From Mycobacterium sp. Root265 (GTDB lineage Bacteria > Actinomycetota > Actinomycetes > Mycobacteriales > Mycobacteriaceae), in the NCBI RefSeq assembly GCF_001428895.1, contig NZ_LMJA01000008.1:43349-107348 (forward strand): a DNA stretch of 64,000 nt. The letters are read 5' to 3'. Within the stretch, counting starts at the first letter, position 1. The number at the start of each line of letters is the position of its first letter. The position numbers were made by a program, and so were the translations under genes. The notes beneath the pieces were generated by a model. It saw only the letters and a program-made list of their open reading frames with translations. It was not told the origin of the DNA and made no database searches. Shown piece by piece: positions 1-64,000 of this stretch.

Positions 1-681
1 GATACGCCGCGACAGCACCCCGGGCACACCGGTGATCAGGGTGCCCAGTGCGTACACCAGGTCACCGGTCAGGTGCGGCCGCGACGTGTGGCCGCCGGGC
101 GAATGCAGGGTGATCTCGATCGAATCGGCCGCCGAGGTGATCGGACCGAGCCGCACCGCGACCTTGCCCACCTCCAGACGCGGATCGCAGTGCAGGGCGA
201 AGATCCGTGCCACACCGGTCACCGCTCCGGCCGCGACCGCGTCGATCGCACCGCCGGGCATCAGTTCCTCGGCGGGCTGGAAGATCAGCCGCACGCCGAC
301 CGGCAGTTCGGGAGCCGATGCCATGGCCAGCCCGGCGCCGAGCAACACGCTGGTGTGCCCGTCATGCCCGCAGGCATGCGCCACGCCGGGAACCGTCGAG
401 GAGAACGGCAGCCCGGTGCGCTCCGCCATCGGCAGGGCATCCATATCGGCACGCAGTGCCACGCGCGGACGGTCCTCGGGCCCGAAATCACATGTCAGGC
501 CGGTCCCCCCGGGCAGCACCTTGGGGTTCAGGCCGGCGTCGGCCAGTCGGGTCGCGACGAATTCGGTGGTCGCGAACTCCTGGCGGCCGAGTTCGGGATG
601 GGCGTGGATGTGGCGGCGCCAGGCGACCAGCTCATCGTGGTGGGCGGCCAGCCACGCGTCGGTGTGTTCCCGCAAGGTCAT
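1..681 (-). CDS. amiA: M20-family amidohydrolase, AmiA-like (partial, C-terminus off window)
   Basis: Only the first 227 codons are in the window; the gene continues past position 1. Reading from the ATG at 681 the protein shows the M20/amidohydrolase zinc-binding pattern: an ALRADMDALPM segment near residue 85 and a VAHACGHDGHT segment near residue 115, whose Cys, His and Asp residues bind the metal pair in the hippurate hydrolase/carboxypeptidase group. The family removes acyl or aminoacyl groups from small amides. The start overlaps the stop of the upstream paralogue (ATGA, 678-681), so the two form a translationally coupled operon, as in M. tuberculosis amiA1-amiB1. Exact substrate is not deducible. 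Confidence 0.88.
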   Translation of the reverse strand, partial: MTLREHTDAWLAAHHDELVAWRRHIHAHPELGRQEFATTEFVATRLADAGLNPKVLPGGTGLTCDFGPEDRPRVALRADMDALPMAERTGLPFSSTVPGVAHACGHDGHTSVLLGAGLAMASAPELPVGVRLIFQPAEELMPGGAIDAVAAGAVTGVARIFALHCDPRLEVGKVAVRLGPITSAADSIEITLHSPGGHTSRPHLTGDLVYALGTLITGVPGVLSRRI

Positions 682-1862
682 GACGCCCTCCGTCGGGCCT
701 GTGCCTCCAGCACCCGACCGCGTTCGGTGTCGTTCTGCGCCAGGGCAACGACGGTGCGCGCCAACATGATCGACCCGTCGATGACGGCTTTGTCGGCGCT
801 GGGCCCGGCAGCGGCGGCCGCGAACTGCGGCTGGTGCAGCGAGGCACCGCCGGCATCGATGCCCACCACCGGGTGGATGCCCGGCAGCACCTGGGTGACG
901 TTGCCCATATCGGTACTCCCCAACGGCAAGGCCGCCTCCAATTCCACCGGCAGCGGATGCCGGCCATTGCGGATCATCTCGGCACGGAACACCTCGGCCA
1001 GGAAACGGTCGGGCGCCAGCGCGTCATAAGGCGGCGCGGTCTCCCGGACACCGTGTTCGCAGCCGGTGGCCACCGCGCCGGACTCGAAACAGCCGGCCAT
1101 TTTGGCCTCCAGCAGGCGCAGCGAATTCATGTCGGTGGCACGCATCGTGTACTTCATTTCGGCATGTGCGGGAATGACATTGGTGGCCTGACCGCCGTTG
1201 GTGACGATGCCGTGCATCATCTGCCCGGGCGCGAGCTGCTGGCGCAGCAACCCGACGGCCACCTGGGCGACGGTGACCGCGTCGGCGGCGTTGATACCCA
1301 GGTAGGGCGCGACCGCGGCATGCGACTCACGCCCCGTGTAGCTGACCGCCACCTCGGAGAGTGCCAGCGAACGGGCCGCGGCCATATCGGCGGGCCCCGG
1401 GTGCAGCATGACCGCCGCGGCGATGTCATCGAACGTTCCGGCGTTGAGCAGCAACACCTTTCCGCCACCGGCCTCCTCGGCGGGGGTGCCGATGAGGACG
1501 ACCGTCAGATCCAGTTCGTCGGCCACCTCGGCCAACGCCAGCGCGGTGCCCACCGCCGAGGCGGCGATGATGTTGTGCCCGCAGGCGTGCCCCATCTCGG
1601 GCAGCGCGTCGTATTCGGCGCAGATACCGATCACCAGGGACCCACTGCCGAACTCGGCGCGGAACGCGGTGTCGAGCCCGCCGGGCGCGGCCTGGACGGC
1701 GAAGCCACGTTCGGCGACCAGCGCCTGGGTCTTGGCGCAGCTGCGGTGCTCGTCGAACGCGAGCTCCGGTTCGGCGTGGATATCGTGCGACAGTGCGACG
1801 AGGTCATCGCGGCGGCGGTTGACGGCGTCCTCGACGATCGACGACGCGCTACCCGTGGACAT
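678..1862 (-). CDS. amiB: M20-family amidohydrolase, AmiB-like
   Basis: A 394-residue M20 peptidase/amidohydrolase. The motif [19 protein letters not shown] near residues 80-97 carries the metal-binding His/Asp/Cys cluster, followed by the dimerisation domain and a C-terminal segment containing [20 protein letters not shown], a typical second catalytic-domain motif. Length is normal for AmiB1-type enzymes. It is the first gene of the amiB-amiA operon and is divergent from deoD, with only 18 bp between the two start codons, so both promoters must overlap the opposite coding region. The substrate (an amide or aminobenzoyl-glutamate-like compound) is inferred only from family. Confidence 0.88.
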
Positions 1863-1880
1863 CCTGGCAGTATCTCACTC

Positions 1881-2675
1881 GTGTCAGATCCCCAGACGGC
1901 CGCCAACGACGCCGCCACCGCGATCAGCGAACAAACCGGGGTGCCCGCCCACGACATCGCCGTGGTCCTCGGGTCGGGATGGGCGCCGGCGCTGAGTGCG
2001 CTGGGTGAGCCGTCGGCGTCCGTGGCGATGGCCGACCTGCCCGGATTCACCCCGCCCACCGCGGCCGGGCACCGCGGTCAGGTGCATTCGGTCACCATCG
2101 GTGCACACCGCGTGCTGGTGCTCGTCGGGCGCATCCACGCCTATGAGGGCCACGACCTGCGACATGTGGTGCACCCGGTCCGGACCGCGTGTGCCGCCGG
2201 GGCCGGCACCGTCATCCTGACCAACGCCGCGGGCGGGCTGCGCCCCGAGTACAGCGTCGGCCAGCCGGTGTTGATCAGCGATCATCTGAATCTGACGGCC
2301 CGCTCTCCGCTGGTCGGCGCGCAGTTCGTCGACCTGGTCGACGCCTACGCCCCCCGCCTGCGCGCGATCGCCCGCGAGATCGATCCGACGCTGGCCGAAG
2401 GCGTGTACGCCGGGTTGCCCGGGCCGCACTACGAGACGCCCGCGGAGATCCGGATGCTGCGCACCCTGGGAGCCGACCTGGTGGGCATGTCCACGGTGCA
2501 CGAGACGATCGCCGCGCGCGCCGCCGGCGCCGAGGTGCTGGGCGTGTCGCTGGTGACGAACCTGGCCGCGGGCATGACGGGTCAGCCGCTCAGCCACGAC
2601 GAGGTGCTGGAAGCGGGCCGGCAGTCGGCGGCCAGGATGGGCGCGCTGCTGGCCGGGGTCATCGCCCGGCTTTAG
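1881..2675 (+). CDS. deoD: Purine nucleoside phosphorylase
   Basis: 264 residues from a GTG start ([10 protein letters not shown]); this start gives the usual length for the trimeric PNP class, whereas the longer upstream reading runs antisense through amiB. The motifs VVLGSGWAP (phosphate-binding loop), [23 protein letters not shown], the [14 protein letters not shown] substrate loop and [14 protein letters not shown] are those of mammalian-type PNP. The enzyme splits inosine/guanosine with phosphate into base and ribose-1-phosphate, which the PmmB-like phosphomutase further downstream could convert to ribose-5-phosphate. The last four bases overlap the stop of the convergent TetR gene. Confidence 0.93.
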
Positions 2676-3217
2676 CCGGTGAGGTACCGCTGCAGCGTGG
2701 GCCCGATCCACTCGACCAGCTCGTGGCGCGTCATCTCACGCAGCGGCGGGAACGCCAGCACGTATCGGCACAGCGCCATGCCGAGCACCTGCGAAGCGGC
2801 CAGGCTGGCCCGCTTGGGCGCCTGCTCCGGGTCGGCGACGGTCTTCATGATCACCGGCGCCAGTTGGGCCGCGAAGATGGTCCGCATCCGTTCCGCGACA
2901 GCCTCGTTGGTGACGCCGGCCCGCAGCAGGATGAGCAGCGCCTCGTCGCGTTCCCAGCGCTCCACGAAGTGGTCGGCCAGCGCGGCGCCGATCCCCTCGA
3001 CGGGGACCTGCGTCAGGTCCGGCAGTTCGAGGTCGAATTCCGCAGCCGCGGCGAACAGATTCTCCTTGTTGCCGTAGTAGCGCATCACCATCGACGGATC
3101 GATTCCGGCATCGGCGGCGATGGCCCGGATGGTGGCGCGCTCGTAGCCGTCCGCGGCGAAGCGTTCCCTGGCCGCGGCCAGGATCACCGCCTTGGTCTCG
3201 GTGGCCGGTCGTCTCAT
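2672..3217 (-). CDS. TetR-family transcriptional regulator
   Basis: 181 residues with an N-terminal TetR helix-turn-helix ([23 protein letters not shown], then the recognition region [20 protein letters not shown], residues about 12-57) and a variable C-terminal ligand domain. It is divergent from a flavin monooxygenase across a 98-bp gap that holds two identical-format inverted repeats, the first of which begins on the A of this ATG. A TACAAT -10 box on the minus strand (3225-3230) lies seven bases before the ATG, so the gene is probably leaderless and self-repressed. Effector unknown; an aromatic or polyketide-like substrate of the monooxygenase is a guess from context. Confidence 0.9.
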
Positions 3218-3248
3218 GTCAACGATTGTAGGCCAACAAGTGTTGACA
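3217..3248. promoter_or_regulatory. TetR operator-like inverted repeat, copy 1
   Basis: TGTCAAC-N18-GTTGACA, a 32-bp inverted repeat overlapping the minus-strand -10 box and start codon of the TetR gene. The internal 18 bp contains GGCCAACA, also present in copy 2. Seen directly; the operator role is inferred from the duplicated geometry between regulator and target. Confidence 0.75.
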
Positions 3249-3272
3249 TTGAGCCCATGGGCGACCTACCGT

Positions 3273-3304
3273 TGTCAACAGATGTTGGCCAACAGTTGTT
3301 GACA
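3273..3304. promoter_or_regulatory. TetR operator-like inverted repeat, copy 2
   Basis: A second TGTCAAC-N18-GTTGACA with exactly the same arm sequence and spacing as copy 1, and with an inner 12-bp palindrome TGTTGGCCAACA. It lies 56 bp from copy 1 (start to start) and runs into the ribosome-binding site AAGGAG of the monooxygenase, so binding would block its transcription or translation initiation region. Confidence 0.75.
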
Positions 3305-3315
3305 AAGGAGTCGAG

Positions 3316-4461
3316 ATGTCCCCATCCATGACAGACGTATTGGTGGTCGGTGCCGGCCCGGTCGGCCTCACCGCCGCGATCGTGCTCACCCAACGCGGCC
3401 ACACGGTGACGCTGGTCGACGGTCAACCCGAGGGTGCCAACACCTCACGAGCTGCGGTGGTGCACTCCCGCACCCTCGAATTAGTGGAGCCCTACGGCGT
3501 GACGCCGGACCTTGTCGCCCGCGGCCTGCACACACCCCGGTTCGCGATCCGGGACCGGGACGCACTGCTCATCGCGATTCCGTTCAGCACCTTGCCGACT
3601 CCGTACCCCTACACGCTGATGATCTCGCAGGCCGACACAGAGGCCCTGCTGCTCAAGCAACTGGAGAACCTCGGCGGGCGCGTCCTGCGGCCCGCCACTG
3701 TGACGGGAGTCGAGCAGGGTGCCGACGGGGTCCTGGCCACGTTCGCCGACGGGCATCAGATCCGGGCCCGCTACCTGATCGGCGCCGACGGCGTGCACAG
3801 CACCATCCGCGAACACCTCGCCATCCCCTTCACCGGCAGCACCTATGCCGAATCGTTCGTCCTGGCCGACGTGCGCCTGTCCGGGGGCGTCCCCGCCGAC
3901 GAGGTGATCCTCTACTTCTCTCCGACCGGCCTCGTGGTGCTCGCACCACTGCCCGACGACCGGTACCGCATCGTGGCCACCGTCGAGGACGCCCCGGCGC
4001 TACCCGACACCGCATTCGTGCAGGGGCTGCTCGATGAGCGCGGCCCGCAGGACAAGCCCGTCGTCGTCGAGGAAGTGCTGTGGGGCTCGCGGTTCCGGGT
4101 GCACCACCGGATCGCCGACACGTTCCGCAGTGACCGGATCCTGCTCGCCGGGGACGCCGCTCACGTCCATTCGCCCGCCGGCGGGCAAGGCATGAACCTC
4201 GGTATCGAAGATGCGGTCGCGGCCGGTGAATGCCTGTCCCGGGTGCTGCACGGTGAGCCGGAGACGCTGCTGGACGCCTACGCCACCCAGCGTCGTGAAG
4301 TCGCCGGCCGGGTCGTGCAACTGGCCGACCGGCTCACCGACTTGGCCACCCTGTCCGCGCGCAAACGCCCCTTACGCAACGCCGTGATGCGGCTCGCCGG
4401 GAGGCTGCCCGCGGTGCGCCGCCGCCTCGCGGTCCGACTGTCCGGCCTGGACCGGCGCTGA
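3316..4461 (+). CDS. FAD-dependent aromatic-type monooxygenase (class A)
   Basis: 381 residues with all class A flavoprotein hydroxylase signatures: VLVVGAGPVGLTAA (Rossmann GxGxxG, residues about 7-20), YLIGADGVHSTIRE (DG motif, about residue 155) and RILLAGDAAHVHSPAGGQGMN (GD motif, about residue 275). Such enzymes use NAD(P)H and O2 to hydroxylate aromatic or polyketide substrates. The ATG at 3316 follows AAGGAG with good spacing. Located opposite a TetR regulator with twin operators and followed 13 bp later by an uncharacterised gene, forming a small inducible operon. The C-terminus is shorter than in phenol 2-monooxygenases, which carry an extra thioredoxin-like domain. Substrate unknown. 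Confidence 0.88.
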   Translation: MSPSMTDVLVVGAGPVGLTAAIVLTQRGHTVTLVDGQPEGANTSRAAVVHSRTLELVEPYGVTPDLVARGLHTPRFAIRDRDALLIAIPFSTLPTPYPYTLMISQADTEALLLKQLENLGGRVLRPATVTGVEQGADGVLATFADGHQIRARYLIGADGVHSTIREHLAIPFTGSTYAESFVLADVRLSGGVPADEVILYFSPTGLVVLAPLPDDRYRIVATVEDAPALPDTAFVQGLLDERGPQDKPVVVEEVLWGSRFRVHHRIADTFRSDRILLAGDAAHVHSPAGGQGMNLGIEDAVAAGECLSRVLHGEPETLLDAYATQRREVAGRVVQLADRLTDLATLSARKRPLRNAVMRLAGRLPAVRRRLAVRLSGLDRR

Positions 4462-4474
4462 GAGGCGGACGACC

Positions 4475-5236
4475 GTGAAGATCGTCAACGACCAGTCGGC
4501 GGTACCCGTCCGGCTCGCCGAGGCGAGCACCGCCGGATACCTGGTGCTCGCCGCTGAAATCGGCACCTGGGCAGGCCCTTTCGCGTTGCCGAGCAGAACA
4601 CGCGGGCACACGCTCGCGCGCGCGGTCCAGTTGTGCGCGGAACTGGCCGAGCGCGACGATGTGCTTGAGGCCGTCGTGTTCCGTGGCGCGCTGCGTCCGC
4701 CCGGCGAGGGCGCCGACATCCTGGCCAGGGCGGGCGCGCGGCCTGCCCGCTTCGATGTGGTGGTACTCATCCTCACCCGCGGCCGGGACGACCTCGACGC
4801 GGTGCGCGGCGACGCAGCCTATCGCGCGTTGAGCGCCGAGATATCGAGCACCGCAAAGTATTCGTACCGGGTCGGCGCCGACAATGCCGCCCGGATTGCC
4901 GATGTCGATCACCGCAGCGACGACTGGTTTCTGTTCAATTACTTTCACTGCGACGACGCCGACACCGTGTACTCCGTCTGGCGGTACACGGCAGGCTGGT
5001 TCCAACAACGCACCGCGCTGCCGAACTCGACGCTGTTGCGGCCGTTGCCCCGCCAGGACCGTGATTTCAGCGTCGTCAACCATGCGAGTTGGCCCACGTT
5101 GCGGACGTTCCTGCCGGCCCTGCTGCTGCGGCCGAGTTTCCGAACCTTCGTCCTGGCGAATTTCGCGGCCAACGGTGTTGCCGCACAGCCGATCATGTAC
5201 CGACGAGTACCGCGCGCGGCCGGAAGCGGTCACTGA
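4475..5236 (+). CDS. Conserved protein of unknown function
   Basis: 253 residues, starting 13 bp after the flavin monooxygenase and therefore probably cotranscribed with it. No signal peptide or membrane segment is evident and I recognise no catalytic motif. The central part (VLEAVVFRGALRPPGEG, then RFDVVVLILTRGRDDL) looks like a small alpha/beta fold, followed by WFLFNYFHCDDADTVYSVWRYTAGWF, where an N-x-F-x-C and aromatic-rich core could line a ligand cavity. The 3' end overlaps the convergent transporter gene by 44 bp. Function is not assigned; the operon context suggests an accessory role in the monooxygenase pathway. Confidence 0.7.
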   Translation: MKIVNDQSAVPVRLAEASTAGYLVLAAEIGTWAGPFALPSRTRGHTLARAVQLCAELAERDDVLEAVVFRGALRPPGEGADILARAGARPARFDVVVLILTRGRDDLDAVRGDAAYRALSAEISSTAKYSYRVGADNAARIADVDHRSDDWFLFNYFHCDDADTVYSVWRYTAGWFQQRTALPNSTLLRPLPRQDRDFSVVNHASWPTLRTFLPALLLRPSFRTFVLANFAANGVAAQPIMYRRVPRAAGSGH

Positions 5237-6284
5237 CCCGCACGATCGCCTTGGCCACAAACGGTGCGGCGAACAGCATCAACAGGATGCGCACCACCTG
5301 CGCGGCGATGATGAAGGTGACGTTGGAGCCGGTCTCGACGGCGGTGGCCAGGACTGCGTACACGCCGCCCGGGCTGGTGGCCAGATACCCCTCAAGCGGG
5401 GTCAGGCCGGCGAAGTGGGCCAGCAGCGCGCCGAGACCGGCGGTGGCGACGGTGAGCACCACGATCAGCGTCAGCGCCGCAGGAAGGGTGCGTCCGACCG
5501 CACGCAGCGAATCGCGGGTGAACGCGACGCCGGCCTGCCAGCCGATCACCAGGTAGCCGACCTGAACCAGCACGGCGGGCACGCTCAGATCGAACGGCAC
5601 CCCGCTCAGTTGCAGCGCCACGGTCAGCGCCAACGGCCCGAGCAGGCCCGCGCCGGGCAGCCGGATCAGCTTGCCGGCCGTGGCCCCGACTACCACCAGA
5701 CCGACGAGCACCAGGACGCTGAGGTACCACGGCGCCGAGGAATTGTGATCGGACAGTGCGCCGTGGTGGGTCCGCTCGGCGCGGTAGATCAGTGTGACGG
5801 CGATCGGCATGGAGGCCGTCACCAGCGCCACCCGCAGGTACTGCACGACGGCCACCACGCGGTCGTCGGCGCCGAGTTCGCGTGCGATGGCCACCAGGCC
5901 GGAAGCCCCGCCGGCAACCATGGCCAACGATCCGGTCAGCGGACTCACGTCGCGGCGCAGGCCGAGCAGGGCGCCGAAGACCACGCTGATGAGCAGGGTC
6001 GCCACGGCCACACCGAGCACGATCATCCAGTGCGGACCCAGTGCGCCCACGGCGTCGCGCGACACCATGGTCCCGATGTAGACGCCGAGCACGCCCTGCG
6101 CGGCGATGCCCACTGTGCGTGGCACCGCCGCGGGGGCCAGGTTCGCCAGCGCAAGGACGATACCGACCACGAGGGCGGCGAACAGGCCTGCCGAGGGCAC
6201 GCCGAGGGCGGTGAGCGGAACGGTGGCCGCCACGCTGACCGCCGCCAGCAGGATCCACTTCGCCAGTCCGCGCCACTTCCTCAT
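5193..6284 (-). CDS. AbrB-family (ammonia monooxygenase-like) integral membrane protein
   Basis: 363 residues from the ATG at 6284, which is preceded by GAGGAG; a longer reading frame to 6356 lacks a ribosome-binding site and would cover the operators. The protein is hydrophobic throughout, with about ten membrane segments and two repeats of a PLTGSLAMVAGGASGLVAIARELGADDRVVAVVQ-type segment (shown in parts: GGASGLVAIARELGADDR in the first half, TSPGGVYAVLATA in the second) typical of the AbrB_dup domain. The family is annotated as AbrB although it is a transporter, not the DNA-binding AbrB. Divergent from a MarR regulator whose candidate operators sit in the shared promoter. Substrate unknown. 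Confidence 0.8.
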   Translation of the reverse strand: MRKWRGLAKWILLAAVSVAATVPLTALGVPSAGLFAALVVGIVLALANLAPAAVPRTVGIAAQGVLGVYIGTMVSRDAVGALGPHWMIVLGVAVATLLISVVFGALLGLRRDVSPLTGSLAMVAGGASGLVAIARELGADDRVVAVVQYLRVALVTASMPIAVTLIYRAERTHHGALSDHNSSAPWYLSVLVLVGLVVVGATAGKLIRLPGAGLLGPLALTVALQLSGVPFDLSVPAVLVQVGYLVIGWQAGVAFTRDSLRAVGRTLPAALTLIVVLTVATAGLGALLAHFAGLTPLEGYLATSPGGVYAVLATAVETGSNVTFIIAAQVVRILLMLFAAPFVAKAIVRVSDRFRPRAVLVGT

Positions 6285-6306
6285 CAACAAGCACTCCTCT
6301 CGATAG

Positions 6307-6320
6307 CAAGTATGCCCTTG
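6307..6320. promoter_or_regulatory. MarR operator-like repeat, copy A
   Basis: TAG-CAAG-N6-CTTG-TAA: an inverted repeat of four-base arms 54 bp from an identical-format copy B. It lies just upstream of the ribosome-binding site of the AbrB-type transporter gene on the minus strand. Direct observation; role inferred. Confidence 0.6.
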
Positions 6321-6360
6321 TAATTGCGCTGCGACAAACTGGGACATTCTCGACAATTAG

Positions 6361-6374
6361 CAAGGTATAACTTG
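6361..6374. promoter_or_regulatory. MarR operator-like repeat, copy B
   Basis: TAG-CAAG-N6-CTTG-GTA, ending four bases before the ATG of the MarR gene at 6379. Same arm sequence, spacer length and left flank (TAG) as copy A, so the pair is likely to mediate autoregulation and transporter repression. Confidence 0.6.
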
Positions 6375-6378
6375 GTAT

Positions 6379-6828
6379 ATGGCGCAGCCCGACACCTCGA
6401 CAGCGACCGAACTGCGGGAATCGGTGATGGCGGTCGCACGTCAACTGCGACGTCACCGACCCGATCACGGCCTGACCCTGAGCCAGATGCAGGTCCTCGC
6501 GGAGGTGACCCGCACCGGAGCCGCCACCCCGGCCGAACTGGCCGCCAGGATGCAGGTGCGCGTGCAGTCCCTGACCGACAGCATCAACGGGTTGGCCGCC
6601 GCCGGGCTGGTGTCCCGCCGCGCCGATGATGGCGACCGGCGACGACAGCTCGTCGAGCTCACCGACGACGGCACCGCGCTACTGGCCGCCGACCGCGCCG
6701 AGCGGGACGCCTGGCTGGACTCTTCGATGCGGGAGAACCTCACCGAGTTGGAGTTCGGGCTGCTGTTGCTGGTGGCCCCGGTGTTGCGCAAGCTCGCCGA
6801 CGCCGAGGCAGGCACAATCGGGACATGA
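6379..6828 (+). CDS. MarR-family transcriptional regulator
   Basis: 149 residues with a winged helix-turn-helix (LTLSQMQVLAEVTRTGAATPAELAARMQVRVQSLTDSINGL read in parts across residues about 36-75) and the MarR wing with the DDGDRRRQLVELTDDG signature. Divergent from an AbrB-type transporter and followed by pmmB with an ATGA overlap (6825-6828), so its transcription may also feed pmmB. The ATG lies close to a likely operator, with no strong ribosome-binding site, consistent with a leaderless message. Ligand unknown. Confidence 0.88.
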   Translation: MAQPDTSTATELRESVMAVARQLRRHRPDHGLTLSQMQVLAEVTRTGAATPAELAARMQVRVQSLTDSINGLAAAGLVSRRADDGDRRRQLVELTDDGTALLAADRAERDAWLDSSMRENLTELEFGLLLLVAPVLRKLADAEAGTIGT

Positions 6829-8414
6829 CGTCGGCACAGGACTGGATCGCGCATGACCCCGACCCCGTCACCGCCGCAGAACTGGCCGCCTGCGATGCCG
6901 ATGAGTTGGCCCGTCGGTTCGCGCATCCACTGACCTTTGGCACCGCCGGATTGCGTGGGCCGCTACGCGGTGGACCGGACGGTATGAACCAGGCCGTCGT
7001 GATGCGCACCACCTGGGCGCTGGCACAGGTGCTCAAGGATCGTTGCCTGGGTGGCTCACCGGTGGTGGTCGGCCGCGACGCCCGGCACGGATCCGAGGAG
7101 TTCGCCAGGGCGGCGGCCGAAGTTCTTGCTGCCGAGGGTTTTACCGTCACTCACCTCTACACGCCGGCGCCCACACCGGTGGTGGCGTTCGCGGTGCGGC
7201 GCCTCGGCGCGGCGGCCGGCGTGCAGATCACCGCGTCGCACAATCCGCCGGCGGACAACGGCTACAAGGTGTTCGCCGACGGCGGCCTGCAGATCATCTC
7301 CCCCACCGACCGGGAGATCGAGTCGGCGATCACGCGGGCCCCGCACGCCGACGAAATCGCCCGCACCCCGGTGGAACCCGCGGGCGCCGAGCTGGTGGCG
7401 GCCTACCTGGAGCGCGTCGCGACGGTGCGGCGGTCAGCCGGAGAGGTCCGGGTGGCGCTCACCGCGATGCACGGTGTCGGAGGCGAGTTCGCCCTGGATG
7501 CACTGGCTTTGGCGGGCGTCGATGATGTGCACGTGGTGGATGCGCAGTTCGCGCCCGATCCGGACTTCCCCACCGTCGCGTTCCCCAACCCCGAAGAGCC
7601 CGGCGCCACCGACCTGCTGCTGACGTTGGCCGCCGACGTCGGTGCCGACGTCGCGATCGCGTTGGATCCCGACGCGGATCGTTGCGCGGTCGGCGTACCC
7701 GACGGGGAAACGCAGGGCTGGCGGATGCTGACCGGCGATGAAACGGGTTGGCTGCTGGGCGATTATCTGCTGTCCCTGCTGACCGATCCGTCCTCGGCGT
7801 TGGTGGCCAGTACGGTGGTGTCCTCCCGGATGCTGGCCACCATCGCCGCGGATTACGGGGCGCAGCACGCCGAGACGCTCACCGGGTTCAAGTGGCTGGC
7901 CCGCGCCACCGCGCCCGGCGCGGCACTGCTCTATGCCTACGAGGAGGCGATCGGGCACTGCGTCGATCCGGATGCCGTACGCGACAAGGACGGCATCAGC
8001 GCCGCCGTGATGGTCTGCGATCTGGTGGCGGCGCTGCGGTCACGGGGCCGCACCGTGGCCGACGCCCTCGACGACCTGGCCCGGCGTCACGGCGTGCACC
8101 TGACGTCGGCGGTCTCGCGCCGGGTGCAGGACGCGGCTGAAGCCATGGCGGCGCTGCGCGCCGATCCGCCTGCCACCCTTGCCGGTATCGCGGTGAGCCT
8201 GGATGACCTGGGGCAGCGCCGCGGCCTGCACCGCACCGATGCCCTGGTGTTCACCGGCGACGACATCCGGGTGGTGGTGCGCCCCTCGGGCACCGAGCCG
8301 AAGCTGAAGTCCTATATCGAGGTGCGCCGCGCTCCGACCGATGACCTCGCAACCGCAAGGACGCACGCCCAGCTGCTGCGCACCGAACTGGTGGCCGCCG
8401 TCTCGCAGTGGTGA
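6825..8414 (+). CDS. pmmB: Phosphomannomutase/phosphoglucomutase (phosphopentomutase-like)
   Basis: 529 residues of the alpha-D-phosphohexomutase superfamily. Visible motifs are the early FGTAGLRGPLRGGPDGMN segment, the catalytic serine loop ITASHNPPADNGYK (residues about 133-146), the metal-binding loop DPDADR (about residue 283), the sugar-specificity loop EEAIGH, and the phosphate-binding RPSGTEPKLKSY near the C-terminus. Length and motifs match the PgcA/PmmB group that interconverts hexose- or pentose-1- and 6/5-phosphates. Its place beside deoD, deoA and upp suggests it channels ribose- or deoxyribose-1-phosphate released by nucleoside phosphorylases. Ends one base before the convergent upp gene. 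Confidence 0.9.
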   Translation: MTSAQDWIAHDPDPVTAAELAACDADELARRFAHPLTFGTAGLRGPLRGGPDGMNQAVVMRTTWALAQVLKDRCLGGSPVVVGRDARHGSEEFARAAAEVLAAEGFTVTHLYTPAPTPVVAFAVRRLGAAAGVQITASHNPPADNGYKVFADGGLQIISPTDREIESAITRAPHADEIARTPVEPAGAELVAAYLERVATVRRSAGEVRVALTAMHGVGGEFALDALALAGVDDVHVVDAQFAPDPDFPTVAFPNPEEPGATDLLLTLAADVGADVAIALDPDADRCAVGVPDGETQGWRMLTGDETGWLLGDYLLSLLTDPSSALVASTVVSSRMLATIAADYGAQHAETLTGFKWLARATAPGAALLYAYEEAIGHCVDPDAVRDKDGISAAVMVCDLVAALRSRGRTVADALDDLARRHGVHLTSAVSRRVQDAAEAMAALRADPPATLAGIAVSLDDLGQRRGLHRTDALVFTGDDIRVVVRPSGTEPKLKSYIEVRRAPTDDLATARTHAQLLRTELVAAVSQW

Positions 8415-8415
8415 C

Positions 8416-9039
8416 TCAGCGGGGTCCGAACTGGCGATCCCCGGCGTCTCCGAGACCCGGCACGATATAGGCGATCTCGTTGAGTCCGTCGTCGATGGTC
8501 GCGGTCACCAGCCTGATACCGGGCGCCGACTTCTCCAGCGCGGCAATACCTTCGGGTGCACACACCACGCACACCGCGGTGATGTCGACGGCGCCCCGCT
8601 CGCGGAGCAGATCGATGGTGTGCACCATGGATCCGCCCGTCGCCAGCATGGGATCGAGCACGAAAACGGCACGCGCACTGAGATCGTCGGGCAGCGAAGC
8701 CAGATACGGAGTCGGCTGGTGGGTTTCCTCGTTGCGCGCCATCCCGACGAAGCCGACCTGCGCCTCCGGGATCAGCGCGTGCGCCTGGTCCACCATGCCG
8801 AGTCCGGCCCGCAGCACCGGCACCAGCAGCGGCGGATTGGCCAGCCGCGTGCCCGTGGTGTCGGTGAGCGGGGTGCGCACCGGCACCGGTTCGGTGGCCG
8901 CGTCGCGGGTGGCCTCGTAGATCAGCATCAGCGTCAGGTCCCGCAGTGCCGCGCGGAAGCCCGCGTTGTCGGTGCGCTCGTCACGCAGCGTGGTGAGCCG
9001 GGCAGCGGCGAGCGGGTGGTCAACAACGCGACAGTCCAT
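8416..9039 (-). CDS. upp: Uracil phosphoribosyltransferase
   Basis: 207 residues. It contains the PRPP-binding motif [21 protein letters not shown] (residues about 123-143), the uracil-binding C-terminal [22 protein letters not shown], and the [15 protein letters not shown] segment, all typical for Upp, which makes UMP from uracil and PRPP. Start at ATG 9039 ([15 protein letters not shown]); a TAATCT -10 box lies a few bases upstream on the minus strand, so it may be leaderless. Convergent with pmmB and divergent from a small T7SS-like gene 49 bp away. Confidence 0.95.
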
Positions 9040-9088
9040 ACGGCGAAGATTAATGGAACCGAACGGCCCCGGCGCGCGTCATAACCAC

Positions 9089-9379
9089 ATGTTCGCTGAT
9101 ACCGCGGCCATCGGAGCCGCCGGCGTTGAGCTGACCCGGACAGCCGCCGAGTTCGCCGCCATTGCCGCGGCCCTGCCCGCCGCCGCCGGGCCGTGCGCCG
9201 AAGCACTGGGGCCGGTCGGGTCGGACTTCGTGTCCGCGCTCGCGTCCGCTCTGCACGACGCCGCACATCGGGTCACCAGCCTGGGCGCGGACCTGGCCCG
9301 GGCCGCAGACACCGCCGCGCGGACCGCCGGGACCTACGTGGACGCCGAACGCCGGTCGATCGCCACTCTCGGCGGTTGA
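9089..9379 (+). CDS. Small alanine-rich helical protein, type VII secretion target-like (EspC/DUF2580 type)
   Basis: 96 residues, alanine-rich and predicted all-helical, with no signal peptide: MFADTAAIGAAGVELTRTAA at the start and LGADLARAADTAARTAGTYVDAERRS at the end. The size, helical hairpin layout and Y-x-x-x-E-like YVDAE near the C-terminus resemble EspC/WXG100-like ESX substrates, where YxxxD/E is the secretion signal; here the spacing is Y-V-D-A-E. Two bases separate its stop from the next gene, an NlpC/P60 hydrolase that also begins with a helical domain, so the pair may be co-secreted partners. Assignment rests on composition and context, not on a sure motif. Confidence 0.62.
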   Translation: MFADTAAIGAAGVELTRTAAEFAAIAAALPAAAGPCAEALGPVGSDFVSALASALHDAAHRVTSLGADLARAADTAARTAGTYVDAERRSIATLGG

Positions 9380-9381
9380 CG

Positions 9382-10467
9382 ATGCCCGGCGCCGTCACTG
9401 CCGCGCTCAGCGCGCCGCTGCACCAGCTACTCACGCTCCTCGGCACCGGGCAGACGGCGCAGCCGGCGGCGGCGCTGGATGGCGCGCAGCGGCGGCTCGG
9501 CGATGCCGCCGCCGCCGTCACCCGCACTGCCGACGAGCTGCTGGGGTCATGGGCCGGGGCCGGGGCGACCTCGGCGGCCGACCGGCTGGAGCGGTCGGTG
9601 GCGGACATCCGCCTGCTCGCCGGAAGCATCGCCGCACTGGGCGAGAAGATCGGCGCCGCCGCCGAAGCGGTCACCCGGGTGCGCGCCGAACTGGAGCGTC
9701 TCATCGCCGACTTCGAGGCCCGCGCCGCGGCACTGGAGGCGCAGCTGGACACCCCGGGCGCCGCCGAGGAACTCGCCGATGAGGCACGTCGAGCCCGGTC
9801 ATCGGCCGAGCAGATGGTCGATCACCTGCGCGCCGAACTCACCGGCGGCGCACAGCGCGTCACCGCGTCGCCGCCGTCGCCCGCTGCCACCAGTCCGGCC
9901 GGCTTCTCGCCGGCACTGCCCAGCGCGGGCGACGGCGGGTTCGCGCCATCGGGAGGCTCGGGCCTGTCATCCGGTCCGGGTGCGGGGTTGTCGTCGGGGT
10001 TCGGGTCCGGGCCTGCCGAGGCGATGCTCGCCGCACGCCACGGCGATGTGCCCGAGGCCGCACAGTTCGGCGCCGGCGAGACGGTCACGTTGCCCGACGG
10101 CAGCACCGTCATGGCGCCCAACGCGGTGGCCGCCGGTGCCGTGCGGCACGCGCTCACCCAGCTCGGCGTCCCGTACCAATGGGGCGGGACGACGGCCGGT
10201 GTCGGCCTGGACTGCAGCGGGCTGACCCAGTGGGCCTACCAGGAGGCCGGGCTGAACATTCCCCGGCTGGCGCAGGAGCAGGACATCGGGGCCGCCGTCG
10301 GCGCCGGCTCCCTGCGTCCCGGCGACCTGGCGGTGTGGGACGGCCACGTCGCGATGATCGTCGGAAACGGCACCATGATCGAGGCGGGAGATCCGGTGAA
10401 GTTGTCCCCGATCAGAACGACCAACGCCGGACAGGGCTTTCAAGGGTTCTGGCGCCCGACCGCGTGA
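9382..10467 (+). CDS. NlpC/P60 peptidoglycan endopeptidase with N-terminal T7SS-like helical domain
   Basis: 361 residues. Residues 1-150 are helical and alanine-rich (coiled-coil-like VRAELERLIADFEARAAALEA), with no classical signal peptide. Residues about 160-215 form a low-complexity Ser/Gly/Pro linker, and the last 115 residues are an NlpC/P60 domain with catalytic Cys in GLDCSGLTQWAY, His in WDGHVAMIVGNG and a polar third residue around MIEAGD. The domain cleaves D-Glu-meso-DAP bonds in muropeptides in RipA/RipC-type enzymes. The helical N-domain plus the preceding small helical gene suggest export by an ESX system, which is inference. Confidence 0.82.
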   Translation: MPGAVTAALSAPLHQLLTLLGTGQTAQPAAALDGAQRRLGDAAAAVTRTADELLGSWAGAGATSAADRLERSVADIRLLAGSIAALGEKIGAAAEAVTRVRAELERLIADFEARAAALEAQLDTPGAAEELADEARRARSSAEQMVDHLRAELTGGAQRVTASPPSPAATSPAGFSPALPSAGDGGFAPSGGSGLSSGPGAGLSSGFGSGPAEAMLAARHGDVPEAAQFGAGETVTLPDGSTVMAPNAVAAGAVRHALTQLGVPYQWGGTTAGVGLDCSGLTQWAYQEAGLNIPRLAQEQDIGAAVGAGSLRPGDLAVWDGHVAMIVGNGTMIEAGDPVKLSPIRTTNAGQGFQGFWRPTA

Positions 10468-10520
10468 GTACCCCTGCGATTGTCCAGAACTCAGGTACCG
10501 GGATACGCAGACGTGACGTG

Positions 10521-11207
10521 ATGAAGGACCACACACTGATCCGCATGATGCCCACGGGCCTGCCGGACACTCTGCACGGGCAGCTGTACCTGCTGTGCAT
10601 AGACCGCCGGCGCGGGCGGTTGGATCACACCGGTCCACGACTGCTGGGCATGGCGTTGCGCGCGGCCATGCTGACCGACCTCTACCTGAACGGCCACATC
10701 CACGATGTGCAGGGCATGCCGAACGAATGCGGCGGCAGCACACGCCCGCACGACCCGGTGCTGAACGCGATGATCGACGAGCTCGTCCGCCGCAGGTATT
10801 CGAGTTGGGCCAGAGCGATATCGCCGAAACCCGATCAGGCGATCCGCACGGTCCGGCTCCAGCTGGAAGCCGAGGGCTGGATCATTCCGCGGCGCACAAT
10901 TCCGGGATTCACCGCGTCCCGGGTGAGCCTGCACGACGACGCCCTCGTCGAATCCCTTGCCGAGCGCGTCACGCGTGCGGTGCGCAATGCCATCGCTGGG
11001 CTGCCCGCGGATCCCCCGCCGCTGGCAGTCGGCCTGCTGGGCGTGGTGGGCCAGCTGCCGACGGTGTTCAGCTTCGAAGAGGCGTCCCATTGTCGCGATC
11101 GCCTCCGTGACCTGATCGACGCGACCATCGAACCGATCCTGGGTCTGCACGAGGCCGTTCTGTGGCAGCTGAGGAATGCCCGAAACGAGATCGGATACAT
11201 CTCCTGA
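10521..11207 (+). CDS. GPP34/GOLPH3-family protein
   Basis: 228 residues from ATG 10521. The sequence MPTGLPDTLHGQLYLLCID followed by RGRLDHTGPRLLGMALRAAMLTDL matches the start of the GPP34 (Golgi phosphoprotein 3-like) family found widely in actinobacteria, with predominantly alpha-helical structure and the C-terminal LGVVGQLPTVFSFEEA segment. In eukaryotes the family binds phosphatidylinositol-4-phosphate; the bacterial role is unknown. It follows the NlpC gene by 53 bp on the same strand and precedes the Rv3311-like gene. Family assignment is good, function uncertain. Confidence 0.75.
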   Translation: MKDHTLIRMMPTGLPDTLHGQLYLLCIDRRRGRLDHTGPRLLGMALRAAMLTDLYLNGHIHDVQGMPNECGGSTRPHDPVLNAMIDELVRRRYSSWARAISPKPDQAIRTVRLQLEAEGWIIPRRTIPGFTASRVSLHDDALVESLAERVTRAVRNAIAGLPADPPPLAVGLLGVVGQLPTVFSFEEASHCRDRLRDLIDATIEPILGLHEAVLWQLRNARNEIGYIS

Positions 11208-11253
11208 GGGTGTGGCACCGGGTCGCTCAGCAGGCATCGTTACGCTGTGCGCC

Positions 11254-12525
11254 ATGGCGGCTGACATCGTCCCGGTCCGGATCGGGCTGACCAACGGCGA
11301 CCTCTACACACTGTGGGCACCGCGCTGGCGCGACGCCGGCGACGAATGGGAGGCGTTCCTCGGCAAGGACGAGGACATCTTCGCGTTCGAATCGGTCGCC
11401 GACCTGGCGGCGTTCGTGCGCACCGACAGCGACAACGATCTGACCGATCACCCCGCCTGGGAGAAGCTCACCCAGGCCAATGCGCATCGGTTCGATCCCG
11501 CCGAGGACCAGCAGCACGACCTGATCGCGGTGCCGGAGCTCGTCGCCGAGAAGCCCACCGAGGAGTCCATCAAGACGCTGCGCGGCACCTTGGGCTTCGT
11601 CTCGGCGATCGGCTCGGTGTGCGACCTGCCCACCGTCACCAAGATGTTCAACGGCAACCCCGTGCTGGGCACCATCGGCGGCGGCCTCGACGCGTTCAGC
11701 GGCCGCGCCGGACGCAAGCGGTGGGCCGAGATCGAGGCGGTGATCGGCCGCGCCTGGGACGGTGTCGTCGACGCGATCGACGCCTTGGTGAAGACCCCGG
11801 ACGTGCCCTCGGCGGAGTCGGCGAAGGCCGAAGCCGAGCTGGCCGAGCCCGCCCCCGAGATCGACGACATCATCGTCGACGACGAGGACGACGACGAGGT
11901 GGTCATCGAGGGCGTGGTGGACACCGAGGAGGAAAGCGACGCGCTGGAGGCCGAGGCCGAACGCCAGGTCCTCGGCAGCGACAAGGACTTCTGGACCCAG
12001 GTCGGTATCGACCCGATCCGGATCATGACCAGCAGCGGCACCCTGTACACGCTGCGCTGCTACTTCGGCGATGAACCGCGCTTCCTGGGCCGCAACGGCC
12101 GCATCAGCGTGTTCAGCTCCGAGCGCACCCTGGCCCGCTATCTGGCCGACGAACACGAGAGCGACCTGTCCGGTTTCAGCTCCTACGAGATCATCCGCAC
12201 CGCGGCGACCGACGGTTCGTTGCGCGTCGAGGTGACCGACGAGAACATCTACGTGCTGTCCGGTCTGGCCGACGATATCGCCGACGGCCCCGAGGCCGTC
12301 GACCGTGATCAGCTGGACCTGGCGCTGGAATTCCTCAGGGATGTCGGCGATTACGCCGAAGACCCGAGCGTGTCGAAGGCGCTGGAGTCCAGCCAGCCGC
12401 TGGGCGGCTTCGTCGACCACGTGCTCGACCCCAAGAAGCCCAAGCCCAAGGGTTCCACGGCCGAGGCCGTCGACCAGTGGGAAGAGCTGGAGCGCTTCGT
12501 CGAATCCCGGCTGCGCGCCGAGTGA
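11254..12525 (+). CDS. Conserved acidic mycobacterial protein, Rv3311-like
   Basis: 423 residues from ATG 11254. No signal peptide or membrane segment. The protein has two related halves, each beginning with a beta-rich segment of the form V/IRIGLTNGDLYTLWAPRW and IRIMTSSGTLYTLRCYFGD, joined by a strongly acidic linker around residues 200-235 (DDIIVDDEDDDEVVIEG). Length and position, just before add, match M. tuberculosis Rv3311 as I recall it. I see no catalytic motif. The internal duplication and acidic linker suggest a soluble scaffold or regulator; this is not established. Confidence 0.8.
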   Translation: MAADIVPVRIGLTNGDLYTLWAPRWRDAGDEWEAFLGKDEDIFAFESVADLAAFVRTDSDNDLTDHPAWEKLTQANAHRFDPAEDQQHDLIAVPELVAEKPTEESIKTLRGTLGFVSAIGSVCDLPTVTKMFNGNPVLGTIGGGLDAFSGRAGRKRWAEIEAVIGRAWDGVVDAIDALVKTPDVPSAESAKAEAELAEPAPEIDDIIVDDEDDDEVVIEGVVDTEEESDALEAEAERQVLGSDKDFWTQVGIDPIRIMTSSGTLYTLRCYFGDEPRFLGRNGRISVFSSERTLARYLADEHESDLSGFSSYEIIRTAATDGSLRVEVTDENIYVLSGLADDIADGPEAVDRDQLDLALEFLRDVGDYAEDPSVSKALESSQPLGGFVDHVLDPKKPKPKGSTAEAVDQWEELERFVESRLRAE

Positions 12526-12528
12526 CGT

Positions 12529-12567
12529 GTGGAGCGCCGGCCGTGACCATTACGGCCGCCGCTCCAC
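12529..12567. terminator. Hairpin between convergent genes (TGTGGAG family, diverged member)
   Basis: GTGGAGCG and CGCTCCAC arms enclose GGCCGT/ACGGCC with a 7-nt loop and one mismatched pair, all in the 57-bp gap between the Rv3311-like gene and add. There is no U-tract. The outer arm and the right flank AATCGC resemble the hairpins at 25356 and 48873. Likely bidirectional terminator. Confidence 0.65.
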
Positions 12568-12582
12568 GAATCGCCGCCGGGC

Positions 12583-13671
12583 TCAGCCGATCAGCACCGC
12601 ATACCGCGGTTTGATCACCCCGTCGATGAGCGCCAGCCGCTCGTCGAAATGCAGGAACGACGACTTCATCGCGTTGATGGTGAACCGCAGCAGGTCGCTC
12701 CAGCCGTAATCGAAGGCCTCCACCAGGCGCAGCATCTCCTGGCTCATGGTGGTGTCGCTCATCAACCGGTTGTCGGTGTTCACCGTGACCCGGAACCGGG
12801 CCCGCGCCAGCAGATCGAACGGATGCTCGGCGATGCTGTCGACCGCGCCGGTCTGCACATTCGAACTCGGGCACAGCTCCAGCGGAATGCGCTTGTCCCG
12901 CAACAGTGCCGCCAGCCGGCCCAGCTCGAAACTGCCGTCCTCGGCCACCGAGATGTCATCGGCGATACGCACACCGTGGCCCAGCCGATCCGCCCCGCAG
13001 AACGCAATGGCCTCGTGGATGGACGGTAACCCGAACGCCTCGCCCGCGTGAATGGTGAAGCGCGCGTTGTTGCCTCGCATGTACTCGAACGCGTCGAGGT
13101 GCCGGCTCGGCGGGTATCCGGCTTCGGCTCCGGCGATGTCGAAGCCGACCACCCCGCGATCCCGGAACCGCACCGCCAGCTCGGCGATCTCCCGGGACCG
13201 GGCGGCGTGCCGCATCGCGGTCACCAGGCAGCGGACCACGATGGCGCGGCCTGCGCCGGCCGCCGCCTTCTCCCCCGCCGCGAAACCGTCCAGCACCGCA
13301 TCGACGACCGCGTCCAACGACAGCCCACCGTCGATGTGCAGTTCCGGGGCGAACCGGATCTCGGCGTACACGACGTTGTCGGCGGCCAGGTCCTCCACGC
13401 ATTCGAACGCCACCCGGTGCAGCGCGTCGGGGGTCTGCATCACCCCGACGGTGTGGGCGAACGGTTCGAGATAGCGGACCAGCGAGCCGCTGTGCGCGGC
13501 GGTGCGGAAGAAGGTCGCCAGCCCGTCGACGTCGCCGGCGGGCAGGTCGTCATAGCCGACCTGTTCGGCCAACTCCAGGACGGTGGCCGGCCGCAGGCCG
13601 CCGTCGAGGTGGTCGTGCAGCAGCGCCTTGGGGGCTTGTTGGATGAGGTCCAGCGTCAACGGCGTACTCAT
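12583..13671 (-). CDS. add: Adenosine deaminase
   Basis: 362 residues. The zinc/substrate motifs of the adenosine deaminase family are present: [12 protein letters not shown] (residues about 17-28), [17 protein letters not shown] with the catalytic Glu (about 205-221), DRLGHGVRI, and [15 protein letters not shown] with the metal-binding Asp. It deaminates adenosine or deoxyadenosine to inosine, feeding DeoD. The ATG at 13671 gives [15 protein letters not shown], matching family length. It lies 67 bp downstream of deoA on the same strand and probably belongs to the cdd-deoA-add transcription unit. Confidence 0.95.
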
Positions 13672-13738
13672 CTATCCATCTTGCTCGCGGCGGCGCCATT
13701 CGGCAGGCCAGTTCACCCAACCGTCGCCGACCCGACCG

Positions 13739-15013
13739 CTAACCGATGCGGTCGATGATCAACGGGCCGAGTACCGGCGCCGCCGCCCCGACCGTCCACC
13801 CGCCGTCGAGTTCGGCGAGTGCGGGGGCCAGCCGCTCGGGGGTGTCGGTGTGCAACGTGAACAGGGTGTCCCCGGCGGCCACGGGTTCACCGGGGCGACG
13901 GTGGATCTGCACGCCGGCGCCGAATTGCACGGGGTGTCCCGGCGCGGCCCGGCCGGCCCCGAGGCGCCAGGCCGCCATGGCGACGGCCATCGCATCGATA
14001 TCGCCCATCACGCCACCGGCGGCGGCCACCACGGTCTCCGCGTGCGCGCCGACGGGCAGTGGCGCGGACAGATCGCCGCCCTGCGCGGCGACCAGCGCGC
14101 GGAACCGGTCCATTGCGGTGCCGTCCCGCAGCGTCTGTGCCGGGTCCACCCCGTCGAGGCCCGCCGCGTCCAGCATCTCGGTGGCGAGCGCCAGCGTCAG
14201 CTCCACGACGTCATCCGGGCCGCCACCGGCCAGCACCTCCAGGGACTCCGCGACCTCCACGGCGTTGCCGACGGCACGGCCCAGCGGCCGGTTCATGTCG
14301 GTGAGCAACGCTCGCGTCGGTACCCCGGAGTCGTTGCCGAGCGCCACCATGGTCGCGGCCAGCTCCCGTGACTCGGCCTCGGTCTTCAGGAACGCACCCT
14401 TACCGACCTTCACGTCGAGCACCAGAGACTGCGCACCCTCGGCCAGCTTCTTGCTCATCACCGAACTCGCAATCAGCGGCAGCGATTCGGTGGTCGCGGT
14501 GACATCGCGCAGCGCATAGATCTTGCGGTCGGCGGGCGCCAGGTCCCCGGCGGCGAAGATGGCGGCACCGATCTCGGACAGTTGTTGCCGGATGCGGTTT
14601 TTGGACAGTTCGGCGGTGAATCCGGGGATCGCCTCCAGCTTGTCGAGCGTGCCGCCGGTGTGGCCGAGGCCGCGACCGGCGGCTTGGGGAACCGCAGCGC
14701 CACAAGCCAGTACCACCGGTACCAGTGGGATCGTGATCTTGTCTCCGACACCGCCGGTGGAGTGCTTGTCCACCAACGGGCGCCCCAGGTCGCCGAAGTC
14801 GAACCGCTCCCCCGAGGCGATCATGGCCGTCGTCCAGCGGGTGATCTCCGCACCGGTCATACCGCGCAGGAAGATCGCCATCAGCAGGGCCGACATCTGC
14901 TCATCGGCGACGCGGCCGTCGGTGTAGGCGGCGATCACCCAGTCGATGGCGGCATCGGAGAGCACACCGCCATCGCGTTTGGTCCTGATCACCGAGGGCG
15001 CATCGAAGCTCAT
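13739..15013 (-). CDS. deoA: Thymidine phosphorylase
   Basis: 424 residues of the nucleoside phosphorylase-II family. The phosphate/substrate-binding stretch KHSTGGVGDKITIPLVP followed by GRGLGHTGGTLDKLEAIPG (residues about 80-125) is diagnostic, as is the glycine-rich C-terminal domain ending in HRRPGEPVAAGDTLFTLHTD. The enzyme converts thymidine and phosphate to thymine and deoxyribose-1-phosphate. The start overlaps the stop of cdd (15010-15013), so the two are translationally coupled, consistent with a pyrimidine nucleoside salvage operon. Confidence 0.95.
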   Translation of the reverse strand: MSFDAPSVIRTKRDGGVLSDAAIDWVIAAYTDGRVADEQMSALLMAIFLRGMTGAEITRWTTAMIASGERFDFGDLGRPLVDKHSTGGVGDKITIPLVPVVLACGAAVPQAAGRGLGHTGGTLDKLEAIPGFTAELSKNRIRQQLSEIGAAIFAAGDLAPADRKIYALRDVTATTESLPLIASSVMSKKLAEGAQSLVLDVKVGKGAFLKTEAESRELAATMVALGNDSGVPTRALLTDMNRPLGRAVGNAVEVAESLEVLAGGGPDDVVELTLALATEMLDAAGLDGVDPAQTLRDGTAMDRFRALVAAQGGDLSAPLPVGAHAETVVAAAGGVMGDIDAMAVAMAAWRLGAGRAAPGHPVQFGAGVQIHRRPGEPVAAGDTLFTLHTDTPERLAPALAELDGGWTVGAAAPVLGPLIIDRIG

Positions 15014-15417
15014 GACGCCGGCCCCCGCCCCAGATCAGCCGGTCCGAAGGCGTCGGGCAGCAGGTCGGCGAGGGTGCGGGGTCCGTCTGGATGATCGATC
15101 AACAGCGCGGGTCCGCCGTGCTCCAGCAGCACCTGCCGGCACCGCCCACAGGGCATCAGGGGGGCGCCGTCGGCGGCCACACAACTGAGCGCCACCAGCC
15201 GCCCGCCACCGCTGGAATGCAGGGCGCAGACCACAGCGCACTCGGCACAGAGACCTAGGCCATATGAGACATTCTCCACATTGCATCCGAGGATGATTCG
15301 GCCATCGTCGACAATCGCAGCGGCACCGACCGGGAAGCCCGAATACGGCGCATAAGCCTGCCTTGTGACACTGATTGCGCTGTCCCGCAACGACTTCCAA
15401 TCAATTTCAACTACCAT
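15010..15417 (-). CDS. cdd: Cytidine deaminase
   Basis: About 135 residues from ATG 15417 (MVVEIDWKSLRD), the start chosen by comparison with the remembered M. tuberculosis protein; in-frame starts at 15438 and 15462 exist, and no start has a clear ribosome-binding site. Zinc ligands and catalytic Glu are in CNVENVSYGLGLCAECAVV (CAE motif) and PCGRCRQVLLE. It deaminates cytidine and deoxycytidine to uridine forms for DeoA and Upp. First gene of cdd-deoA(-add), divergent from sdhC. Confidence 0.93.
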   Translation of the reverse strand: MVVEIDWKSLRDSAISVTRQAYAPYSGFPVGAAAIVDDGRIILGCNVENVSYGLGLCAECAVVCALHSSGGGRLVALSCVAADGAPLMPCGRCRQVLLEHGGPALLIDHPDGPRTLADLLPDAFGPADLGRGPAS

Positions 15418-15630
15418 TGGGGCCCCGTTCACCGCCATCTGAATGCATTCCGAAAACCCCACTCCCGAAGCGGGGAACCAACATAGGGGACCCTAACTTT
15501 GTGGTAGGGGGCCCGCTTTCACCACAACGCTAGTTCTTCAAGCACCCGTTTTGGGATTAGAGTCGCCCCCGAGGTTTGGGGACGGATTCAGCCTTGTCCC
15601 CGCCGTCCACCGAAGGCGTTGGAGGACTCG

Positions 15631-16059
15631 ATGAGCACAGCCACGGCCGCGGATTCCGCGATACCGGCACCGCGATCAAAGCCTGCGCGTCGCCGCAGTT
15701 TGTACCGCGGCGACCCAGGCATGTGGTCCTGGGTATTGCACCGGATCACCGGTGCGACGATCTTTTTCTTTCTCTTGGTGCACGTGCTCGACACGGCACT
15801 GGTCCGGGTGAGTCCCGAGGCCTACAACTCGATCATCGAGACGTACAAGACCCCGATCATCGGTCTGATGGAGGTCGGCCTGGTCGCCGCGGTGCTGTAT
15901 CACGCACTCAACGGCATCCGGGTCATCCTGATCGACTTCTGGCAGAAGGGTCCCAAGTATCAGCGCAAGATGCTGTGGGTCATCGCCGGCGTCTGGCTGG
16001 CCGTCATGATCCCCTCACTAGGAGTGATCGGCATGCACATGGCGGAGCGTTTCCTGTGA
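15631..16059 (+). CDS. sdhC: Succinate dehydrogenase cytochrome b556 subunit
   Basis: 142 residues from ATG 15631, preceded by GGAGG with good spacing (an in-frame start at 15619 would overlap this site). Three membrane helices are visible: HRITGATIFFFLLVHVLDTAL, GLMEVGLVAAVLYHALNGIRVILI and MLWVIAGVWLAVMIPSLGVIG, with histidines in the first two suited to haem ligation. It anchors the SdhAB catalytic pair in the membrane. The 213-bp divergent gap with cdd contains a TTAGAGT box near 15557 and a GGGGAC/GTCCCC inverted repeat at 15578-15601 in the likely leader. First gene of sdhCDAB. Confidence 0.93.
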   Translation: MSTATAADSAIPAPRSKPARRRSLYRGDPGMWSWVLHRITGATIFFFLLVHVLDTALVRVSPEAYNSIIETYKTPIIGLMEVGLVAAVLYHALNGIRVILIDFWQKGPKYQRKMLWVIAGVWLAVMIPSLGVIGMHMAERFL

Positions 16060-16523
16060 CCGAGGCCTGGACTCCGCACCACAAGGAGGGGCGCATCGCC
16101 CCGGTGCAGGAGAAGGAACACGACCGCCCGGCGAGCCTGGATCACCCCCGGGCCCCCCGCAAGCCGCGCGGCATCCCGTACTTCGAGAAATACGCGTGGC
16201 TGTTCATGCGGTTCTCCGGTGTCGCGCTGGTCTTCCTGGCGCTCGGCCACCTCTTCATCATGCTGATGTGGGAAGACGGCGTGTACCGCATCGACTTCAA
16301 CTATGTGGCCGAGCGGTGGGCCTCACCGTTCTGGCAGATCTGGGACATGGCGCTGCTGTGGTTGGCGATGCTGCACGGCGCCAACGGCATGCGCACGATC
16401 ATCGGCGACTACGCCCGCAAGAACACCACCAAGTTCTGGCTGAACTCGCTGTTGCTGCTGGCGACCGGGTTCACCCTCGTGCTGGGCAGCTACGTGCTGG
16501 TCTCGTTCGACGCGAACATCTGA
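16056..16523 (+). CDS. sdhD: Succinate dehydrogenase membrane anchor subunit
   Basis: 155 residues from a GTG that overlaps the sdhC stop (GTGA, 16056-16059), so translation is coupled. A hydrophilic N-terminus of about 45 residues is followed by three membrane helices (FMRFSGVALVFLALGHLFIML, IWDMALLWLAMLHGANGMRTI and LLLLATGFTLVLGSYVLVSF). The GHLFIMLMW and LHGANGMR histidines are in positions typical for haem/quinone-site residues. Forms the membrane domain with SdhC. Confidence 0.92.
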   Translation: MTEAWTPHHKEGRIAPVQEKEHDRPASLDHPRAPRKPRGIPYFEKYAWLFMRFSGVALVFLALGHLFIMLMWEDGVYRIDFNYVAERWASPFWQIWDMALLWLAMLHGANGMRTIIGDYARKNTTKFWLNSLLLLATGFTLVLGSYVLVSFDANI

Positions 16524-16563
16524 TGCGGGCGAGCGAAGCGACGGGAAAGAGTAAGGACGCAGC

Positions 16564-18318
16564 ATGATTCAGGAACATCGTTACGACGTCGTCATCGTCG
16601 GCGCCGGCGGCGCGGGTATGCGCGCAGCCGTCGAGGCCGGACCGCGGGCACGCACCGCCGTACTGACCAAGCTGTACCCGACCCGTAGCCATACCGGCGC
16701 GGCCCAGGGCGGCATGTGCGCCGCACTGGCCAACGTCGAAGAGGACAACTGGGAGTGGCACACCTTCGACACCGTCAAGGGCGGCGACTATCTCGCCGAC
16801 CAGGACGCGGTCGAGATCATGTGCAAGGAAGCCATCGACGCGGTCTACGACCTGGAGAAGATGGGGATGCCGTTCAACCGCACCCCCGAGGGCCGTATCG
16901 ACCAGCGCCGCTTCGGCGGGCACACCCGCGACCACGGGAAGGCCCCGGTGCGCCGGGCCTGCTACGCCGCCGACCGCACCGGTCACATGATCCTGCAGAC
17001 GCTGTACCAAAACTGCGTCAAGCACGACGTGGAGTTCTTCAACGAGTTCTACGCCCTCGACATCTCGCTGACCGACACCCCCGGCGGCCCGGTGGCGACC
17101 GGCGTCATCGCCTACGAGCTCGCCACCGGTGACATCCACATCTTCCACGCCAAGTCGATCGTCTTCGCCACCGGCGGTTCGGGCCGGATGTACAAGACCA
17201 CTTCCAATGCGCACACCCTGACCGGCGACGGCCTGGGCATCATCTTCCGCAAGGGACTTCCCTTGGAGGACATGGAATTCCACCAGTTCCACCCGACAGG
17301 TCTGGCCGGGCTGGGGATCCTGATCTCCGAGGCGGTGCGCGGTGAGGGCGGCCGGCTGCTCAACGGCGAGGGTGAGCGCTTCATGGAGCGTTACGCGCCG
17401 ACGATCGTCGACCTGGCCCCGCGTGACATCGTGGCCCGCTCGATGGTGCTCGAGGTGCTCGAAGGCCGCGGCGCCGGACCCAACAAGGACTACGTCTACA
17501 TCGACGTGCGTCACCTCGGTGCCGACGTCCTGGAAGCCAAGCTGCCCGACATCACCGAGTTCGCCCGGACCTACCTGGGCGTGGACCCCGTCACCGAACT
17601 GGTGCCCGTCTACCCGACGTGCCACTACGTGATGGGCGGCATCCCGACCAACGTCAACGGTCAGGTGCTGCGCGACAACAACAACATCATCCCGGGCCTG
17701 TACGCCGCCGGCGAATGTGCGTGTGTGTCGGTGCACGGCTCCAACCGGTTGGGCACCAACTCGCTGCTGGACATCAACGTCTTCGGCCGCCGGGCAGGTA
17801 TCGCCGCCGCCGAGTACGCGCTGAACCACAACCACGTCGACCTGCCGGAGAACCCGGCCGGCATGGTCGTCGAGTGGGTCGGCGACATCCTCTCCGAGCA
17901 CGGCAACGAACGCGTCGCCGACATCCGCACGTCGTTGCAGCAGTCGATGGACAACAACGCCGCGGTGTTCCGCACCGAGGAGACGCTGAAGCAGGCGCTC
18001 ACCGACATCCACGCCCTCAAGGAGCGGTACGCACGGATCACCGTGCAGGACAAGGGCAAGCGCTACAACAGTGACCTGCTGGAGGCCATCGAGCTCGGCT
18101 TCCTGCTGGAACTGGCCGAGGTCACCGTCGTCGGCGCGCTGAACCGCAAGGAATCCCGCGGCGGGCACGCCCGGGAGGACTACCCCAACCGCGACGACAC
18201 CAACTACATGCGCCACACCATGGCCTACAAGGACGGACCGGATCTGATCTCGGACATCCGGTTGGACTACAAGCCGGTGGTGCAGACCCGCTACGAGCCG
18301 ATGGAACGGAAGTACTGA
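16564..18318 (+). CDS. sdhA: Succinate dehydrogenase flavoprotein subunit
   Basis: 584 residues. VVIVGAGGAGMRAAVEAG is the FAD-binding motif; TRSHTGAAQGGMCAAL carries the histidine that covalently binds FAD; RRFGGHTRDHGKAPVRRACYAADRTG and HQFHPTGL are substrate-binding parts, and HGSNRLGTNSLLD and the RGGHAREDYP-type C-terminal motif (SRGGHAREDYPNRDD) complete the family. Oxidises succinate to fumarate in the TCA cycle and respiratory chain. Separated from sdhD by 40 bp with a GAGTAAGGA ribosome-binding region, and followed one base later by sdhB. Confidence 0.97.
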   Translation: MIQEHRYDVVIVGAGGAGMRAAVEAGPRARTAVLTKLYPTRSHTGAAQGGMCAALANVEEDNWEWHTFDTVKGGDYLADQDAVEIMCKEAIDAVYDLEKMGMPFNRTPEGRIDQRRFGGHTRDHGKAPVRRACYAADRTGHMILQTLYQNCVKHDVEFFNEFYALDISLTDTPGGPVATGVIAYELATGDIHIFHAKSIVFATGGSGRMYKTTSNAHTLTGDGLGIIFRKGLPLEDMEFHQFHPTGLAGLGILISEAVRGEGGRLLNGEGERFMERYAPTIVDLAPRDIVARSMVLEVLEGRGAGPNKDYVYIDVRHLGADVLEAKLPDITEFARTYLGVDPVTELVPVYPTCHYVMGGIPTNVNGQVLRDNNNIIPGLYAAGECACVSVHGSNRLGTNSLLDINVFGRRAGIAAAEYALNHNHVDLPENPAGMVVEWVGDILSEHGNERVADIRTSLQQSMDNNAAVFRTEETLKQALTDIHALKERYARITVQDKGKRYNSDLLEAIELGFLLELAEVTVVGALNRKESRGGHAREDYPNRDDTNYMRHTMAYKDGPDLISDIRLDYKPVVQTRYEPMERKY

Positions 18319-18319
18319 C

Positions 18320-19105
18320 ATGACTGCTTCGGTCATCGAAAAGCCCGAAACCGGCGGCCCGGACCTTCCGCCCGTGCCCGACGGCGCGGTCATGGTCACC
18401 CTCAAGATCGCCCGGTTCAACCCGGACAGTCCCGACGACGCCGGCTACCAGAGCTACCGGGTCCCGTGTCTGCCCTCGGACCGTCTGCTCAACCTGCTGC
18501 ACTACGCGAAGTGGTACCTGGACGGCACGCTGACCTTCCGCCGTTCCTGCGCGCACGGCGTGTGCGGATCCGATGCCATGCGCATCAACGGGGTGAACCG
18601 GCTGGCGTGCAAGGTGCTGATGCGCGACCTGCTGCCCAAGAAGGCCTCCAAGCCGCTGACCATCACGATCGAACCGATCCGCGGCCTGCCCGTGGAGAAG
18701 GACCTCGTGGTGAACATGGAGCCGTTCTTCGACGCCTACCGCGCGGTCAAGCCGTTCCTGATCGCCAGCGGCAACGCTCCCACCAAGGAGCGCATCCAGA
18801 GCGCCACCGACCGGGCCCGCTACGACGACACCACCAAGTGCATCCTGTGCGCCTGCTGCACCACGTCGTGCCCTGTCTACTGGAGTGAAGGGTCGTACTT
18901 CGGGCCCGCCGCGATCGTCAACGCGCACCGGTTCATCTTCGATTCGCGCGACGAGGGCGCCGCCGAGCGCCTCGACATCCTCAACGAGGTCGACGGGGTG
19001 TGGCGTTGCCGCACCACGTTCAACTGCACCGAGGCCTGCCCGCGTGGCATCCAGGTGACCCAGGCGATCCAAGAGGTCAAACGCGCCTTGATGTTCGCGC
19101 GCTGA
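18320..19105 (+). CDS. sdhB: Succinate dehydrogenase iron-sulfur subunit
   Basis: 261 residues. The 2Fe-2S ligands are in SCAHGVCGSDAMRING (about residues 74-89), the 4Fe-4S and 3Fe-4S ligands in CILCACCTTSCPVYW (about 174-188) and CRTTFNCTEACPRGIQ (about 232-247). It transfers electrons from SdhA-FAD to the quinone site in SdhCD. The start lies one base after the sdhA stop. Transcription is likely ended by the hairpin at 19117-19173, which lies 11 bp after the stop. Confidence 0.97.
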   Translation: MTASVIEKPETGGPDLPPVPDGAVMVTLKIARFNPDSPDDAGYQSYRVPCLPSDRLLNLLHYAKWYLDGTLTFRRSCAHGVCGSDAMRINGVNRLACKVLMRDLLPKKASKPLTITIEPIRGLPVEKDLVVNMEPFFDAYRAVKPFLIASGNAPTKERIQSATDRARYDDTTKCILCACCTTSCPVYWSEGSYFGPAAIVNAHRFIFDSRDEGAAERLDILNEVDGVWRCRTTFNCTEACPRGIQVTQAIQEVKRALMFAR

Positions 19106-19116
19106 TTCCCTTCCGC

Positions 19117-19173
19117 CGAACGTGAACTAGATCGCGAGATTTCGTAGATTTCTCGCGATCTTCTTCACGTTGG
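19117..19173. repeat. 57-bp hairpin repeat, left copy (family CGAACGTGAA)
   Basis: CGAACGTGAA - 37 nt - TTCACGTTGG. Internally AACGTGAA, AGATCGCGAGA, TCTCGCGATCT and TTCACGTT form a near-perfect inverted repeat with an 11-nt loop. It sits between the convergent sdhB and DUF559 genes and encodes the last 15 or so residues of the DUF559 protein (from PNVKK to the stop). A right copy in the same orientation and of the same length is at 20070-20126; by hand alignment 42 of 57 positions agree. Confidence 0.8.
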
Positions 19174-20053
19174 GCAGGGGTTCGGGTGCGCCTGCCGCGT
19201 CCAGTTCCGCGCGGACTCGCCGGATGATCGTCGGCTGCCGGTATCTCAACAGGTCAGCGCCGACCCGGACGATGCGCCAGCCCAGTTCGCGATACGTCGC
19301 ATCCTGTTCGATGTCGAGGGTGCGCTGTCGCGGATCGGTCCAGTGCTGGAAGCCGTCGTACTGCACCCCGACCTTCCATTCGGGCCAGCCCATGTCGAGG
19401 CGGCCGACGATGCACCCGTGATCGATGACCTTGATCTGGGTCTGCGACGGCCGCATATGTGCACTCGTCAGTACCAGGCGAAGCCGCGTCTCCTGGGGTG
19501 ATTCGGCGCCCTCGTCGGCCAGGTCCAATACCTGACGCAACTGCACCAGCCCACGCATACCGCGGTGGCCATCGACCAGCGTCGTCACGTCGGCCAACGT
19601 CAGGTCCGTCGCCTCCAGCAGCGCGTCCACCCGCATCACGGCCAGTACGATTCCGCGCCGGCGCCCCAGGTCGAAGGCGGTCCGGGCCGGTGTAGTCGTC
19701 CGGATCCCATCGACCACGCAGATCTCGGCGTCGACCAGCACGTCACTGTGCAGAAGAATTCCGGCAGCCTTGTGCCGGCTGTCTTGGTTGATCTCGGCGG
19801 GCAATGCCGGGTCGATCCATTTCGCGCCGTGGAGCGCAGCTGCCGAAAGTCCGGCCACGACACCGCGCCCGCCTGACCACAGCCATGCGGCTTTCGCTTT
19901 ATCGGTCGGGGTCAGCACCGAGCCCCGCGGGGCGTAGACATCGCGGTGCAGCATGTCGTAGCAGGTGTTCAGTTGATGGCGGGTGACAGTACCCGCGGCC
20001 AGCGCCGCGCTTCCCAAAAGGAGCATGTGGAGTTGGACGCAGCGCAGCGGCAC
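19127..20053 (-). CDS. DUF559 nuclease-fold protein (AbiEi-like N-terminus, PD-(D/E)xK-like C-terminus)
   Basis: 308 residues from a GTG at 20053 preceded by AGGTGGA; an alternative ATG lies at 20026. The N-terminal third (LLLGSAALAAGTVTRHQLNT) resembles the winged-helix domain of AbiEi-like antitoxin/DUF559 proteins. The C-terminal part has a Vsr-like restriction-nuclease core: ESPQETRLRLVL, then GRLDMGWPEWKVGVQYDGFQHW with D...E-x-K spacing, then RELGWRIVRVGADLL. Such genes are abundant and scattered in mycobacteria, with unknown function. Here the gene is bracketed by two direct copies of a 57-bp hairpin repeat, and it replaces other material found between sdhB and sigJ in M. tuberculosis, which suggests mobility. 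Confidence 0.8.
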   Translation of the reverse strand: MPLRCVQLHMLLLGSAALAAGTVTRHQLNTCYDMLHRDVYAPRGSVLTPTDKAKAAWLWSGGRGVVAGLSAAALHGAKWIDPALPAEINQDSRHKAAGILLHSDVLVDAEICVVDGIRTTTPARTAFDLGRRRGIVLAVMRVDALLEATDLTLADVTTLVDGHRGMRGLVQLRQVLDLADEGAESPQETRLRLVLTSAHMRPSQTQIKVIDHGCIVGRLDMGWPEWKVGVQYDGFQHWTDPRQRTLDIEQDATYRELGWRIVRVGADLLRYRQPTIIRRVRAELDAAGAPEPLPNVKKIARNLRNLAI

Positions 20054-20069
20054 GCGGTTCCACCTGCGT

Positions 20070-20126
20070 CGAACGTGAAGTCGTTCGCGAGATTCCGGTC
20101 AAAGTGCCCGATCTACTTCACGTTCG
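20070..20126. repeat. 57-bp hairpin repeat, right copy (family CGAACGTGAA)
   Basis: CGAACGTGAA - 37 nt - TTCACGTTCG, same orientation and length as the copy at 19117. The outer arms extend to a perfect 17-bp inverted repeat, TGCGTCGAACGTGAAGT (20065-20081) with ACTTCACGTTCGACGCA (20115-20131). It carries the stop codon and last codons (SNVK) of the AI-2E-type gene and lies upstream of the DUF559 start, so it may also terminate the AI-2E transcript. Confidence 0.8.
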
Positions 20127-21285
20127 ACGCATCCTCGGCGGGTGCGGCGTCCGCTTCGGGTTCTGATTCGAATTGCAGATCAAGCTCGGGTTGGGGTTCG
20201 GGTTCGTTCTCCCGGGTCCGCTCGGCGACCTGCTCGTCGTAGTAGCGGATGATGACCGCCACCGCCGCGGCCACCGGGACGGCCAGGAAAGCGCCGATCA
20301 CACCGAACGTGGACGCGCCCAGCGTGACGGCCAGCAGCACGATCACCGCGTGCAGGTTCATCGACTTGGACTGCAGCCAGGGCTGCAGCACGTTGCCCTC
20401 CAGCTGCTGCACCGCGACGATGATGCCCAGCACGATCAGGGCGACGATGGGGCCGTTGGCGACCAGCGCGATCAACACCGCAAGACCGCCGGCGACGAAC
20501 GCACCGACGATCGGGACGAAACCACCGATGAAGGTGACGATGGCCAACGCGTAGGCCAGCGGCACCCCGAGGACCACCAGCCCGATCCCGATGAGCACGG
20601 CGTCGACGAAACTGACCAGCGCCTGGGTGCGGATGAAGCCGCCGAGCGTCGACCAGATGCGTTGCAGCACCTCGGCCAGGTGCGGTGCGGAAGGGTGCCC
20701 GACGGAGCGCCGCAACCACGGGATGAACTGCGGCCCGTCCTTGAGCAGAAAGAACACCACGACGATGGTCGTGAAGACCGTCACCAGCGCCGATGTTGCC
20801 GCGCCCACCCCGGTGAACACGCCCGAGGCGATCTGGGAGCTGCTCGAGTTCAGTTGGTCGTTGATCGCGGTGACGGCCGAATCGAGCTGCGCCTGACTGA
20901 TGTTCAGCGGCGGCCCGCCCAGCCAGTCGCGGACTTGCACCACACCGGCGGTCGCCTGCTCGGCCAGTTCGGTGGACTGCTCCACGATGGCAGGCGCCAC
21001 CGCGGCGATCAGGCCGCCGATCACGGCCAAGCCGACCAGCAGCATGATCAGCGCCGCCGCGGCCGGCGGCAACCCCTTGGACCGCATCCACCGCACCGGC
21101 GGCCACAGCACCGTGCACAGCACCACCGCCAGTGCGACGGGCAGGATGATCACCCATGTCTCGCCGACGACCCAGGCGAGAATCCACAGCAGCGCGGACA
21201 CCGCGACGATCTGCACCGAGACCGTGGCGGCGGATCGAAGATGCGTCCCGAATACCGAGCCACGGCTCGGCGCTATGTCAGTCAC
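20113..21285 (-). CDS. AI-2E family transporter (DUF20 permease)
   Basis: 390 residues from a GTG at 21285, preceded by GAGAGGGAAG; a longer reading frame exists but has no ribosome-binding site and overlaps the promoter of the next gene. About eight hydrophobic segments, with the family's central soluble stretch (AEQATAGVVQVRDWL, then LNISQAQLDSAVTAINDQL) and conserved GGFVPIVGAFVAGGLAVLIAL and AVQQLEGNVLQPWL motifs. The C-terminus is very acidic (EPEPQPELDLQFESEPEADA). Members export or exchange small molecules or ions; the name comes from TqsA and does not imply AI-2 here. The last codons lie in the right hairpin repeat. Confidence 0.85.
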   Translation of the reverse strand: MTDIAPSRGSVFGTHLRSAATVSVQIVAVSALLWILAWVVGETWVIILPVALAVVLCTVLWPPVRWMRSKGLPPAAAALIMLLVGLAVIGGLIAAVAPAIVEQSTELAEQATAGVVQVRDWLGGPPLNISQAQLDSAVTAINDQLNSSSSQIASGVFTGVGAATSALVTVFTTIVVVFFLLKDGPQFIPWLRRSVGHPSAPHLAEVLQRIWSTLGGFIRTQALVSFVDAVLIGIGLVVLGVPLAYALAIVTFIGGFVPIVGAFVAGGLAVLIALVANGPIVALIVLGIIVAVQQLEGNVLQPWLQSKSMNLHAVIVLLAVTLGASTFGVIGAFLAVPVAAAVAVIIRYYDEQVAERTRENEPEPQPELDLQFESEPEADAAPAEDASNVK

Positions 21286-21329
21286 GCTTCCCTCTCTACC
21301 CGCCGACGGCCGGTTCGAACGACTTCTGG

Positions 21330-21356
21330 TGTCACAATCTCGCAGGCTGCCTCGTC
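21330..21356 (+). promoter_or_regulatory. ECF41 (SigJ) target promoter
   Basis: TGTCACA (21330-21336), 16 bp, CGTC (21353-21356). As I recall it, this is exactly the published ECF41 consensus. It ends 8 bp before the ATG of the carboxymuconolactone-decarboxylase-like gene, so that gene would be leaderless. The ECF41-type SigJ gene is its convergent neighbour. Confidence 0.78.
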
Positions 21357-21364
21357 TCACCGGT

Positions 21365-21940
21365 ATGACCACGAGAATCGCTCCGCTAGCCCCCAACGAT
21401 GCCGGCCTGTTGACCCGGATGATGTACCGCTACGCCAAGCGGCGGTTCGGTGAGGTGCCCGAGCCGTTCGCCGTCGCGGCCCATCACCCGCGCCTGCTGA
21501 TCGCCAACGGTGTGCACGAGACGCTGCTGCAGGCCGGATCGAAGAAACTGCCGACCAGCGTCCGCGAGCTCGCCGTGTTCTGGACCGCCCGCACCGTCGG
21601 CTGCTCCTGGTGCGTGGACTTCGGCGCCATGCTGCAGCGGCTCGACGGCCTCGACGTCGACCGGCTCAAACACATCGACGACTACGCGACGTCGGCGTCG
21701 TTCAGCGATGACGAGCGCGCCGCGATCGGCTACGCCGACGCCATGACCACCGACCCGCACGCCGTGACCGACGAGCAGGTGGCCGATCTGCGGCGGCGGT
21801 TCGGTGATGACGGCGTGATCGAGCTGACGTATCAGATCGGGGTGGAGAACATGCGGGCCCGGATGTACTCGGCGCTGGGCATCACCGAGCAGGGCTTCAG
21901 CTCCGGGGACGCCTGCCGGGTGCCGTGGGCGACTGACTAA
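21365..21940 (+). CDS. Carboxymuconolactone decarboxylase/AhpD-like protein
   Basis: 191 residues. The core TSVRELAVFWTARTVGCSWCVDFGAMLQR has the CxxC redox pair of AhpD-like members of the CMD family (residues about 79-82), followed by helices ending in LTYQIGVENMRARMYSALGI. Likely a small oxidoreductase or peroxidase acting in stress defence. CMD proteins are among the classic partners of ECF41 sigma factors, and this gene has a perfect ECF41 promoter upstream and overlaps the sigJ 3' end by 4 bp (convergent). The ATG at 21365 is very close to the predicted transcription start. Confidence 0.85.
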   Translation: MTTRIAPLAPNDAGLLTRMMYRYAKRRFGEVPEPFAVAAHHPRLLIANGVHETLLQAGSKKLPTSVRELAVFWTARTVGCSWCVDFGAMLQRLDGLDVDRLKHIDDYATSASFSDDERAAIGYADAMTTDPHAVTDEQVADLRRRFGDDGVIELTYQIGVENMRARMYSALGITEQGFSSGDACRVPWATD

Positions 21941-22836
21941 CTGCGCAGCGGAGACGCGGTGAACTTGTCCGGGTTCGCGATATCCCATACCGCGCAGACT
22001 TTTCCGTCCCGGATTGTCATCGCGGTGATCCGCGGCATCAGCTCGGGGTAACCGTCGACGGCGGCGGCCCCCGGCGTGTAGGCGCCGAGCTGGCCGTTGA
22101 TCAGGGCGAGCTGATTGCCCGCGAGCCAGTTCGGCCCGTACCGGGCGGCCAGCCCGAACAGGAACCGCGCCACCTTGTCCGGGCCGTGGATGACGCGCGC
22201 CGCCGTGGGCGCCCGGCGATTGGAGTCGCCGGTGAACGTCACATCCGGATGCAGCAGCCGGACGACGGCATCCAGGTTCCCTTCCGCCAGTGCGGCCATC
22301 AACAAGCCGGCCGCCTCGTTGTGGGTGTCATCGGAGGCCGAGGGCGCGGCGTGCTCCACGGCGCGGCGCGCCCGCGATGCCAGCTGGCGAGCGGCGGCGG
22401 CGCTGACGTCGAGCACGTCGGCGATGTCACCGAACGGGACGCCGAAACCGTCGTGGAGCACGAAGGCCACCCGCTGATCCGGGGTCAGCCTTTCCAGCAC
22501 CACCATCGCCGCGAACCGGGCGTCCTCGCCCGCCACGACGGCCGCCAGCGGATCGTCACGCTCGAAGCCGGTCACCACCGGCTCGGGCAGCCACTCCCCC
22601 ACATAGGTCTCGCGCCGGTGGCTGGCCGAACGCAGCCGGTCCAGTCCCAGCCGGCTCACCACCGTGGTCAGCCAGGCACGCAGATCGACGATGTCGTCGC
22701 CGGCGCCGCGCCACCGCAGCCAGGCATCCTGCACGATGTCTTCGGCATCGGCGTAGGTCCCGGTGAGCCGATAGCCGACGGCCAGCAGATGCGGTCGCAG
22801 CTCCTCGAATTCTCCGGTCCGGGCGCTCGCGGTCAT
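21937..22836 (-). CDS. sigJ: ECF41 sigma factor with C-terminal SnoaL-like domain (SigJ)
   Basis: 299 residues. Sigma region 2 is at residues about 10-75 (LLAVGYRLTGTYADAEDIVQDAWLR read in parts), and region 4 at about 110-165 (LTPDQRVAFVLHDGFGVPFGDIADVLDVSAAAARQLASRAR). The ECF41 linker signature WLPEPV lies between them. The C-terminal 120 residues form an NTF2/SnoaL-like fused domain ending in VWDIANPDKF, which in ECF41 factors modulates activity in place of an anti-sigma factor. Located where M. tuberculosis has sigJ (Rv3328c). The convergent CMD-like gene is the likely direct target. Confidence 0.9.
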   Translation of the reverse strand: MTASARTGEFEELRPHLLAVGYRLTGTYADAEDIVQDAWLRWRGAGDDIVDLRAWLTTVVSRLGLDRLRSASHRRETYVGEWLPEPVVTGFERDDPLAAVVAGEDARFAAMVVLERLTPDQRVAFVLHDGFGVPFGDIADVLDVSAAAARQLASRARRAVEHAAPSASDDTHNEAAGLLMAALAEGNLDAVVRLLHPDVTFTGDSNRRAPTAARVIHGPDKVARFLFGLAARYGPNWLAGNQLALINGQLGAYTPGAAAVDGYPELMPRITAMTIRDGKVCAVWDIANPDKFTASPLRS

Positions 22837-22931
22837 ACGCCGAGTCTAGGACCGCCGCGGACGGGCCCAAAGAAGCGATTCCGTCGTCGTGTTACCTCAA
22901 AGAAAACCTTTTCGTCGTATCTGCACGCACC

Positions 22932-22946
22932 AACGACGGAAACCGT
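22932..22946 (+). promoter_or_regulatory. Promoter-proximal motif of the permease, shared with the Lrp gene
   Basis: AACGACGGAAACCGT lies directly upstream of a TATATT -10 box (22946-22951) and the leaderless ATG at 22959. The Lrp gene has AACGACGGATTCCGT at nearly the same distance from its ATG; 13 of 15 bases match. Both contain an ACGG...CCGT inverted core. Candidate common operator. Confidence 0.5.
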
Positions 22947-22958
22947 ATATTTCTGCAA

Positions 22959-24467
22959 ATGGCAATTGCGGAACAGCCGGCACCAGTGACCACCGACAAG
23001 GGTCTGCAAGCCGGCGCGCTCGGTCTGGTCGGCAATGTGGTGATCGGACTCGCCGCGGTGGCGCCGGCGTACAGCCTGGCCGCCACGTTGGGCTATGTGG
23101 TGCTCAACGTCGGAGACAAGGCACCGGCGATGTTCGTGCTGGCCTTCATCCCGATGCTGCTGGTCGCGTTCGCCTACAAGGAGTTGTCCCAGGACACCCC
23201 GGACTGCGGAACGACATTCACCTGGGCCACCAAGGCATTCGGACCCTGGATCGGCTGGATCGGCGGGTGGGGCCTGGCGGTATCGGCGATCATCGTGCTG
23301 GCCAACGTCGCCGAGATCGCCGCGGTGTATCTCTTCAAGTTCCTCGGCCAGGACGCACTGGCCGAGAACCTCTGGGCCAAGGTGGCTCTCGGTTCGTTCT
23401 TCATCATCTCGATGACCTTGGTGAGCGCGCGCGGGGTCTCGGTGTCGGAGAAGATGCAGAACGTCCTGATCGCCATCCAGTTCGGCGTGTTGGTCATCGC
23501 CAGCATCTGGGCGTTGATCCGGGTGTTCAGCGGCACCGCGGGCGCCCAGGCCGTCAGCCCGCAACTGTCCTGGCTCTGGCCGTCCGGCCTGGATGTGTCG
23601 TCGATCGCGGCGGCGATCATCCTCTGCGTCTTCATCTACTGGGGCTGGGACGCCTGCCTCGCCGTCGGCGAAGAGACCAAGAACCCCGGCAAGACGCCCG
23701 GCATCGCCGCGGTCATCACGACGCTGATCCTGGTCTGCACGTATGTGTTGGTGGCCTACGCGGTGCAGTCGTTCTCCGGTTTCAGCGTGGTGGGGATCGG
23801 CCTCAACAACCCCAACAACACCGATGACGTGCTGACGGTGCTCGGCGGGCCGGTGGGCGGACCGATCCTGGCGTCGCTGCTGCTGCTCACCGTGTCGGTG
23901 TCGGCGCTGTCGTCCACCCAGACCACCATCCTGCCGACCGCCCGCGGCACGCTGTCGATGGCGGTGTACGAGGCGCTGCCCAAGCGCTTCGCCAGCGTCC
24001 ACCCCAAGTACATGACGCCCGCGTTCGGCACCATCGTGATGGGTTGCATGGCGCTGTTCTTCTACCTGGTGCTGACGTTCCTCTCCGAGAACGCACTCGC
24101 CGACTCGGTGGCCTCGCTGGGCCTGGCGGTGGCGTTCTACTACGGCATCACCGCTTTCGCCTGCGTCTGGTACTTCCGCAGGACACTGTTCTCTTCGGCC
24201 CGAAACCTGTTCTTCCGGGGCATCTTCCCGCTGCTGGGCGGGCTGGCGATGGCGGTGGCCTTCGGCATCAGCGCCAAGGACATGATGGCGCCGGACTACG
24301 GCTACACCGCCTTCGGACCCATCGGCGGCGTGTTCGTGCTCGGCGTCGGCATGCTGGTGCTCGGCATTCCGCTGATGCTGGCGTGCTTCGCCGTCGGCAC
24401 CAAGCGCTTCTTCCGCGGCGAGACACTCAACGCCGGTACCGAAGTCAAAGTCCCCGATGTGTACTGA
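22959..24467 (+). CDS. APC-family amino acid/polyamine permease
   Basis: 502 residues with about 12 to 14 hydrophobic segments. The N-terminal LGLVGNVVIGLAAVAPAYSLAATLGYVV is the APC helix 1 with its substrate-binding unwound glycine region, and TPDCGTTFTWATKAFGPWIGWIGGWGL is the conserved helix 3 region. Takes up an amino acid or amine by cation symport. It starts a module with a universal stress protein, aldehyde dehydrogenase, Lrp regulator and class III aminotransferase, all pointing to catabolism of an amine such as putrescine or GABA. TATATT precedes the ATG by seven bases, indicating a leaderless mRNA. Confidence 0.88.
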   Translation: MAIAEQPAPVTTDKGLQAGALGLVGNVVIGLAAVAPAYSLAATLGYVVLNVGDKAPAMFVLAFIPMLLVAFAYKELSQDTPDCGTTFTWATKAFGPWIGWIGGWGLAVSAIIVLANVAEIAAVYLFKFLGQDALAENLWAKVALGSFFIISMTLVSARGVSVSEKMQNVLIAIQFGVLVIASIWALIRVFSGTAGAQAVSPQLSWLWPSGLDVSSIAAAIILCVFIYWGWDACLAVGEETKNPGKTPGIAAVITTLILVCTYVLVAYAVQSFSGFSVVGIGLNNPNNTDDVLTVLGGPVGGPILASLLLLTVSVSALSSTQTTILPTARGTLSMAVYEALPKRFASVHPKYMTPAFGTIVMGCMALFFYLVLTFLSENALADSVASLGLAVAFYYGITAFACVWYFRRTLFSSARNLFFRGIFPLLGGLAMAVAFGISAKDMMAPDYGYTAFGPIGGVFVLGVGMLVLGIPLMLACFAVGTKRFFRGETLNAGTEVKVPDVY

Positions 24468-24488
24468 TACGAAAGAACAGGCTGCACA

Positions 24489-25352
24489 ATGCATCTGACT
24501 GTCGGATATCTGGCGACACCGACCGGCGACGACGGTGTCGCCCTGGCTGCCGCGCTGGCCCGTACCTTCGGCGCCGACGTGGACGTCGTCCTGGTGGTGC
24601 GCGAAGAGTTTCCCGACGGCCATCCCGGACGCGGTCAGTATCAGGAGTTCCTGCTCGAACGCGGGCAGGAGTGGATCGCCAAGGCGGTGTCGAACCTCAC
24701 CGGTGTGGCGAAGTCGGTCAAAGCCAATGTCCTGGTGGGCGAATCGTTCGCCGAGACATTGCTGCAATTCGCCGAGACACACGAATCCGACCTCATCGTG
24801 GTCGGCGGCGCCCGCGACGGATTCTTCGGCGGGCATGTGATCGGCCCGGTGTCGAGTGCGCTGCTGCACAGTTCGACGATCCCCGTCGCGCTGGCTCCGC
24901 GCGGCTATGCCGACGACGCGCCCGAACGTATCGAAGCCATCACCGCCGCGGTGCCCAGCAAGGTCGGCGACGACAATCCGTTGCCCTTTGCCATCACTCT
25001 GGCTAGTGCGGCCAATCTTCCCATCCGGATGGTCTCGCTGGTGTCGGCCGAAAACCTCGCCGAGGCCGCCGATCTCGAGGATCTGCGGGCAATGCAGATC
25101 AGCGCCGCCCGGCAGAACCTGACCGTGGCCGCCCGCGCCCTGCCCGATTCACCCGATATCGAATCCCTGGTGGCCGAGGGGATGACGCTGGAGTCCGCGC
25201 TCAAGAAGCTCAACTGGGATGACACCGACGTGCTGGTGGTCGGCTCCAGCCGGTTCGCCGCGCCCAAACGCATCTTCCTGGGCTCCACCGCATCACGCAT
25301 CCTGGCCGGCACCGATGCACCGGTTATCGTGATCCCGCGCGGCGAGGAGTAG
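24489..25352 (+). CDS. Tandem universal stress protein
   Basis: 287 residues with two UspA-like halves. The first ends in LIVVGGARDGFFGGHVIGPVSSALLHSSTIPV (residues about 103-135) and the second in LVVGSSRFAAPKRIFLGSTASRILAGTDAPVIVIPR (about 247-283). The second resembles the G-x2-G-x9-G-S/T ATP-binding motif. It begins 21 bp after the permease and is likely cotranscribed. Permease-Usp gene pairs are common among APC transporters, where the Usp domain is thought to modulate transport. The convergent gap downstream holds a 45-bp hairpin. Confidence 0.85.
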   Translation: MHLTVGYLATPTGDDGVALAAALARTFGADVDVVLVVREEFPDGHPGRGQYQEFLLERGQEWIAKAVSNLTGVAKSVKANVLVGESFAETLLQFAETHESDLIVVGGARDGFFGGHVIGPVSSALLHSSTIPVALAPRGYADDAPERIEAITAAVPSKVGDDNPLPFAITLASAANLPIRMVSLVSAENLAEAADLEDLRAMQISAARQNLTVAARALPDSPDIESLVAEGMTLESALKKLNWDDTDVLVVGSSRFAAPKRIFLGSTASRILAGTDAPVIVIPRGEE

Positions 25353-25355
25353 CGG

Positions 25356-25400
25356 TTTGTGGAGTTTTCGTCGGAATGGTTCCGACGAAAACTCCACAAA
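25356..25400. terminator. Perfect 21-bp-stem hairpin between convergent genes (TTGTGGAGTT family)
   Basis: A 21-nt arm beginning TTTGTGGAGTT and ending TCGGAA, a 3-nt loop, and its exact reverse complement, flanked by GCG/CGC. It fills the 55-bp gap between the Usp and aldehyde dehydrogenase genes. No U-tract. A sister hairpin with compensatory stem changes is at 48873-48915. Probable bidirectional terminator or dispersed palindromic element. Confidence 0.8.
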
Positions 25401-25407
25401 TCGCAAT

Positions 25408-26892
25408 CTAACGTTTCGTGAAGATGGTGCGGTGCCAGTCCTTTTCGGCCGCACCGGTGATATCGCTCATCACGTGCTTGATGGTGAGGTACTCCTCGAA
25501 GGAGTAGTCGCTCATGTCCTTACCGAACCCGGATGCCCCGACACCGCCGTGCGGCATCTCCGAGATGATCGGGATGTGGTCGTTGATCCACACGCAGCCC
25601 GCGTGGATCTCGCGGGAGGCCCGCTGCGCCCGGTAGACATCGCGGGTCCACGCCGAGGCGGCCAGACCGTAGACGGTGTCATTGGCCTGGCGCAGTGCGT
25701 CGTCATCGTCGGTGAACGCGCGCACGGTGAGCACCGGGCCGAAGACCTCGTCGCGGTAGATCTCGGAATCCTCAGCCACATCGGCGATCAGCGTGGGCCG
25801 GTAGAACGCGCCCGGCAGGTCCGGGCTGACACCGCCGGTCACGATCCGGGCGCCCTGATCGGGAGCACGGGACACCATGGCCGCCACCTTGTCCCGGTGC
25901 GCGAACGAGATGAGCGGTCCCAGATCGGTATCCGGATCGTTCGGGTCGCCGACGACGATCTTGCTCATCACCTCGCCGACCCCGGCGACGAAATCGTCGT
26001 ACAGATCGCGTGACACGATCGCCCGGGTTGCCGCCGTGCAGTCCTGCCCGGAGTTGATCAGCGCACCCGCGACGGCGCCCTGGATGGCTGCGTCGAGATC
26101 GGCATCGTCGAACACCACGAACGGCGCCTTGCCGCCGAGTTCCAGCTGGGTGCGGTGACCGTGCACCGCGGCCGCGGCCATCACCTTGCGGCCCACCCCG
26201 GTCGACCCGGTGAAGGTGACCACGTCGACATCGCGATGGCCGGCCAGCGCGGTACCCACATCGGCACCGGACCCGGTCACCACGTTGAGCACACCGTCAG
26301 GCAACCCGGCCGCCTTGGCCACCCGTGCCAGGGTCAGCGTGGTCAGCGGGGTGATCTCGGCCGGTTTGATGACGACGGCGCACCCGGCGGCCAGCGCCGG
26401 GATGACCTTCCAGACCGCCATCTGCAGCGGATAGTTCCACGGCGTGATGGTCGCGACGACACCGACGGCCTCACGCCGGATGCTGGAGGTGTGGTCACCC
26501 GAGTACTCGGCGGTGGCCTTGCCTTCCAGATGTCGTGCCGCACCGGCGAAGAAGGACACGTTGTCGATGCTGCCCGGGACGTCGAACTCGGTGGCCAGCC
26601 GCACCGGCTTACCGCACTGGGCCACTTCCTCGGCGATGAAGGTGTCGGCTTCCGCTTCCATCAACTCGGCCAGCTTGAACAGCACGCCGGCCCGCTCGGC
26701 CGGTGTCGCGCCGGCCCATCCCGGCTGGGCCGCACGTGCGGCAGCGACGGCGGCGTCGACGTCGGCAGGGGTGGCCAGCGCATAGGTTGCGGCCACCGCA
26801 CCGGTGGCGGGATTGATGACCTCGAAGGGCGCGCCGCCGGTCTGCGCCACTACTCCGTTGATCCAACTGCCCGGGATTTGCGTTGCACTCAC
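25408..26892 (-). CDS. Aldehyde dehydrogenase, gamma-aminobutyraldehyde dehydrogenase-like
   Basis: 494 residues from GTG 26892 (VSATQIPGSWING); an ATG at 26919 would add nine residues, and neither has a strong ribosome-binding site. The catalytic glutamate is in LELGGKAPFVVFDDAD and the catalytic cysteine in NSGQDCTAATR (about residue 290); ITPWNYPLQMAVWK and FTGSTGVGRKVM bind NAD. The NSGQDC variant and HIPIISEMPHGGVGASGFGKDMSDYS ending resemble aminobutyraldehyde/betaine-aldehyde dehydrogenases. It would oxidise the aldehyde formed by the neighbouring aminotransferase. Divergent from the Lrp regulator. Confidence 0.88.
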   Translation of the reverse strand: MSATQIPGSWINGVVAQTGGAPFEVINPATGAVAATYALATPADVDAAVAAARAAQPGWAGATPAERAGVLFKLAELMEAEADTFIAEEVAQCGKPVRLATEFDVPGSIDNVSFFAGAARHLEGKATAEYSGDHTSSIRREAVGVVATITPWNYPLQMAVWKVIPALAAGCAVVIKPAEITPLTTLTLARVAKAAGLPDGVLNVVTGSGADVGTALAGHRDVDVVTFTGSTGVGRKVMAAAAVHGHRTQLELGGKAPFVVFDDADLDAAIQGAVAGALINSGQDCTAATRAIVSRDLYDDFVAGVGEVMSKIVVGDPNDPDTDLGPLISFAHRDKVAAMVSRAPDQGARIVTGGVSPDLPGAFYRPTLIADVAEDSEIYRDEVFGPVLTVRAFTDDDDALRQANDTVYGLAASAWTRDVYRAQRASREIHAGCVWINDHIPIISEMPHGGVGASGFGKDMSDYSFEEYLTIKHVMSDITGAAEKDWHRTIFTKR

Positions 26893-26964
26893 AGAGCTCA
26901 AGCCTACGCATTCCGGCAATCTGTGGCACGTCGTACGGCTGATTTCATGGAATTAGTTGCTTGT

Positions 26965-26979
26965 AACGACGGATTCCGT
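26965..26979 (+). promoter_or_regulatory. Promoter-proximal motif of the Lrp gene, shared with the permease
   Basis: AACGACGGATTCCGT, with a CACAAT -10 box at 26981-26986 and the ATG at 26993. It lies in the divergent region between the aldehyde dehydrogenase and Lrp genes and matches the permease motif at 22932 in 13 of 15 bases. Candidate Lrp autoregulatory and pathway operator. Confidence 0.5.
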
Positions 26980-26992
26980 GCACAATCGTCAC

Positions 26993-27514
26993 ATGTCGAA
27001 CCCGGATTCCCAGCCCGGCGCGTCCGCCGTGTCCCTGCGAATCAACCATTCCCGTCCCGGCGCCGCTTTCCAGCTGGACGAGCTCTCGAAGGCCATCATC
27101 GAGAAGCTCCAGCAGGACGGCAGACGTTCCTACGCCGGCATCGGCAAGGCCGTCGGCCTGTCCGAGGCCGCCGTGCGTCAACGAGTGCAGCGGATGGTCG
27201 ATGCGGGTGTCATGCAGATCGTGGCCGTCACCGATCCCATGCAGCTCGGTTTCGCCCGGCAGGCCATGATCGGCATCCGGTGCACCGGTGACACCACCAA
27301 GGTCGCCGAGAAGCTGGCCGCACTCGAGTCCGTCGACTACGTGGTGCTCACCGCGGGAACATTCGACGCCATCGTCGAGGTCGTCTGCGAGGACGACGGT
27401 GACCTGCTCGACCTGCTCAACACCAAAATCCGCGCCGTCCCAGGAGTGATAGCCACCGAAACGTTGGTTTACCTGAAACTAGTCAAACAGCAATACAACT
27501 GGGGCACGAGATGA
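26993..27514 (+). CDS. Lrp/AsnC-family regulator
   Basis: 173 residues from ATG 26993, leaderless on the evidence of CACAAT at 26981. A 30-residue extension precedes the helix-turn-helix (LSKAIIEKLQQDGRRSYAGIGKAVGLSEAAVRQRVQRM, residues about 32-70), followed by the RAM/AsnC ligand domain (GIRCTGDTTKVAEKL, VVLTAGTFDAIVEVVCED, KIRAVPGVIATETLVYLKL). The stop overlaps the aminotransferase start (ATGA, 27511-27514). It most likely controls this amine-catabolism module in response to an amino acid or amine. Confidence 0.88.
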   Translation: MSNPDSQPGASAVSLRINHSRPGAAFQLDELSKAIIEKLQQDGRRSYAGIGKAVGLSEAAVRQRVQRMVDAGVMQIVAVTDPMQLGFARQAMIGIRCTGDTTKVAEKLAALESVDYVVLTAGTFDAIVEVVCEDDGDLLDLLNTKIRAVPGVIATETLVYLKLVKQQYNWGTR

Positions 27515-28896
27515 CAATTACCGAAACAAACACAAGCGCGACAACCGATCTGGCCGCCAAGGCCAACCGCCACCTGTGGGGGCACTTCGCCCGTCACGGC
27601 GAGGGCATCACCCCGCCGATCATCACCCGCGGCGAGGGCACCCGGATCTTCGACGACAAGGGCAACAGCTACATCGACGGCCTGAGCGGGCTGTTCGTGG
27701 TCCAGGTCGGGCACGGCCGCGAGGAACTGGCTGCCGCGGCCGCCAAGCAGGCCGAGCAGCTGGCCTTCTTCCCGCTGTGGTCCTATGCCACCCCGTCGGC
27801 GATCGAATTGGCCGAGCGGGTAGCCAATTACGCGCCGGGCGACCTGAACCGGGTCTTCTTCACCACCGGTGGCGGCGAGGCCGTGGAGAGCGCCTGGAAG
27901 CTGGCCAAGCAGTTCTTCAAGCTGACCGGTAAGCCGGGCAAGTACAAGGTGATATCGCGGTCCATCGCCTATCACGGCACGCCGCAGGGAGCGCTGGCCA
28001 TCACCGGCATCCCGGCGTTCAAGGCGCCGTTCGATCCGCCGACCCCCGGCGGTTTCCGGGTGCCCAACACCAACTTCTACCGCGCTCCCGAGCAGTTCAG
28101 CTCCGACCCCAAGGCCTGGGGCCGCTACTGCGCCGACCGGATCGCCGAGGCCATCGAGTTCGAGGGCCCCGACACCGTCGCCGCCGTCTTCCTGGAGCCG
28201 GTGCAGAACGCCGGCGGCTGCTTCCCGCCGCCGCCCGGGTACTTCGAGCGGGTCCGCGAGATCTGCGACGAGTACGACGTGCTGCTGGTCTCCGACGAGG
28301 TGATCTGCGCCTACGGCCGGATCGGATCGATGTTCGCCTGTGATGATTTCGGATACATCCCCGACATCATCACCAGCGCAAAGGGTTTGACCTCGGGCTA
28401 CTCCCCGCTGGGCGCGATGATCGCCAGTGACCGGCTGTTCGAACCCTTCAACGACGGGCAGACGGTGTTCGGCCACGGCTACACCTTCGGCGGGCACCCG
28501 GTGTCCTCCGCGGTCGCACTGGCCAACCTCGACATCTTCGAGCGCGAGGGCATCAACGCCCACGTCAAGGAAAGCGCCCCGGCCTTCCGCGCCACCCTGG
28601 AGAAGCTCTACGACCTGCCGATCGTCGGTGACGTCCGCGGTGAGGGCTTCTTCTACGGCATCGAACTGGTCAAGGACAAGGCGACCAAGGAGACCTTCAA
28701 CGACGAGGAATCCGAGCGGCTGCTGCGCGGATACCTGACGCCCGCACTGTGGGAGGCCGGCCTCTACTGCCGCGCCGACGACCGTGGCGACCCAGTCGTG
28801 CAGCTGGCTCCCCCGCTGATCAGTGGGCAGGCCGAGTTCGACGCGATCTACGACATCCTGCACAACGTGCTGTCGGAGGCGTCGCGCCGGATGTGA
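27511..28896 (+). CDS. Class III aminotransferase (putrescine/omega-amino acid-pyruvate type)
   Basis: 461 residues of the PLP-dependent class III family. The PLP-binding lysine is in DIITSAKGLTSGYSPLGAMI (about residue 291), the cofactor Asp in LLVSDEVICAYGRIG, and the substrate domain includes YIDGLSGLFVVQVGHGREEL and FTTGGGEAVESAWKLAKQF. Length and motifs fit the SpuC-like/omega-amino acid:pyruvate aminotransferase group and the M. tuberculosis Rv3329 position next to dacB1. Together with the permease and aldehyde dehydrogenase it would convert a diamine to an amino acid. Exact amine is not determinable. Confidence 0.9.
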   Translation: MTITETNTSATTDLAAKANRHLWGHFARHGEGITPPIITRGEGTRIFDDKGNSYIDGLSGLFVVQVGHGREELAAAAAKQAEQLAFFPLWSYATPSAIELAERVANYAPGDLNRVFFTTGGGEAVESAWKLAKQFFKLTGKPGKYKVISRSIAYHGTPQGALAITGIPAFKAPFDPPTPGGFRVPNTNFYRAPEQFSSDPKAWGRYCADRIAEAIEFEGPDTVAAVFLEPVQNAGGCFPPPPGYFERVREICDEYDVLLVSDEVICAYGRIGSMFACDDFGYIPDIITSAKGLTSGYSPLGAMIASDRLFEPFNDGQTVFGHGYTFGGHPVSSAVALANLDIFEREGINAHVKESAPAFRATLEKLYDLPIVGDVRGEGFFYGIELVKDKATKETFNDEESERLLRGYLTPALWEAGLYCRADDRGDPVVQLAPPLISGQAEFDAIYDILHNVLSEASRRM

Positions 28897-28985
28897 TCCG
28901 GTTCGCCACATAAACCACACAAGTCACATCAGCCACAGCGTGGCGGCCCAGAAATCTGTCCGGAATCTCCTAGTCTGCACAGACG

Positions 28986-30185
28986 ATGGCTTCCAAAGTT
29001 TCGCTGCGCCGAGTGGCTTGTGCGGTCACGGCGACCTTGATGCTGACCGGTTCCGCACTGGTCGGAGCGCCGCTGGTCGGCGCAGACCCGGGCCCCGACC
29101 CGTGCCCCTACAAGGTGACGACGCCGCCCGCGGTCGACGACTCCGAGGTCCCCAAGGCCGGTCCGCCGCCGCAGCCGCTGCCGGTGCCCGCCACCCCGCT
29201 CGGTGGTGACGCACTCAGCGGTTGCGGGCTGATCACCGCACCCGACACCCCGCCGGTGCCCGGTGACGTGTCGGCCGAGGCGTGGCTGGTCGCCGACCTC
29301 GACACCGGCGAGATCATCGCCGCCAAGGATCCGCACGGGCGGCATCGCCCGGCCAGTGTGATCAAGGTGCTGGTCGCCATGCAGTCGATCCAGGAGCTGC
29401 CGATCAACCGGATGATCACCGGCAGCGAGGGTGACGAGCACGCCGAGGGCAGTAGCGTCGGCGTGAAGAACGGTGAGCGCTATACCGTCAGCGATCTGCT
29501 GCACGGCCTGCTCATGGTGTCGGGCAACGACGCCGCCCACGCGCTGGCCGCCCAGCTCGGCGGGATGGACACCGCGCTGCAGAAGATCAACAACCTGGCC
29601 CGCAAGCTCGGCGCCCGCGACACCCGCGCCGCCACACCGTCAGGTCTGGACGGTCCGGGCATGAGCACCTCTGCCTACGACCTCGGCCTGTTCTACCGAT
29701 ACGCCTGGCAGAACGACACTTTCGCGAAGATCGTCGGCTCCCAGCAGTACCAGTGGCCGACCTACGAGCTGGAGAACGACAACAAGCTGCTCGCCAACTA
29801 CCCGGGCGCACTGGGCGGTAAGACCGGCTACACCGATGACGCCGGGCAGACGTTCGTCGGCGCCGCCGAACGCGACGGCCGCCGGCTGGTGGCGATCATG
29901 CTCAAGGGCACCCGGGTACCCATCGCCCCGTGGGAGCAGGCAGCCCGCCTGCTCGACTACGGGTTCGCGACACCGCCGGGCACCTCGATCGGCTCGCTGA
30001 TCGAGCCCGACCCATCCCTGGCCGCCCCGGAGCCCGAGAAGGCTCCCGACCCCACCGCGGTCGCCGCGACCGCGCTGCCGAGTGCCGACGCGCTGCCCGT
30101 GCGGGTCGGCGTCGGATTCGTCGGCGTCATCATCGTCTTCGCCCTCATCATGGCGGCGCGGTCGATGAACCGTCAGCGCGCCTGA
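28986..30185 (+). CDS. dacB1: D-alanyl-D-alanine carboxypeptidase (DacB1-like)
   Basis: 399 residues with an N-terminal signal peptide ([23 protein letters not shown]), a proline-rich stretch, the serine peptidase S11 domain with SVIK (SxxK, about residue 123), SGN (about residue 178) and KTG (about residue 279), and a C-terminal membrane helix ([16 protein letters not shown]) followed by RSMNRQRA. It trims the terminal D-Ala from peptidoglycan pentapeptides, anchored outside the cell membrane. Same neighbour order as M. tuberculosis (aminotransferase-dacB1). Overlaps the convergent nitronate monooxygenase-like gene by 13 bp. Confidence 0.93.
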
Positions 30186-31033
30186 GAACCCCAGCGCTCC
30201 AACAACGCTGCCGCGCCCTCACCCAGCTGCACGACGACGTCGCCGGCGTCGACCTGGCTCCGCACCTGCCCCACGCCCTGCCCTGCATTGACCGCCGACC
30301 CGCGCAGCACCCGTTCCGGAATGCCTGCCGGCCACCGGTATCCGGCCGCGATGTCATGCTCAGAGGTCAGCTCGGTCTGCGAACCGGCCAGCAATTCGGC
30401 GCGGGCATCGTCGGGCATCAACGCCTGGGTGCACGCCGCGAAGACCGTACCCACCCAGGCGGCCGACGCGCCGGCCGCCAGCACCGCAGCCACGCCCCGT
30501 GGCGAGGCGATGCCACCGGCGGCCAGCACCGGGACGTCGACGGCGTCCAGCACCCCGGTGAGCAGCGGCAGGGTGCCCATCACCGGTTTCCCGTGCCCGC
30601 CGCCTTCGGCACCACGGGCCACCAGCACGTCCACGCCGGACTCCACCGCGCCGATCGCGTCGTCGACGGTGGCGACCTGCGCTGCGACGGTCACCCCGGC
30701 GTCATGGGCTTCCCGCACCCAGCTCCAGTCATCACCGAAGCTGACGCTCAACAGCGCCGGCCGGGCGGACAGCGCCACGTCCAGCAAGTCCGGCTGCTCG
30801 CTCATGACCCAGTGCACCAGCCCGATGCCGAACGGCCCGCTCACATCACCGAGTTCGGCAAGTTCGCGGCGCAGCAGATCCGGGGTCGCCGCACTGCCCA
30901 TTCCGATCATGCCCAGTCCACCGGCCCGCGAGACCGCGGCGGCCAGCCGTCCACCGGCGGCGCCGCCCATGGGCGCATTCACCACGGGGAACGTGAGACC
31001 CATTGCGGCAGACCAGGTGGTGACCAAAGACAC
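30173..31033 (-). CDS. Nitronate monooxygenase / 2-nitropropane dioxygenase-like FMN protein
   Basis: About 286 residues. [30 protein letters not shown] is the FMN-binding N-terminus, followed by [13 protein letters not shown], where the histidine corresponds to the catalytic site region, and [30 protein letters not shown], the phosphate-binding loop. Members oxidise alkyl nitronates or reduce enoyl substrates. The start is uncertain: three in-frame GTG codons lie at 31042, 31036 and 31033, and the 31033 start gives the usual N-terminal length. Divergent from the guanidinium exporter, with a TGTCAC-CAT-GTGACA palindrome between. Confidence 0.82.
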
Positions 31034-31068
31034 CACCCGCACGCTACCCGGTTTGCTACCGTTGACGA

Positions 31069-31083
31069 TGTCACCATGTGACA
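31069..31083. promoter_or_regulatory. 15-bp palindrome in divergent promoter region
   Basis: TGTCAC-CAT-GTGACA, perfect six-base arms around a 3-nt centre. It ends immediately before the first base of the guanidine-III riboswitch, placing it about where the transcription start should be, between the nitronate monooxygenase-like gene and gdx. Candidate repressor site; the binding protein is not identified. Confidence 0.5.
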
Positions 31084-31127
31084 CCGGACGAGGCGGCACC
31101 GTACCCGGCCAGCGACAAGACGGAGCC
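31084..31127 (+). promoter_or_regulatory. Guanidine-III (ykkC-III) riboswitch
   Basis: Contains CCGGACGAGG, then CACCGTACCCGG, then GACAAGACGG, the conserved blocks of the guanidine-III aptamer, in the right order. P1 pairs CCGG 31084-31087 with CCGG 31105-31108; P2 pairs GGCACCGT 31095-31102 with ACGGAGCC 31120-31127 through one A-A mismatch. The ribosome-binding site GGAGGG (31130-31135) follows within 3 nt and the exporter ATG is at 31142, so guanidinium probably opens translation. Confidence 0.88.
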
Positions 31128-31141
31128 ACGGAGGGTGTGTC

Positions 31142-31459
31142 ATGGCTTGGTTGATTCTGGTGATCTCGGGTGTGCTGGAGGCCGTCTGGGCCACCGCGCT
31201 CGGCAGGTCCGAGGGCTTCACGAGAATGGGCCCGTCGGTGGTATTCGGTGTGGCGCTGGTGTTCTCGATGGCGGGCCTGGCCTTCGCGATGCGCTCACTC
31301 CCGATCGGCACCAGCTACGCGATCTGGGTGGGTATCGGCGCCGCGCTGACCGTGGGCTACGCGATGTTCACCGGTTCCGAGGGCGCCTCACTGATCAAGG
31401 TGGCGCTGATCCTCGGCATCATCGGCTGCGTCGTCGGCCTCAAGGTGATCGGGCACTAA
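31142..31459 (+). CDS. gdx: SMR-family guanidinium exporter (Gdx/SugE type)
   Basis: 105 residues, four membrane helices, typical of small multidrug resistance dimers. Residues G10, E13, W16, S42 and W62, which distinguish Gdx guanidinium exporters from promiscuous EmrE drug exporters, are all present (LVISGVLEAVW, VFSMAGLAF, SYAIWVGIG). E13 is the proton/substrate site. A guanidine-III riboswitch lies directly upstream with GGAGGG six bases before the ATG, so sequence and regulation agree on guanidinium-proton antiport. Overlaps the convergent YihY gene by 4 bp. Confidence 0.92.
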   Translation: MAWLILVISGVLEAVWATALGRSEGFTRMGPSVVFGVALVFSMAGLAFAMRSLPIGTSYAIWVGIGAALTVGYAMFTGSEGASLIKVALILGIIGCVVGLKVIGH

Positions 31460-32511
31460 CGACGTGAGCGCAACAGTCGGGACAGTCCGAGTCCGCCGAT
31501 CGCGCCGGCCGCGAAACTCGCGGCGGCACCGGACATCCCGACGCCTTCACGCACCTCGATCCGCGGGCTGATCCGGACCGGGCCGGGCGGTTCGATCGGC
31601 ACCGCCTCCAGGTTCTCGGGGGCCGTCGCGGCCCACGCCGTCGCGAACAGGATCAGCCTGGCGGTGATGTAGGCGAACACCATCAGGCCCAGCACCGGAC
31701 CGAAGGTGGCCCCGGCGGGCCCGGTCACCACCGAGCGCAGGTAGATCGAAGCCACCTGCTTGAACACCTCGAACGCCACCGCGGCGATCAGACCGGCCCG
31801 CAGCGAGCTGCGGAAGCTGACCGACTCGCGCGGAAGCCGGGCGATGATCCAGGTGAACAGCAACCAGGAGATCCCGATGGAGATCACCCAGGACGCCACC
31901 TGCAGCCCGACGCTCAGACCCGGCACATCCTGCAGCCCGAACCAGCCCAGCACCGTCGTCATCGCTGACTCTTTGCTCAGCGCGGTCAGGCCGATGGTGA
32001 GCGCCAGCGCCACGAACGCCGAAACCAGTGCCAGCAGGTCCGACAGCTTGGTGGCCACGAACCCGGCGGGTTCGTGCCGCTGCTCCCACATCTGGCTCAG
32101 CGCTTCCCGCAGGTTGGCCATCCAGCCCAGGCCGGCCCATGCGGCGGTGGCCAGACCGATGACACCGACGGTGCCGCGCGAGTCGATCGCCGAATCCATC
32201 AACTCCACGAGTTGGGACCCGAGGTCACCCGAGACGCTGGACCTGATCCGTTCCTCGACCTCCATCATCAGGTCGGGCTGGTTGGCCAGCACGAACCCGC
32301 CGATGGAGAAACCGACCATGAGCAGCGGGAACAACGCGAAGATGGTGAAGTACGTGATGCCCGCGGCGTAGAAGTCGCCCTTGCACTCGTTGTAGCGGTC
32401 CTGAGCCACCATGATGCGGTTGAACCAGAAGAAGCGCTCCCGCAACCGGTCCATCACACCTGGTTTGTCCTGGTCGGACGGGGCTGTCGGTACCGCTTCG
32501 CGGTAGGCCAT
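31456..32511 (-). CDS. YihY/BrkB-family inner membrane protein
   Basis: 351 residues from ATG 32511, preceded by GGGAAGGG; the longer frame upstream overlaps trpS and is not credible. Six membrane helices with the family's first-helix region DFYAAGITYFTIFALFPLLMVGFSIGG and the later WLLFTWIIARLPRESVSFRSSLRAGLIAAVAFE. The C-terminus has another hydrophobic stretch ending in LSRLLRSRR. Despite old naming as RNase BN, the family are membrane proteins of unclear, possibly transport, function. Follows trpS by 22 bp on the same strand, as Rv3335c follows trpS in M. tuberculosis. Confidence 0.88.
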   Translation of the reverse strand: MAYREAVPTAPSDQDKPGVMDRLRERFFWFNRIMVAQDRYNECKGDFYAAGITYFTIFALFPLLMVGFSIGGFVLANQPDLMMEVEERIRSSVSGDLGSQLVELMDSAIDSRGTVGVIGLATAAWAGLGWMANLREALSQMWEQRHEPAGFVATKLSDLLALVSAFVALALTIGLTALSKESAMTTVLGWFGLQDVPGLSVGLQVASWVISIGISWLLFTWIIARLPRESVSFRSSLRAGLIAAVAFEVFKQVASIYLRSVVTGPAGATFGPVLGLMVFAYITARLILFATAWAATAPENLEAVPIEPPGPVRISPRIEVREGVGMSGAAASFAAGAIGGLGLSRLLRSRR

Positions 32512-32533
32512 CGGTAATCCCTTCCCAGGGTGG

Positions 32534-33574
<1,041 letters not shown>

Positions 33575-34003
33575 TCATTCGGTTTCCGCGCGGGTCAGCA
33601 GCTCGAGCACCCGGAGGAAGGTGCGCCGCTCGTCGGCGCTCAGCAGGCCCAGCCAGCGTTCCTCGCCACGCTGGATCTCGGCTTGCGCGGCGTCTTTCAC
33701 CCGCTGCCCGGCAGCGGTGATCGCCAGCAGGCGGACCCGACGGTCCTCGGGATCGACCTGACGCTCGATATGACCGCGGTCCTGCAGGTCATCGAGGGTG
33801 CGGATGATGCGTGTCTTGTCGGCGCCGATCGCTTCGGCCAGGGCGGCCTGGGAGCGCACCGGCCCGCCGTCCAGCGCGCACAGCACGACGTAGCCCCACA
33901 TGGTGAGGTCGTGCGCCTCCAGCACGGGCAGCTCGGCGGCGGCCATGTCGCGCAGCAACGGGGCGAGCATGGCCGCGAGATCGGGACGACGCGGCACCGC
34001 CAC
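33575..34003 (-). CDS. MarR-family transcriptional regulator
   Basis: 142 residues. Helix-turn-helix segment RSQAALAEAIGADKTRIIRTLDDLQDRG (residues about 48-76) with the MarR wing VDPEDRRVRLLAITAAGQR. Divergent from a maleylpyruvate isomerase-like gene across 45 bp that holds a 33-bp interrupted palindrome reaching over the neighbour's start codon. It follows trpS's start by 24 bp, head to tail, and may share its transcription. Effector unknown. Confidence 0.88.
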   Translation of the reverse strand: MAVPRRPDLAAMLAPLLRDMAAAELPVLEAHDLTMWGYVVLCALDGGPVRSQAALAEAIGADKTRIIRTLDDLQDRGHIERQVDPEDRRVRLLAITAAGQRVKDAAQAEIQRGEERWLGLLSADERRTFLRVLELLTRAETE

Positions 34004-34023
34004 ATGCTAAGCGTTGCCCAATC

Positions 34024-34056
34024 ATATGCTTTCGCTTATCGTAAGCTCATGCATAT
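34024..34056. promoter_or_regulatory. MarR operator-like interrupted palindrome
   Basis: ATATGC-N4-GCTTA-TCG-TAAGC-N4-GCATAT, symmetric around 34040; 11 of 15 arm positions pair. It covers the ATG (34049) of the maleylpyruvate isomerase-like gene and lies 21 bp from the MarR start. Candidate operator for the 33575-34003 regulator. Confidence 0.65.
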
Positions 34057-34690
34057 TACTTCTGCCGGTATCGCACCCTCCCACCGAACCGCCGTCCTGC
34101 ACTCCGTTGCCGTCGTCGAAGCGGTCACTTCATCCGACCTGGATCGGCCGACACCGTGCGCGGGGTGGACGCTGGCCGACCTGGTTGCCCACATGACCGT
34201 CCAGCACCGCGGGTTCGCCGCGTCGGTGCGGGGCGACGGCGCCGACGTACGGATCTGGGATCCCGAGACGGTCAGCGCGCAGGTGCGGGCCGATCCGGCG
34301 GGCAGTTACGCTGCCGCCGCCCGCGATGTGCTCGAGGCCTTCAGCGCGGACGGAATCGATGACGCCGTGTGCGCCCTGCCCGAATTCGGTCCGGACGCAA
34401 CGGTTCCCGGCTCGATCGCGATGGCCATGCATTTCGTGGACTATGTCGTGCACGGCTGGGACGTCGCCGCCGCCCTGGGGCTGCCGTTCCAGCTACCCGA
34501 CGAGGTGGTCGCCGCGGCGCTGCCGATCGTGCTGGGCATCCCCGACGACGGGTCCCGAGAGGCCGCGAACGCACCGTTCGGGCACGCCGTCGGGGCCACC
34601 GGCACAACGGATCTCGGCCGGCTACTGGCGCACCTGGGCAGGCGGCCGGACTGGTCGACTCAGGAGAACTCGACGGTCACCGGGGCGTGA
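34049..34690 (+). CDS. Maleylpyruvate isomerase/DinB-like mycothiol-dependent family (TIGR03086 type)
   Basis: 213 residues. DLDRPTPCAGWTLADLVAHMTVQHRGFA (residues about 31-58) and MHFVDYVVHGWDVAAALGLPFQLPDE (about 130-155) contain the paired His residues that bind the metal in the mycothiol-dependent DinB/MDMPI fold. The family acts as thiol-dependent transferases or isomerases in actinobacteria. ATG 34049 lies inside a palindromic operator opposite a MarR regulator, which suggests induction by an electrophile or drug. The 3' end overlaps exonuclease III by 31 bp. Confidence 0.82.
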   Translation: MHITSAGIAPSHRTAVLHSVAVVEAVTSSDLDRPTPCAGWTLADLVAHMTVQHRGFAASVRGDGADVRIWDPETVSAQVRADPAGSYAAAARDVLEAFSADGIDDAVCALPEFGPDATVPGSIAMAMHFVDYVVHGWDVAAALGLPFQLPDEVVAAALPIVLGIPDDGSREAANAPFGHAVGATGTTDLGRLLAHLGRRPDWSTQENSTVTGA

Positions 34691-35460
34691 TCGGACCAGC
34701 GCAACGCGTACAGTTCGGCCCGCTCCACCCGCGCCGACACCGCACGGGCGGCGAGGCCCGGGCTGGCCAGGTGGTAATCGATACGCCAGCCAGCGTCGTT
34801 GTCGAAGGCCTTGCCGCGCCATGACCACCAGCTGTACGGACCCGCGACATCCGGATGCAGCCGGCGCACCACGTCCACCCAGCCGGTGGACATCAGCTCG
34901 GTCAGCCACTGCCGCTCGGCGGGCAGGAAGCCCGCCTTCTTGACATTGGCCTTCCAGGCCTTGATATCGCTCTCGGTGTGCGCGATGTTCCAGTCGCCGC
35001 ACAGCACGGCGTCGCGGCCGTCGGCGAGCAGGGCGGCCATCCGGGCCTCGACCGCGGACATGAAGCGTTCCTTTTCCAGCTGGCGCTCGGTCTCGGCCTC
35101 ACCGGTGGGCAGGTACACGCTGGCCACCGTGGCGCCGGCGGTGTCGACCTCGATGTAGCGGCCGTGCTCGGCGAACTCCTCGGAGCCCGAACCGATGCGC
35201 ACCGCGTCGAACGGGGTGCGAGACAGCACGGCAACACCGTTGCGGCCCTTGACATGCGGCTCGGCTGCGGCGAGATGCCAGCCGTCGGCCAGGGCCGGCG
35301 CCAGTGCCTCGGCGAGTTGTTCGTCGTCGGCGCGGGTCTCCTGTAGGCAGACGACGTCGGCGGTGCTGTCCTTCAGCCACGGCAGCAGGCCGAGGTTCTC
35401 CGTGGATCGCTGTTTGACCGCTGCGCGGATGCCGTTGACGTTGACGGTGGTGACGATCAC
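34660..35460 (-). CDS. xthA: Exonuclease III / AP endonuclease
   Basis: 266 residues from GTG 35460 (VIVTTVNVNGIRAAVKQ), the start that places the Asn-containing NVNGIRAA motif at its normal N-terminal position; in-frame upstream residues are not family-like. LQETRADDEQLAE has the metal-binding Glu, VLCGDWNIAHTESDIK the catalytic Asp-Asn pair, and WRIDYHLAS and RWSDHAPVTVEFS the C-terminal Asp-His catalytic residues. Repairs abasic sites and trims 3' ends in base excision repair. Position beside trpS differs from M. tuberculosis xthA. Confidence 0.93.
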   Translation of the reverse strand: MIVTTVNVNGIRAAVKQRSTENLGLLPWLKDSTADVVCLQETRADDEQLAEALAPALADGWHLAAAEPHVKGRNGVAVLSRTPFDAVRIGSGSEEFAEHGRYIEVDTAGATVASVYLPTGEAETERQLEKERFMSAVEARMAALLADGRDAVLCGDWNIAHTESDIKAWKANVKKAGFLPAERQWLTELMSTGWVDVVRRLHPDVAGPYSWWSWRGKAFDNDAGWRIDYHLASPGLAARAVSARVERAELYALRWSDHAPVTVEFS

Positions 35461-35499
35461 GGTGGACGACCCTAATGGACGCCTCCGACAGCAGCACAT

Positions 35500-35519
35500 A
35501 TCCCCCGGTCGCTGCGCTC
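35500..35519. repeat. 20-bp dispersed repeat, copy 1
   Basis: ATCCCCCGGTCGCTGCGCTC, identical to 50845-50864. It is intergenic here, in the divergent gap between xthA and the alpha/beta hydrolase, followed by a small GCGGG-type stem (CCCGC-AA-GCGGG) around 35522-35535. The second copy is inside a coding region. Confidence 0.7.
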
Positions 35520-35593
35520 TCCCCCGCAAGCGGGAGGTCCCCCTGCCCGCCGAGCCTTGCGGTACCGGCGGTACCGCCATACTGTCGGGCGCT

Positions 35594-36433
35594 ATGACCC
35601 AACGCGCACCCATCCACCACGGAACGGGTGAACCGATCCTCATGCTGCACCCGTTCCTGTGCTCGCAGAACGTGTGGCGCACGGTAGCCGATCAGCTCGC
35701 CGACACCGGCCGCTTCGAGGTGCTGGCACCCACCATGATCGGCCACAACGGGGGCTCCCGCGCCGGCACGTGGCTGTTGGACACCGCCGCCCTCGTCGAC
35801 GACGTCGAGCGTCGGATGGACCAGATCGGCTGGGACACAGCCCATATCGTCGGCAATTCGCTGGGCGGCTGGGTGGCCTTCGAACTGGAGCGCCGTGGCC
35901 GGGCACGCACCCTGACCGCCATCGCGCCGGCCGGCGGATGGAGCCAGCACTCCCCCACCAAGTACGAGACCGTGCTGAAGTTCCTGGCCGGCGGCCCGGC
36001 CCTGATCGCCGCACGCCTGCTCGGGCCACGCATCCTGGACCTGCCGTTCGGCACCCGGATCGCCACCCTGCCGGTGAGCGGACCCGCCGACGGACCCAGC
36101 CGGCCGGACCTGGTCGCCCTCGTCGAGGACGCCACGCACTGCACGGCCTACGTCCAATTGCTCATCAAGACACTGCGTCTGCCGGGTCTGCTGGAACTGG
36201 CTCAGGTCGCTGTGCCGACACACCTGGTGCTGTGCGAGAAGGACCGGGTGTTCCCCAGCCCGCGCGGCACCAAGTACTTCATCGAGAACCTGCCGACCGA
36301 TGCCAAAGTGACCCGCCTGCCGGGACTGGGCCACATCCCGATGCTGGAAGCACCCGGCCAGATCACCGAGCTGATCGCCGATTTCGTCGACCAGCACACC
36401 GAGCGCAAGCGCGAGGCACCGCCGGCGGGCTGA
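35594..36433 (+). CDS. Alpha/beta hydrolase
   Basis: 279 residues from ATG 35594. MLHPFLCSQNVW is the oxyanion-hole region, IVGNSLGGWVAFELERRG carries the nucleophile Ser in G-N-S-L-G (about residue 92), THLVLCEKDRVFP the acidic residue and LPGLGHIPMLEAPG the catalytic His (about residue 253). No signal peptide. Corresponds to the Rv3337/Rv3338 region of M. tuberculosis next to icd. Likely esterase or C-C hydrolase; substrate unknown. The upstream 130 bp contain the GC-rich repeat described at 35500. Confidence 0.87.
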   Translation: MTQRAPIHHGTGEPILMLHPFLCSQNVWRTVADQLADTGRFEVLAPTMIGHNGGSRAGTWLLDTAALVDDVERRMDQIGWDTAHIVGNSLGGWVAFELERRGRARTLTAIAPAGGWSQHSPTKYETVLKFLAGGPALIAARLLGPRILDLPFGTRIATLPVSGPADGPSRPDLVALVEDATHCTAYVQLLIKTLRLPGLLELAQVAVPTHLVLCEKDRVFPSPRGTKYFIENLPTDAKVTRLPGLGHIPMLEAPGQITELIADFVDQHTERKREAPPAG

Positions 36434-36441
36434 CGCCAGTT

Positions 36442-38676
<2,235 letters not shown>

Positions 38677-38940
38677 GTGTACTCCCGGCGTCACTGTCGG
38701 ATCAGATGCAGCGAAAGTCGTTTCTGCCGTGATTGATTGAGCAGAGGCGCTCTCGCACCAGCGGGCCGCCCGCAACCGCTGTCACGACGGTTCCCGGCTG
38801 CCCTCACCGGCAACACTACAAGGGCCGACGAACCGGCGACGGGTCAGCTTTGACTACTGGCCAGTAGCTTTTTTGTGGCGGCGCGACACCTCCGACAACC
38901 AGGTGGCATCGGGTCAACGTCGTGAGCTAGGCTTTGTATC
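38677..38940. other. Divergent intergenic region between icd2 and the SAM-IV riboswitch
   Basis: 264 bp with no credible gene. It must hold the icd2 promoter (minus strand) and the metZ promoter (plus strand). A TAGGCT box at 38928-38933 is suitably placed for a transcript beginning at about 38941, where the riboswitch starts. A 14-bp palindrome followed by six T is at 38854-38874. Confidence 0.6.
38854..38867. promoter_or_regulatory. 14-bp perfect palindrome followed by T-run
   Basis: CTACTGGCCAGTAG, then C and six T (38869-38874). As RNA on the plus strand it could be a short stem with a GGCC loop plus U-tract, i.e. a weak intrinsic terminator; as DNA it could be a dimeric repressor site upstream of metZ. 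The sequence alone does not decide. Confidence 0.45.
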
Positions 38941-39060
38941 GGTCATGAGCGCCAGCATCAAGCCCCGGCTTGCTGGCCGGCAACCCTCCAACCGCGGTGG
39001 GGTGCTCCGGGTGAAGACCAGGTTGAGCAGTCGAATGGCGACTGCCGGCAAGCGCGGGTC
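38941..39060 (+). promoter_or_regulatory. SAM-IV riboswitch
   Basis: About 120 nt starting GGTCATGAGCGCCAGCATCA, with CCGGCTTGCTGGCCGGCAAC, the CCTCCAACCGCGGTGGGGTG core, and the pseudoknot-forming segment AAGCGCGGGTC. The order and sequence match, as far as I remember it, the SAM-IV aptamer of Mycobacterium, which senses S-adenosylmethionine and represses methionine synthesis genes. It lies 43 bp upstream of metZ, with the ribosome-binding region ATGGAGG at about 39087-39093. Confidence 0.93.
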
Positions 39061-39102
39061 CGTGTTGACGGGCCCCCAGACACAGATGGAGGTTCGTTTC
39101 TC

Positions 39103-40440
39103 GTGAGCACCCCCGAAGAAGACATCACCGCCCGTTGGTCCTTCGAGACCAAGCAGGTGCACGCCGGCCAGACCCCGGACACGGCGACCAACGCCCGGGC
39201 ACTGCCGATCTACCAGACCACGTCCTACACGTTCGACAACACCGCGCACGCAGCGGCGCTGTTCGGCCTGGAGGAGACCGGCAACATCTACACCCGCATC
39301 GGTAACCCGACCACCGATGTCATCGAGCAGCGCCTGGCCGCGCTCGAAGGTGGTGTCGCGGCGCTGTTCCTGTCCTCCGGGCAGGCCGCCGAGACCTTCG
39401 CGATCCTCAACCTGGCCGCTGCCGGGGACCACATCGTGTCCAGCCCGCGACTCTACGGCGGCACCTACAACCTGTTCCACTACACGCTGCCCAAGCTCGG
39501 TATCGAGGTCAGCTTCGTCGAGAACCCCGATGACCTGGAGTCCTGGCGGTCAGCGATCCAGCCGAACACCAAGGCGTTCTTCGCCGAGACCATCTCGAAC
39601 CCCCAGATCGACATCCTCGACATCCCCGGCGTCTCGGGCGTCGCCCATGAACAGGGCATCCCGCTGATCGTCGACAACACCATCGCGACCCCGTACCTGA
39701 TCCAGCCGATCGCGCACGGCGCCGACATCGTGGTGCACTCGGCCACCAAATACCTGGGCGGGCACGGCTCGGCCATCGCCGGCGTCATCGTCGACAGCGG
39801 CAACTTCGACTGGACCCAGGGCCGTCACCCCGGTTTCACCGAGCCGGACCCGAGCTATCACGGTGTGGTGTTCTCCGCGCTCGGCCCGCCCGCCTACGCC
39901 CTCAAGGCCCGGGTCCAGCTCCTGCGTGACCTGGGCAGCTCGCTCGCCCCGTTCAACGCCTTCCTCATCGCCCAGGGATTAGAGACGCTGTCCCTGCGCG
40001 TTGAACGGCACGTGTCCAACGCGGTAAAGGTCGCCGAGTACCTCACCGGCCGCGACGAGGTGACCTCGGTGAACTACGCCGGACTGCCCACCTCACCGTG
40101 GTACGAACTGGGCCGCAAGATCGCCCCCAAGGGCACCGGCGCGGTGCTGGCCTTCGAACTGGCCGGTGGCATCGAGGCCGGCAAGGCCTTCGTCAACGCG
40201 CTGACCCTGCACAGCCATGTGGCCAACATCGGGGACGTGCGTTCGCTGGTCATCCACCCCGCCTCGACCACCCACGCCCAGCTGACGCCCGAGGAGCAGG
40301 CGACCACCGGGGTCACCCCCGGCCTGGTGCGCCTCGCGGTCGGGATCGAAGGGATCGACGACATCCTGGCGGACCTGGACCAGGGTTTCGCCGCGGCGAA
40401 AGCCTTCGCCGGTACCGGCCAGAGTGTCGCGTCGGTGTGA
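39103..40440 (+). CDS. metZ: O-acetylhomoserine sulfhydrylase / O-succinylhomoserine sulfhydrylase
   Basis: 445 residues from GTG 39103, with GGAGG upstream. Cys/Met metabolism PLP-enzyme family: [58 protein letters not shown], and the PLP lysine in [20 protein letters not shown] (about residue 211). The length and insertions fit the MetY/MetZ sulfhydrylases (M. tuberculosis metC, Rv3340), which make homocysteine directly from acylhomoserine and sulfide. Controlled by the SAM-IV riboswitch and followed by metX, whose product is its likely substrate supplier. Confidence 0.94.
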
Positions 40441-40450
40441 GCGCAGCCTC

Positions 40451-41581
40451 ATGACCATCTTCGACATACTGAGCGACGTGCCGTCGACTCTGCCCGCGGA
40501 AGGTGAGATCGGGGTCGTCCAGATCGGCGCCCTGACCCTGGAAAGCGGCGTCGTCCTCGACGAGGTATCGATCGCGGTGCAACGCTGGGGCGAACTGAAC
40601 CCCGAACGCGACAACGTCGTCATGGTGCTGCACGCACTGACCGGCGATTCGCACATCACCGGCCCGGCCGGCCCCGACCATCCGACACCGGGCTGGTGGG
40701 ACGGCGTCGCCGGACCCGGCGCGACGATCGACACCGACCGCTGGTGCGCCGTCGCCACCAACGCCTTGGGCGGGTGCCGTGGGTCCACCGGGCCCAGCTC
40801 GATCGCACCGGACGGAAAGCCTTGGGGCTCAAGGTTCCCGGCGATCACCATCCGCGATCAGGTCAATGCCGATCTGGCCGCCCTGGCCGCCCTCGGGGTC
40901 ACCCAGGTGGCGGCGGTGATCGGCGGTTCGATGGGTGGCGCGCGGGCACTGGAGTGGATCGTCGGGCACCCCGACACCGTCCGCGCCGGGCTGATCCTGG
41001 CGGTCGGCGCGCGTGCCACCGCCGATCAGATCGGCACCCAGAGCACCCAGGTCGCCGCGATCAAGGCCGACCCCGACTGGAACGGCGGCGACTACTACGA
41101 CACCGGTCGCGGCCCAGCCGCCGGTCTGGAGATCGCGCGCCGCGTGGCGCACCTCACCTACCGCGGCGAGGCCGAGCTGGACTCCCGCTTCGCCAACCTC
41201 GCCCAGGGCGACGAGGACCCCACCAACGGTGGCCGCTACGCCGTGCAGAGCTACCTGGAACACCAGGGCGGCAAGCTGGTGTCCCGGTTCGACGCCGGCA
41301 CCTACGTCGCGCTCACCGACGCACTGAGCAGCCACGACGTCGGCCGTGATCGCGGTGGCGTGGAGGCCGCGCTGGCCGGCTGCCCGGTGCCGGTGCTCGT
41401 CGGGGGCATCACCTCCGACCGGCTGTACCCGCTGCGCCAGCAGCAGGAACTGGCCGACCTGCTCCCCGGATGTGACGGCCTGCGGGTGGTCGACTCGATC
41501 TACGGTCACGACGGGTTCCTGGTGGAGACCGAGGCGGTGGCTCCGCTGATCCGGCAGACGCTGGAGATCGCGTCCCGGTGA
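40451..41581 (+). CDS. metX: Homoserine O-acetyltransferase
   Basis: 376 residues from ATG 40451 ([20 protein letters not shown]), chosen because it aligns with the remembered M. tuberculosis MetA N-terminus; an in-frame GTG at 40424 would overlap met[27 protein letters not shown] and [12 protein letters not shown] (nucleophile Ser, about residue 158), plus [14 protein letters not shown] with the catalytic His, identify the alpha/beta-hydrolase-fold acetyltransferase. Makes O-acetylhomoserine for MetZ. Ten bp after metZ; its stop overlaps the next GTG start. Confidence 0.95.
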
Positions 41582-42309
41582 GCGCGTCGAACAAGCAGGG
41601 ATCGCTGTCCTTCGGCGAGGAGGCCGCCGCCTACGAACGCGGGCGCCCGTCCTACCCGCCGGAGGCCATCGACTGGCTGTTGCCGACCGACGCGCAACGG
41701 GTGCTGGACCTGGGAGCGGGGACCGGCAAGCTGACCGTCCGGCTCGTCGAGCGCGGCCTGGACGTGGTGGCGGTGGACCCCATCCCGGAGATGCTCGAAG
41801 TCCTGAGCGACTCCCTGCCGGAGACCCCCGCACTGCTGGGCACAGCCGAGGACATTCCGTTGCCGGACAACAGTGTTGACTCCGTGCTGGTGGCCCAGGC
41901 CTGGCACTGGTTCGACCCGCAGCGCGCCACGCAGGAAATCGCCCGGGTGCTGCGGCCGGGCGGGCGGCTCGGGCTGGTGTGGAACACCCGCGACGAACGG
42001 TCGGGCTGGGTCAAGGATCTGGGCACCATCATCGGCCAGGAGCACGACCCGCTGGGCGATGAGGTGACACTGAGCGCTCCGTTCACCGATGTCGAACGCC
42101 ATCAGGTGGAGTGGACGAGCTACCTGACCCCGAAGGCGTTGCTCGACCTGGTGGCCTCCCGCAGCTACTGCATCACCTCACCCACCGAGGTCCGTGCCCG
42201 CACCCTGGAGAAGGTCCGCGAACTGCTGGCCACCCATCCCGCGCTGGTCAACAGCACCGGTCTGGCGCTGCCCTACATCACCGTGGGCATCCGGGCGACG
42301 CTGTCCTGA
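41578..42309 (+). CDS. Class I SAM-dependent methyltransferase
   Basis: 243 residues from a GTG overlapping the metX stop (GTGA, 41578-41581). [19 protein letters not shown] is SAM motif I (residues about 42-60), [14 protein letters not shown] motif II, and the [16 protein letters not shown] and [18 protein letters not shown] segments match UbiE/type-11 methyltransferases. Same order as M. tuberculosis metC-metA-Rv3342, so it belongs to the SAM-IV controlled transcript and uses the SAM the pathway makes. Substrate unknown. Confidence 0.9.
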
Positions 42310-42366
42310 TCCGGCGGCCATGATGCCGGCACCGGAATATTCGTTCCGCCGAATGGGTAGTAGACG

Positions 42367-42855
42367 GTGAACGACGAGAGGCCCGCGATGTCCAAGCGTG
42401 ACCAAGACCGTCTCGCCGCGGCGGGGGGCACGGCTCCCGTGGTGCAGATCGCCGCGATGGTGGTCGGGGCGGTGTTCCTGGTGTTCGGGGTCGCGGGCTT
42501 CATCCCCGGTATCACCAGTGACTTCGACGAACTGAGCTGGGCCGGGCACCACTCCGGCGCGCTGCTGCTCGGAGTGTTCGCCGTGTCGATCCTGCACAAC
42601 CTGGTCCATCTGGCGTTCGGGGTCGCCGGGCTGGTGCTCGCCCGCTCCGCGGCCACCGCCAAGGCGTATCTGCTCTGGGGCGGCGCGGTGTACGCGGTGC
42701 TGTGGCTCTACGGAATGGCGATCGATCACCACGGTCCGTTGAACTTCGTGCCGGTCAATGCCGCCGACAACTGGCTGCATCTCGGCTTGGCCGTCACCAT
42801 GATCGCCTCTGGCGTGCTGCTGGGACGCCTGGCGATACAGCCCGATCAATCCTGA
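42367..42855 (+). CDS. DUF4383 membrane protein
   Basis: 162 residues from GTG 42367; an ATG at 42388 would remove seven residues. Four membrane helices: VQIAAMVVGAVFLVFGVAGFI, ALLLGVFAVSILHNLVHLAFGVAGLVLA, AYLLWGGAVYAVLWLYGMAI and WLHLGLAVTMIASGVLLG. The motifs FAVSILHNLVHLAFG and NFVPVNAADNWLHLGLA with conserved His and Asn are diagnostic for DUF4383, common in actinobacteria and of unknown function. One base separates it from the convergent DUF3017 gene. Confidence 0.85.
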   Translation: MNDERPAMSKRDQDRLAAAGGTAPVVQIAAMVVGAVFLVFGVAGFIPGITSDFDELSWAGHHSGALLLGVFAVSILHNLVHLAFGVAGLVLARSAATAKAYLLWGGAVYAVLWLYGMAIDHHGPLNFVPVNAADNWLHLGLAVTMIASGVLLGRLAIQPDQS

Positions 42856-42856
42856 T

Positions 42857-43180
42857 TCAGGACGTGCCCAACGGGTCGATGGTCCACGCGATATAGAGCA
42901 TCGTCGCACTGACGGTCGCGGTTGTCGCGAAGTCTATTGTGCGGGAACGAATCACCAGCAGACCCGCGCGATCGTCGGAGAGCGCCAACCGCAGCGCCGC
43001 CGCCACACCGACGGCGATTCCGATGACGAGCGCGCCGCGACGCCAGTAGCCGGTGATCACCAGACCCAGCGCGGCGAGCAGGATCACGCCGACCACCAGG
43101 ATCGGCCATTGACCGCCGAAGACCTTGCGGGCGAACTCCTTCAGCGCCATTGGCTCTTCGCGCCCATCACCGCTCCGCAC
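42857..43180 (-). CDS. DUF3017 membrane protein
   Basis: 107 residues from GTG 43180, which has a GGAG six bases upstream and overlaps the folD 3' end by 14 bp; an ATG at 43150 would remove ten residues. Three membrane helices: [38 protein letters not shown] and [20 protein letters not shown]. The [16 protein letters not shown] segment is typical for DUF3017. Coupled to folD as in M. tuberculosis (Rv3355c-Rv3356c). Function unknown. Confidence 0.85.
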
Positions 43181-44018
43181 GCTCCACCACGTTGGTCAGC
43201 AGGAACGCCCGCGTCAGCGGGCCCACCCCGCCGGGGTTCGGCGACACGTGTCCGGCGACATCCCACACGTCAGGCGCCACATCGCCGGTGAGCTTGCCCT
43301 CGACCCGGCTGACGCCCACGTCGACGACGGCAGCGCCGGGTTTCACCATGTCTGCGGTGACCATGTACGGCACGCCGACGGCGGCGATGATGATGTCGGC
43401 CTGCCGGGTCAGCTCAGGAAGGTCCCGGGTTCCGGTGTGGCACAACGTCACTGTCGCGTTCTCCGAACGTCGGGTCAGCAGCAGGCCGAGCGGGCGGCCA
43501 ACCGTGACTCCGCGGCCTATCACGACCACGTGCGCACCGGCGATCGGGACCTCGAAACGACGCAGCAGGTGCACGATGCCGCGCGGAGTGCAGGGCAGCG
43601 GAGCTTCTTTGCCGAGCACCAACCGGCCCAGGTTGGTGGGGTGCAGACCGTCGGCGTCCTTGTCCGGGTCGATGCGTTCCAGGGCGGCGTTCTCGTCCAG
43701 GTGCTTGGGCAGCGGCAACTGCACGATGTAGCCGGTGCATTCGGGGTTGGCGTTGAGCTCGTCGATCGTCTCGTCCAGGGTGGCCTGGCTGATATCGGCG
43801 GGCAGGTCGCGGCGGATCGAGTTGATGCCCACCTTCGCGCAGTCGGCATGCTTGCCGCGCACGTAGGCCTGCGATCCCGGGTCGTCGCCGATCAGGATGG
43901 TGCCCAGTCCGGGGGTGCGGCCGGCCGCCGTCAGCGTGGCCACCCGTCCCTTGAGGTCATCGAGAATTTCGTCGCGGGTGGATTTGCCATCCAAAGTCGT
44001 CGCTGCCACGTAGGTCAT
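43167..44018 (-). CDS. folD: Bifunctional methylenetetrahydrofolate dehydrogenase/cyclohydrolase
   Basis: 283 residues from ATG 44018 ([12 protein letters not shown]). [30 protein letters not shown] contains the catalytic Tyr and Lys (YVRGK), [17 protein letters not shown] and [16 protein letters not shown] the substrate site, and [19 protein letters not shown] the NADP-binding loop. Interconverts 5,10-methylene-, methenyl- and 10-formyl-THF. The start is only 19 bp from the divergent Old Yellow Enzyme ATG. There are no relJK-type toxin genes in between, unlike M. tuberculosis. Confidence 0.95.
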
Positions 44019-44037
44019 TGTGGCAGGCTCGCCCGGT

Positions 44038-45261
44038 ATGAACACGCAGGCAGAAGTGTTCACCGACGTGTTTGGCGCGGCCAAGCTCGGTCCGGTGACG
44101 CTGCGCAACCGCATCATCAAGGCCGCCACCTTCGAGGCGTCCACGCCGAATGCGCTGGTCACCGACGATCTGATCAAGTTCCACCAACTTCCCGCCGCGG
44201 GCGGGGTCGGCATGACGACCGTCGCGTACTGTGCGGTCACCCCGGGTGGGCGCACAGACGGCTGGCAACTGTGGATGCGACCGGAGGCGGTGCCCGGACT
44301 GCGCAGACTGACCGACGCGGTGCATGCCGAGGGTGCGGCCATCAGCGCGCAGATCGGTCACGCCGGCCCGGTCGCCAACGCCAAGACCAACAAGGCCCCG
44401 GCCCTGGCGCCGGTGCGGTTCTTCAATCCGCTGTCGATGCGGTTCGCCCGCAAGGCCGGTCTCGACGACATCCGCGCGGTCACCGCGGCGCACGCGAATG
44501 CCGCACGGCTGGCCATCGACGCCGGCTTCGACGCCGTCGAAATCCACCTCGGGCACAACTATCTGGCCAGTTCGTTCCTCAGCCCGATGCTCAACCGGCG
44601 CACCGACGAATTCGGTGGCTCGCTGGAGAACCGGGCGAAGGTCGCGCGTGGGCTGGTGCGGGCGGTGCGTGACGCCGTCGACACCTACGGCGCCAAGCAG
44701 ATCGCGGTCACCGCGAAACTGACGATGACCGACGGGGTGCGTGGCGGTATCCCGATCGACGAGGCCCTGCAGACCGCCAAATGGCTGGAGGAGGACGGCG
44801 GGCTGGACGCCATCGAGCTGACGGCCGGTAGCTCCCTGGTCAACCCGATGTACCTGTTCCACGGCGACGCACCGCTCAAGGAGTTCGCCGGCGCGTTCAC
44901 CCCGCCGATCAGCTGGGGCATGCGGCTGACCGGCAAGAAGTTCCTGCGTGAGTACCCCTACCGGGAGGCCTACCTGTTGCGGCACGCGCGGCAGTTCCGG
45001 GCCGAGCTGTCGCTGCCGCTGATCCTGCTGGGCGGCATCACCAACCGCGAGACCATGGATCTGGCGATGGCCGAGGGGTTCGACTTCGTCGCGATGGGCC
45101 GCGCGCTGCTGGCCGAACCCGACCTGATCAACCGCATCAAGGCCGACGGGGACGCCCACACGGTCAAGGCCCTGTGTACGCACTGCAACAAATGCATGCC
45201 GACGATCTACAGCCATACCCATTGCGTGGTCACCGGCGCTCCGGACGTATTGACTATCTGA
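44038..45261 (+). CDS. NADH:flavin oxidoreductase (Old Yellow Enzyme family)
   Basis: 407 residues from ATG 44038. FMN-binding barrel motifs: [15 protein letters not shown] at the N-terminus, [13 protein letters not shown], the catalytic [30 protein letters not shown], and [17 protein letters not shown] with [16 protein letters not shown] binding FMN phosphate. The C-terminus [17 protein letters not shown] has several Cys that might hold a metal cluster, though the spacing is not the usual one for 2,4-dienoyl-CoA reductases. Reduces activated C=C bonds. Matches the Rv3359 position next to folD. Confidence 0.88.
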
Positions 45262-46185
45262 ATGGACCCCCAAGTCACCAGGGAAGACGCTGCGGTCACC
45301 TACCGCTACGTCCGGGTCGGCCTGGTGGCTCTGGTGGTCTTCTTGCTGGTATCGCTGGTGCTGACCTGGGAGCACAGCTGTCCGCAGGGTTCGATCAGCG
45401 CATACTTCTACACCCGCACCCATGCGGTGTTCATCGCCGCGCTGTGCGCGGTGGGCATCTGCCTGATCGCCTACAAGGGCACCCGCCTCGGCGAGGACGC
45501 CCTCCTCAACTTCGCCGGCTTCCTGGCGTTCGTGGTCGCGCTGGCCCCGACCGGCAGCGAGGGTGTCTGCGAAGCCTGGTTGCCGACCGTCGAACACCCT
45601 TTGGACGCCATCCCGAACAACATTTTCGCCTTGGTCGTCGGCGCGACCGTCGGGACCGGGCTCTACCTGGGTCTGCAGAAGTGGCGACCGCCCCAGTCCG
45701 CACCGACCGCCACCACCCCGGATCTATCCGGCGTCCGCGGCATCTGGAAGGTGATGGCCAACGTGCTGCTCACCATCGAGACCGGACTCCCAAAAGTCCT
45801 TTTTGCGGCGGTGGTCGGCGGTGGCCTGCTGTTGTTCTGGCCACCGGCCCGTGAGTACGCACATATCACCGCCGCCGTCGCGATGTTCCTGGCCATCATC
45901 CTGGTCGCGGTCTACCACGCCTGCTACGCGAAGGCCGCGGAACGCCCGCACCGCGCGCAGTTCTACGCCACGGTCGCCACCCTGATGCTGCTCGCCGTGC
46001 TGCTTGCGATCGGCTTCTGGTTGGCCGGTTTCCCGTACGTCGTCGTGGGTGTCGAGATCGCGCTGATTGCGCTGTTCGCGATCTTCTGGGGTGTGCAGAC
46101 CTGGGATGTGTGGGAACTGCACGACCGCTACCCCGAAGACAGCGTGCCTGCACTCGCCGATGCGGTCGTCACCGAGGGCGAGTGA
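45262..46185 (+). CDS. Multi-pass membrane protein of unknown function
   Basis: 307 residues; the ATG follows the flavin oxidoreductase stop directly (45259-45261), so the two are cotranscribed. Eight or so membrane helices, for example VGLVALVVFLLVSLVLTW, AVFIAALCAVGICLIAY, LLNFAGFLAFVVALAPTG, ANVLLTIETGLPKVLFAAVVGG and VVVGVEIALIALFAIFWGV. Two Cys in periplasmic-looking loops (HSCPQGSISAYFYTR and GSEGVCEAWLPTVEHPLD) could form a disulfide. No known family recognised. The MxxYxC pattern VYHACYAKAAERPHRAQFY lies in a cytoplasmic loop. Confidence 0.72.
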   Translation: MDPQVTREDAAVTYRYVRVGLVALVVFLLVSLVLTWEHSCPQGSISAYFYTRTHAVFIAALCAVGICLIAYKGTRLGEDALLNFAGFLAFVVALAPTGSEGVCEAWLPTVEHPLDAIPNNIFALVVGATVGTGLYLGLQKWRPPQSAPTATTPDLSGVRGIWKVMANVLLTIETGLPKVLFAAVVGGGLLLFWPPAREYAHITAAVAMFLAIILVAVYHACYAKAAERPHRAQFYATVATLMLLAVLLAIGFWLAGFPYVVVGVEIALIALFAIFWGVQTWDVWELHDRYPEDSVPALADAVVTEGE

Positions 46186-46242
46186 CACGACGGCCACCGC
46201 AGCGCAGCACGCCATCGCACCCAACCGATACAGTTGTTCCCG

Positions 46243-48861
46243 ATGAGCCGCCCCGGAACGCCCGCGCTGACCGTTCGATACGAAGGGTCCTCACGCACCT
46301 TCTCCGCAGGCAACGACGTCGTCGTCGGCCGCGATCTACGTGCCGATGTCCGTATCGCCCACCCGCTGATCTCCCGCGCGCACCTGGTGTTGCGCTTCGA
46401 TCAGGGGCGATGGATCGCCATCGACAACGGCAGCCTCAACGGCATGTACCTCAATGGCCAGCGGGTTCCGACGCTCGACATCCTGGACGGCCAGCTCCTC
46501 AACATCGGTAACCCGGACGGCCCGCAACTCGCCTTCGAGGTGGGTCGCCATCAGGGCTCGGTGGGCAGTCCCCCGCCCGCGGCCGCCATGCCGACACCCA
46601 CCGGTCCCCGGCCCAGCGCGTCCTGGCCGACCCAGGCGCCCATGCCGCCCGCCCCGCCCGCCTGGCCTACCGGTGGGGCCCCCGCCCAGCCGCGTTACCC
46701 GTCCGGCCCGCAGCAGTATCAGCCGACCGGGCAAGACTCTCAACCAAGCGCGCGATATCAGCCCAGCGCGCCGCAGTCTTACGCCCCGCCGCCGGCCGCG
46801 CGTCCCCAGCCCGCCTACATCCCGCCGGCCGATCCGTCGCAGACCGCCATGGGGCCGACCGCCGTGCCACGGCCGTCGGAGAACAATCTCGCGACCAGCA
46901 TGCTCAAGATCCTGCGTCCCGGGAAAGCACCCGAGGTGCCCCCGGGCGGGATCAAGATCGGTCGCGCCACCGACAACGACATCGTCATCCCCGACGTCCT
47001 GGCCTCACGGCACCACGCCACCCTGGTTTCGGGGCCGGGTGGCACCGAGATCCTGGACAACCGCAGCATCAACGGCACCTTCGTCAACGGTGCCCGCGTC
47101 GACGACGCGCTGCTGCGCGAGGGCGATGTGGTCACCATCGGCAACGTCGACCTGGTGTTCACCGGCGGGACGCTGGTCCGCGGTTCGGAGACCCAGGCGG
47201 CCACCCGCACCGGTGGCCTGGAGGTCCGCGGTCTGACGTGGACCATCGAGGGCAACAAGACGCTGCTGAACAACATCTCGATCGACGCGCGGCCGGGCAC
47301 CCTGACCGCGGTCATCGGCCCCTCGGGCGCCGGCAAGTCGACGTTCGCCAAGCAGGTCGCCGGCCTGACGCATCCGACCGACGGCCGGGTGTCCTTCGAG
47401 GGCCACGACATCCACGCCGAGTACGCCTCGCTGCGTTCCCGAATCGGCATGGTCCCCCAGGACGATGTGGTGCACGGCCAGCTGACGGTCAAGCAGGCGC
47501 TGATGTACGCCGCGGAGCTGCGGCTGCCGCCGGATACCACCAACGAGGACCGCGAGCGGGTGGTCCTGCAGGTCCTCGAGGAACTCGAGATGACCAAGCA
47601 CCTGGAGACCCGGGTGGACAAGCTGTCCGGCGGTCAGCGCAAGCGGGCCTCGGTGGCCCTCGAGCTGCTGACCGGCCCGTCGCTGCTGATCCTGGACGAG
47701 CCGACCTCGGGTCTGGACCCGGCGCTGGACCGCCAGGTGATGACGATGCTGCGCCAGCTGGCCGACGCCGGCCGTGTGGTGCTGGTGGTGACGCACTCAC
47801 TGACCTACCTGGATGTCTGCGATCAGGTGCTGCTGCTGGCGCCGGGCGGCAAGACCGCGTTCTACGGGCCGCCGAGCCAGATCGGTCCGGAACTGGGCAC
47901 CACCAACTGGGCCGACATCTTCTCCTCGGTCGCCGGCGACCCCGACGCCTCGCATCAGCGCTACCTGTCGCGCAGTGGCCCGCCACCGCAGGCCGAGGCC
48001 TCCGAGGAGCCGGCCGACCTCGGCAAGCCCGCGAAAACGAGTGTGCGACGGCAGTTCTCCACCATCGCGCGCCGCCAGATGCGGCTGATCATCTCCGATC
48101 GCGGTTACTTCGCATTCCTGGCGATGCTGCCGTTCATCATGGGCGTGCTGTCGCTCTCGGTGCCCGGCGACGTCGGCTTCGGCATTCCCAACCCGATGGG
48201 CGATGCCCCCAACGAGCCGGGCCAGATGCTGGTGCTGCTCAACGTGGGCGCCATCTTCATGGGCACCGCGTTGACGGTCCGCGACCTGATCGGCGAGCGT
48301 GCCATCTTCCGGCGTGAGCAGGCCGTCGGGTTGTCGACGACGGCTTATCTGCTGGCCAAGGTCTGCATCTACGCCGCATTCGCGATCGTTCAATCTGCGA
48401 TCGTCACGACGATCGCCGTACTGGGCAAGGGTGGCCCCACCCAGGGGGCGGTGTCGTTCCTCCCGCCGACGGCCGAGCTGTTCCTGGTGATGGCTGCGAC
48501 CACCGTCGCCTCCGCGATGCTCGGTCTGCTGCTGTCGGCTCTGGCCAAGTCCAGTGAGCAGATCATGCCGCTGCTGGTGGTGGCCGTGATGAGCCAGCTG
48601 GTGTTCTCCGGCGGCATGATCCCGGTGACCGACCGGCTGGTGCTCGATCAGTTGTCCTGGTTCACCCCGGCGCGCTGGGGTTATGCGGCGTCGGCGTCCA
48701 CGGTGGACATCACCCACCTGGTGCCCGGACCGCTGACCCCCAAGGATTCGCATTGGGAGCACACCGCGTCGGCCTGGTGGTTCGACATGGGCATGCTGGC
48801 GCTGCTGAGCGTGGGCTACCTGACGTTCGTGCGCTTCAAGATTCGCCTCAAGGCGGGCTAG
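46243..48861 (+). CDS. FHA-domain ABC exporter, Rv1747-like
   Basis: 872 residues from ATG 46243; TACAGT at 46228-46233 suggests a leaderless mRNA. Order of domains: FHA 1 (VVVGRDLRADVRIAHPLISRAH, residues about 24-95), a Pro-rich linker (about 105-205), FHA 2 (IKIGRATDNDIVIPDVLASRHH, about 235-305), ABC ATPase (Walker A IGPSGAGKST, signature LSGGQRKRAS, Walker B LLILDEPTSGLDP, about 325-545) and an ABC2-type six-helix permease. In M. tuberculosis Rv1747 both FHA domains bind the kinase PknF after phosphorylation, and the exporter affects cell-wall glycolipids. No kinase gene is adjacent here. Confidence 0.9.
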   Translation: MSRPGTPALTVRYEGSSRTFSAGNDVVVGRDLRADVRIAHPLISRAHLVLRFDQGRWIAIDNGSLNGMYLNGQRVPTLDILDGQLLNIGNPDGPQLAFEVGRHQGSVGSPPPAAAMPTPTGPRPSASWPTQAPMPPAPPAWPTGGAPAQPRYPSGPQQYQPTGQDSQPSARYQPSAPQSYAPPPAARPQPAYIPPADPSQTAMGPTAVPRPSENNLATSMLKILRPGKAPEVPPGGIKIGRATDNDIVIPDVLASRHHATLVSGPGGTEILDNRSINGTFVNGARVDDALLREGDVVTIGNVDLVFTGGTLVRGSETQAATRTGGLEVRGLTWTIEGNKTLLNNISIDARPGTLTAVIGPSGAGKSTFAKQVAGLTHPTDGRVSFEGHDIHAEYASLRSRIGMVPQDDVVHGQLTVKQALMYAAELRLPPDTTNEDRERVVLQVLEELEMTKHLETRVDKLSGGQRKRASVALELLTGPSLLILDEPTSGLDPALDRQVMTMLRQLADAGRVVLVVTHSLTYLDVCDQVLLLAPGGKTAFYGPPSQIGPELGTTNWADIFSSVAGDPDASHQRYLSRSGPPPQAEASEEPADLGKPAKTSVRRQFSTIARRQMRLIISDRGYFAFLAMLPFIMGVLSLSVPGDVGFGIPNPMGDAPNEPGQMLVLLNVGAIFMGTALTVRDLIGERAIFRREQAVGLSTTAYLLAKVCIYAAFAIVQSAIVTTIAVLGKGGPTQGAVSFLPPTAELFLVMAATTVASAMLGLLLSALAKSSEQIMPLLVVAVMSQLVFSGGMIPVTDRLVLDQLSWFTPARWGYAASASTVDITHLVPGPLTPKDSHWEHTASAWWFDMGMLALLSVGYLTFVRFKIRLKAG

Positions 48862-48872
48862 TACGTCGCGAC

Positions 48873-48915
48873 TTGTGGAGTTCTGGTCGGAATCATTCCG
48901 ACCAGAACTCCGCAA
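48873..48915. terminator. 20-bp-stem hairpin between convergent genes (TTGTGGAGTT family)
   Basis: TTGTGGAGTT-CTGG-TCGGAA, loop TCA, TTCCGA-CCAG-AACTCCGCAA, flanked by GCGA and TCGC. Same outer and inner stem blocks as 25356-25400, with the middle four pairs changed to CTGG/CCAG from TTCG/CGAA, i.e. compensated on both strands; one outer pair is T-G. It lies in the 63-bp gap between the Rv1747-like gene and mfpA. Confidence 0.8.
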
Positions 48916-48924
48916 ATCGCGCGG

Positions 48925-49485
48925 TTACTCGCCGTGGACGTCCAGCCCGTGCGCGGCGGCGTAGGACAGCCCCTGTTCGATGTTGATCCGGGCGCCGCGG
49001 ATTTTCGCCGTCGTCCAGAAGGTCGGGTCGATCCGCGCACCACGCAGATCGGCCTCGTCGAACTTGGCGTCCTGCACCCGTGCGCCACTCAGGTCCGCTC
49101 GCTGCAGGACGGCCTTGCGCAGGTCCGCCCCGACCAGGCTGGCCTCGCGCAACCGGCAGTCCGACAGGTCGACGGTGCGCAGGTCGCAATTGCCCAGCAC
49201 GCTCAGCGACAGGTCCACCTCGGTCAGGGTGATGGGCCGCAACCGGGCGTCGGTGAACACCGACCCCAGCAGGCTGCACTGCCGGAACACGCTGTGCAAC
49301 AGCGATGCCCGCCGGAAGTTGCAGTTACGGAAGGCCGATCCCAGATGCACGGACTCGGTCAGGTTCACACCGCTGAAATCGCATTCGTCGAACACCACCC
49401 GCTCGGTGCGCAGCCGGCTGAGGTCGTCATCGCGGAAGTCGTGTCCGGTGAACTCGCGGTCCGCCCAGACCTGGTCATCGCTCAC
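48925..49485 (-). CDS. mfpA: Pentapeptide repeat protein MfpA
   Basis: 186 residues from GTG 49485, which overlaps the upstream GTPase stop by 4 bp. From about residue 28 the chain is built of A/C-D/N-L/F-x-x repeats (VVFDECDFSGVNL, FRNCNFRRASLLHSVFRQCSLLGSVF, ADLRKAVLQRADLSGARVQDAKFDEADLRGARI read in parts), forming the right-handed quadrilateral beta helix that mimics DNA and binds gyrase. In M. tuberculosis and M. smegmatis MfpA protects gyrase from fluoroquinolones. The C-terminal dimerisation tail INIEQGLSYAAAHGLDVHGE is present. Last gene of a conservon-type operon. Confidence 0.93.
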   Translation of the reverse strand: MSDDQVWADREFTGHDFRDDDLSRLRTERVVFDECDFSGVNLTESVHLGSAFRNCNFRRASLLHSVFRQCSLLGSVFTDARLRPITLTEVDLSLSVLGNCDLRTVDLSDCRLREASLVGADLRKAVLQRADLSGARVQDAKFDEADLRGARIDPTFWTTAKIRGARINIEQGLSYAAAHGLDVHGE

Positions 49486-50072
49486 ACCGCGGCCAGTGCG
49501 TATTCGGCCACCGCGATCAGCGCGGCGCGGGCGGAGTTCCGGTCGCGGGCGTCGACGGTGACGATCGGGATGTCCGCGCGCAGTGCCAGCGCCTGCCGCA
49601 CCGCGGCCTCCGGATGTCTTGGCGCCCCGTCGAACTCGTTGATCGCGATGAGGAACGGGAGTTTGCGGGCCTCGAAGAAGTCGACGGCGGCGAAACTGTC
49701 CTGCAGGCGCCGGATGTCGACGAGGATGACGGCCCCGATCGCGCCGCGGATCAGGTCGTCCCACATGAACCAGAAACGGCGCTGACCGGGAGTGCCGAAC
49801 AGGTACAGCACCAGATCCTCGGCCAGCGTGATGCGTCCGAAGTCCATCGCCACGGTGGTGGTGTTCTTGTGCGGGGTGGCGTCGAGTCCGTCGACGCCGA
49901 CCGACGCGGTGGTCACCAACGCCTCGGTGCGCAGCGGCATGATCTCCGAGACCGCGCCGACGAATGTGGTCTTGCCGGAGCCGAACCCGCCGGAGATGAC
50001 GATTTTCGTCGCCCCTGGCCGTTCGGAGCGCCCAGCCGACGCCGAAGGCGTCTCAGAGTGCCCGTAGGCCAC
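49482..50072 (-). CDS. mfpB: Small GTP-binding protein of the conservon/Mfp operon (MfpB/CvnD type)
   Basis: 196 residues. KIVISGGFGSGKTTFVGAVSEI holds the P-loop (residues about 23-44), LVLYLFGTPGQRRFWFMWDDLIRGAIGAVILVD the switch/G3 region (GTPGQ), and IAINEFDG takes the place of the NKxD motif, with D replaced in the usual conservon manner. It resembles MglA-like small GTPases; in mycobacteria MfpB modulates MfpA action on gyrase. The first 20 residues ([18 protein letters not shown]) are low-complexity and partly derived from a repeat-like GC-rich sequence. Overlaps both flanking genes. Confidence 0.92.
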   Translation of the reverse strand: MAYGHSETPSASAGRSERPGATKIVISGGFGSGKTTFVGAVSEIMPLRTEALVTTASVGVDGLDATPHKNTTTVAMDFGRITLAEDLVLYLFGTPGQRRFWFMWDDLIRGAIGAVILVDIRRLQDSFAAVDFFEARKLPFLIAINEFDGAPRHPEAAVRQALALRADIPIVTVDARDRNSARAALIAVAEYALAAV

Positions 50073-50487
50073 GCAGAGTCCTCCCGATCAGTTCACGACG
50101 TTCGTCGGCGGAGGCTGTATCGCCCAGCGTCGTGTGTACCCGAAGATACCCCTCGGAAACGAGGTCACCGATCAGCACACGCGCCACACCGAGCGGCAAG
50201 GACAAATGCGCCGCGATCTCGGCGACCGACGGACTGTCCTTGCCCAGGAGCAGTATCCGGGCCCGCACATCACTACCCGGCCACCTCGGCGCCGGCGCGA
50301 TGTCCAGCGTCCTGATCGGCGCCTCCAGCGGCAGGTGCACCCCGGGATCGGTGCGTCCGGCGGTCAGCCGGTAGGGCCGCACCATGCTCGGCACATCCAC
50401 CGGATCGGCGGACTCCCAGGCATCCGGTGGCGGCTGCACAGCGGCCTCAGGTGTGTTGGCGACTACGCCGTGCCGACTGGATGACAT
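50053..50487 (-). CDS. DUF742 protein of the conservon operon (CvnC type)
   Basis: 144 residues from ATG 50487, with a 41-bp overlap onto the roadblock gene; the DUF742 domain starts at about residue 35 ([13 protein letters not shown]). A winged-helix-like core [32 protein letters not shown] (residues about 86-117) leads to the conserved C-terminus [15 protein letters not shown]. Always found between roadblock and GTPase genes in conservons and thought to link them. The first 30 residues are variable, so the true start could be later; no better start codon with a ribosome-binding site is evident. Confidence 0.88.
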
Positions 50488-50884
50488 TGCCCACACGCTC
50501 CACCAGAATGGCCATCTCATAGCCGATCTGGCCGATATCGCAGGACCGGGTTGCCAGGGTGGCGAGATTGGATCCGTCACCGACGCGCATCAACAACAGA
50601 TAGCCGTTCTCCATCTCGACGATGGACTGCATGACGTGGCCGCCCGCGAACAACTGGGCCGCCCCCATGGACAGACTCGCCAACCCCGACGCGACCGCCG
50701 CCAGCTGGTCGGCGCGCTCGGTGGGCATGTGCTCGCTGGCGGCCATCAGCAGGCCGTCGGCGGAGACCAGCACGGCGTGCGAAACACCGGAGACCTCGCG
50801 AGCGAACTTGGAGACCAGCCAGTCGAGTGATTCGCGCTGCGTCGATCCCCCGGTCGCTGCGCTCCTGCCCGTCGTGTCGCTCAT
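50447..50884 (-). CDS. Roadblock/LC7 domain protein of the conservon operon (CvnB type)
   Basis: 145 residues. [31 protein letters not shown] then [27 protein letters not shown] and [21 protein letters not shown] form the roadblock fold (residues about 20-125), which acts on the associated small GTPase. Same order as M. tuberculosis Rv3365c-Rv3364c-Rv3363c-Rv3362c-mfpA. The N-terminal GRSAATGG is encoded by a copy of the 20-bp repeat (50845-50864). The start overlaps the sensor kinase stop (50881-50884). Confidence 0.92.
50845..50864. repeat. 20-bp dispersed repeat, copy 2 (inside roadblock gene)
   Basis: ATCCCCCGGTCGCTGCGCTC, identical to 35500-35519. Here it lies within codons 7-14 of the roadblock protein, giving the sequence RSAATGG on the minus strand. 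Exact 20-base identity over 15 kb apart is unlikely by chance but modest in length. Confidence 0.65.
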
Positions 50885-53463
50885 GATCCTCCGGTGTCGC
50901 GGGTGTGCGACCGACCGGCATGCACCCCACCGAAGTGGCTGCTGAGGCTGGCTCGTACGGCGGCGGGATCCGGCAACGGGCCGGGGTCGGCGGGCTCAGA
51001 TGTTACCGGGGCGACGTCGTCGCCGATATCGCCCGCCCCGGGCACCAGCCGTTCGCCGGGTTTGCGTACCGGCAGGCCCTCCGCGGTGTGTTCGGTGACC
51101 GGCGCGTCCTCGGCCGAGGCCGCCGCGGACCAGCCGTGATCCCACACCGACTTCCAGTCCAGATCGGTACTGGCGCCGAGATCGGTCGGGTCGACGAGCC
51201 ATTCCGAGAGCATCTTCTGGTAGATGGCGTCATCGGAGGAGCCCGTGTCCGCCGGGGCGGGTTCGGCGGGCGCCTGGCTGCGTGCGCCGAAGAACGCCGA
51301 GGTGTCCGCCGGCGCGGAGGTCCGGGTCGGCAACTCGGTGGGTATCTGCACCGGTGTCGGCTCGGTGGGCCAATGCTCCGATTCCGTTTCGGGCTGTTCG
51401 GAGCGGAACCCGCTGGCCCCCGGATTGCGTTGTGGCAAACCGGATATCGGGCTCTGCTCGACGAAATCGGGCGTGACGTAGGCCGGCTCGGGCTGCGCCG
51501 GCGCGAACTGCGACACCTCGGCCACCGGGGCCGGTTGGAAGCCGGTGACGATCGGAGTCGGCAGCACCCCGGCAAGCAGCTCCTCGGGCACGTACACACC
51601 GGCGGTGGTACCCGAATGCGCTTCTCCGGGAACGGTGCTGCGCAACCGGACCACGAATCCGTGCTGGGCGGCCAGCCTGCCGACGACGAACAGACCCATG
51701 TGCCGCGCGGTGTAGGGGGTCACCTCGCCACCGGACTGCAGGCGGGTGTTGGCCACCCGCAGATCGGGTTCGGCCATGCCCAGTCCCAGGTCGGCGACCT
51801 CGATGACGAGTGCGCCGTTACCGGTTCGCACGGCCGACACTCGCACCTGCGAGTCCGGCGGCGAGTAGCGCAGCGCGTTGTCCATCAACTCGGCCAGCAC
51901 GTGCACCAGGTCGGCGGCCACCGTGCCGCTGATATCGCAGTCCGGGACGACGTCGGTGATCACCCGGGTGTACTCCTCGACCTCGGACGCCGCGGCATTG
52001 ACCACCGCGGCGACCGGCACGGGTTCCGTGTGCTCGCGGGTGACCTTGGTGCCGGCCAGCACGAGCAGGTTGGCGCCGTTGCGGCGCATTCGGGCGGCCA
52101 GGTGGTCCAGCCGGAAGAGGCTGTCCAGGCGTTGCGGATCTTCCTCGTCGCGTTCGAGCCGGTCGATCAGCGACAGCTGCTGGTCCACCAGCGATCGGCT
52201 GCGCCGCGACAGGGTCTCGAACATGTCGCTGACCTGCACCTGCAGCCGGGCCTGCTCACCGGCGAGCAGCACGGCCTGTTCGTGCAGTTCGTCGACCGCG
52301 TGCGCGACCTGCCCGATCTCTTCGGTGGTGTGCACCGGAATCGGACGGACCGGGCCCGGGTCTCCCCCGTTGCGGACCTGGTCGAGTTCGCGGGCGAGTT
52401 CGGTGTGCGCGACTTTCAGCGCGCTGTCACGCAGCCGGCGCAGCGGCCGGACCAGTGACCTGGCGACCAGCGCGACGATCAGCAGTGCGAACAGGATCGC
52501 CGCGATGACGACCACGGCATCCCGGATGGCGGTGCTGCGTTGCGCCTCGGCCTGTTGCCCCACCGTCGTGGTCACCGACGTCGTGGTCTCGGAGATGACG
52601 GCGTCGGCGATGTCGTTGGTGGCAGCGATGGACTGGCTGAGTTCCGGGTTGTTCACCAGGACGGCAGTCGGGTTGGCCATGATCGCCATCCTGCGGATGA
52701 ACTGCTCCTGCAGCTCCTTGGCCTCGGCCGAGCCGACGCCGAGGATCTGACTCATGCCGAACAGGGTGGACGGTTCGGTACCGGCGACGGTGTTCATCGA
52801 GGTGCGCAGCTCGGGTTCGGGGACCTCGCCACCGAGGTTGACCAGCAGCTGCTGCATCATCATCTGCCCGCGGGCCCCGACGGCCCGGGACAGGCCGAGG
52901 GTGTCGGTGCGGATCTGGGCGTCGTCGACACGCACCGATCCGTTGATGGCGTCCTCGGCGGTCAGCAGGATGGGCGCATAGGTGGTGACCCGGTCACGCA
53001 GGCCGATCGAGTTGGAGCTGACCTGGTTCACCAGGTCCTGGCCGTCCTGCAGAATCGCGGTGACGCCGCTGTCCACGTCGGGCAGCACGTCCGTCTCGTC
53101 GAGTTGACGCTGCAGCGCCTGGCGGGTGGTGTCGAATTCGCTCAACGCGGCCTGAGCATCACCGCCGCTGCTGCCGGCGAGAATGGCTGCATCCAGTGCG
53201 GCCATGTACTCGACGACGGCGGGCACCATGTCGGCACGGTCGGCGGCCAGCCGCAGATCGGTGGCGTCGGTGAATCCGGAGTAGATGCGCAGCCCACCGA
53301 AGGTCGCGGCCAGTGCCAGCGGAACCAGCGCGATGGCAAACACTTTCCAGCCGACGGGCCAGTTGCTCAACGCCCAGCGCGACGGCTTCTTGACGGCTTG
53401 CGCTGCCGCGCTGTCGAATTCGTCGCGCGCAGACGTAACCGGCGGCGCGGCATGGGCCGTCAT
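50881..53463 (-). CDS. Conservon sensor histidine kinase-like protein (CvnA type)
   Basis: 860 residues from ATG 53463; a TTG four codons upstream is less likely. An N-terminal membrane helix ([18 protein letters not shown]), an extracellular nitrate/nitrite-sensor-like helical domain (about 50-310), a second helix ([18 protein letters not shown]), a HAMP region, and a HATPase domain with N-box [15 protein letters not shown] (about residue 525) and G-box [11 protein letters not shown]. No clear phospho-accepting H-box is seen in the dimerisation region, as is common in this group. The last 270 residues are a Pro/Glu-rich disordered tail. First gene of the mfpA operon. Confidence 0.9.
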
Positions 53464-53646
53464 CAGAATCCGCAAATCGTTACGTTCATATGCTTCCTGC
53501 TTGTGCCCGCCATCGGGGCCGGCGCGGCACGCCTGGCAATTTGTCGAGTATGGCAGTCGCCGACAGCGGTTTCCATACCTCGATATCGAACCGACACAGT
53601 TCGTGACCGTTACGTTGCGCAGTCGTGGTGATGCGTACGAACGGCT

Positions 53647-53660
53647 CTGACGTGCACGTC
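53647..53660. promoter_or_regulatory. 14-bp perfect palindrome upstream of the mfp operon
   Basis: TGACGTGCACGTCA, in the 217-bp gap between the methyltransferase stop (53681, minus strand) and the sensor kinase start (53463). It is about 185 bp upstream of the kinase ATG. The gap also contains short direct pieces such as GTTACGTT (two copies, near 53482 and 53608). Possible operator; no regulator gene is nearby. Confidence 0.4.
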
Positions 53661-53680
53661 AGTTCGATCCCGCGGAATGT

Positions 53681-54286
53681 CTAGGCCGCCCGCAGGATCG
53701 CGACCAGAAAGTCGGCGCCTTCGGTGAACGGCCGCACGTCCCAACTGGACAGCAACAGATCCGGGACCAACCCGGCCCGCGCGGCGTCGCCGAGAAACTC
53801 GGTGTGCTCGTACTCGCGGCCGGCGCCGAACCCGATGACCGCCCGGCCACCGGAGCCGAGGTGGGCGCGCAACCGGCTCAGCACCGGAGTGCGGGTGCTC
53901 GGCGCGAGGAAGGTCATCACATTGCCTGCCGACACGATGAGATCGAACGGTTCGGTGATTCCGCGGGCCGGCAGGTCCAGTTCGGCGAGGTCACCGACGA
54001 GCCAGCGGGGGCCGGGGTGGTCCTGTTCGGCGGCGGCGATGAGCGCCGGGTCGACATCGACGCCGACGACGTCATGTCCGGCGGCGGCCAGGTAGCCGCC
54101 CACCCGGCCCGGACCGCAGCCCGCGTCCAGGATGCGGGCGCCACGCTCGGCCATCGCGTCGATGAGGCGAGCCTCGCCCGCGAGATCTTTGCCCGCGCGT
54201 TCCATGGACCGGAAGCGGTCGATGTACCACTGTGAATGGCCCGGGTTGGCCGCGACCTTCTGCATCCAGATGCTCTGCTCGACCAT
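53681..54286 (-). CDS. Class I SAM-dependent methyltransferase
   Basis: 201 residues from ATG 54286 (MVEQSIWMQKVAANPGHSQWY). ILDAGCGPGRVGGYLAAAGHDVVGVDVDPALI (residues about 50-81) is SAM motif I with the acidic post-I residue, FDLIVSAGNVMTFL motif IV, and GGRAVIGFGAGREYEHTEFL the late strand. The IDRFRSMERAGKDLAGEARLIDAMA N-terminus is typical of small actinobacterial methyltransferases of unknown substrate. Divergent from the SpoU methylase, 31 bp away. No orthologue at this place in M. tuberculosis as I recall. Confidence 0.85.
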   Translation of the reverse strand: MVEQSIWMQKVAANPGHSQWYIDRFRSMERAGKDLAGEARLIDAMAERGARILDAGCGPGRVGGYLAAAGHDVVGVDVDPALIAAAEQDHPGPRWLVGDLAELDLPARGITEPFDLIVSAGNVMTFLAPSTRTPVLSRLRAHLGSGGRAVIGFGAGREYEHTEFLGDAARAGLVPDLLLSSWDVRPFTEGADFLVAILRAA

Positions 54287-54317
54287 GACCCCATTATCCG
54301 CAGGGCAAGATGACCGG

Positions 54318-54782
54318 GTGTTCAAGGTGATGTTCTTCTCCCCGCGCATCGCGCCCAATACCGGCAACGCGATCCGGATGGTGGCCGCGACCGGGTGCGA
54401 ACTGCACCTGGTCGAACCGCTCGGCTTCGACCTGTCCGAGCCCAAGCTGCGGCGGGCCGGCCTGGATTACCACGACCTGGCGTCGGTGACGGTGCATGCG
54501 GATCTGCCGGCGGCCTGGGCCGCGATCGGCCCGACACGGGTGTACGCGTTCACCGCGCACGCGGACCGGTCGTTTGCCGAGGTCGCGTACCAGCCTGGCG
54601 ATGTGCTGATGTTCGGCCCGGAGCCGACCGGCCTGGACGAGCAGACGCTGGCCGATCCGCACATCACCGCGCGGGTGCGGATCCCGATGCTGGCCGGTCG
54701 GCGGTCGTTGAACCTGTCCAACGCCGCGGCCGTCGCGGCCTATGAGGCGTGGCGCCAGCAGGGGTTCACCGGCGCGGTGTGA
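54318..54782 (+). CDS. SpoU-type tRNA 2'-O-methyltransferase (TrmL-like)
   Basis: 154 residues from GTG 54318. It closely follows the SpoU/TrmL pattern: FFSPRIAPNTGNAIRMVAATGCELHLVEPLGF (residues about 5-36), LMFGPEPTGLDEQTL and RIPMLAGRRSLNLSNAAAVAAYEAWRQ, i.e. SPOUT motifs 1 to 3 forming the knotted SAM site. TrmL methylates the wobble ribose of tRNA-Leu. Same length and position as M. tuberculosis SpoU (Rv3366). Confidence 0.93.
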   Translation: MFKVMFFSPRIAPNTGNAIRMVAATGCELHLVEPLGFDLSEPKLRRAGLDYHDLASVTVHADLPAAWAAIGPTRVYAFTAHADRSFAEVAYQPGDVLMFGPEPTGLDEQTLADPHITARVRIPMLAGRRSLNLSNAAAVAAYEAWRQQGFTGAV

Positions 54783-54791
54783 GCGGCAGGC

Positions 54792-55433
54792 CTACCAGGT
54801 GTCCCAGTGCGCGAAGTTCTCGGCGGGAAGTCGCTTGGCCTTCTTGAATTCGGTGCCTTTGGTGTAGGCGATCGGGAACAGCCCGGCCTGCGAGTATTTC
54901 TCGAACGGGATACCGAGCACCTCGGCGGCCTGCTTCTCACCGTCGCCGAGCAGGTGCAGCGTGGTCCACGCCGAGCCCAGTCCACGGGCGCGCAGCGCCA
55001 GCATGTAGCTCCATACCGCCGGCAGCAGGGATCCCCAGAAGGAGGCACTCAGCCCGGCCGGGGCACCGTCCGGGCGACCTTCCAGCACCGGGATGAGCAG
55101 GACGGGGGCCTTCTCCATGTTCTCGCTGAGATAGCTCGCCGAGGAGCGCACCGCATCGATCTGCTCATCGCGGGCGTCACCGTAGGAATCCTTGGGCGAT
55201 GCCAGGTACGGCGTGGCGTTGGTTCGGTAAATATCGGCGATGGCCTTCTTCTTGGCTTCGTCCTCGACGAAAACCCATTGCCAGCCTTGAGTATTGGAGC
55301 CCGTCGGGGCCTGCAGCGCCAGGTCCAGACATTCCAGGAGCACTTCGCGCGGCACCGGCTTGTCGAAATCGAGCCGCTTGCGCACCGAACGCGTGGTGGT
55401 CAGAACTTCATCCGCGGTCAGGTTGAGTGTCAT
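54792..55433 (-). CDS. Nitroreductase-family FMN oxidoreductase
   Basis: 213 residues. TTRSVRKRLDFDKPVPREVLLECLDLALQAPTGSNTQGWQWVFVEDE carries the FMN-binding Arg-Ser-x-Arg and the SN-x-Q motif of the nitroreductase fold, and GLGSAWTTLHLL with the GIPFEKYSQAGLFPIAYTKG tail is typical of the Rv3368c group. It forms dimers binding FMN and reduces nitro or quinone compounds with NAD(P)H. Convergent with spoU at 9 bp and divergent from the PPOX gene (23 bp). Confidence 0.9.
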   Translation of the reverse strand: MTLNLTADEVLTTTRSVRKRLDFDKPVPREVLLECLDLALQAPTGSNTQGWQWVFVEDEAKKKAIADIYRTNATPYLASPKDSYGDARDEQIDAVRSSASYLSENMEKAPVLLIPVLEGRPDGAPAGLSASFWGSLLPAVWSYMLALRARGLGSAWTTLHLLGDGEKQAAEVLGIPFEKYSQAGLFPIAYTKGTEFKKAKRLPAENFAHWDTW

Positions 55434-55456
55434 ACCGCGAGACTACATTCGCGTAC

Positions 55457-55870
55457 ATGACTGCTGACCTGACACCGGAGATCATCGAGCGCCTGAAATC
55501 CGACGAGTACGGCTGGCTGACCACGGTCGCGAAGTCCGGGCAGCCGGTGCCCAAGCTGGTGTGGTTCTTCTACGACGGCACCGACATCGTGGTGTACACC
55601 GAGCCCGGCGCGGCCAAGGTGCGCCATGTCCGCAACCACGCCCACGTGAGCCTGAACCTGGATTCCGACGGCAACGGTGGTGGAATCATCGTGATCGGTG
55701 GTCCGGCCCGGGTGGACGCCGAGGGCGCCGACCCGCGCAAGGACGCGCCGTACTGGGCGAAGTACCAGGCGGCCTCCGATCAGTTCGGGCTGACCGACAC
55801 GATGGGCAACTACAGCACTCGGCTGCGGATCACCATCGAGAAGGTGTGGACGACACCCACCGAAGGCTGA
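55457..55870 (+). CDS. PPOX-class flavin/F420-binding split-barrel protein (Rv3369-like)
   Basis: 137 residues from ATG 55457; a TACATT -10 box lies at 55444-55449, so leaderless. The split-barrel pattern YGWLTTVAKSGQPVPKLVWFFYDGTDIVVYTEPGAAKVRHVRNHAHVSLNLD (in parts over residues 18-70) and GGIIVIGGPARVDAEG match F420/FMN-dependent PPOX-type oxidoreductases (TIGR03667 group). Likely reduces or binds a small oxidised substrate with F420. Same neighbours as in M. tuberculosis (nitroreductase-Rv3369-dnaE2). Confidence 0.85.
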   Translation: MTADLTPEIIERLKSDEYGWLTTVAKSGQPVPKLVWFFYDGTDIVVYTEPGAAKVRHVRNHAHVSLNLDSDGNGGGIIVIGGPARVDAEGADPRKDAPYWAKYQAASDQFGLTDTMGNYSTRLRITIEKVWTTPTEG

Positions 55871-56353
55871 TCAGCCGGCCATGCTGGTCAGGAACACCCA
55901 GGCGCTCAGTACGCCGCCGATCAATGCCGCGAGTGCTGCCGGGACCAGCAGATAGATCCCCCATGTCACGTTGACCGCGGTGCACACTCCCGCGGCGCCG
56001 ATCAGCACGATCGTGGTGATGTTCGGTCCGACGCGGTCAAGGACGCGGGCGATCGGGTCCTGGCGAGGGACGCGTTTCGCCCGCTTGTTCAGGGCGATCA
56101 TCGCGACGCCGCCGAGCACCGCGAGCGCAATCAGCTCCGTGCCGAAGACCTGACGTGGCTGACTCGGCACGGCCAGCAGGAGCGCCGCAACAAGAGCCAC
56201 CGAGAACAGCGTCAGGGTCTGCGCCGCGCGGCTGCGCAGGTCCGGCGCGCGCGAGATCGCGTCGATGCGCAGCGTCACCGCGACGAAGAGCAGACCCATG
56301 AGTGCCGCGGCGGCACCACCGGAGACGACGGTGAAATCCGACCACCCGGGCAT
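55871..56353 (-). CDS. Four-helix membrane protein of unknown function
   Basis: 160 residues from ATG 56353, ten bp after the tautomerase stop, so probably the last gene of that operon. Membrane helices: VSGGAAAALMGLLFVAVTLRI, TLTLFSVALVAALLLAVP, IALAVLGGVAMIALN, TTIVLIGAAGVCTAVNVTWGIYLLVPAALAALIGGVLSAWVFL. The start MPGWSDFTVVSGGAAAALMGLLFVAVTLR resembles a small family of actinobacterial membrane proteins whose role I do not know. Its stop abuts the convergent PPOX stop. Confidence 0.75.
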   Translation of the reverse strand: MPGWSDFTVVSGGAAAALMGLLFVAVTLRIDAISRAPDLRSRAAQTLTLFSVALVAALLLAVPSQPRQVFGTELIALAVLGGVAMIALNKRAKRVPRQDPIARVLDRVGPNITTIVLIGAAGVCTAVNVTWGIYLLVPAALAALIGGVLSAWVFLTSMAG

Positions 56354-56363
56354 GGCGTGCTTC

Positions 56364-56765
56364 CTATCCTGCGGCGGCGGCGATCCACGCCGCCTCTTCA
56401 CCGGGTTCGGGCAGCACGCGGCCGCCTTCGACGGCGTAATGAGCGGGGCTGCTTTGGAACACCACCAGCACACGGTCGGCAGGGATGCCGGTGGTCCGCG
56501 TGGCTGCTGCCGCGATTTCGGTGGCGAGTCTGGTGGTTTCGCCTTCGGGGTGACCGTCGCGGACCCAGCCGGTGACCAGCAACGGCTGAGCCGGCACACC
56601 GTCGGTGTAGACGTTGTCGGCGGGCAGCTCGTGGAAGACGACGTTGACGTAGGTGCTCGGCACGTGATTGTTCTCGGCGTGGATGCGGGTGATCTCCGCG
56701 GCGAGTTCGGCCCTCCCGTCGTGGGTGAGCGTCGACTGCGCAGTGGTGCAGGTGTAGATGGGCAT
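56364..56765 (-). CDS. Tautomerase-superfamily protein (cis-CaaD/MIF-like), internal start
   Basis: 133 residues from ATG 56765, which has AGGAG seven bases upstream. It begins Met-Pro-Ile-Tyr; after Met removal the N-terminal proline is the catalytic base of tautomerases. Counting from that Pro, His28 (TRIHAENNH) matches a cis-CaaD active-site position. The segment is in frame with the decarboxylase upstream, so it can be read both as a fusion domain and as a free protein; only the free form would have an amino-terminal proline. The length equals cis-CaaD-like proteins. Substrate unknown. Confidence 0.75.
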   Translation of the reverse strand: MPIYTCTTAQSTLTHDGRAELAAEITRIHAENNHVPSTYVNVVFHELPADNVYTDGVPAQPLLVTGWVRDGHPEGETTRLATEIAAAATRTTGIPADRVLVVFQSSPAHYAVEGGRVLPEPGEEAAWIAAAAG

Positions 56766-58433
56766 GTCGTTCTCCTGGTAAGTATGTCGATTGAACGAGG
56801 CCCGGCGGGATCGGTGATCCCGCCGGTGTGGGAGTTCCGGTTGGGTGTGGACCACGATGACGGTGGGTCCGTCGGCATCCAGCGCCAGCTTGAACTCGCC
56901 TGCGAGTTCGTCGGTGGTGTTGACTTCTGCTGTACGGCAACCGAAACCGGTTGCCAGCGAGGCGATATCGAGACCCGGAAGATCCAGCGCAGGGACATGA
57001 GGCGTCTGCTCCAGCAGCGCGAAGGACTTGAGCACCTCATAGGCCTCGTTGCGCAGCACCACGTACACGATGGGCAACTTGTGCTGTGCCGCAGTCCAGA
57101 TCGACTGGATGGAGTACTGGAACGATCCGTCGCCGATGGTGGCGACGATGTGGCGGTGCGCCCCGCGCTCCCGGTCCCCCAGCGCAACGCCGACGGCTCC
57201 CGGGACACCCCAGCCGATACCGCCGCTGCCGGTCGCGAAGTAGCTGCCCGACCGTGTCGTGGGAAGCCACTGCACCAGTTCGGCCATCGTGGACGTGGAC
57301 TCCATCACCACCGCCGAGTCCTCGGGTTTGACGGTGGCCAGGGTGGCGTACACCTCGTCGGCCGTCAGCCGCTCGCCGGGCGCCGAGGTCCGCACCGCGC
57401 GGTTGCGGTTCAGCGGGGTCGGCGCGGGCCGCCCGACGGGCGCGTTGATCAGGTCGACGAGTTGTTCCAGCCCGATCCGGACATCGCCGAGCAGGCTGTC
57501 GCCCACCGGTGCCGCAGATGCCAGGTGCGGATCGACGGTGAGCTGGATCAGCTCGGTGCCCTCCGGCAGATAGTCGCCGGCCACATACGGGTAGTAACGG
57601 AAAACCTGTGCGCCGATCACGATGGCGAGATCGTGACCGTCCAGCACCTGATTGACCTCGGCGATCGTCATCGGCATCGGCCCGGTGTAGAGCGGGTGAT
57701 CCTCGGGGAACGAGGCACGGTCGGCCAGCGCACTGCCCCGGACGGGGGCGCCCAGCTTCTCGGCGAAGGCGATGCCGGCATCCCAGCCGCCGGCCCGGTC
57801 GACCTCCGGCCCCAGCACCAGCAGCGGCCGCTGCGCGCGGTTGATCCGGTCGGCGAACTCACGAAGCCGCGCGGCGTCGGGCGCGGTGCGTTCGCTGACC
57901 GTCCTGACGACTGCAGGACCGAGGGCGGGCTTCTGCCAGTCGTCGAGCGGGATCGACAGGAACACCGGACCCTTGGGCTCCTGCATGGCGACCGCATAGG
58001 CCTGCATGAAGGCTCCCGGCACGTCTTCGGCGCGGGCAGGCTCGTAGGACCACTTGACCCACGGTTTGGGGAATTCGGTGGCGCCCGGGTTGTTCAGATA
58101 CGGATCGATCATCGACATCTCACGGGTCTGCTGGCCCGCGGTGATGATCAGTGGGGTGTTGGCCCGGTAGGCGGCCACCAGGCTGCCCAGGGCGTTGCCG
58201 GTGCCTGCGGCGGTGTGCAGGTTGACCAGGGCCGGCTTGCCGGTGGACTGGGAGAAACCGTCGGCCATCGCCAGCGCGGAGGCTTCCTGCAGCGCCAGCA
58301 CATAGGTGAAATCTTCGGGGAAGTCTTGCAGGAACGTCTGCTCCGTCGATCCGGGGTTTCCGAAAACTGTTGTCACACCCAGCTTTCGAAGGAGATCGTA
58401 CGTGACGTCATGTATCGTCTTTTCATCGGCCAT
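56364..58433 (-). CDS. mdlC: Benzoylformate decarboxylase-like ThDP enzyme, in-frame with a C-terminal tautomerase
   Basis: 689 residues from ATG 58433 (a GTG lies three codons upstream). The ThDP-enzyme part covers residues 1 to about 535: NPGSTEQTFLQDF, ALQEASALAMADGFSQ (catalytic Glu), NLHTAAGTGNALG (active-site His), and the ThDP motif GDGSFQYS...N near residue 430-457. A Ser/Glu/His set as in Pseudomonas benzoylformate decarboxylase is present, but the third active-site His (RYH in P. putida) is RYY here. About 22 arginine-rich residues (PHRRDHRSRRASFNRH) link it to the tautomerase with no stop codon between. Confidence 0.8.
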   Translation of the reverse strand: MADEKTIHDVTYDLLRKLGVTTVFGNPGSTEQTFLQDFPEDFTYVLALQEASALAMADGFSQSTGKPALVNLHTAAGTGNALGSLVAAYRANTPLIITAGQQTREMSMIDPYLNNPGATEFPKPWVKWSYEPARAEDVPGAFMQAYAVAMQEPKGPVFLSIPLDDWQKPALGPAVVRTVSERTAPDAARLREFADRINRAQRPLLVLGPEVDRAGGWDAGIAFAEKLGAPVRGSALADRASFPEDHPLYTGPMPMTIAEVNQVLDGHDLAIVIGAQVFRYYPYVAGDYLPEGTELIQLTVDPHLASAAPVGDSLLGDVRIGLEQLVDLINAPVGRPAPTPLNRNRAVRTSAPGERLTADEVYATLATVKPEDSAVVMESTSTMAELVQWLPTTRSGSYFATGSGGIGWGVPGAVGVALGDRERGAHRHIVATIGDGSFQYSIQSIWTAAQHKLPIVYVVLRNEAYEVLKSFALLEQTPHVPALDLPGLDIASLATGFGCRTAEVNTTDELAGEFKLALDADGPTVIVVHTQPELPHRRDHRSRRASFNRHTYQENDMPIYTCTTAQSTLTHDGRAELAAEITRIHAENNHVPSTYVNVVFHELPADNVYTDGVPAQPLLVTGWVRDGHPEGETTRLATEIAAAATRTTGIPADRVLVVFQSSPAHYAVEGGRVLPEPGEEAAWIAAAAG

Positions 58434-58592
58434 CGGACTCACCAGCTTTCATCGGGGAATGAACTCGGCTTACCGGCGGTTGCAGATAAGCACTGATGAT
58501 GACTGTGGTCCTGTTGCGCGGTTCGAACATCACTGCTCGCCACCAGACACCCCTGCGGTGGTCCGCACTCTGCGATGGACGCTAGCTGGTAG

Positions 58593-61500
58593 TCACTGGA
58601 AGTCCCGCGACCGCGAGCGGACCTTCAGATCGATGGGGCTCATCCTGTCCGCGGCCACCGTCACCGCACCGGTGGCGTTCTGCACGATGCCCCGGATGAC
58701 CAGCGCCGACGCCGTCTGTGCCAGCTTGCGGTGACGCGCCCACACCCCGCGGGAGCACATCACGTTCACCATGCCCGTCTCGTCCTCCAGGTTCATGAAC
58801 GTCACGCCCTGAGCCGTCGCGGGCCGCTGGCGGTGCGTCACCGCTCCCGCCACCAGCACCCGGGTCCCGTCGGGCACCTGCAGCAGCTGATCGGCAGGCA
58901 CGATGCCCATCTCATCGAGCGTCTCGCGCAGGAACTGGGTGGGATAGCTGTCCGGGGACACACCGGTGGCCCACACGTCGGCGGCGGCCAGTTCCAGCGC
59001 GCTCATCCCGGGCAGCGGCGGGATATGCGAGGACGACCCCACCCCCGGCAACCGGTCCGGCCGTTCGGCGGCGGCCGCACCCGCCGCCCACAACCCTTCG
59101 CGGCGGGTGATCCCGAAACATCCGAGTGCACCCGCGGTGGCCAGCGCCTCGGTCTGCGAGACCGAAAGTTGCACTCTGGCGGTCAGATCCAGCAGCGTCG
59201 CGAACGGACCGTGGGCCGTCCGCTCGTCGACGATCCGTTGTGCCAGCTCATCGCCGATGTGACGGACACTGCCCATCCCCATCCGCACGTCCAGGCCACG
59301 GTTCTCACAGGTGGCGTGCGCCAGGCCGGCGTTGACGTCCGGGCCGTGCACCATCACGCCGTGCCTGCGCGCATCGGCGACCAGCGACTGTGGCGAGTAG
59401 AAACCCATCGGCTGGGCGCGCAGCAGCGCCGCGCAGAACACCGCAGGGTGGTGCAACTTGAACCAGGACGAGTAGAACACCAGCGACGCGAAGCTCAGCG
59501 AATGACTTTCCGGGAAACCGAAATTGGCGAATGCCTCCAACTTCTCGTAGATTCTCTCGGCCACCGCCCCGGTGATGCCGTGACGTTCTCGCATCCCGTC
59601 ATAGAACCGGTCACGCAGCCGCCGCATCTTCTCGGTGGACCGTTTCGAGCCCATCGCCCGGCGCAGCTGGTCGGCCTCGGCCGGGCTGAAACCGGCACAG
59701 TCCACCGCCAGCTGCATCAACTGCTCCTGGAACAACGGCACGCCGAGAGTCTTCCGCAGCGCCGGTTCCATCGAGGGATGGTCGTAGACGACCTCCTCTT
59801 CGCCGTTGCGCCGCTTGATATATGGATGCACCGATCCACCCTGGATGGGCCCGGGCCGGATCAACGCGACCTCGACCACCAGGTCGTAGAACATCCGCGG
59901 CTTGAGCCGGGGCAGAGTGGCCATCTGCGCACGGGACTCGACCTGGAACACCCCGACCGAGTCGGCGCGCTGCAGCATCTCGTAGACCGCGGGTTCGGAC
60001 AGATCCAGCCGGGACAGATCCACCTCGAGGCCCTTGTGCTCGCGCGCCAGGTCGATGGCATAGTGCAGAGCCGATAGCATGCCCAGTCCGAGCAGATCGA
60101 ACTTGACCAAACCAATTGCCGCACAGTCATCTTTGTCCCACTGCAGCACACTGCGGTTTTCCATGCGGGCCCATTCCACCGGGCAGACATCGGCGATCGG
60201 ACGATCACAGATCACCATGCCCCCGGAGTGGATGCCCATGTGCCGGGGCAGGTTGGAGATCTGGGTGGCCAGGTCGACCACCTGTTCCGGGATGTCCTCG
60301 ACATCGGGCGAGTCGGCCAGTCCGTTCCACCGGCTGATCTGCTTGCTCCAGGCATCCTGCTGGCCCTGCGAGAAGCCCAGCGCACGCGCCATGTCCCGGA
60401 TGGCGCTGCGCCCCCGGTAGGTGATGACATTGGCGACCTGGGCGGCGTAGTCCCGGCCGTACTTGTCATAGACGTACTGGATGACGTTCTCGCGCAGGTC
60501 CGATTCGATGTCGATGTCGATATCGGGTGGGCCGTCCCGCGCCGGGGACAGGAAGCGTTCGAACAGCAACTCGTTGGCGATCGGGTCGACGTTGGTGACC
60601 TTGAGCGCGTAACAGACCGCCGAGTTGGCCGCCGAACCCCTTCCTTGACACAGGATGTCGCGCTCCCGGCAGAACCGGGTGATGTCGTGCACCACCAGGA
60701 AGTAGCCCGGGAAGTCCAGCTTGTCGATGATGGCCAGTTCATGTTCGATCTGCGCGTAGGCCTTGGGAGCCCGGTCCGGCGGGCCATAGCGATCCCGGGC
60801 GCCATCGCGCACCAGTTTGCGCAGCCAACTGGATTCGGTGTGCCCGTCCGGCACGTCGAAGGGCGGGAGTTGCGGGGCGATCAGCGCCAGTCCGAACGCG
60901 CACTGTTCACCCAGGTCTGCTGCCGCCGTGACGATCTCGGTGCCGAACAACTGGGCCATCTCCTCCCCCGACCGCAGGTGCGCACCGCCCAGCGGCGCCA
61001 GGTATCCGGCCGCGTCGTCCATCGAGTTGCGGGCCCGGATGGCCGCCATCGCCATGGCCAGCCGGCCCCGCGACGGCACCGCGAAGTGGGCACCGGTGGT
61101 GGCGACCACGTCCACGCCGAATCGCGGCGCCAGCGCGGCCAGGACGGCATTGCGTTCGTCATCGAGCGGGTGTCCGTGGTGGGTGAGCTCGATACTGATC
61201 CGGTCGGCCCCGAACCGGTCCACCAGATCGGCCAGCGCGAGCGCGGCGGCCTCCGGTCCGCCGACTGTATAAGCCTGTTGGACATGGCCTTTGCGGCAGC
61301 CGGTGAGGATGTGCCAGTGTCCGCCGGCGGCCTCGGTCAGCGTGTCGAAGTCATACCGCGGCTTACCCTTCTCGCCGCCGGCCAAGTGTGCCGCCGAGAT
61401 CTCGCGCGACAGCCGCCGATAACCCTCCGGGCCGCGGGCCAGTACCAGCAGATGCGGTCCGGGTGGGTCGGGCTGTTCGGTGCGCGGCACGTTACCCAGC

Positions 61501-61880
61501 GACAGTTCGGCACCGAACACGGTGGACATGTCGAGTTCACGGGCGGCCTCGGCGAACCGCACCACCCCGTAGAGGCCGTCGTGGTCGGTCAGCGCGATGG
61601 CCCGCAGGTCCAACCGGGCCGCCTCCTCCACCAGTTCTTCCGGGGTGCTGGCACCGTCGAGGAAGCTGTAGGCCGAGTGTGCGTGCAGCTCGGCATAGGG
61701 CACCGATGAGCCAGAACGCCGCACCCCCTCGACCTCGTAGGCACCGCGCTTGCGTGACCAGGCCGGACTGTCCCCGCCGTCGCCGAGCGGTTCGGCGATG
61801 GGCAGCCCGGCCCGCCGCGGCTTGGAGGTGAGGACACGCTCCATCTCGCCCCAACTCGGCGGTCCGTTGTGCCAACCCAC
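58593..61880 (-). CDS. dnaE2: Error-prone DNA polymerase III alpha subunit
   Basis: 1095 residues from GTG 61880. A PHP domain (YAELHAHSAYSFLDGASTPEELVEEA near residue 62) is followed by the C-family polymerase core with the catalytic Asp residues in PPDIDIDIESD (about residue 447-457), the GRGSAANSAVCYALKVT motif, and finger and OB-fold domains (LVAGAVTHRQRPATAQGVTFMNLEDETG). In mycobacteria DnaE2 with ImuA'/ImuB performs SOS-induced mutagenic translesion synthesis. An SOS box lies 13-28 bp upstream of the start. Matches Rv3370c. Confidence 0.96.
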   Translation of the reverse strand: MGWHNGPPSWGEMERVLTSKPRRAGLPIAEPLGDGGDSPAWSRKRGAYEVEGVRRSGSSVPYAELHAHSAYSFLDGASTPEELVEEAARLDLRAIALTDHDGLYGVVRFAEAARELDMSTVFGAELSLGNVPRTEQPDPPGPHLLVLARGPEGYRRLSREISAAHLAGGEKGKPRYDFDTLTEAAGGHWHILTGCRKGHVQQAYTVGGPEAAALALADLVDRFGADRISIELTHHGHPLDDERNAVLAALAPRFGVDVVATTGAHFAVPSRGRLAMAMAAIRARNSMDDAAGYLAPLGGAHLRSGEEMAQLFGTEIVTAAADLGEQCAFGLALIAPQLPPFDVPDGHTESSWLRKLVRDGARDRYGPPDRAPKAYAQIEHELAIIDKLDFPGYFLVVHDITRFCRERDILCQGRGSAANSAVCYALKVTNVDPIANELLFERFLSPARDGPPDIDIDIESDLRENVIQYVYDKYGRDYAAQVANVITYRGRSAIRDMARALGFSQGQQDAWSKQISRWNGLADSPDVEDIPEQVVDLATQISNLPRHMGIHSGGMVICDRPIADVCPVEWARMENRSVLQWDKDDCAAIGLVKFDLLGLGMLSALHYAIDLAREHKGLEVDLSRLDLSEPAVYEMLQRADSVGVFQVESRAQMATLPRLKPRMFYDLVVEVALIRPGPIQGGSVHPYIKRRNGEEEVVYDHPSMEPALRKTLGVPLFQEQLMQLAVDCAGFSPAEADQLRRAMGSKRSTEKMRRLRDRFYDGMRERHGITGAVAERIYEKLEAFANFGFPESHSLSFASLVFYSSWFKLHHPAVFCAALLRAQPMGFYSPQSLVADARRHGVMVHGPDVNAGLAHATCENRGLDVRMGMGSVRHIGDELAQRIVDERTAHGPFATLLDLTARVQLSVSQTEALATAGALGCFGITRREGLWAAGAAAAERPDRLPGVGSSSHIPPLPGMSALELAAADVWATGVSPDSYPTQFLRETLDEMGIVPADQLLQVPDGTRVLVAGAVTHRQRPATAQGVTFMNLEDETGMVNVMCSRGVWARHRKLAQTASALVIRGIVQNATGAVTVAADRMSPIDLKVRSRSRDFQ

Positions 61881-61892
61881 CCCGCCAGTCTA

Positions 61893-61908
61893 TCGAACAA
61901 ACATTCGA
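61893..61908. promoter_or_regulatory. LexA SOS box of dnaE2
   Basis: TCGAAC-AAAC-ATTCGA, differing from the mycobacterial consensus TCGAAC-N4-GTTCGA at one base. It lies 13 bp upstream of the dnaE2 GTG and four bp from the stop of the regulator gene at 61912, explaining DNA-damage induction. Confidence 0.88.
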
Positions 61909-61911
61909 TTA

Positions 61912-62763
61912 TCAGCCGGAGAGGTCCATCCGTTGCGTCCCCACCACCCCGAGCAACCGCATCGCGTCCTCCGACGGCGTGCCCGGCTCCGCGGCGTAGA
62001 TGATCACCCGCTGGTCCCGGTCCGCGATATCGAGCACATCGCAGTTCACCGCGACCGGTCCGACCACCGGATTGTCGAAGGTCTGGCACAGTTTCGGCCG
62101 GTCCAGCACATCGCGCGATTCCCACAGCTCGGCGAACTCAGCGCTACCGGCGCGTAGTTCGGCGATCAGCGTGACGGTCTCCGGGTCGTCGGGATAACGC
62201 GCCGCGGTCGCACGCAGATGCTGGGCGCCGGTGCGTGCGAAATCGGAGCCTGTCACGCCGTAGAGCCGCATCTCACCGGGGCGCAGGAAGGCCCGCCGCA
62301 AAAGATTGCGGTCCCGGCGCGACAACGCGGAGAAGTCCTCCATCAGCGCGCAGGCCAGCTCGTTCCAGGCCAGCACCTCATACGTTGCGGACACCACGAT
62401 CGCCGCGGCCTGCGGCAGCCGCTGGATCAGGTCCAGGATGCTCGGCCGGACCACCAGCGGCGGCCCGTTCGGCCCGAGCAGTTCGACCCCGGCCAGCCGG
62501 TGCAGATAGGCCAGTTCTGCCTCGGAGAGACGAAGGGCGCGGCCCAGGCCCAGCAGCACCTCCCGGGACGGATGTGGAGCCCGGGCCTGCTCCAGCCGGG
62601 TGTAGTACTCGGTCGAGATGAACGCCAGATGGGCCACCTCGTCACGACGCAGACCCGGCGTGCGGCGGCGGGTTCCCGCGGGCAGGCCGACGTCGGCGGG
62701 ACCGATCCGCTCCCGTCTGCTGCGCAGGAAGGCGCCCAACTCACCCTTGTCCACGGCCACCAT
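61912..62763 (-). CDS. MmyB-type helix-turn-helix regulator
   Basis: 283 residues. The N-terminal XRE helix-turn-helix (LGAFLRSRRERIGPADVGL, then RRTPGLRRDEVAHLAFISTEYYTRLEQARAPHPSREVLLGL, residues about 9-75) is followed by the MmyB-like PAS ligand domain (ATYEVLAWNELACALMEDFSAL, then FDNPVVGPVAVNCDVLDIADRDQRVIIYAAEPGTPSEDAM). Such regulators are usually divergent from an SDR or oxidoreductase and bind small lipophilic ligands, possibly fatty acids. Here it faces an SDR across 77 bp with a perfect 25-bp palindrome. Its 3' end almost touches the dnaE2 SOS box. Confidence 0.9.
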   Translation of the reverse strand: MVAVDKGELGAFLRSRRERIGPADVGLPAGTRRRTPGLRRDEVAHLAFISTEYYTRLEQARAPHPSREVLLGLGRALRLSEAELAYLHRLAGVELLGPNGPPLVVRPSILDLIQRLPQAAAIVVSATYEVLAWNELACALMEDFSALSRRDRNLLRRAFLRPGEMRLYGVTGSDFARTGAQHLRATAARYPDDPETVTLIAELRAGSAEFAELWESRDVLDRPKLCQTFDNPVVGPVAVNCDVLDIADRDQRVIIYAAEPGTPSEDAMRLLGVVGTQRMDLSG

Positions 62764-62784
62764 TCTCCGCTCCTACCGTCGAAC

Positions 62785-62809
62785 ATCCAGGTATCGGTGA
62801 TACCTGGAT
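62785..62809. promoter_or_regulatory. Perfect 25-bp palindromic operator between MmyB regulator and SDR
   Basis: ATCCAGGTATC-GGT-GATACCTGGAT: perfect 11-bp arms around three bases. It lies 22 bp from the regulator start and 32 bp from the SDR ATG, between the two start codons. Likely the binding site of the 61912-62763 regulator. Confidence 0.8.
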
Positions 62810-62840
62810 CCGAACTCGATTCCGACGCAGGCTCGTCGGC

Positions 62841-63611
62841 ATGACGACGACAACGGGCCTGCTGGCCGACAAGGTTGCATTCATCTCCGGTGCCGGGCGT
62901 GGGATCGGTGCCGCGGCGGCCCGCCTGTTCGCGGCGGAGGGCGCCTGTGTGTTGCTCGCGGCCCGCACCGAGAACCAGCTCAAGAGCGTCACCGAGGACA
63001 TCCGAGAGGCCGGCGGCACCGCCGAGTACATCGTGTGTGATCTGGCCGACGGCGACAGTGTGCGGGCCGCCGTGCACCGCACCGTCGAACTCTGGGGCCG
63101 GCTCGACATCGCGTTCAACAATGCCGCCACGCTCATCCCGCCCGGCCCGCTCGACGAGGTCACCGAAGCCGATCTCGACCACACCTACACCGTCAACCTC
63201 AAGGGAGTATGGCTGTCGGTGGCTGCGCAGGTCGCCGAGATCCGGGCCACCTCGAAGACCGGCGCCATCGTGAACACCTCCAGTATCGGTGCCCTGCACA
63301 GCAATCCGGAGCTACCCGCATATGGTGCCCTGAAGCGCAGCGTCAACAGCCTCACCGAATCGGCCGCGGTCACCTATGGCCCGGAAGGCATCCGGGTCAA
63401 CGCGATCGCGCCTGGGCCGACCCTCACCGAGATGATCCAGCAGTGGGAGGACGCCAGCCCCGGCGTACTCGCCCAGCTGGTCGCCGACACTCCCCTGCGA
63501 CGGGCGGGACGCCCCGACGAGATCGCGCAGGCCGCCGCGTGGTTGCTCAGCGACCGCGCCTCCTTCGTCACCGGTGCGACGCTGCGGGTGGATGGCGGCA
63601 CCTGGGTTTAG
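62841..63611 (+). CDS. Short-chain dehydrogenase/reductase
   Basis: 256 residues. ISGAGRGIGAAAARLFAAEG is the TGxxxGxG-type cofactor motif (residues about 14-33), CDLADGDSV the adenine-ring Asp, FNNAAT the NNAG equivalent, and the catalytic Ser/Tyr/Lys are in NTSSIGALHSNPELPAYGALKR (S about 153, YGALK about 166). AARTENQL with Arg after the second strand suggests NADP preference. The C-terminal SFVTGATLRVDGGTWV is typical. Divergent from an MmyB regulator and probably repressed by it. Substrate unknown. Confidence 0.92.
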   Translation: MTTTTGLLADKVAFISGAGRGIGAAAARLFAAEGACVLLAARTENQLKSVTEDIREAGGTAEYIVCDLADGDSVRAAVHRTVELWGRLDIAFNNAATLIPPGPLDEVTEADLDHTYTVNLKGVWLSVAAQVAEIRATSKTGAIVNTSSIGALHSNPELPAYGALKRSVNSLTESAAVTYGPEGIRVNAIAPGPTLTEMIQQWEDASPGVLAQLVADTPLRRAGRPDEIAQAAAWLLSDRASFVTGATLRVDGGTWV

Positions 63612-63650
63612 GCCGGCCTACTTGTCGTACCCCTCTTCTAGAATCGCGAT

Positions 63651-64000
63651 ATGCCGCCTCCCACAACCGCTTACGCCGAACACGTGCCTCCGGTGCGGCG
63701 TATCGAGGTGTTGTTCGAGGAGATGGGTGAGCTGATCGGGCAGCGCAACGCCCTCGATGGCCGGCTGGTGGAGATCATCGCCGAGATCGACGGCAGAGGC
63801 GCCGCCGACGGCAACGCACTGTGGGGTGCCACAGGGTGCCGCTCCCTGCAAGCGTTGGTCGCCTGGAAGACCGGTGTCTCCCCCCGCAACGCCGACACCA
63901 TGGTCGCCATCGCCCACCGCATCGACGAACTTGAACGCTGCGTCACAGGGTTACAGGAAGGACGGGTGTCGCTCGATCAGCTCGGGGTCATCGCCGAACA
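63651..64000 (+). CDS. DUF222 (13E12-type) HNH endonuclease family protein (partial, C-terminus off window)
   Basis: The first 116 codons are present. RRIEVLFEEMGELIGQRNALDGRLVEIIAEID and ALWGATGCRSLQALVAWKTGVSPRNADTMVAIAHRIDELERC match the helical DUF222 region of the actinobacterial 13E12-repeat/HNH family, with the conserved W-G-x-x-x-C/T-R-S-L-x-x-L/W-V-A-W pattern. The C-terminal HNH nuclease domain would lie beyond 64000. A TAGAAT box at 63638-63643 precedes the ATG by seven bases, pointing to a leaderless mRNA. These genes are multicopy and mobile-like in mycobacteria; function unknown. Confidence 0.82.
   Translation, partial: MPPPTTAYAEHVPPVRRIEVLFEEMGELIGQRNALDGRLVEIIAEIDGRGAADGNALWGATGCRSLQALVAWKTGVSPRNADTMVAIAHRIDELERCVTGLQEGRVSLDQLGVIAE

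Follow-up and report, generated by a model that had tools for sequence, protein, structure and literature searches.

The closest described systems are the REPIN-RAYT systems or REPtrons (REP plus TnpA-REP); the REPtron is defined in the accessible part of PMC8266576 and the REPIN is covered in that of PMC3116915. As far as these texts and the accessible part of PMC1525189 go, they are characterized by dispersed palindromes at gene ends, and REPs are targets of insertion sequences (PMC1525189). The enzyme gene adjoins its own palindrome, and several parallel palindrome-enzyme pairs exist of which both partners diversify together. These traits are shared by the system described here. Enzymes of the EDxHD type are named as a homing family in the accessible part of PMC6083498. 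VsrA of Caulobacter, like the proteins studied here a DUF559, Vsr-like nuclease, is discussed together with mismatch repair and a cytosine methyltransferase in PMC12907096, in whose accessible text the words hairpin and palindrom are absent. A stem-loop survey (PMC2267715) deals with M. tuberculosis families, and the words nuclease and transposase are absent from its accessible text. Among the full-text matches listed, from which most subscription papers fall outside, none tied DUF559 or Vsr-like genes to hairpin repeats.

The DNA analyzed here, referred to as the window, is a stretch of 64,000 nucleotides from Mycobacterium sp. Root265. With a probability of about 65%, it holds one unit of an Actinomycetia nuclease-plus-hairpin system that resembles REPIN-RAYT in its working and is built on an unrelated enzyme. 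The REPIN-RAYT enzyme is the HuH Y1 transposase TnpA-REP, whereas the enzyme encoded here combines an AbiEi-like with a Vsr-like half. The action in trans of a Y1/RAYT enzyme was considered and rejected, as no match to Y1_Tnp (PF01797) was obtained in the window genome at E 0.01, a search in which 6 of 14 control genomes were positive. Membership in REPIN-RAYT thus fails because the HuH Y1 transposase is absent from the protein and from the genome; judged by this comparison, the statement that the locus works like a REPIN-RAYT system stands, but the statement that it is one does not.

The window gene, its product and its hairpins

The features of the locus are as follows.

18320..19105, + strand: sdhB, left neighbor (context)
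19117-19173, extendable to 19115-19175, no strand assigned: left (3') hairpin of the nuclease gene, holding the stop and last codons of the nuclease ORF
19127..20053, - strand: nuclease gene, AbiEi-like / MTES_1575-DUF559 (Vsr-like), 308 aa as listed
20070-20126, extendable to 20065-20131, no strand assigned: right (5') hairpin of the nuclease gene, overlapping the 3' end of the AI-2E transporter gene
20113..21396, - strand: ORF of an AI-2E family transporter, right neighbor (context)

Two 57-bp hairpins bracket the nuclease gene, as an earlier sequence-only reading of this DNA had reported, and its count of 42 identical positions out of 57 on the same strand was reproduced. The same orientation that it had assigned to them carries no force, because both hairpins are near-palindromes that are also identical at 41 of 57 positions on opposite strands, so that their relative orientation is uninformative. 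It had correctly placed the last codons of the nuclease ORF in the left copy and the end of the AI-2E ORF in the right one; the residues NVK are common to both protein tails because the underlying hairpin DNA is shared. The left hairpin lies between the convergent ends of sdhB (+ strand, ending at 19105) and of the nuclease gene (- strand). Translation of the latter may start at the ATG at 20024-20026 (codon 10), which is near the onset of homology. The exact two-arm pattern of the hairpins occurred in 0 of 100 shuffles of the window, and the 6.67-Mb assembly contains no further site, that is, no solo copy of the window gene's own exact pattern. RNA folding of the two strands yielded -42.7/-39.9 kcal/mol (z -8.7/-9.0) for the first hairpin and -33.7/-34.5 kcal/mol (z -5.0/-4.7) for the second. 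No Rfam identity was found, Ms_IGR-8 and microRNA models remaining far under their gathering scores. Elsewhere in the window, at 3217-3304, TGTCAAC...GTTGACA dyads are kept in five relatives; this hairpin was rejected as a family member, since the conserved dyads are probably an operator within a promoter and have no relation to the hairpin families.

The N-terminal half of the protein matches AbiEi profiles (PADLOC, best E 3.7e-11), a trait that it has in common with the AbiEi antitoxins of type IV AbiE systems; unlike these, it is fused to a nuclease half and has no adjacent AbiEii gene, its neighbors being sdhB and the AI-2E gene. The C-terminal half matches the Pfam family PF18741 (MTES_1575) with an E of 3.6e-4, which is under the curated cut-off. 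PF04480 (DUF559) was not matched by the window protein at E 0.1; it was matched by 33 of 49 aligned relatives at E 0.01, compared with 48 of 49 for PF18741. MTES_1575, DUF559 and AbiEi_1 were the only Pfam families found in these proteins.

Two sets of the available proteins, one of 19 and one of 49, were aligned. E188, D220 and D247 were present in all 64 alignable proteins and D233 in 61 of them, 17 of 81 loci having been left out of this count for want of a stop or of a start codon near the homology start. Position 231 was E in 48, Q in 15, including the window protein, and D in 1 of the 64. A second alignment (n=49) gave 48/49 for E188 and 49/49 for both D220 and D247. E188, D220 and D247 are, as judged from these alignments, conserved residues of catalytic or active-site type, and with H237 they make up what we take to be an EDxHD-type (Vsr-like) motif. 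Similar conserved residues are found in the EDxHD homing endonucleases, from which the present system differs in that there is no intron or intein and in that the gene keeps a hairpin on either side and hairpins are found where the gene is missing as well. A search of the PDB for a solved structure related by sequence returned none. The dN/dS values of four pairs of relatives were 0.09-0.21, and the nuclease gene is therefore under purifying selection. A relative was detected at E 1e-10 in 196 of the 198 genomes of the genus, and the window genome itself possesses at least 11 relatives of the nuclease; at E 0.1, the MTES_1575 model matched 14 times in it. The strongest matches to this model in the class were much longer frames of different architecture.

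Matching hairpins at both ends of related genes

In a set of 81 loci, the mean score of a gene's own 5' flank against its own 3' flank was 68.3, compared with 30.2 between loci, and the highest of 10,000 permutation means was 36.7. The own 3' flank was the best of all in 38 loci, and a score of at least 50 was reached in 61 of the 81 loci versus 4.8% of the cross pairs. L152 and L067 are the same locus, so that the set comprises 80 distinct ones; its genomes partly overlap those of a set of 80 named loci, for which the corresponding values were 67.5 within loci, 31.2 between loci and 37.3 as permutation maximum, with the own 3' flank best in 35. At the same threshold of 50, 65 of the 80 named loci stood against 2 of 782 control windows from the same loci and 6.6% of cross pairs. 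Scores below 50 were obtained for 20/81 and 15/80 loci. Within the L003-type subset (L132-L151), 8 of 20 loci matched, and the rest were mostly without a detected 3' hairpin. Strong hairpins (score of at least 14) cluster at the gene ends of the 80 loci: 24 were found in the 100 bp before the genes and 34 in the 100 bp after them, as opposed to a total of 12 in the bins more than about 300 bp away within a range of 3 kb, and the enrichment at gene ends is 90- to 180-fold per 100 bp. At the level of sequence, the linkage between nuclease and hairpin is thus established.

The matched pairs are specific to their loci. Three paralogues of the window genome (L073, L076 and L077) carry three different matched pairs, and in orthologues at the sdhB slot both hairpins have changed together, to read GTGAA...GATCGCGAG in the window genome and G096, GTTGGCTTGTGT in G187 and CCTGAGCTTGTG in G020 and G128. 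The sequence-only reading had offered as its alternative that both window repeats are ordinary terminators of one dispersed family; these paralogue-specific pairs matching within a locus, together with the enrichment at gene ends, lead us to reject it as a sufficient account. When the exact two-arm patterns of two relatives of the window's family were searched, they occurred in 3 and 11 of 198 genomes, and the hairpin families are therefore narrow; a near family of the window hairpin occurs 1-3 times in 11/198 genomes, partly beside the gene. Hairpin similarity correlated with protein similarity for the N-terminal half (Spearman 0.49) as well as for the C-terminal half (0.51), the two halves being themselves correlated at 0.84; this analysis was based on those 113 distinct proteins, out of 161 records, whose hairpin scored at least 12.

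In other genera of the class, the flank score was at least 50 in 10 of 20 loci, compared with 3.2% of cross pairs, in a sample of hand-picked matches of which nearly all frames had approximately 290-350 codons and several were miscalled by the script. Matching hairpins are plain in L289, L291, L293, L294 and L297; those of L299 match by eye, its low score resulting from one hairpin that lies outside the scored flank. Taking these flanks as a guide, the nuclease-hairpin layout is general and recurs in other genera of the class.

Solo copies, variable sites and concerted evolution

The window also contains three hairpins of a second family, each as a solo copy.

12524..12572, no strand assigned: second family (GATTTGTGGAGT...ACTCCACAAATC), solo and somewhat decayed, flanked by convergent stops
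25352..25404, no strand assigned: second family, solo, flanked by convergent stops
48867..48921, no strand assigned: second family, solo, also found in G096, G187 and G178

The cognate nuclease gene of the GATTTGTGGAGT family, L003, is situated on another contig (G000:C4:169-1065) and is bracketed by the same hairpin. A search with one arm of this family (GATTTGTGG), permitting at most 2 mismatches, was positive in 4 of 198 genomes, with 18 arm hits at 14 places in the window genome, some of which are halves split by an insertion sequence; the reversed-pattern control gave single hits in two other genomes. The GCGAAACTCGCGTACC family of L073 is represented by 12 palindromes in the window genome, two of them bracketing L073, and by 9 palindromes and 5 single arms in G034, where one pair has the identical spacing of 955 bp; the other 58 of 60 genomes had 0-3 hits each, similar to the control (0-4). 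Solo copies were hence found for two of the three families searched in the window genome, roughly ten each, so that the palindrome dispersed outside genes that is typical of REPIN-RAYT is seen for these two families and not for the window's exact pattern. The palindromes measure approximately 45-70 bp, and their roughly ten solo copies per family compare with hundreds in the case of classical REPs. Solo GATTTGTGG copies are also present in G187 and G034. A probe made from the N-terminus of the cognate gene gave no match in G034, and its only match in G187 was a 67% relative whose hairpin is different; such copies therefore persist without a close cognate gene.

Among 19 solo copies, 12 lie between two convergent stop codons, as compared with 7 of 619 background positions of the window, and 18 abut at least one gene end. 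These copies were hand-picked, leaving out those split by insertion sequences or flanking a gene, and represent about ten distinct sites by their flanks, six of which are convergent. Solo hairpins may plausibly act as bidirectional terminators, and the whole pattern could in principle consist of such terminators homogenized by ordinary recombination, with the nuclease genes as passengers in terminator slots. This would fit the convergent placement and the one rearrangement between copies that was seen (below), and copying by the nuclease has been deduced rather than observed. Such hairpins are, however, rare elsewhere within 3 kb of the genes, each paralogue carries a matched pair that differs from those of the others, and the solo copies correspond to a gene located elsewhere in the genome, which together make this explanation very improbable.

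Several sites are occupied in some genomes and empty in others. The hairpin at 25352 is present in the window genome, G178, G121 and G034 and absent from the orthologous site of G096 and G187, and at 36434 another hairpin is found in G187 and G121 and none in the window genome or G096. At 48867-48921, G121 has a 2.48-kb insert instead of the hairpin, and at 12524, G034 has 1385 bases, including an IS481-type transposase gene, for the 48 window bases 12535-12582. As separate observations, G187 alone has a 138-bp insert at 31459 with a hairpin (GCACCGTTTTCTACGCC...) that by eye resembles the 5' hairpin of the paralogue L079, and in place of the 12 bases at 15014-15025, G096, G034 and G121 have related filler of 77-128 bp (TCGCTCCGGTCCTCGCTCGTACCTCGCTGCG...), perhaps another dispersed sequence.

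For the sdhB slot, 187 genomes gave a match, and the 30 most similar of them comprised 13 with gene and hairpin, 11 with a hairpin only and 6 with neither; the single hairpin between sdhB and the AI-2E gene in G179 belongs to another family. It had been proposed beforehand that repeats at convergent gene ends lacking the gene, and conservation of the gene at this site across the genus, would speak against a link. Convergent gene ends that have a hairpin and lack the gene were indeed found, as expected for dispersed hairpins, but the gene-less alleles show that conservation is not universal. The variable occupancy of the slot, as well as the matches to AbiEi and, weakly, to defence-nuclease profiles (PADLOC), would also fit a phage defence enzyme around whose gene the hairpins are marks, decoys or recombination hotspots; this role leaves the family-specific solo hairpins unexplained, partner genes are absent beside the window gene, and we regard it as the least probable of the alternatives, with very little in the balance for it. 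Two further observations concern sdhB: G087 has two copies of equal score, one beside a nuclease gene and the other (L028) without gene or hairpin, and in L025 (G123) a tandem repeat of about 59 bp, seen by eye, starts at the sdhB stop.

The stems are maintained while their sequence changes. In 27 distinct copies (29 found, minus one 44-mer and one repeat), 94% of the cells were paired and 12 of 23 pairs had changed on both sides, a count reached by 4 of 500 shuffles; the covariation score of 0.341 was reached by none of 500. Inner-stem identity was 0.77 between sites within a clade, 0.48 for the same site between clades and 0.44 for unrelated pairs, and none of 5000 label shuffles equaled the contrast of 0.77 versus 0.48. 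This set consisted of 27 copies from six genomes with clades defined by us; a first run used 22 of the 27, and L116 and L121 were labelled as two sites while being one. The higher identity within clades therefore indicates concerted evolution, as is expected if copies are rewritten from one another.

AbiEi proteins autoregulate via inverted repeats, and the window protein might accordingly be a winged-helix repressor of AbiEi type with palindromic operators flanking its own gene, the solo copies being regulatory or terminators and the nuclease half doing something else. The AbiEi match of the N-terminal half, the position of the right hairpin just upstream of the nuclease start and the many L003-type loci for which only a 5' hairpin was detected are in line with this. 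Operators leave unexplained the hairpins at the 3' end of genes, the copies between convergent stops, the presence/absence alleles, and the stem covariation with concerted evolution, and we consider this explanation unlikely, if the most serious of those weighed here.

The hairpins are also sites of insertion and rearrangement. Five copies of the GATTTGTGG family from the window genome and G034 (L114, L117, L108, L112 and the 5' hairpin of L003) are interrupted at the same hairpin position by an element whose ends are TGTCTCGGGACATCGC-like and which in L112 carries a transposase with IS481-type domains; this splitting parallels the targeting of REPs by insertion sequences. In G034, synteny with the window stops at the 25352 hairpin, and a copy there joins the gene to the right of this site to one from a different hairpin site, with flank scores of 298 and 296; copies have therefore served as rearrangement points. 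Contigs C4, C11, C13, C14 and C27 of G000 begin 99-141 bp from a family arm, with the end of an insertion sequence visible at the start of C4 and C14 and another sequence at that of C11.

Proposed working and significance

The sequence-only reading had likened the nuclease and its hairpin to RAYT and REP. The association is strongly borne out by the flank scores in both sets of loci, the cognate solo copies of two families, the presence/absence alleles and the concerted evolution; the part of the claim concerning mobilization or maintenance by the nuclease goes further, and we infer binding, cutting, the copying route and terminator activity from the genomic pattern. In the nuclease-plus-hairpin system proposed here, a stand-alone protein, composed of an AbiEi-like half for DNA binding and a nuclease half that is Vsr-like (EDxHD-type, DUF559/MTES_1575), would recognize a palindrome of about 50-65 bp, two copies of which bracket its gene and solo copies of which may lie elsewhere at gene ends, often in short gaps between convergent genes. 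Binding of the palindrome by the protein, in the form of a duplex, a cruciform or a hairpin on the lagging strand, would be followed by a nick or cut, and repair from another copy would then insert or rewrite the palindrome. Solo copies would be tolerated in convergent gaps, where they may serve as bidirectional terminators. The outcome would be the spread of hairpins, the joint evolution of the copies of a lineage and a private hairpin for each paralogue. The low copy numbers, with some ten solo copies for each of the two families, argue against this proposal, as do the solo copies of G034 and G187, where the probe detected no close cognate gene, and the fifth to a quarter of loci whose flanks do not clearly match; these nucleases nevertheless probably copy and maintain their own hairpin families, as far as comparative data can tell.

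We lean slightly towards a broader idea, namely that the Actinomycetia have invented a second, independent REP-like world, in which a large family of AbiEi-Vsr-like nucleases, with about a dozen paralogues per mycobacterial genome, would each copy, homogenize and let drift a private hairpin, and in which the turnover of these hairpins would give rise to many of the strong hairpins that separate convergent genes and would create targets for recombination and insertion sequences. If true, this would add a second class of enzymes to the maintenance of dispersed palindromes, so far tied to HuH/Y1 transposases, and would provide a function for a large family of orphan nucleases. The parallel protein-hairpin pairs would form a natural set for the study of the evolution of DNA specificity. 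Furthermore, an origin would be given for many of the strong hairpins between convergent mycobacterial genes, which would bear on the origin of terminators and on the rearrangement of chromosomes.
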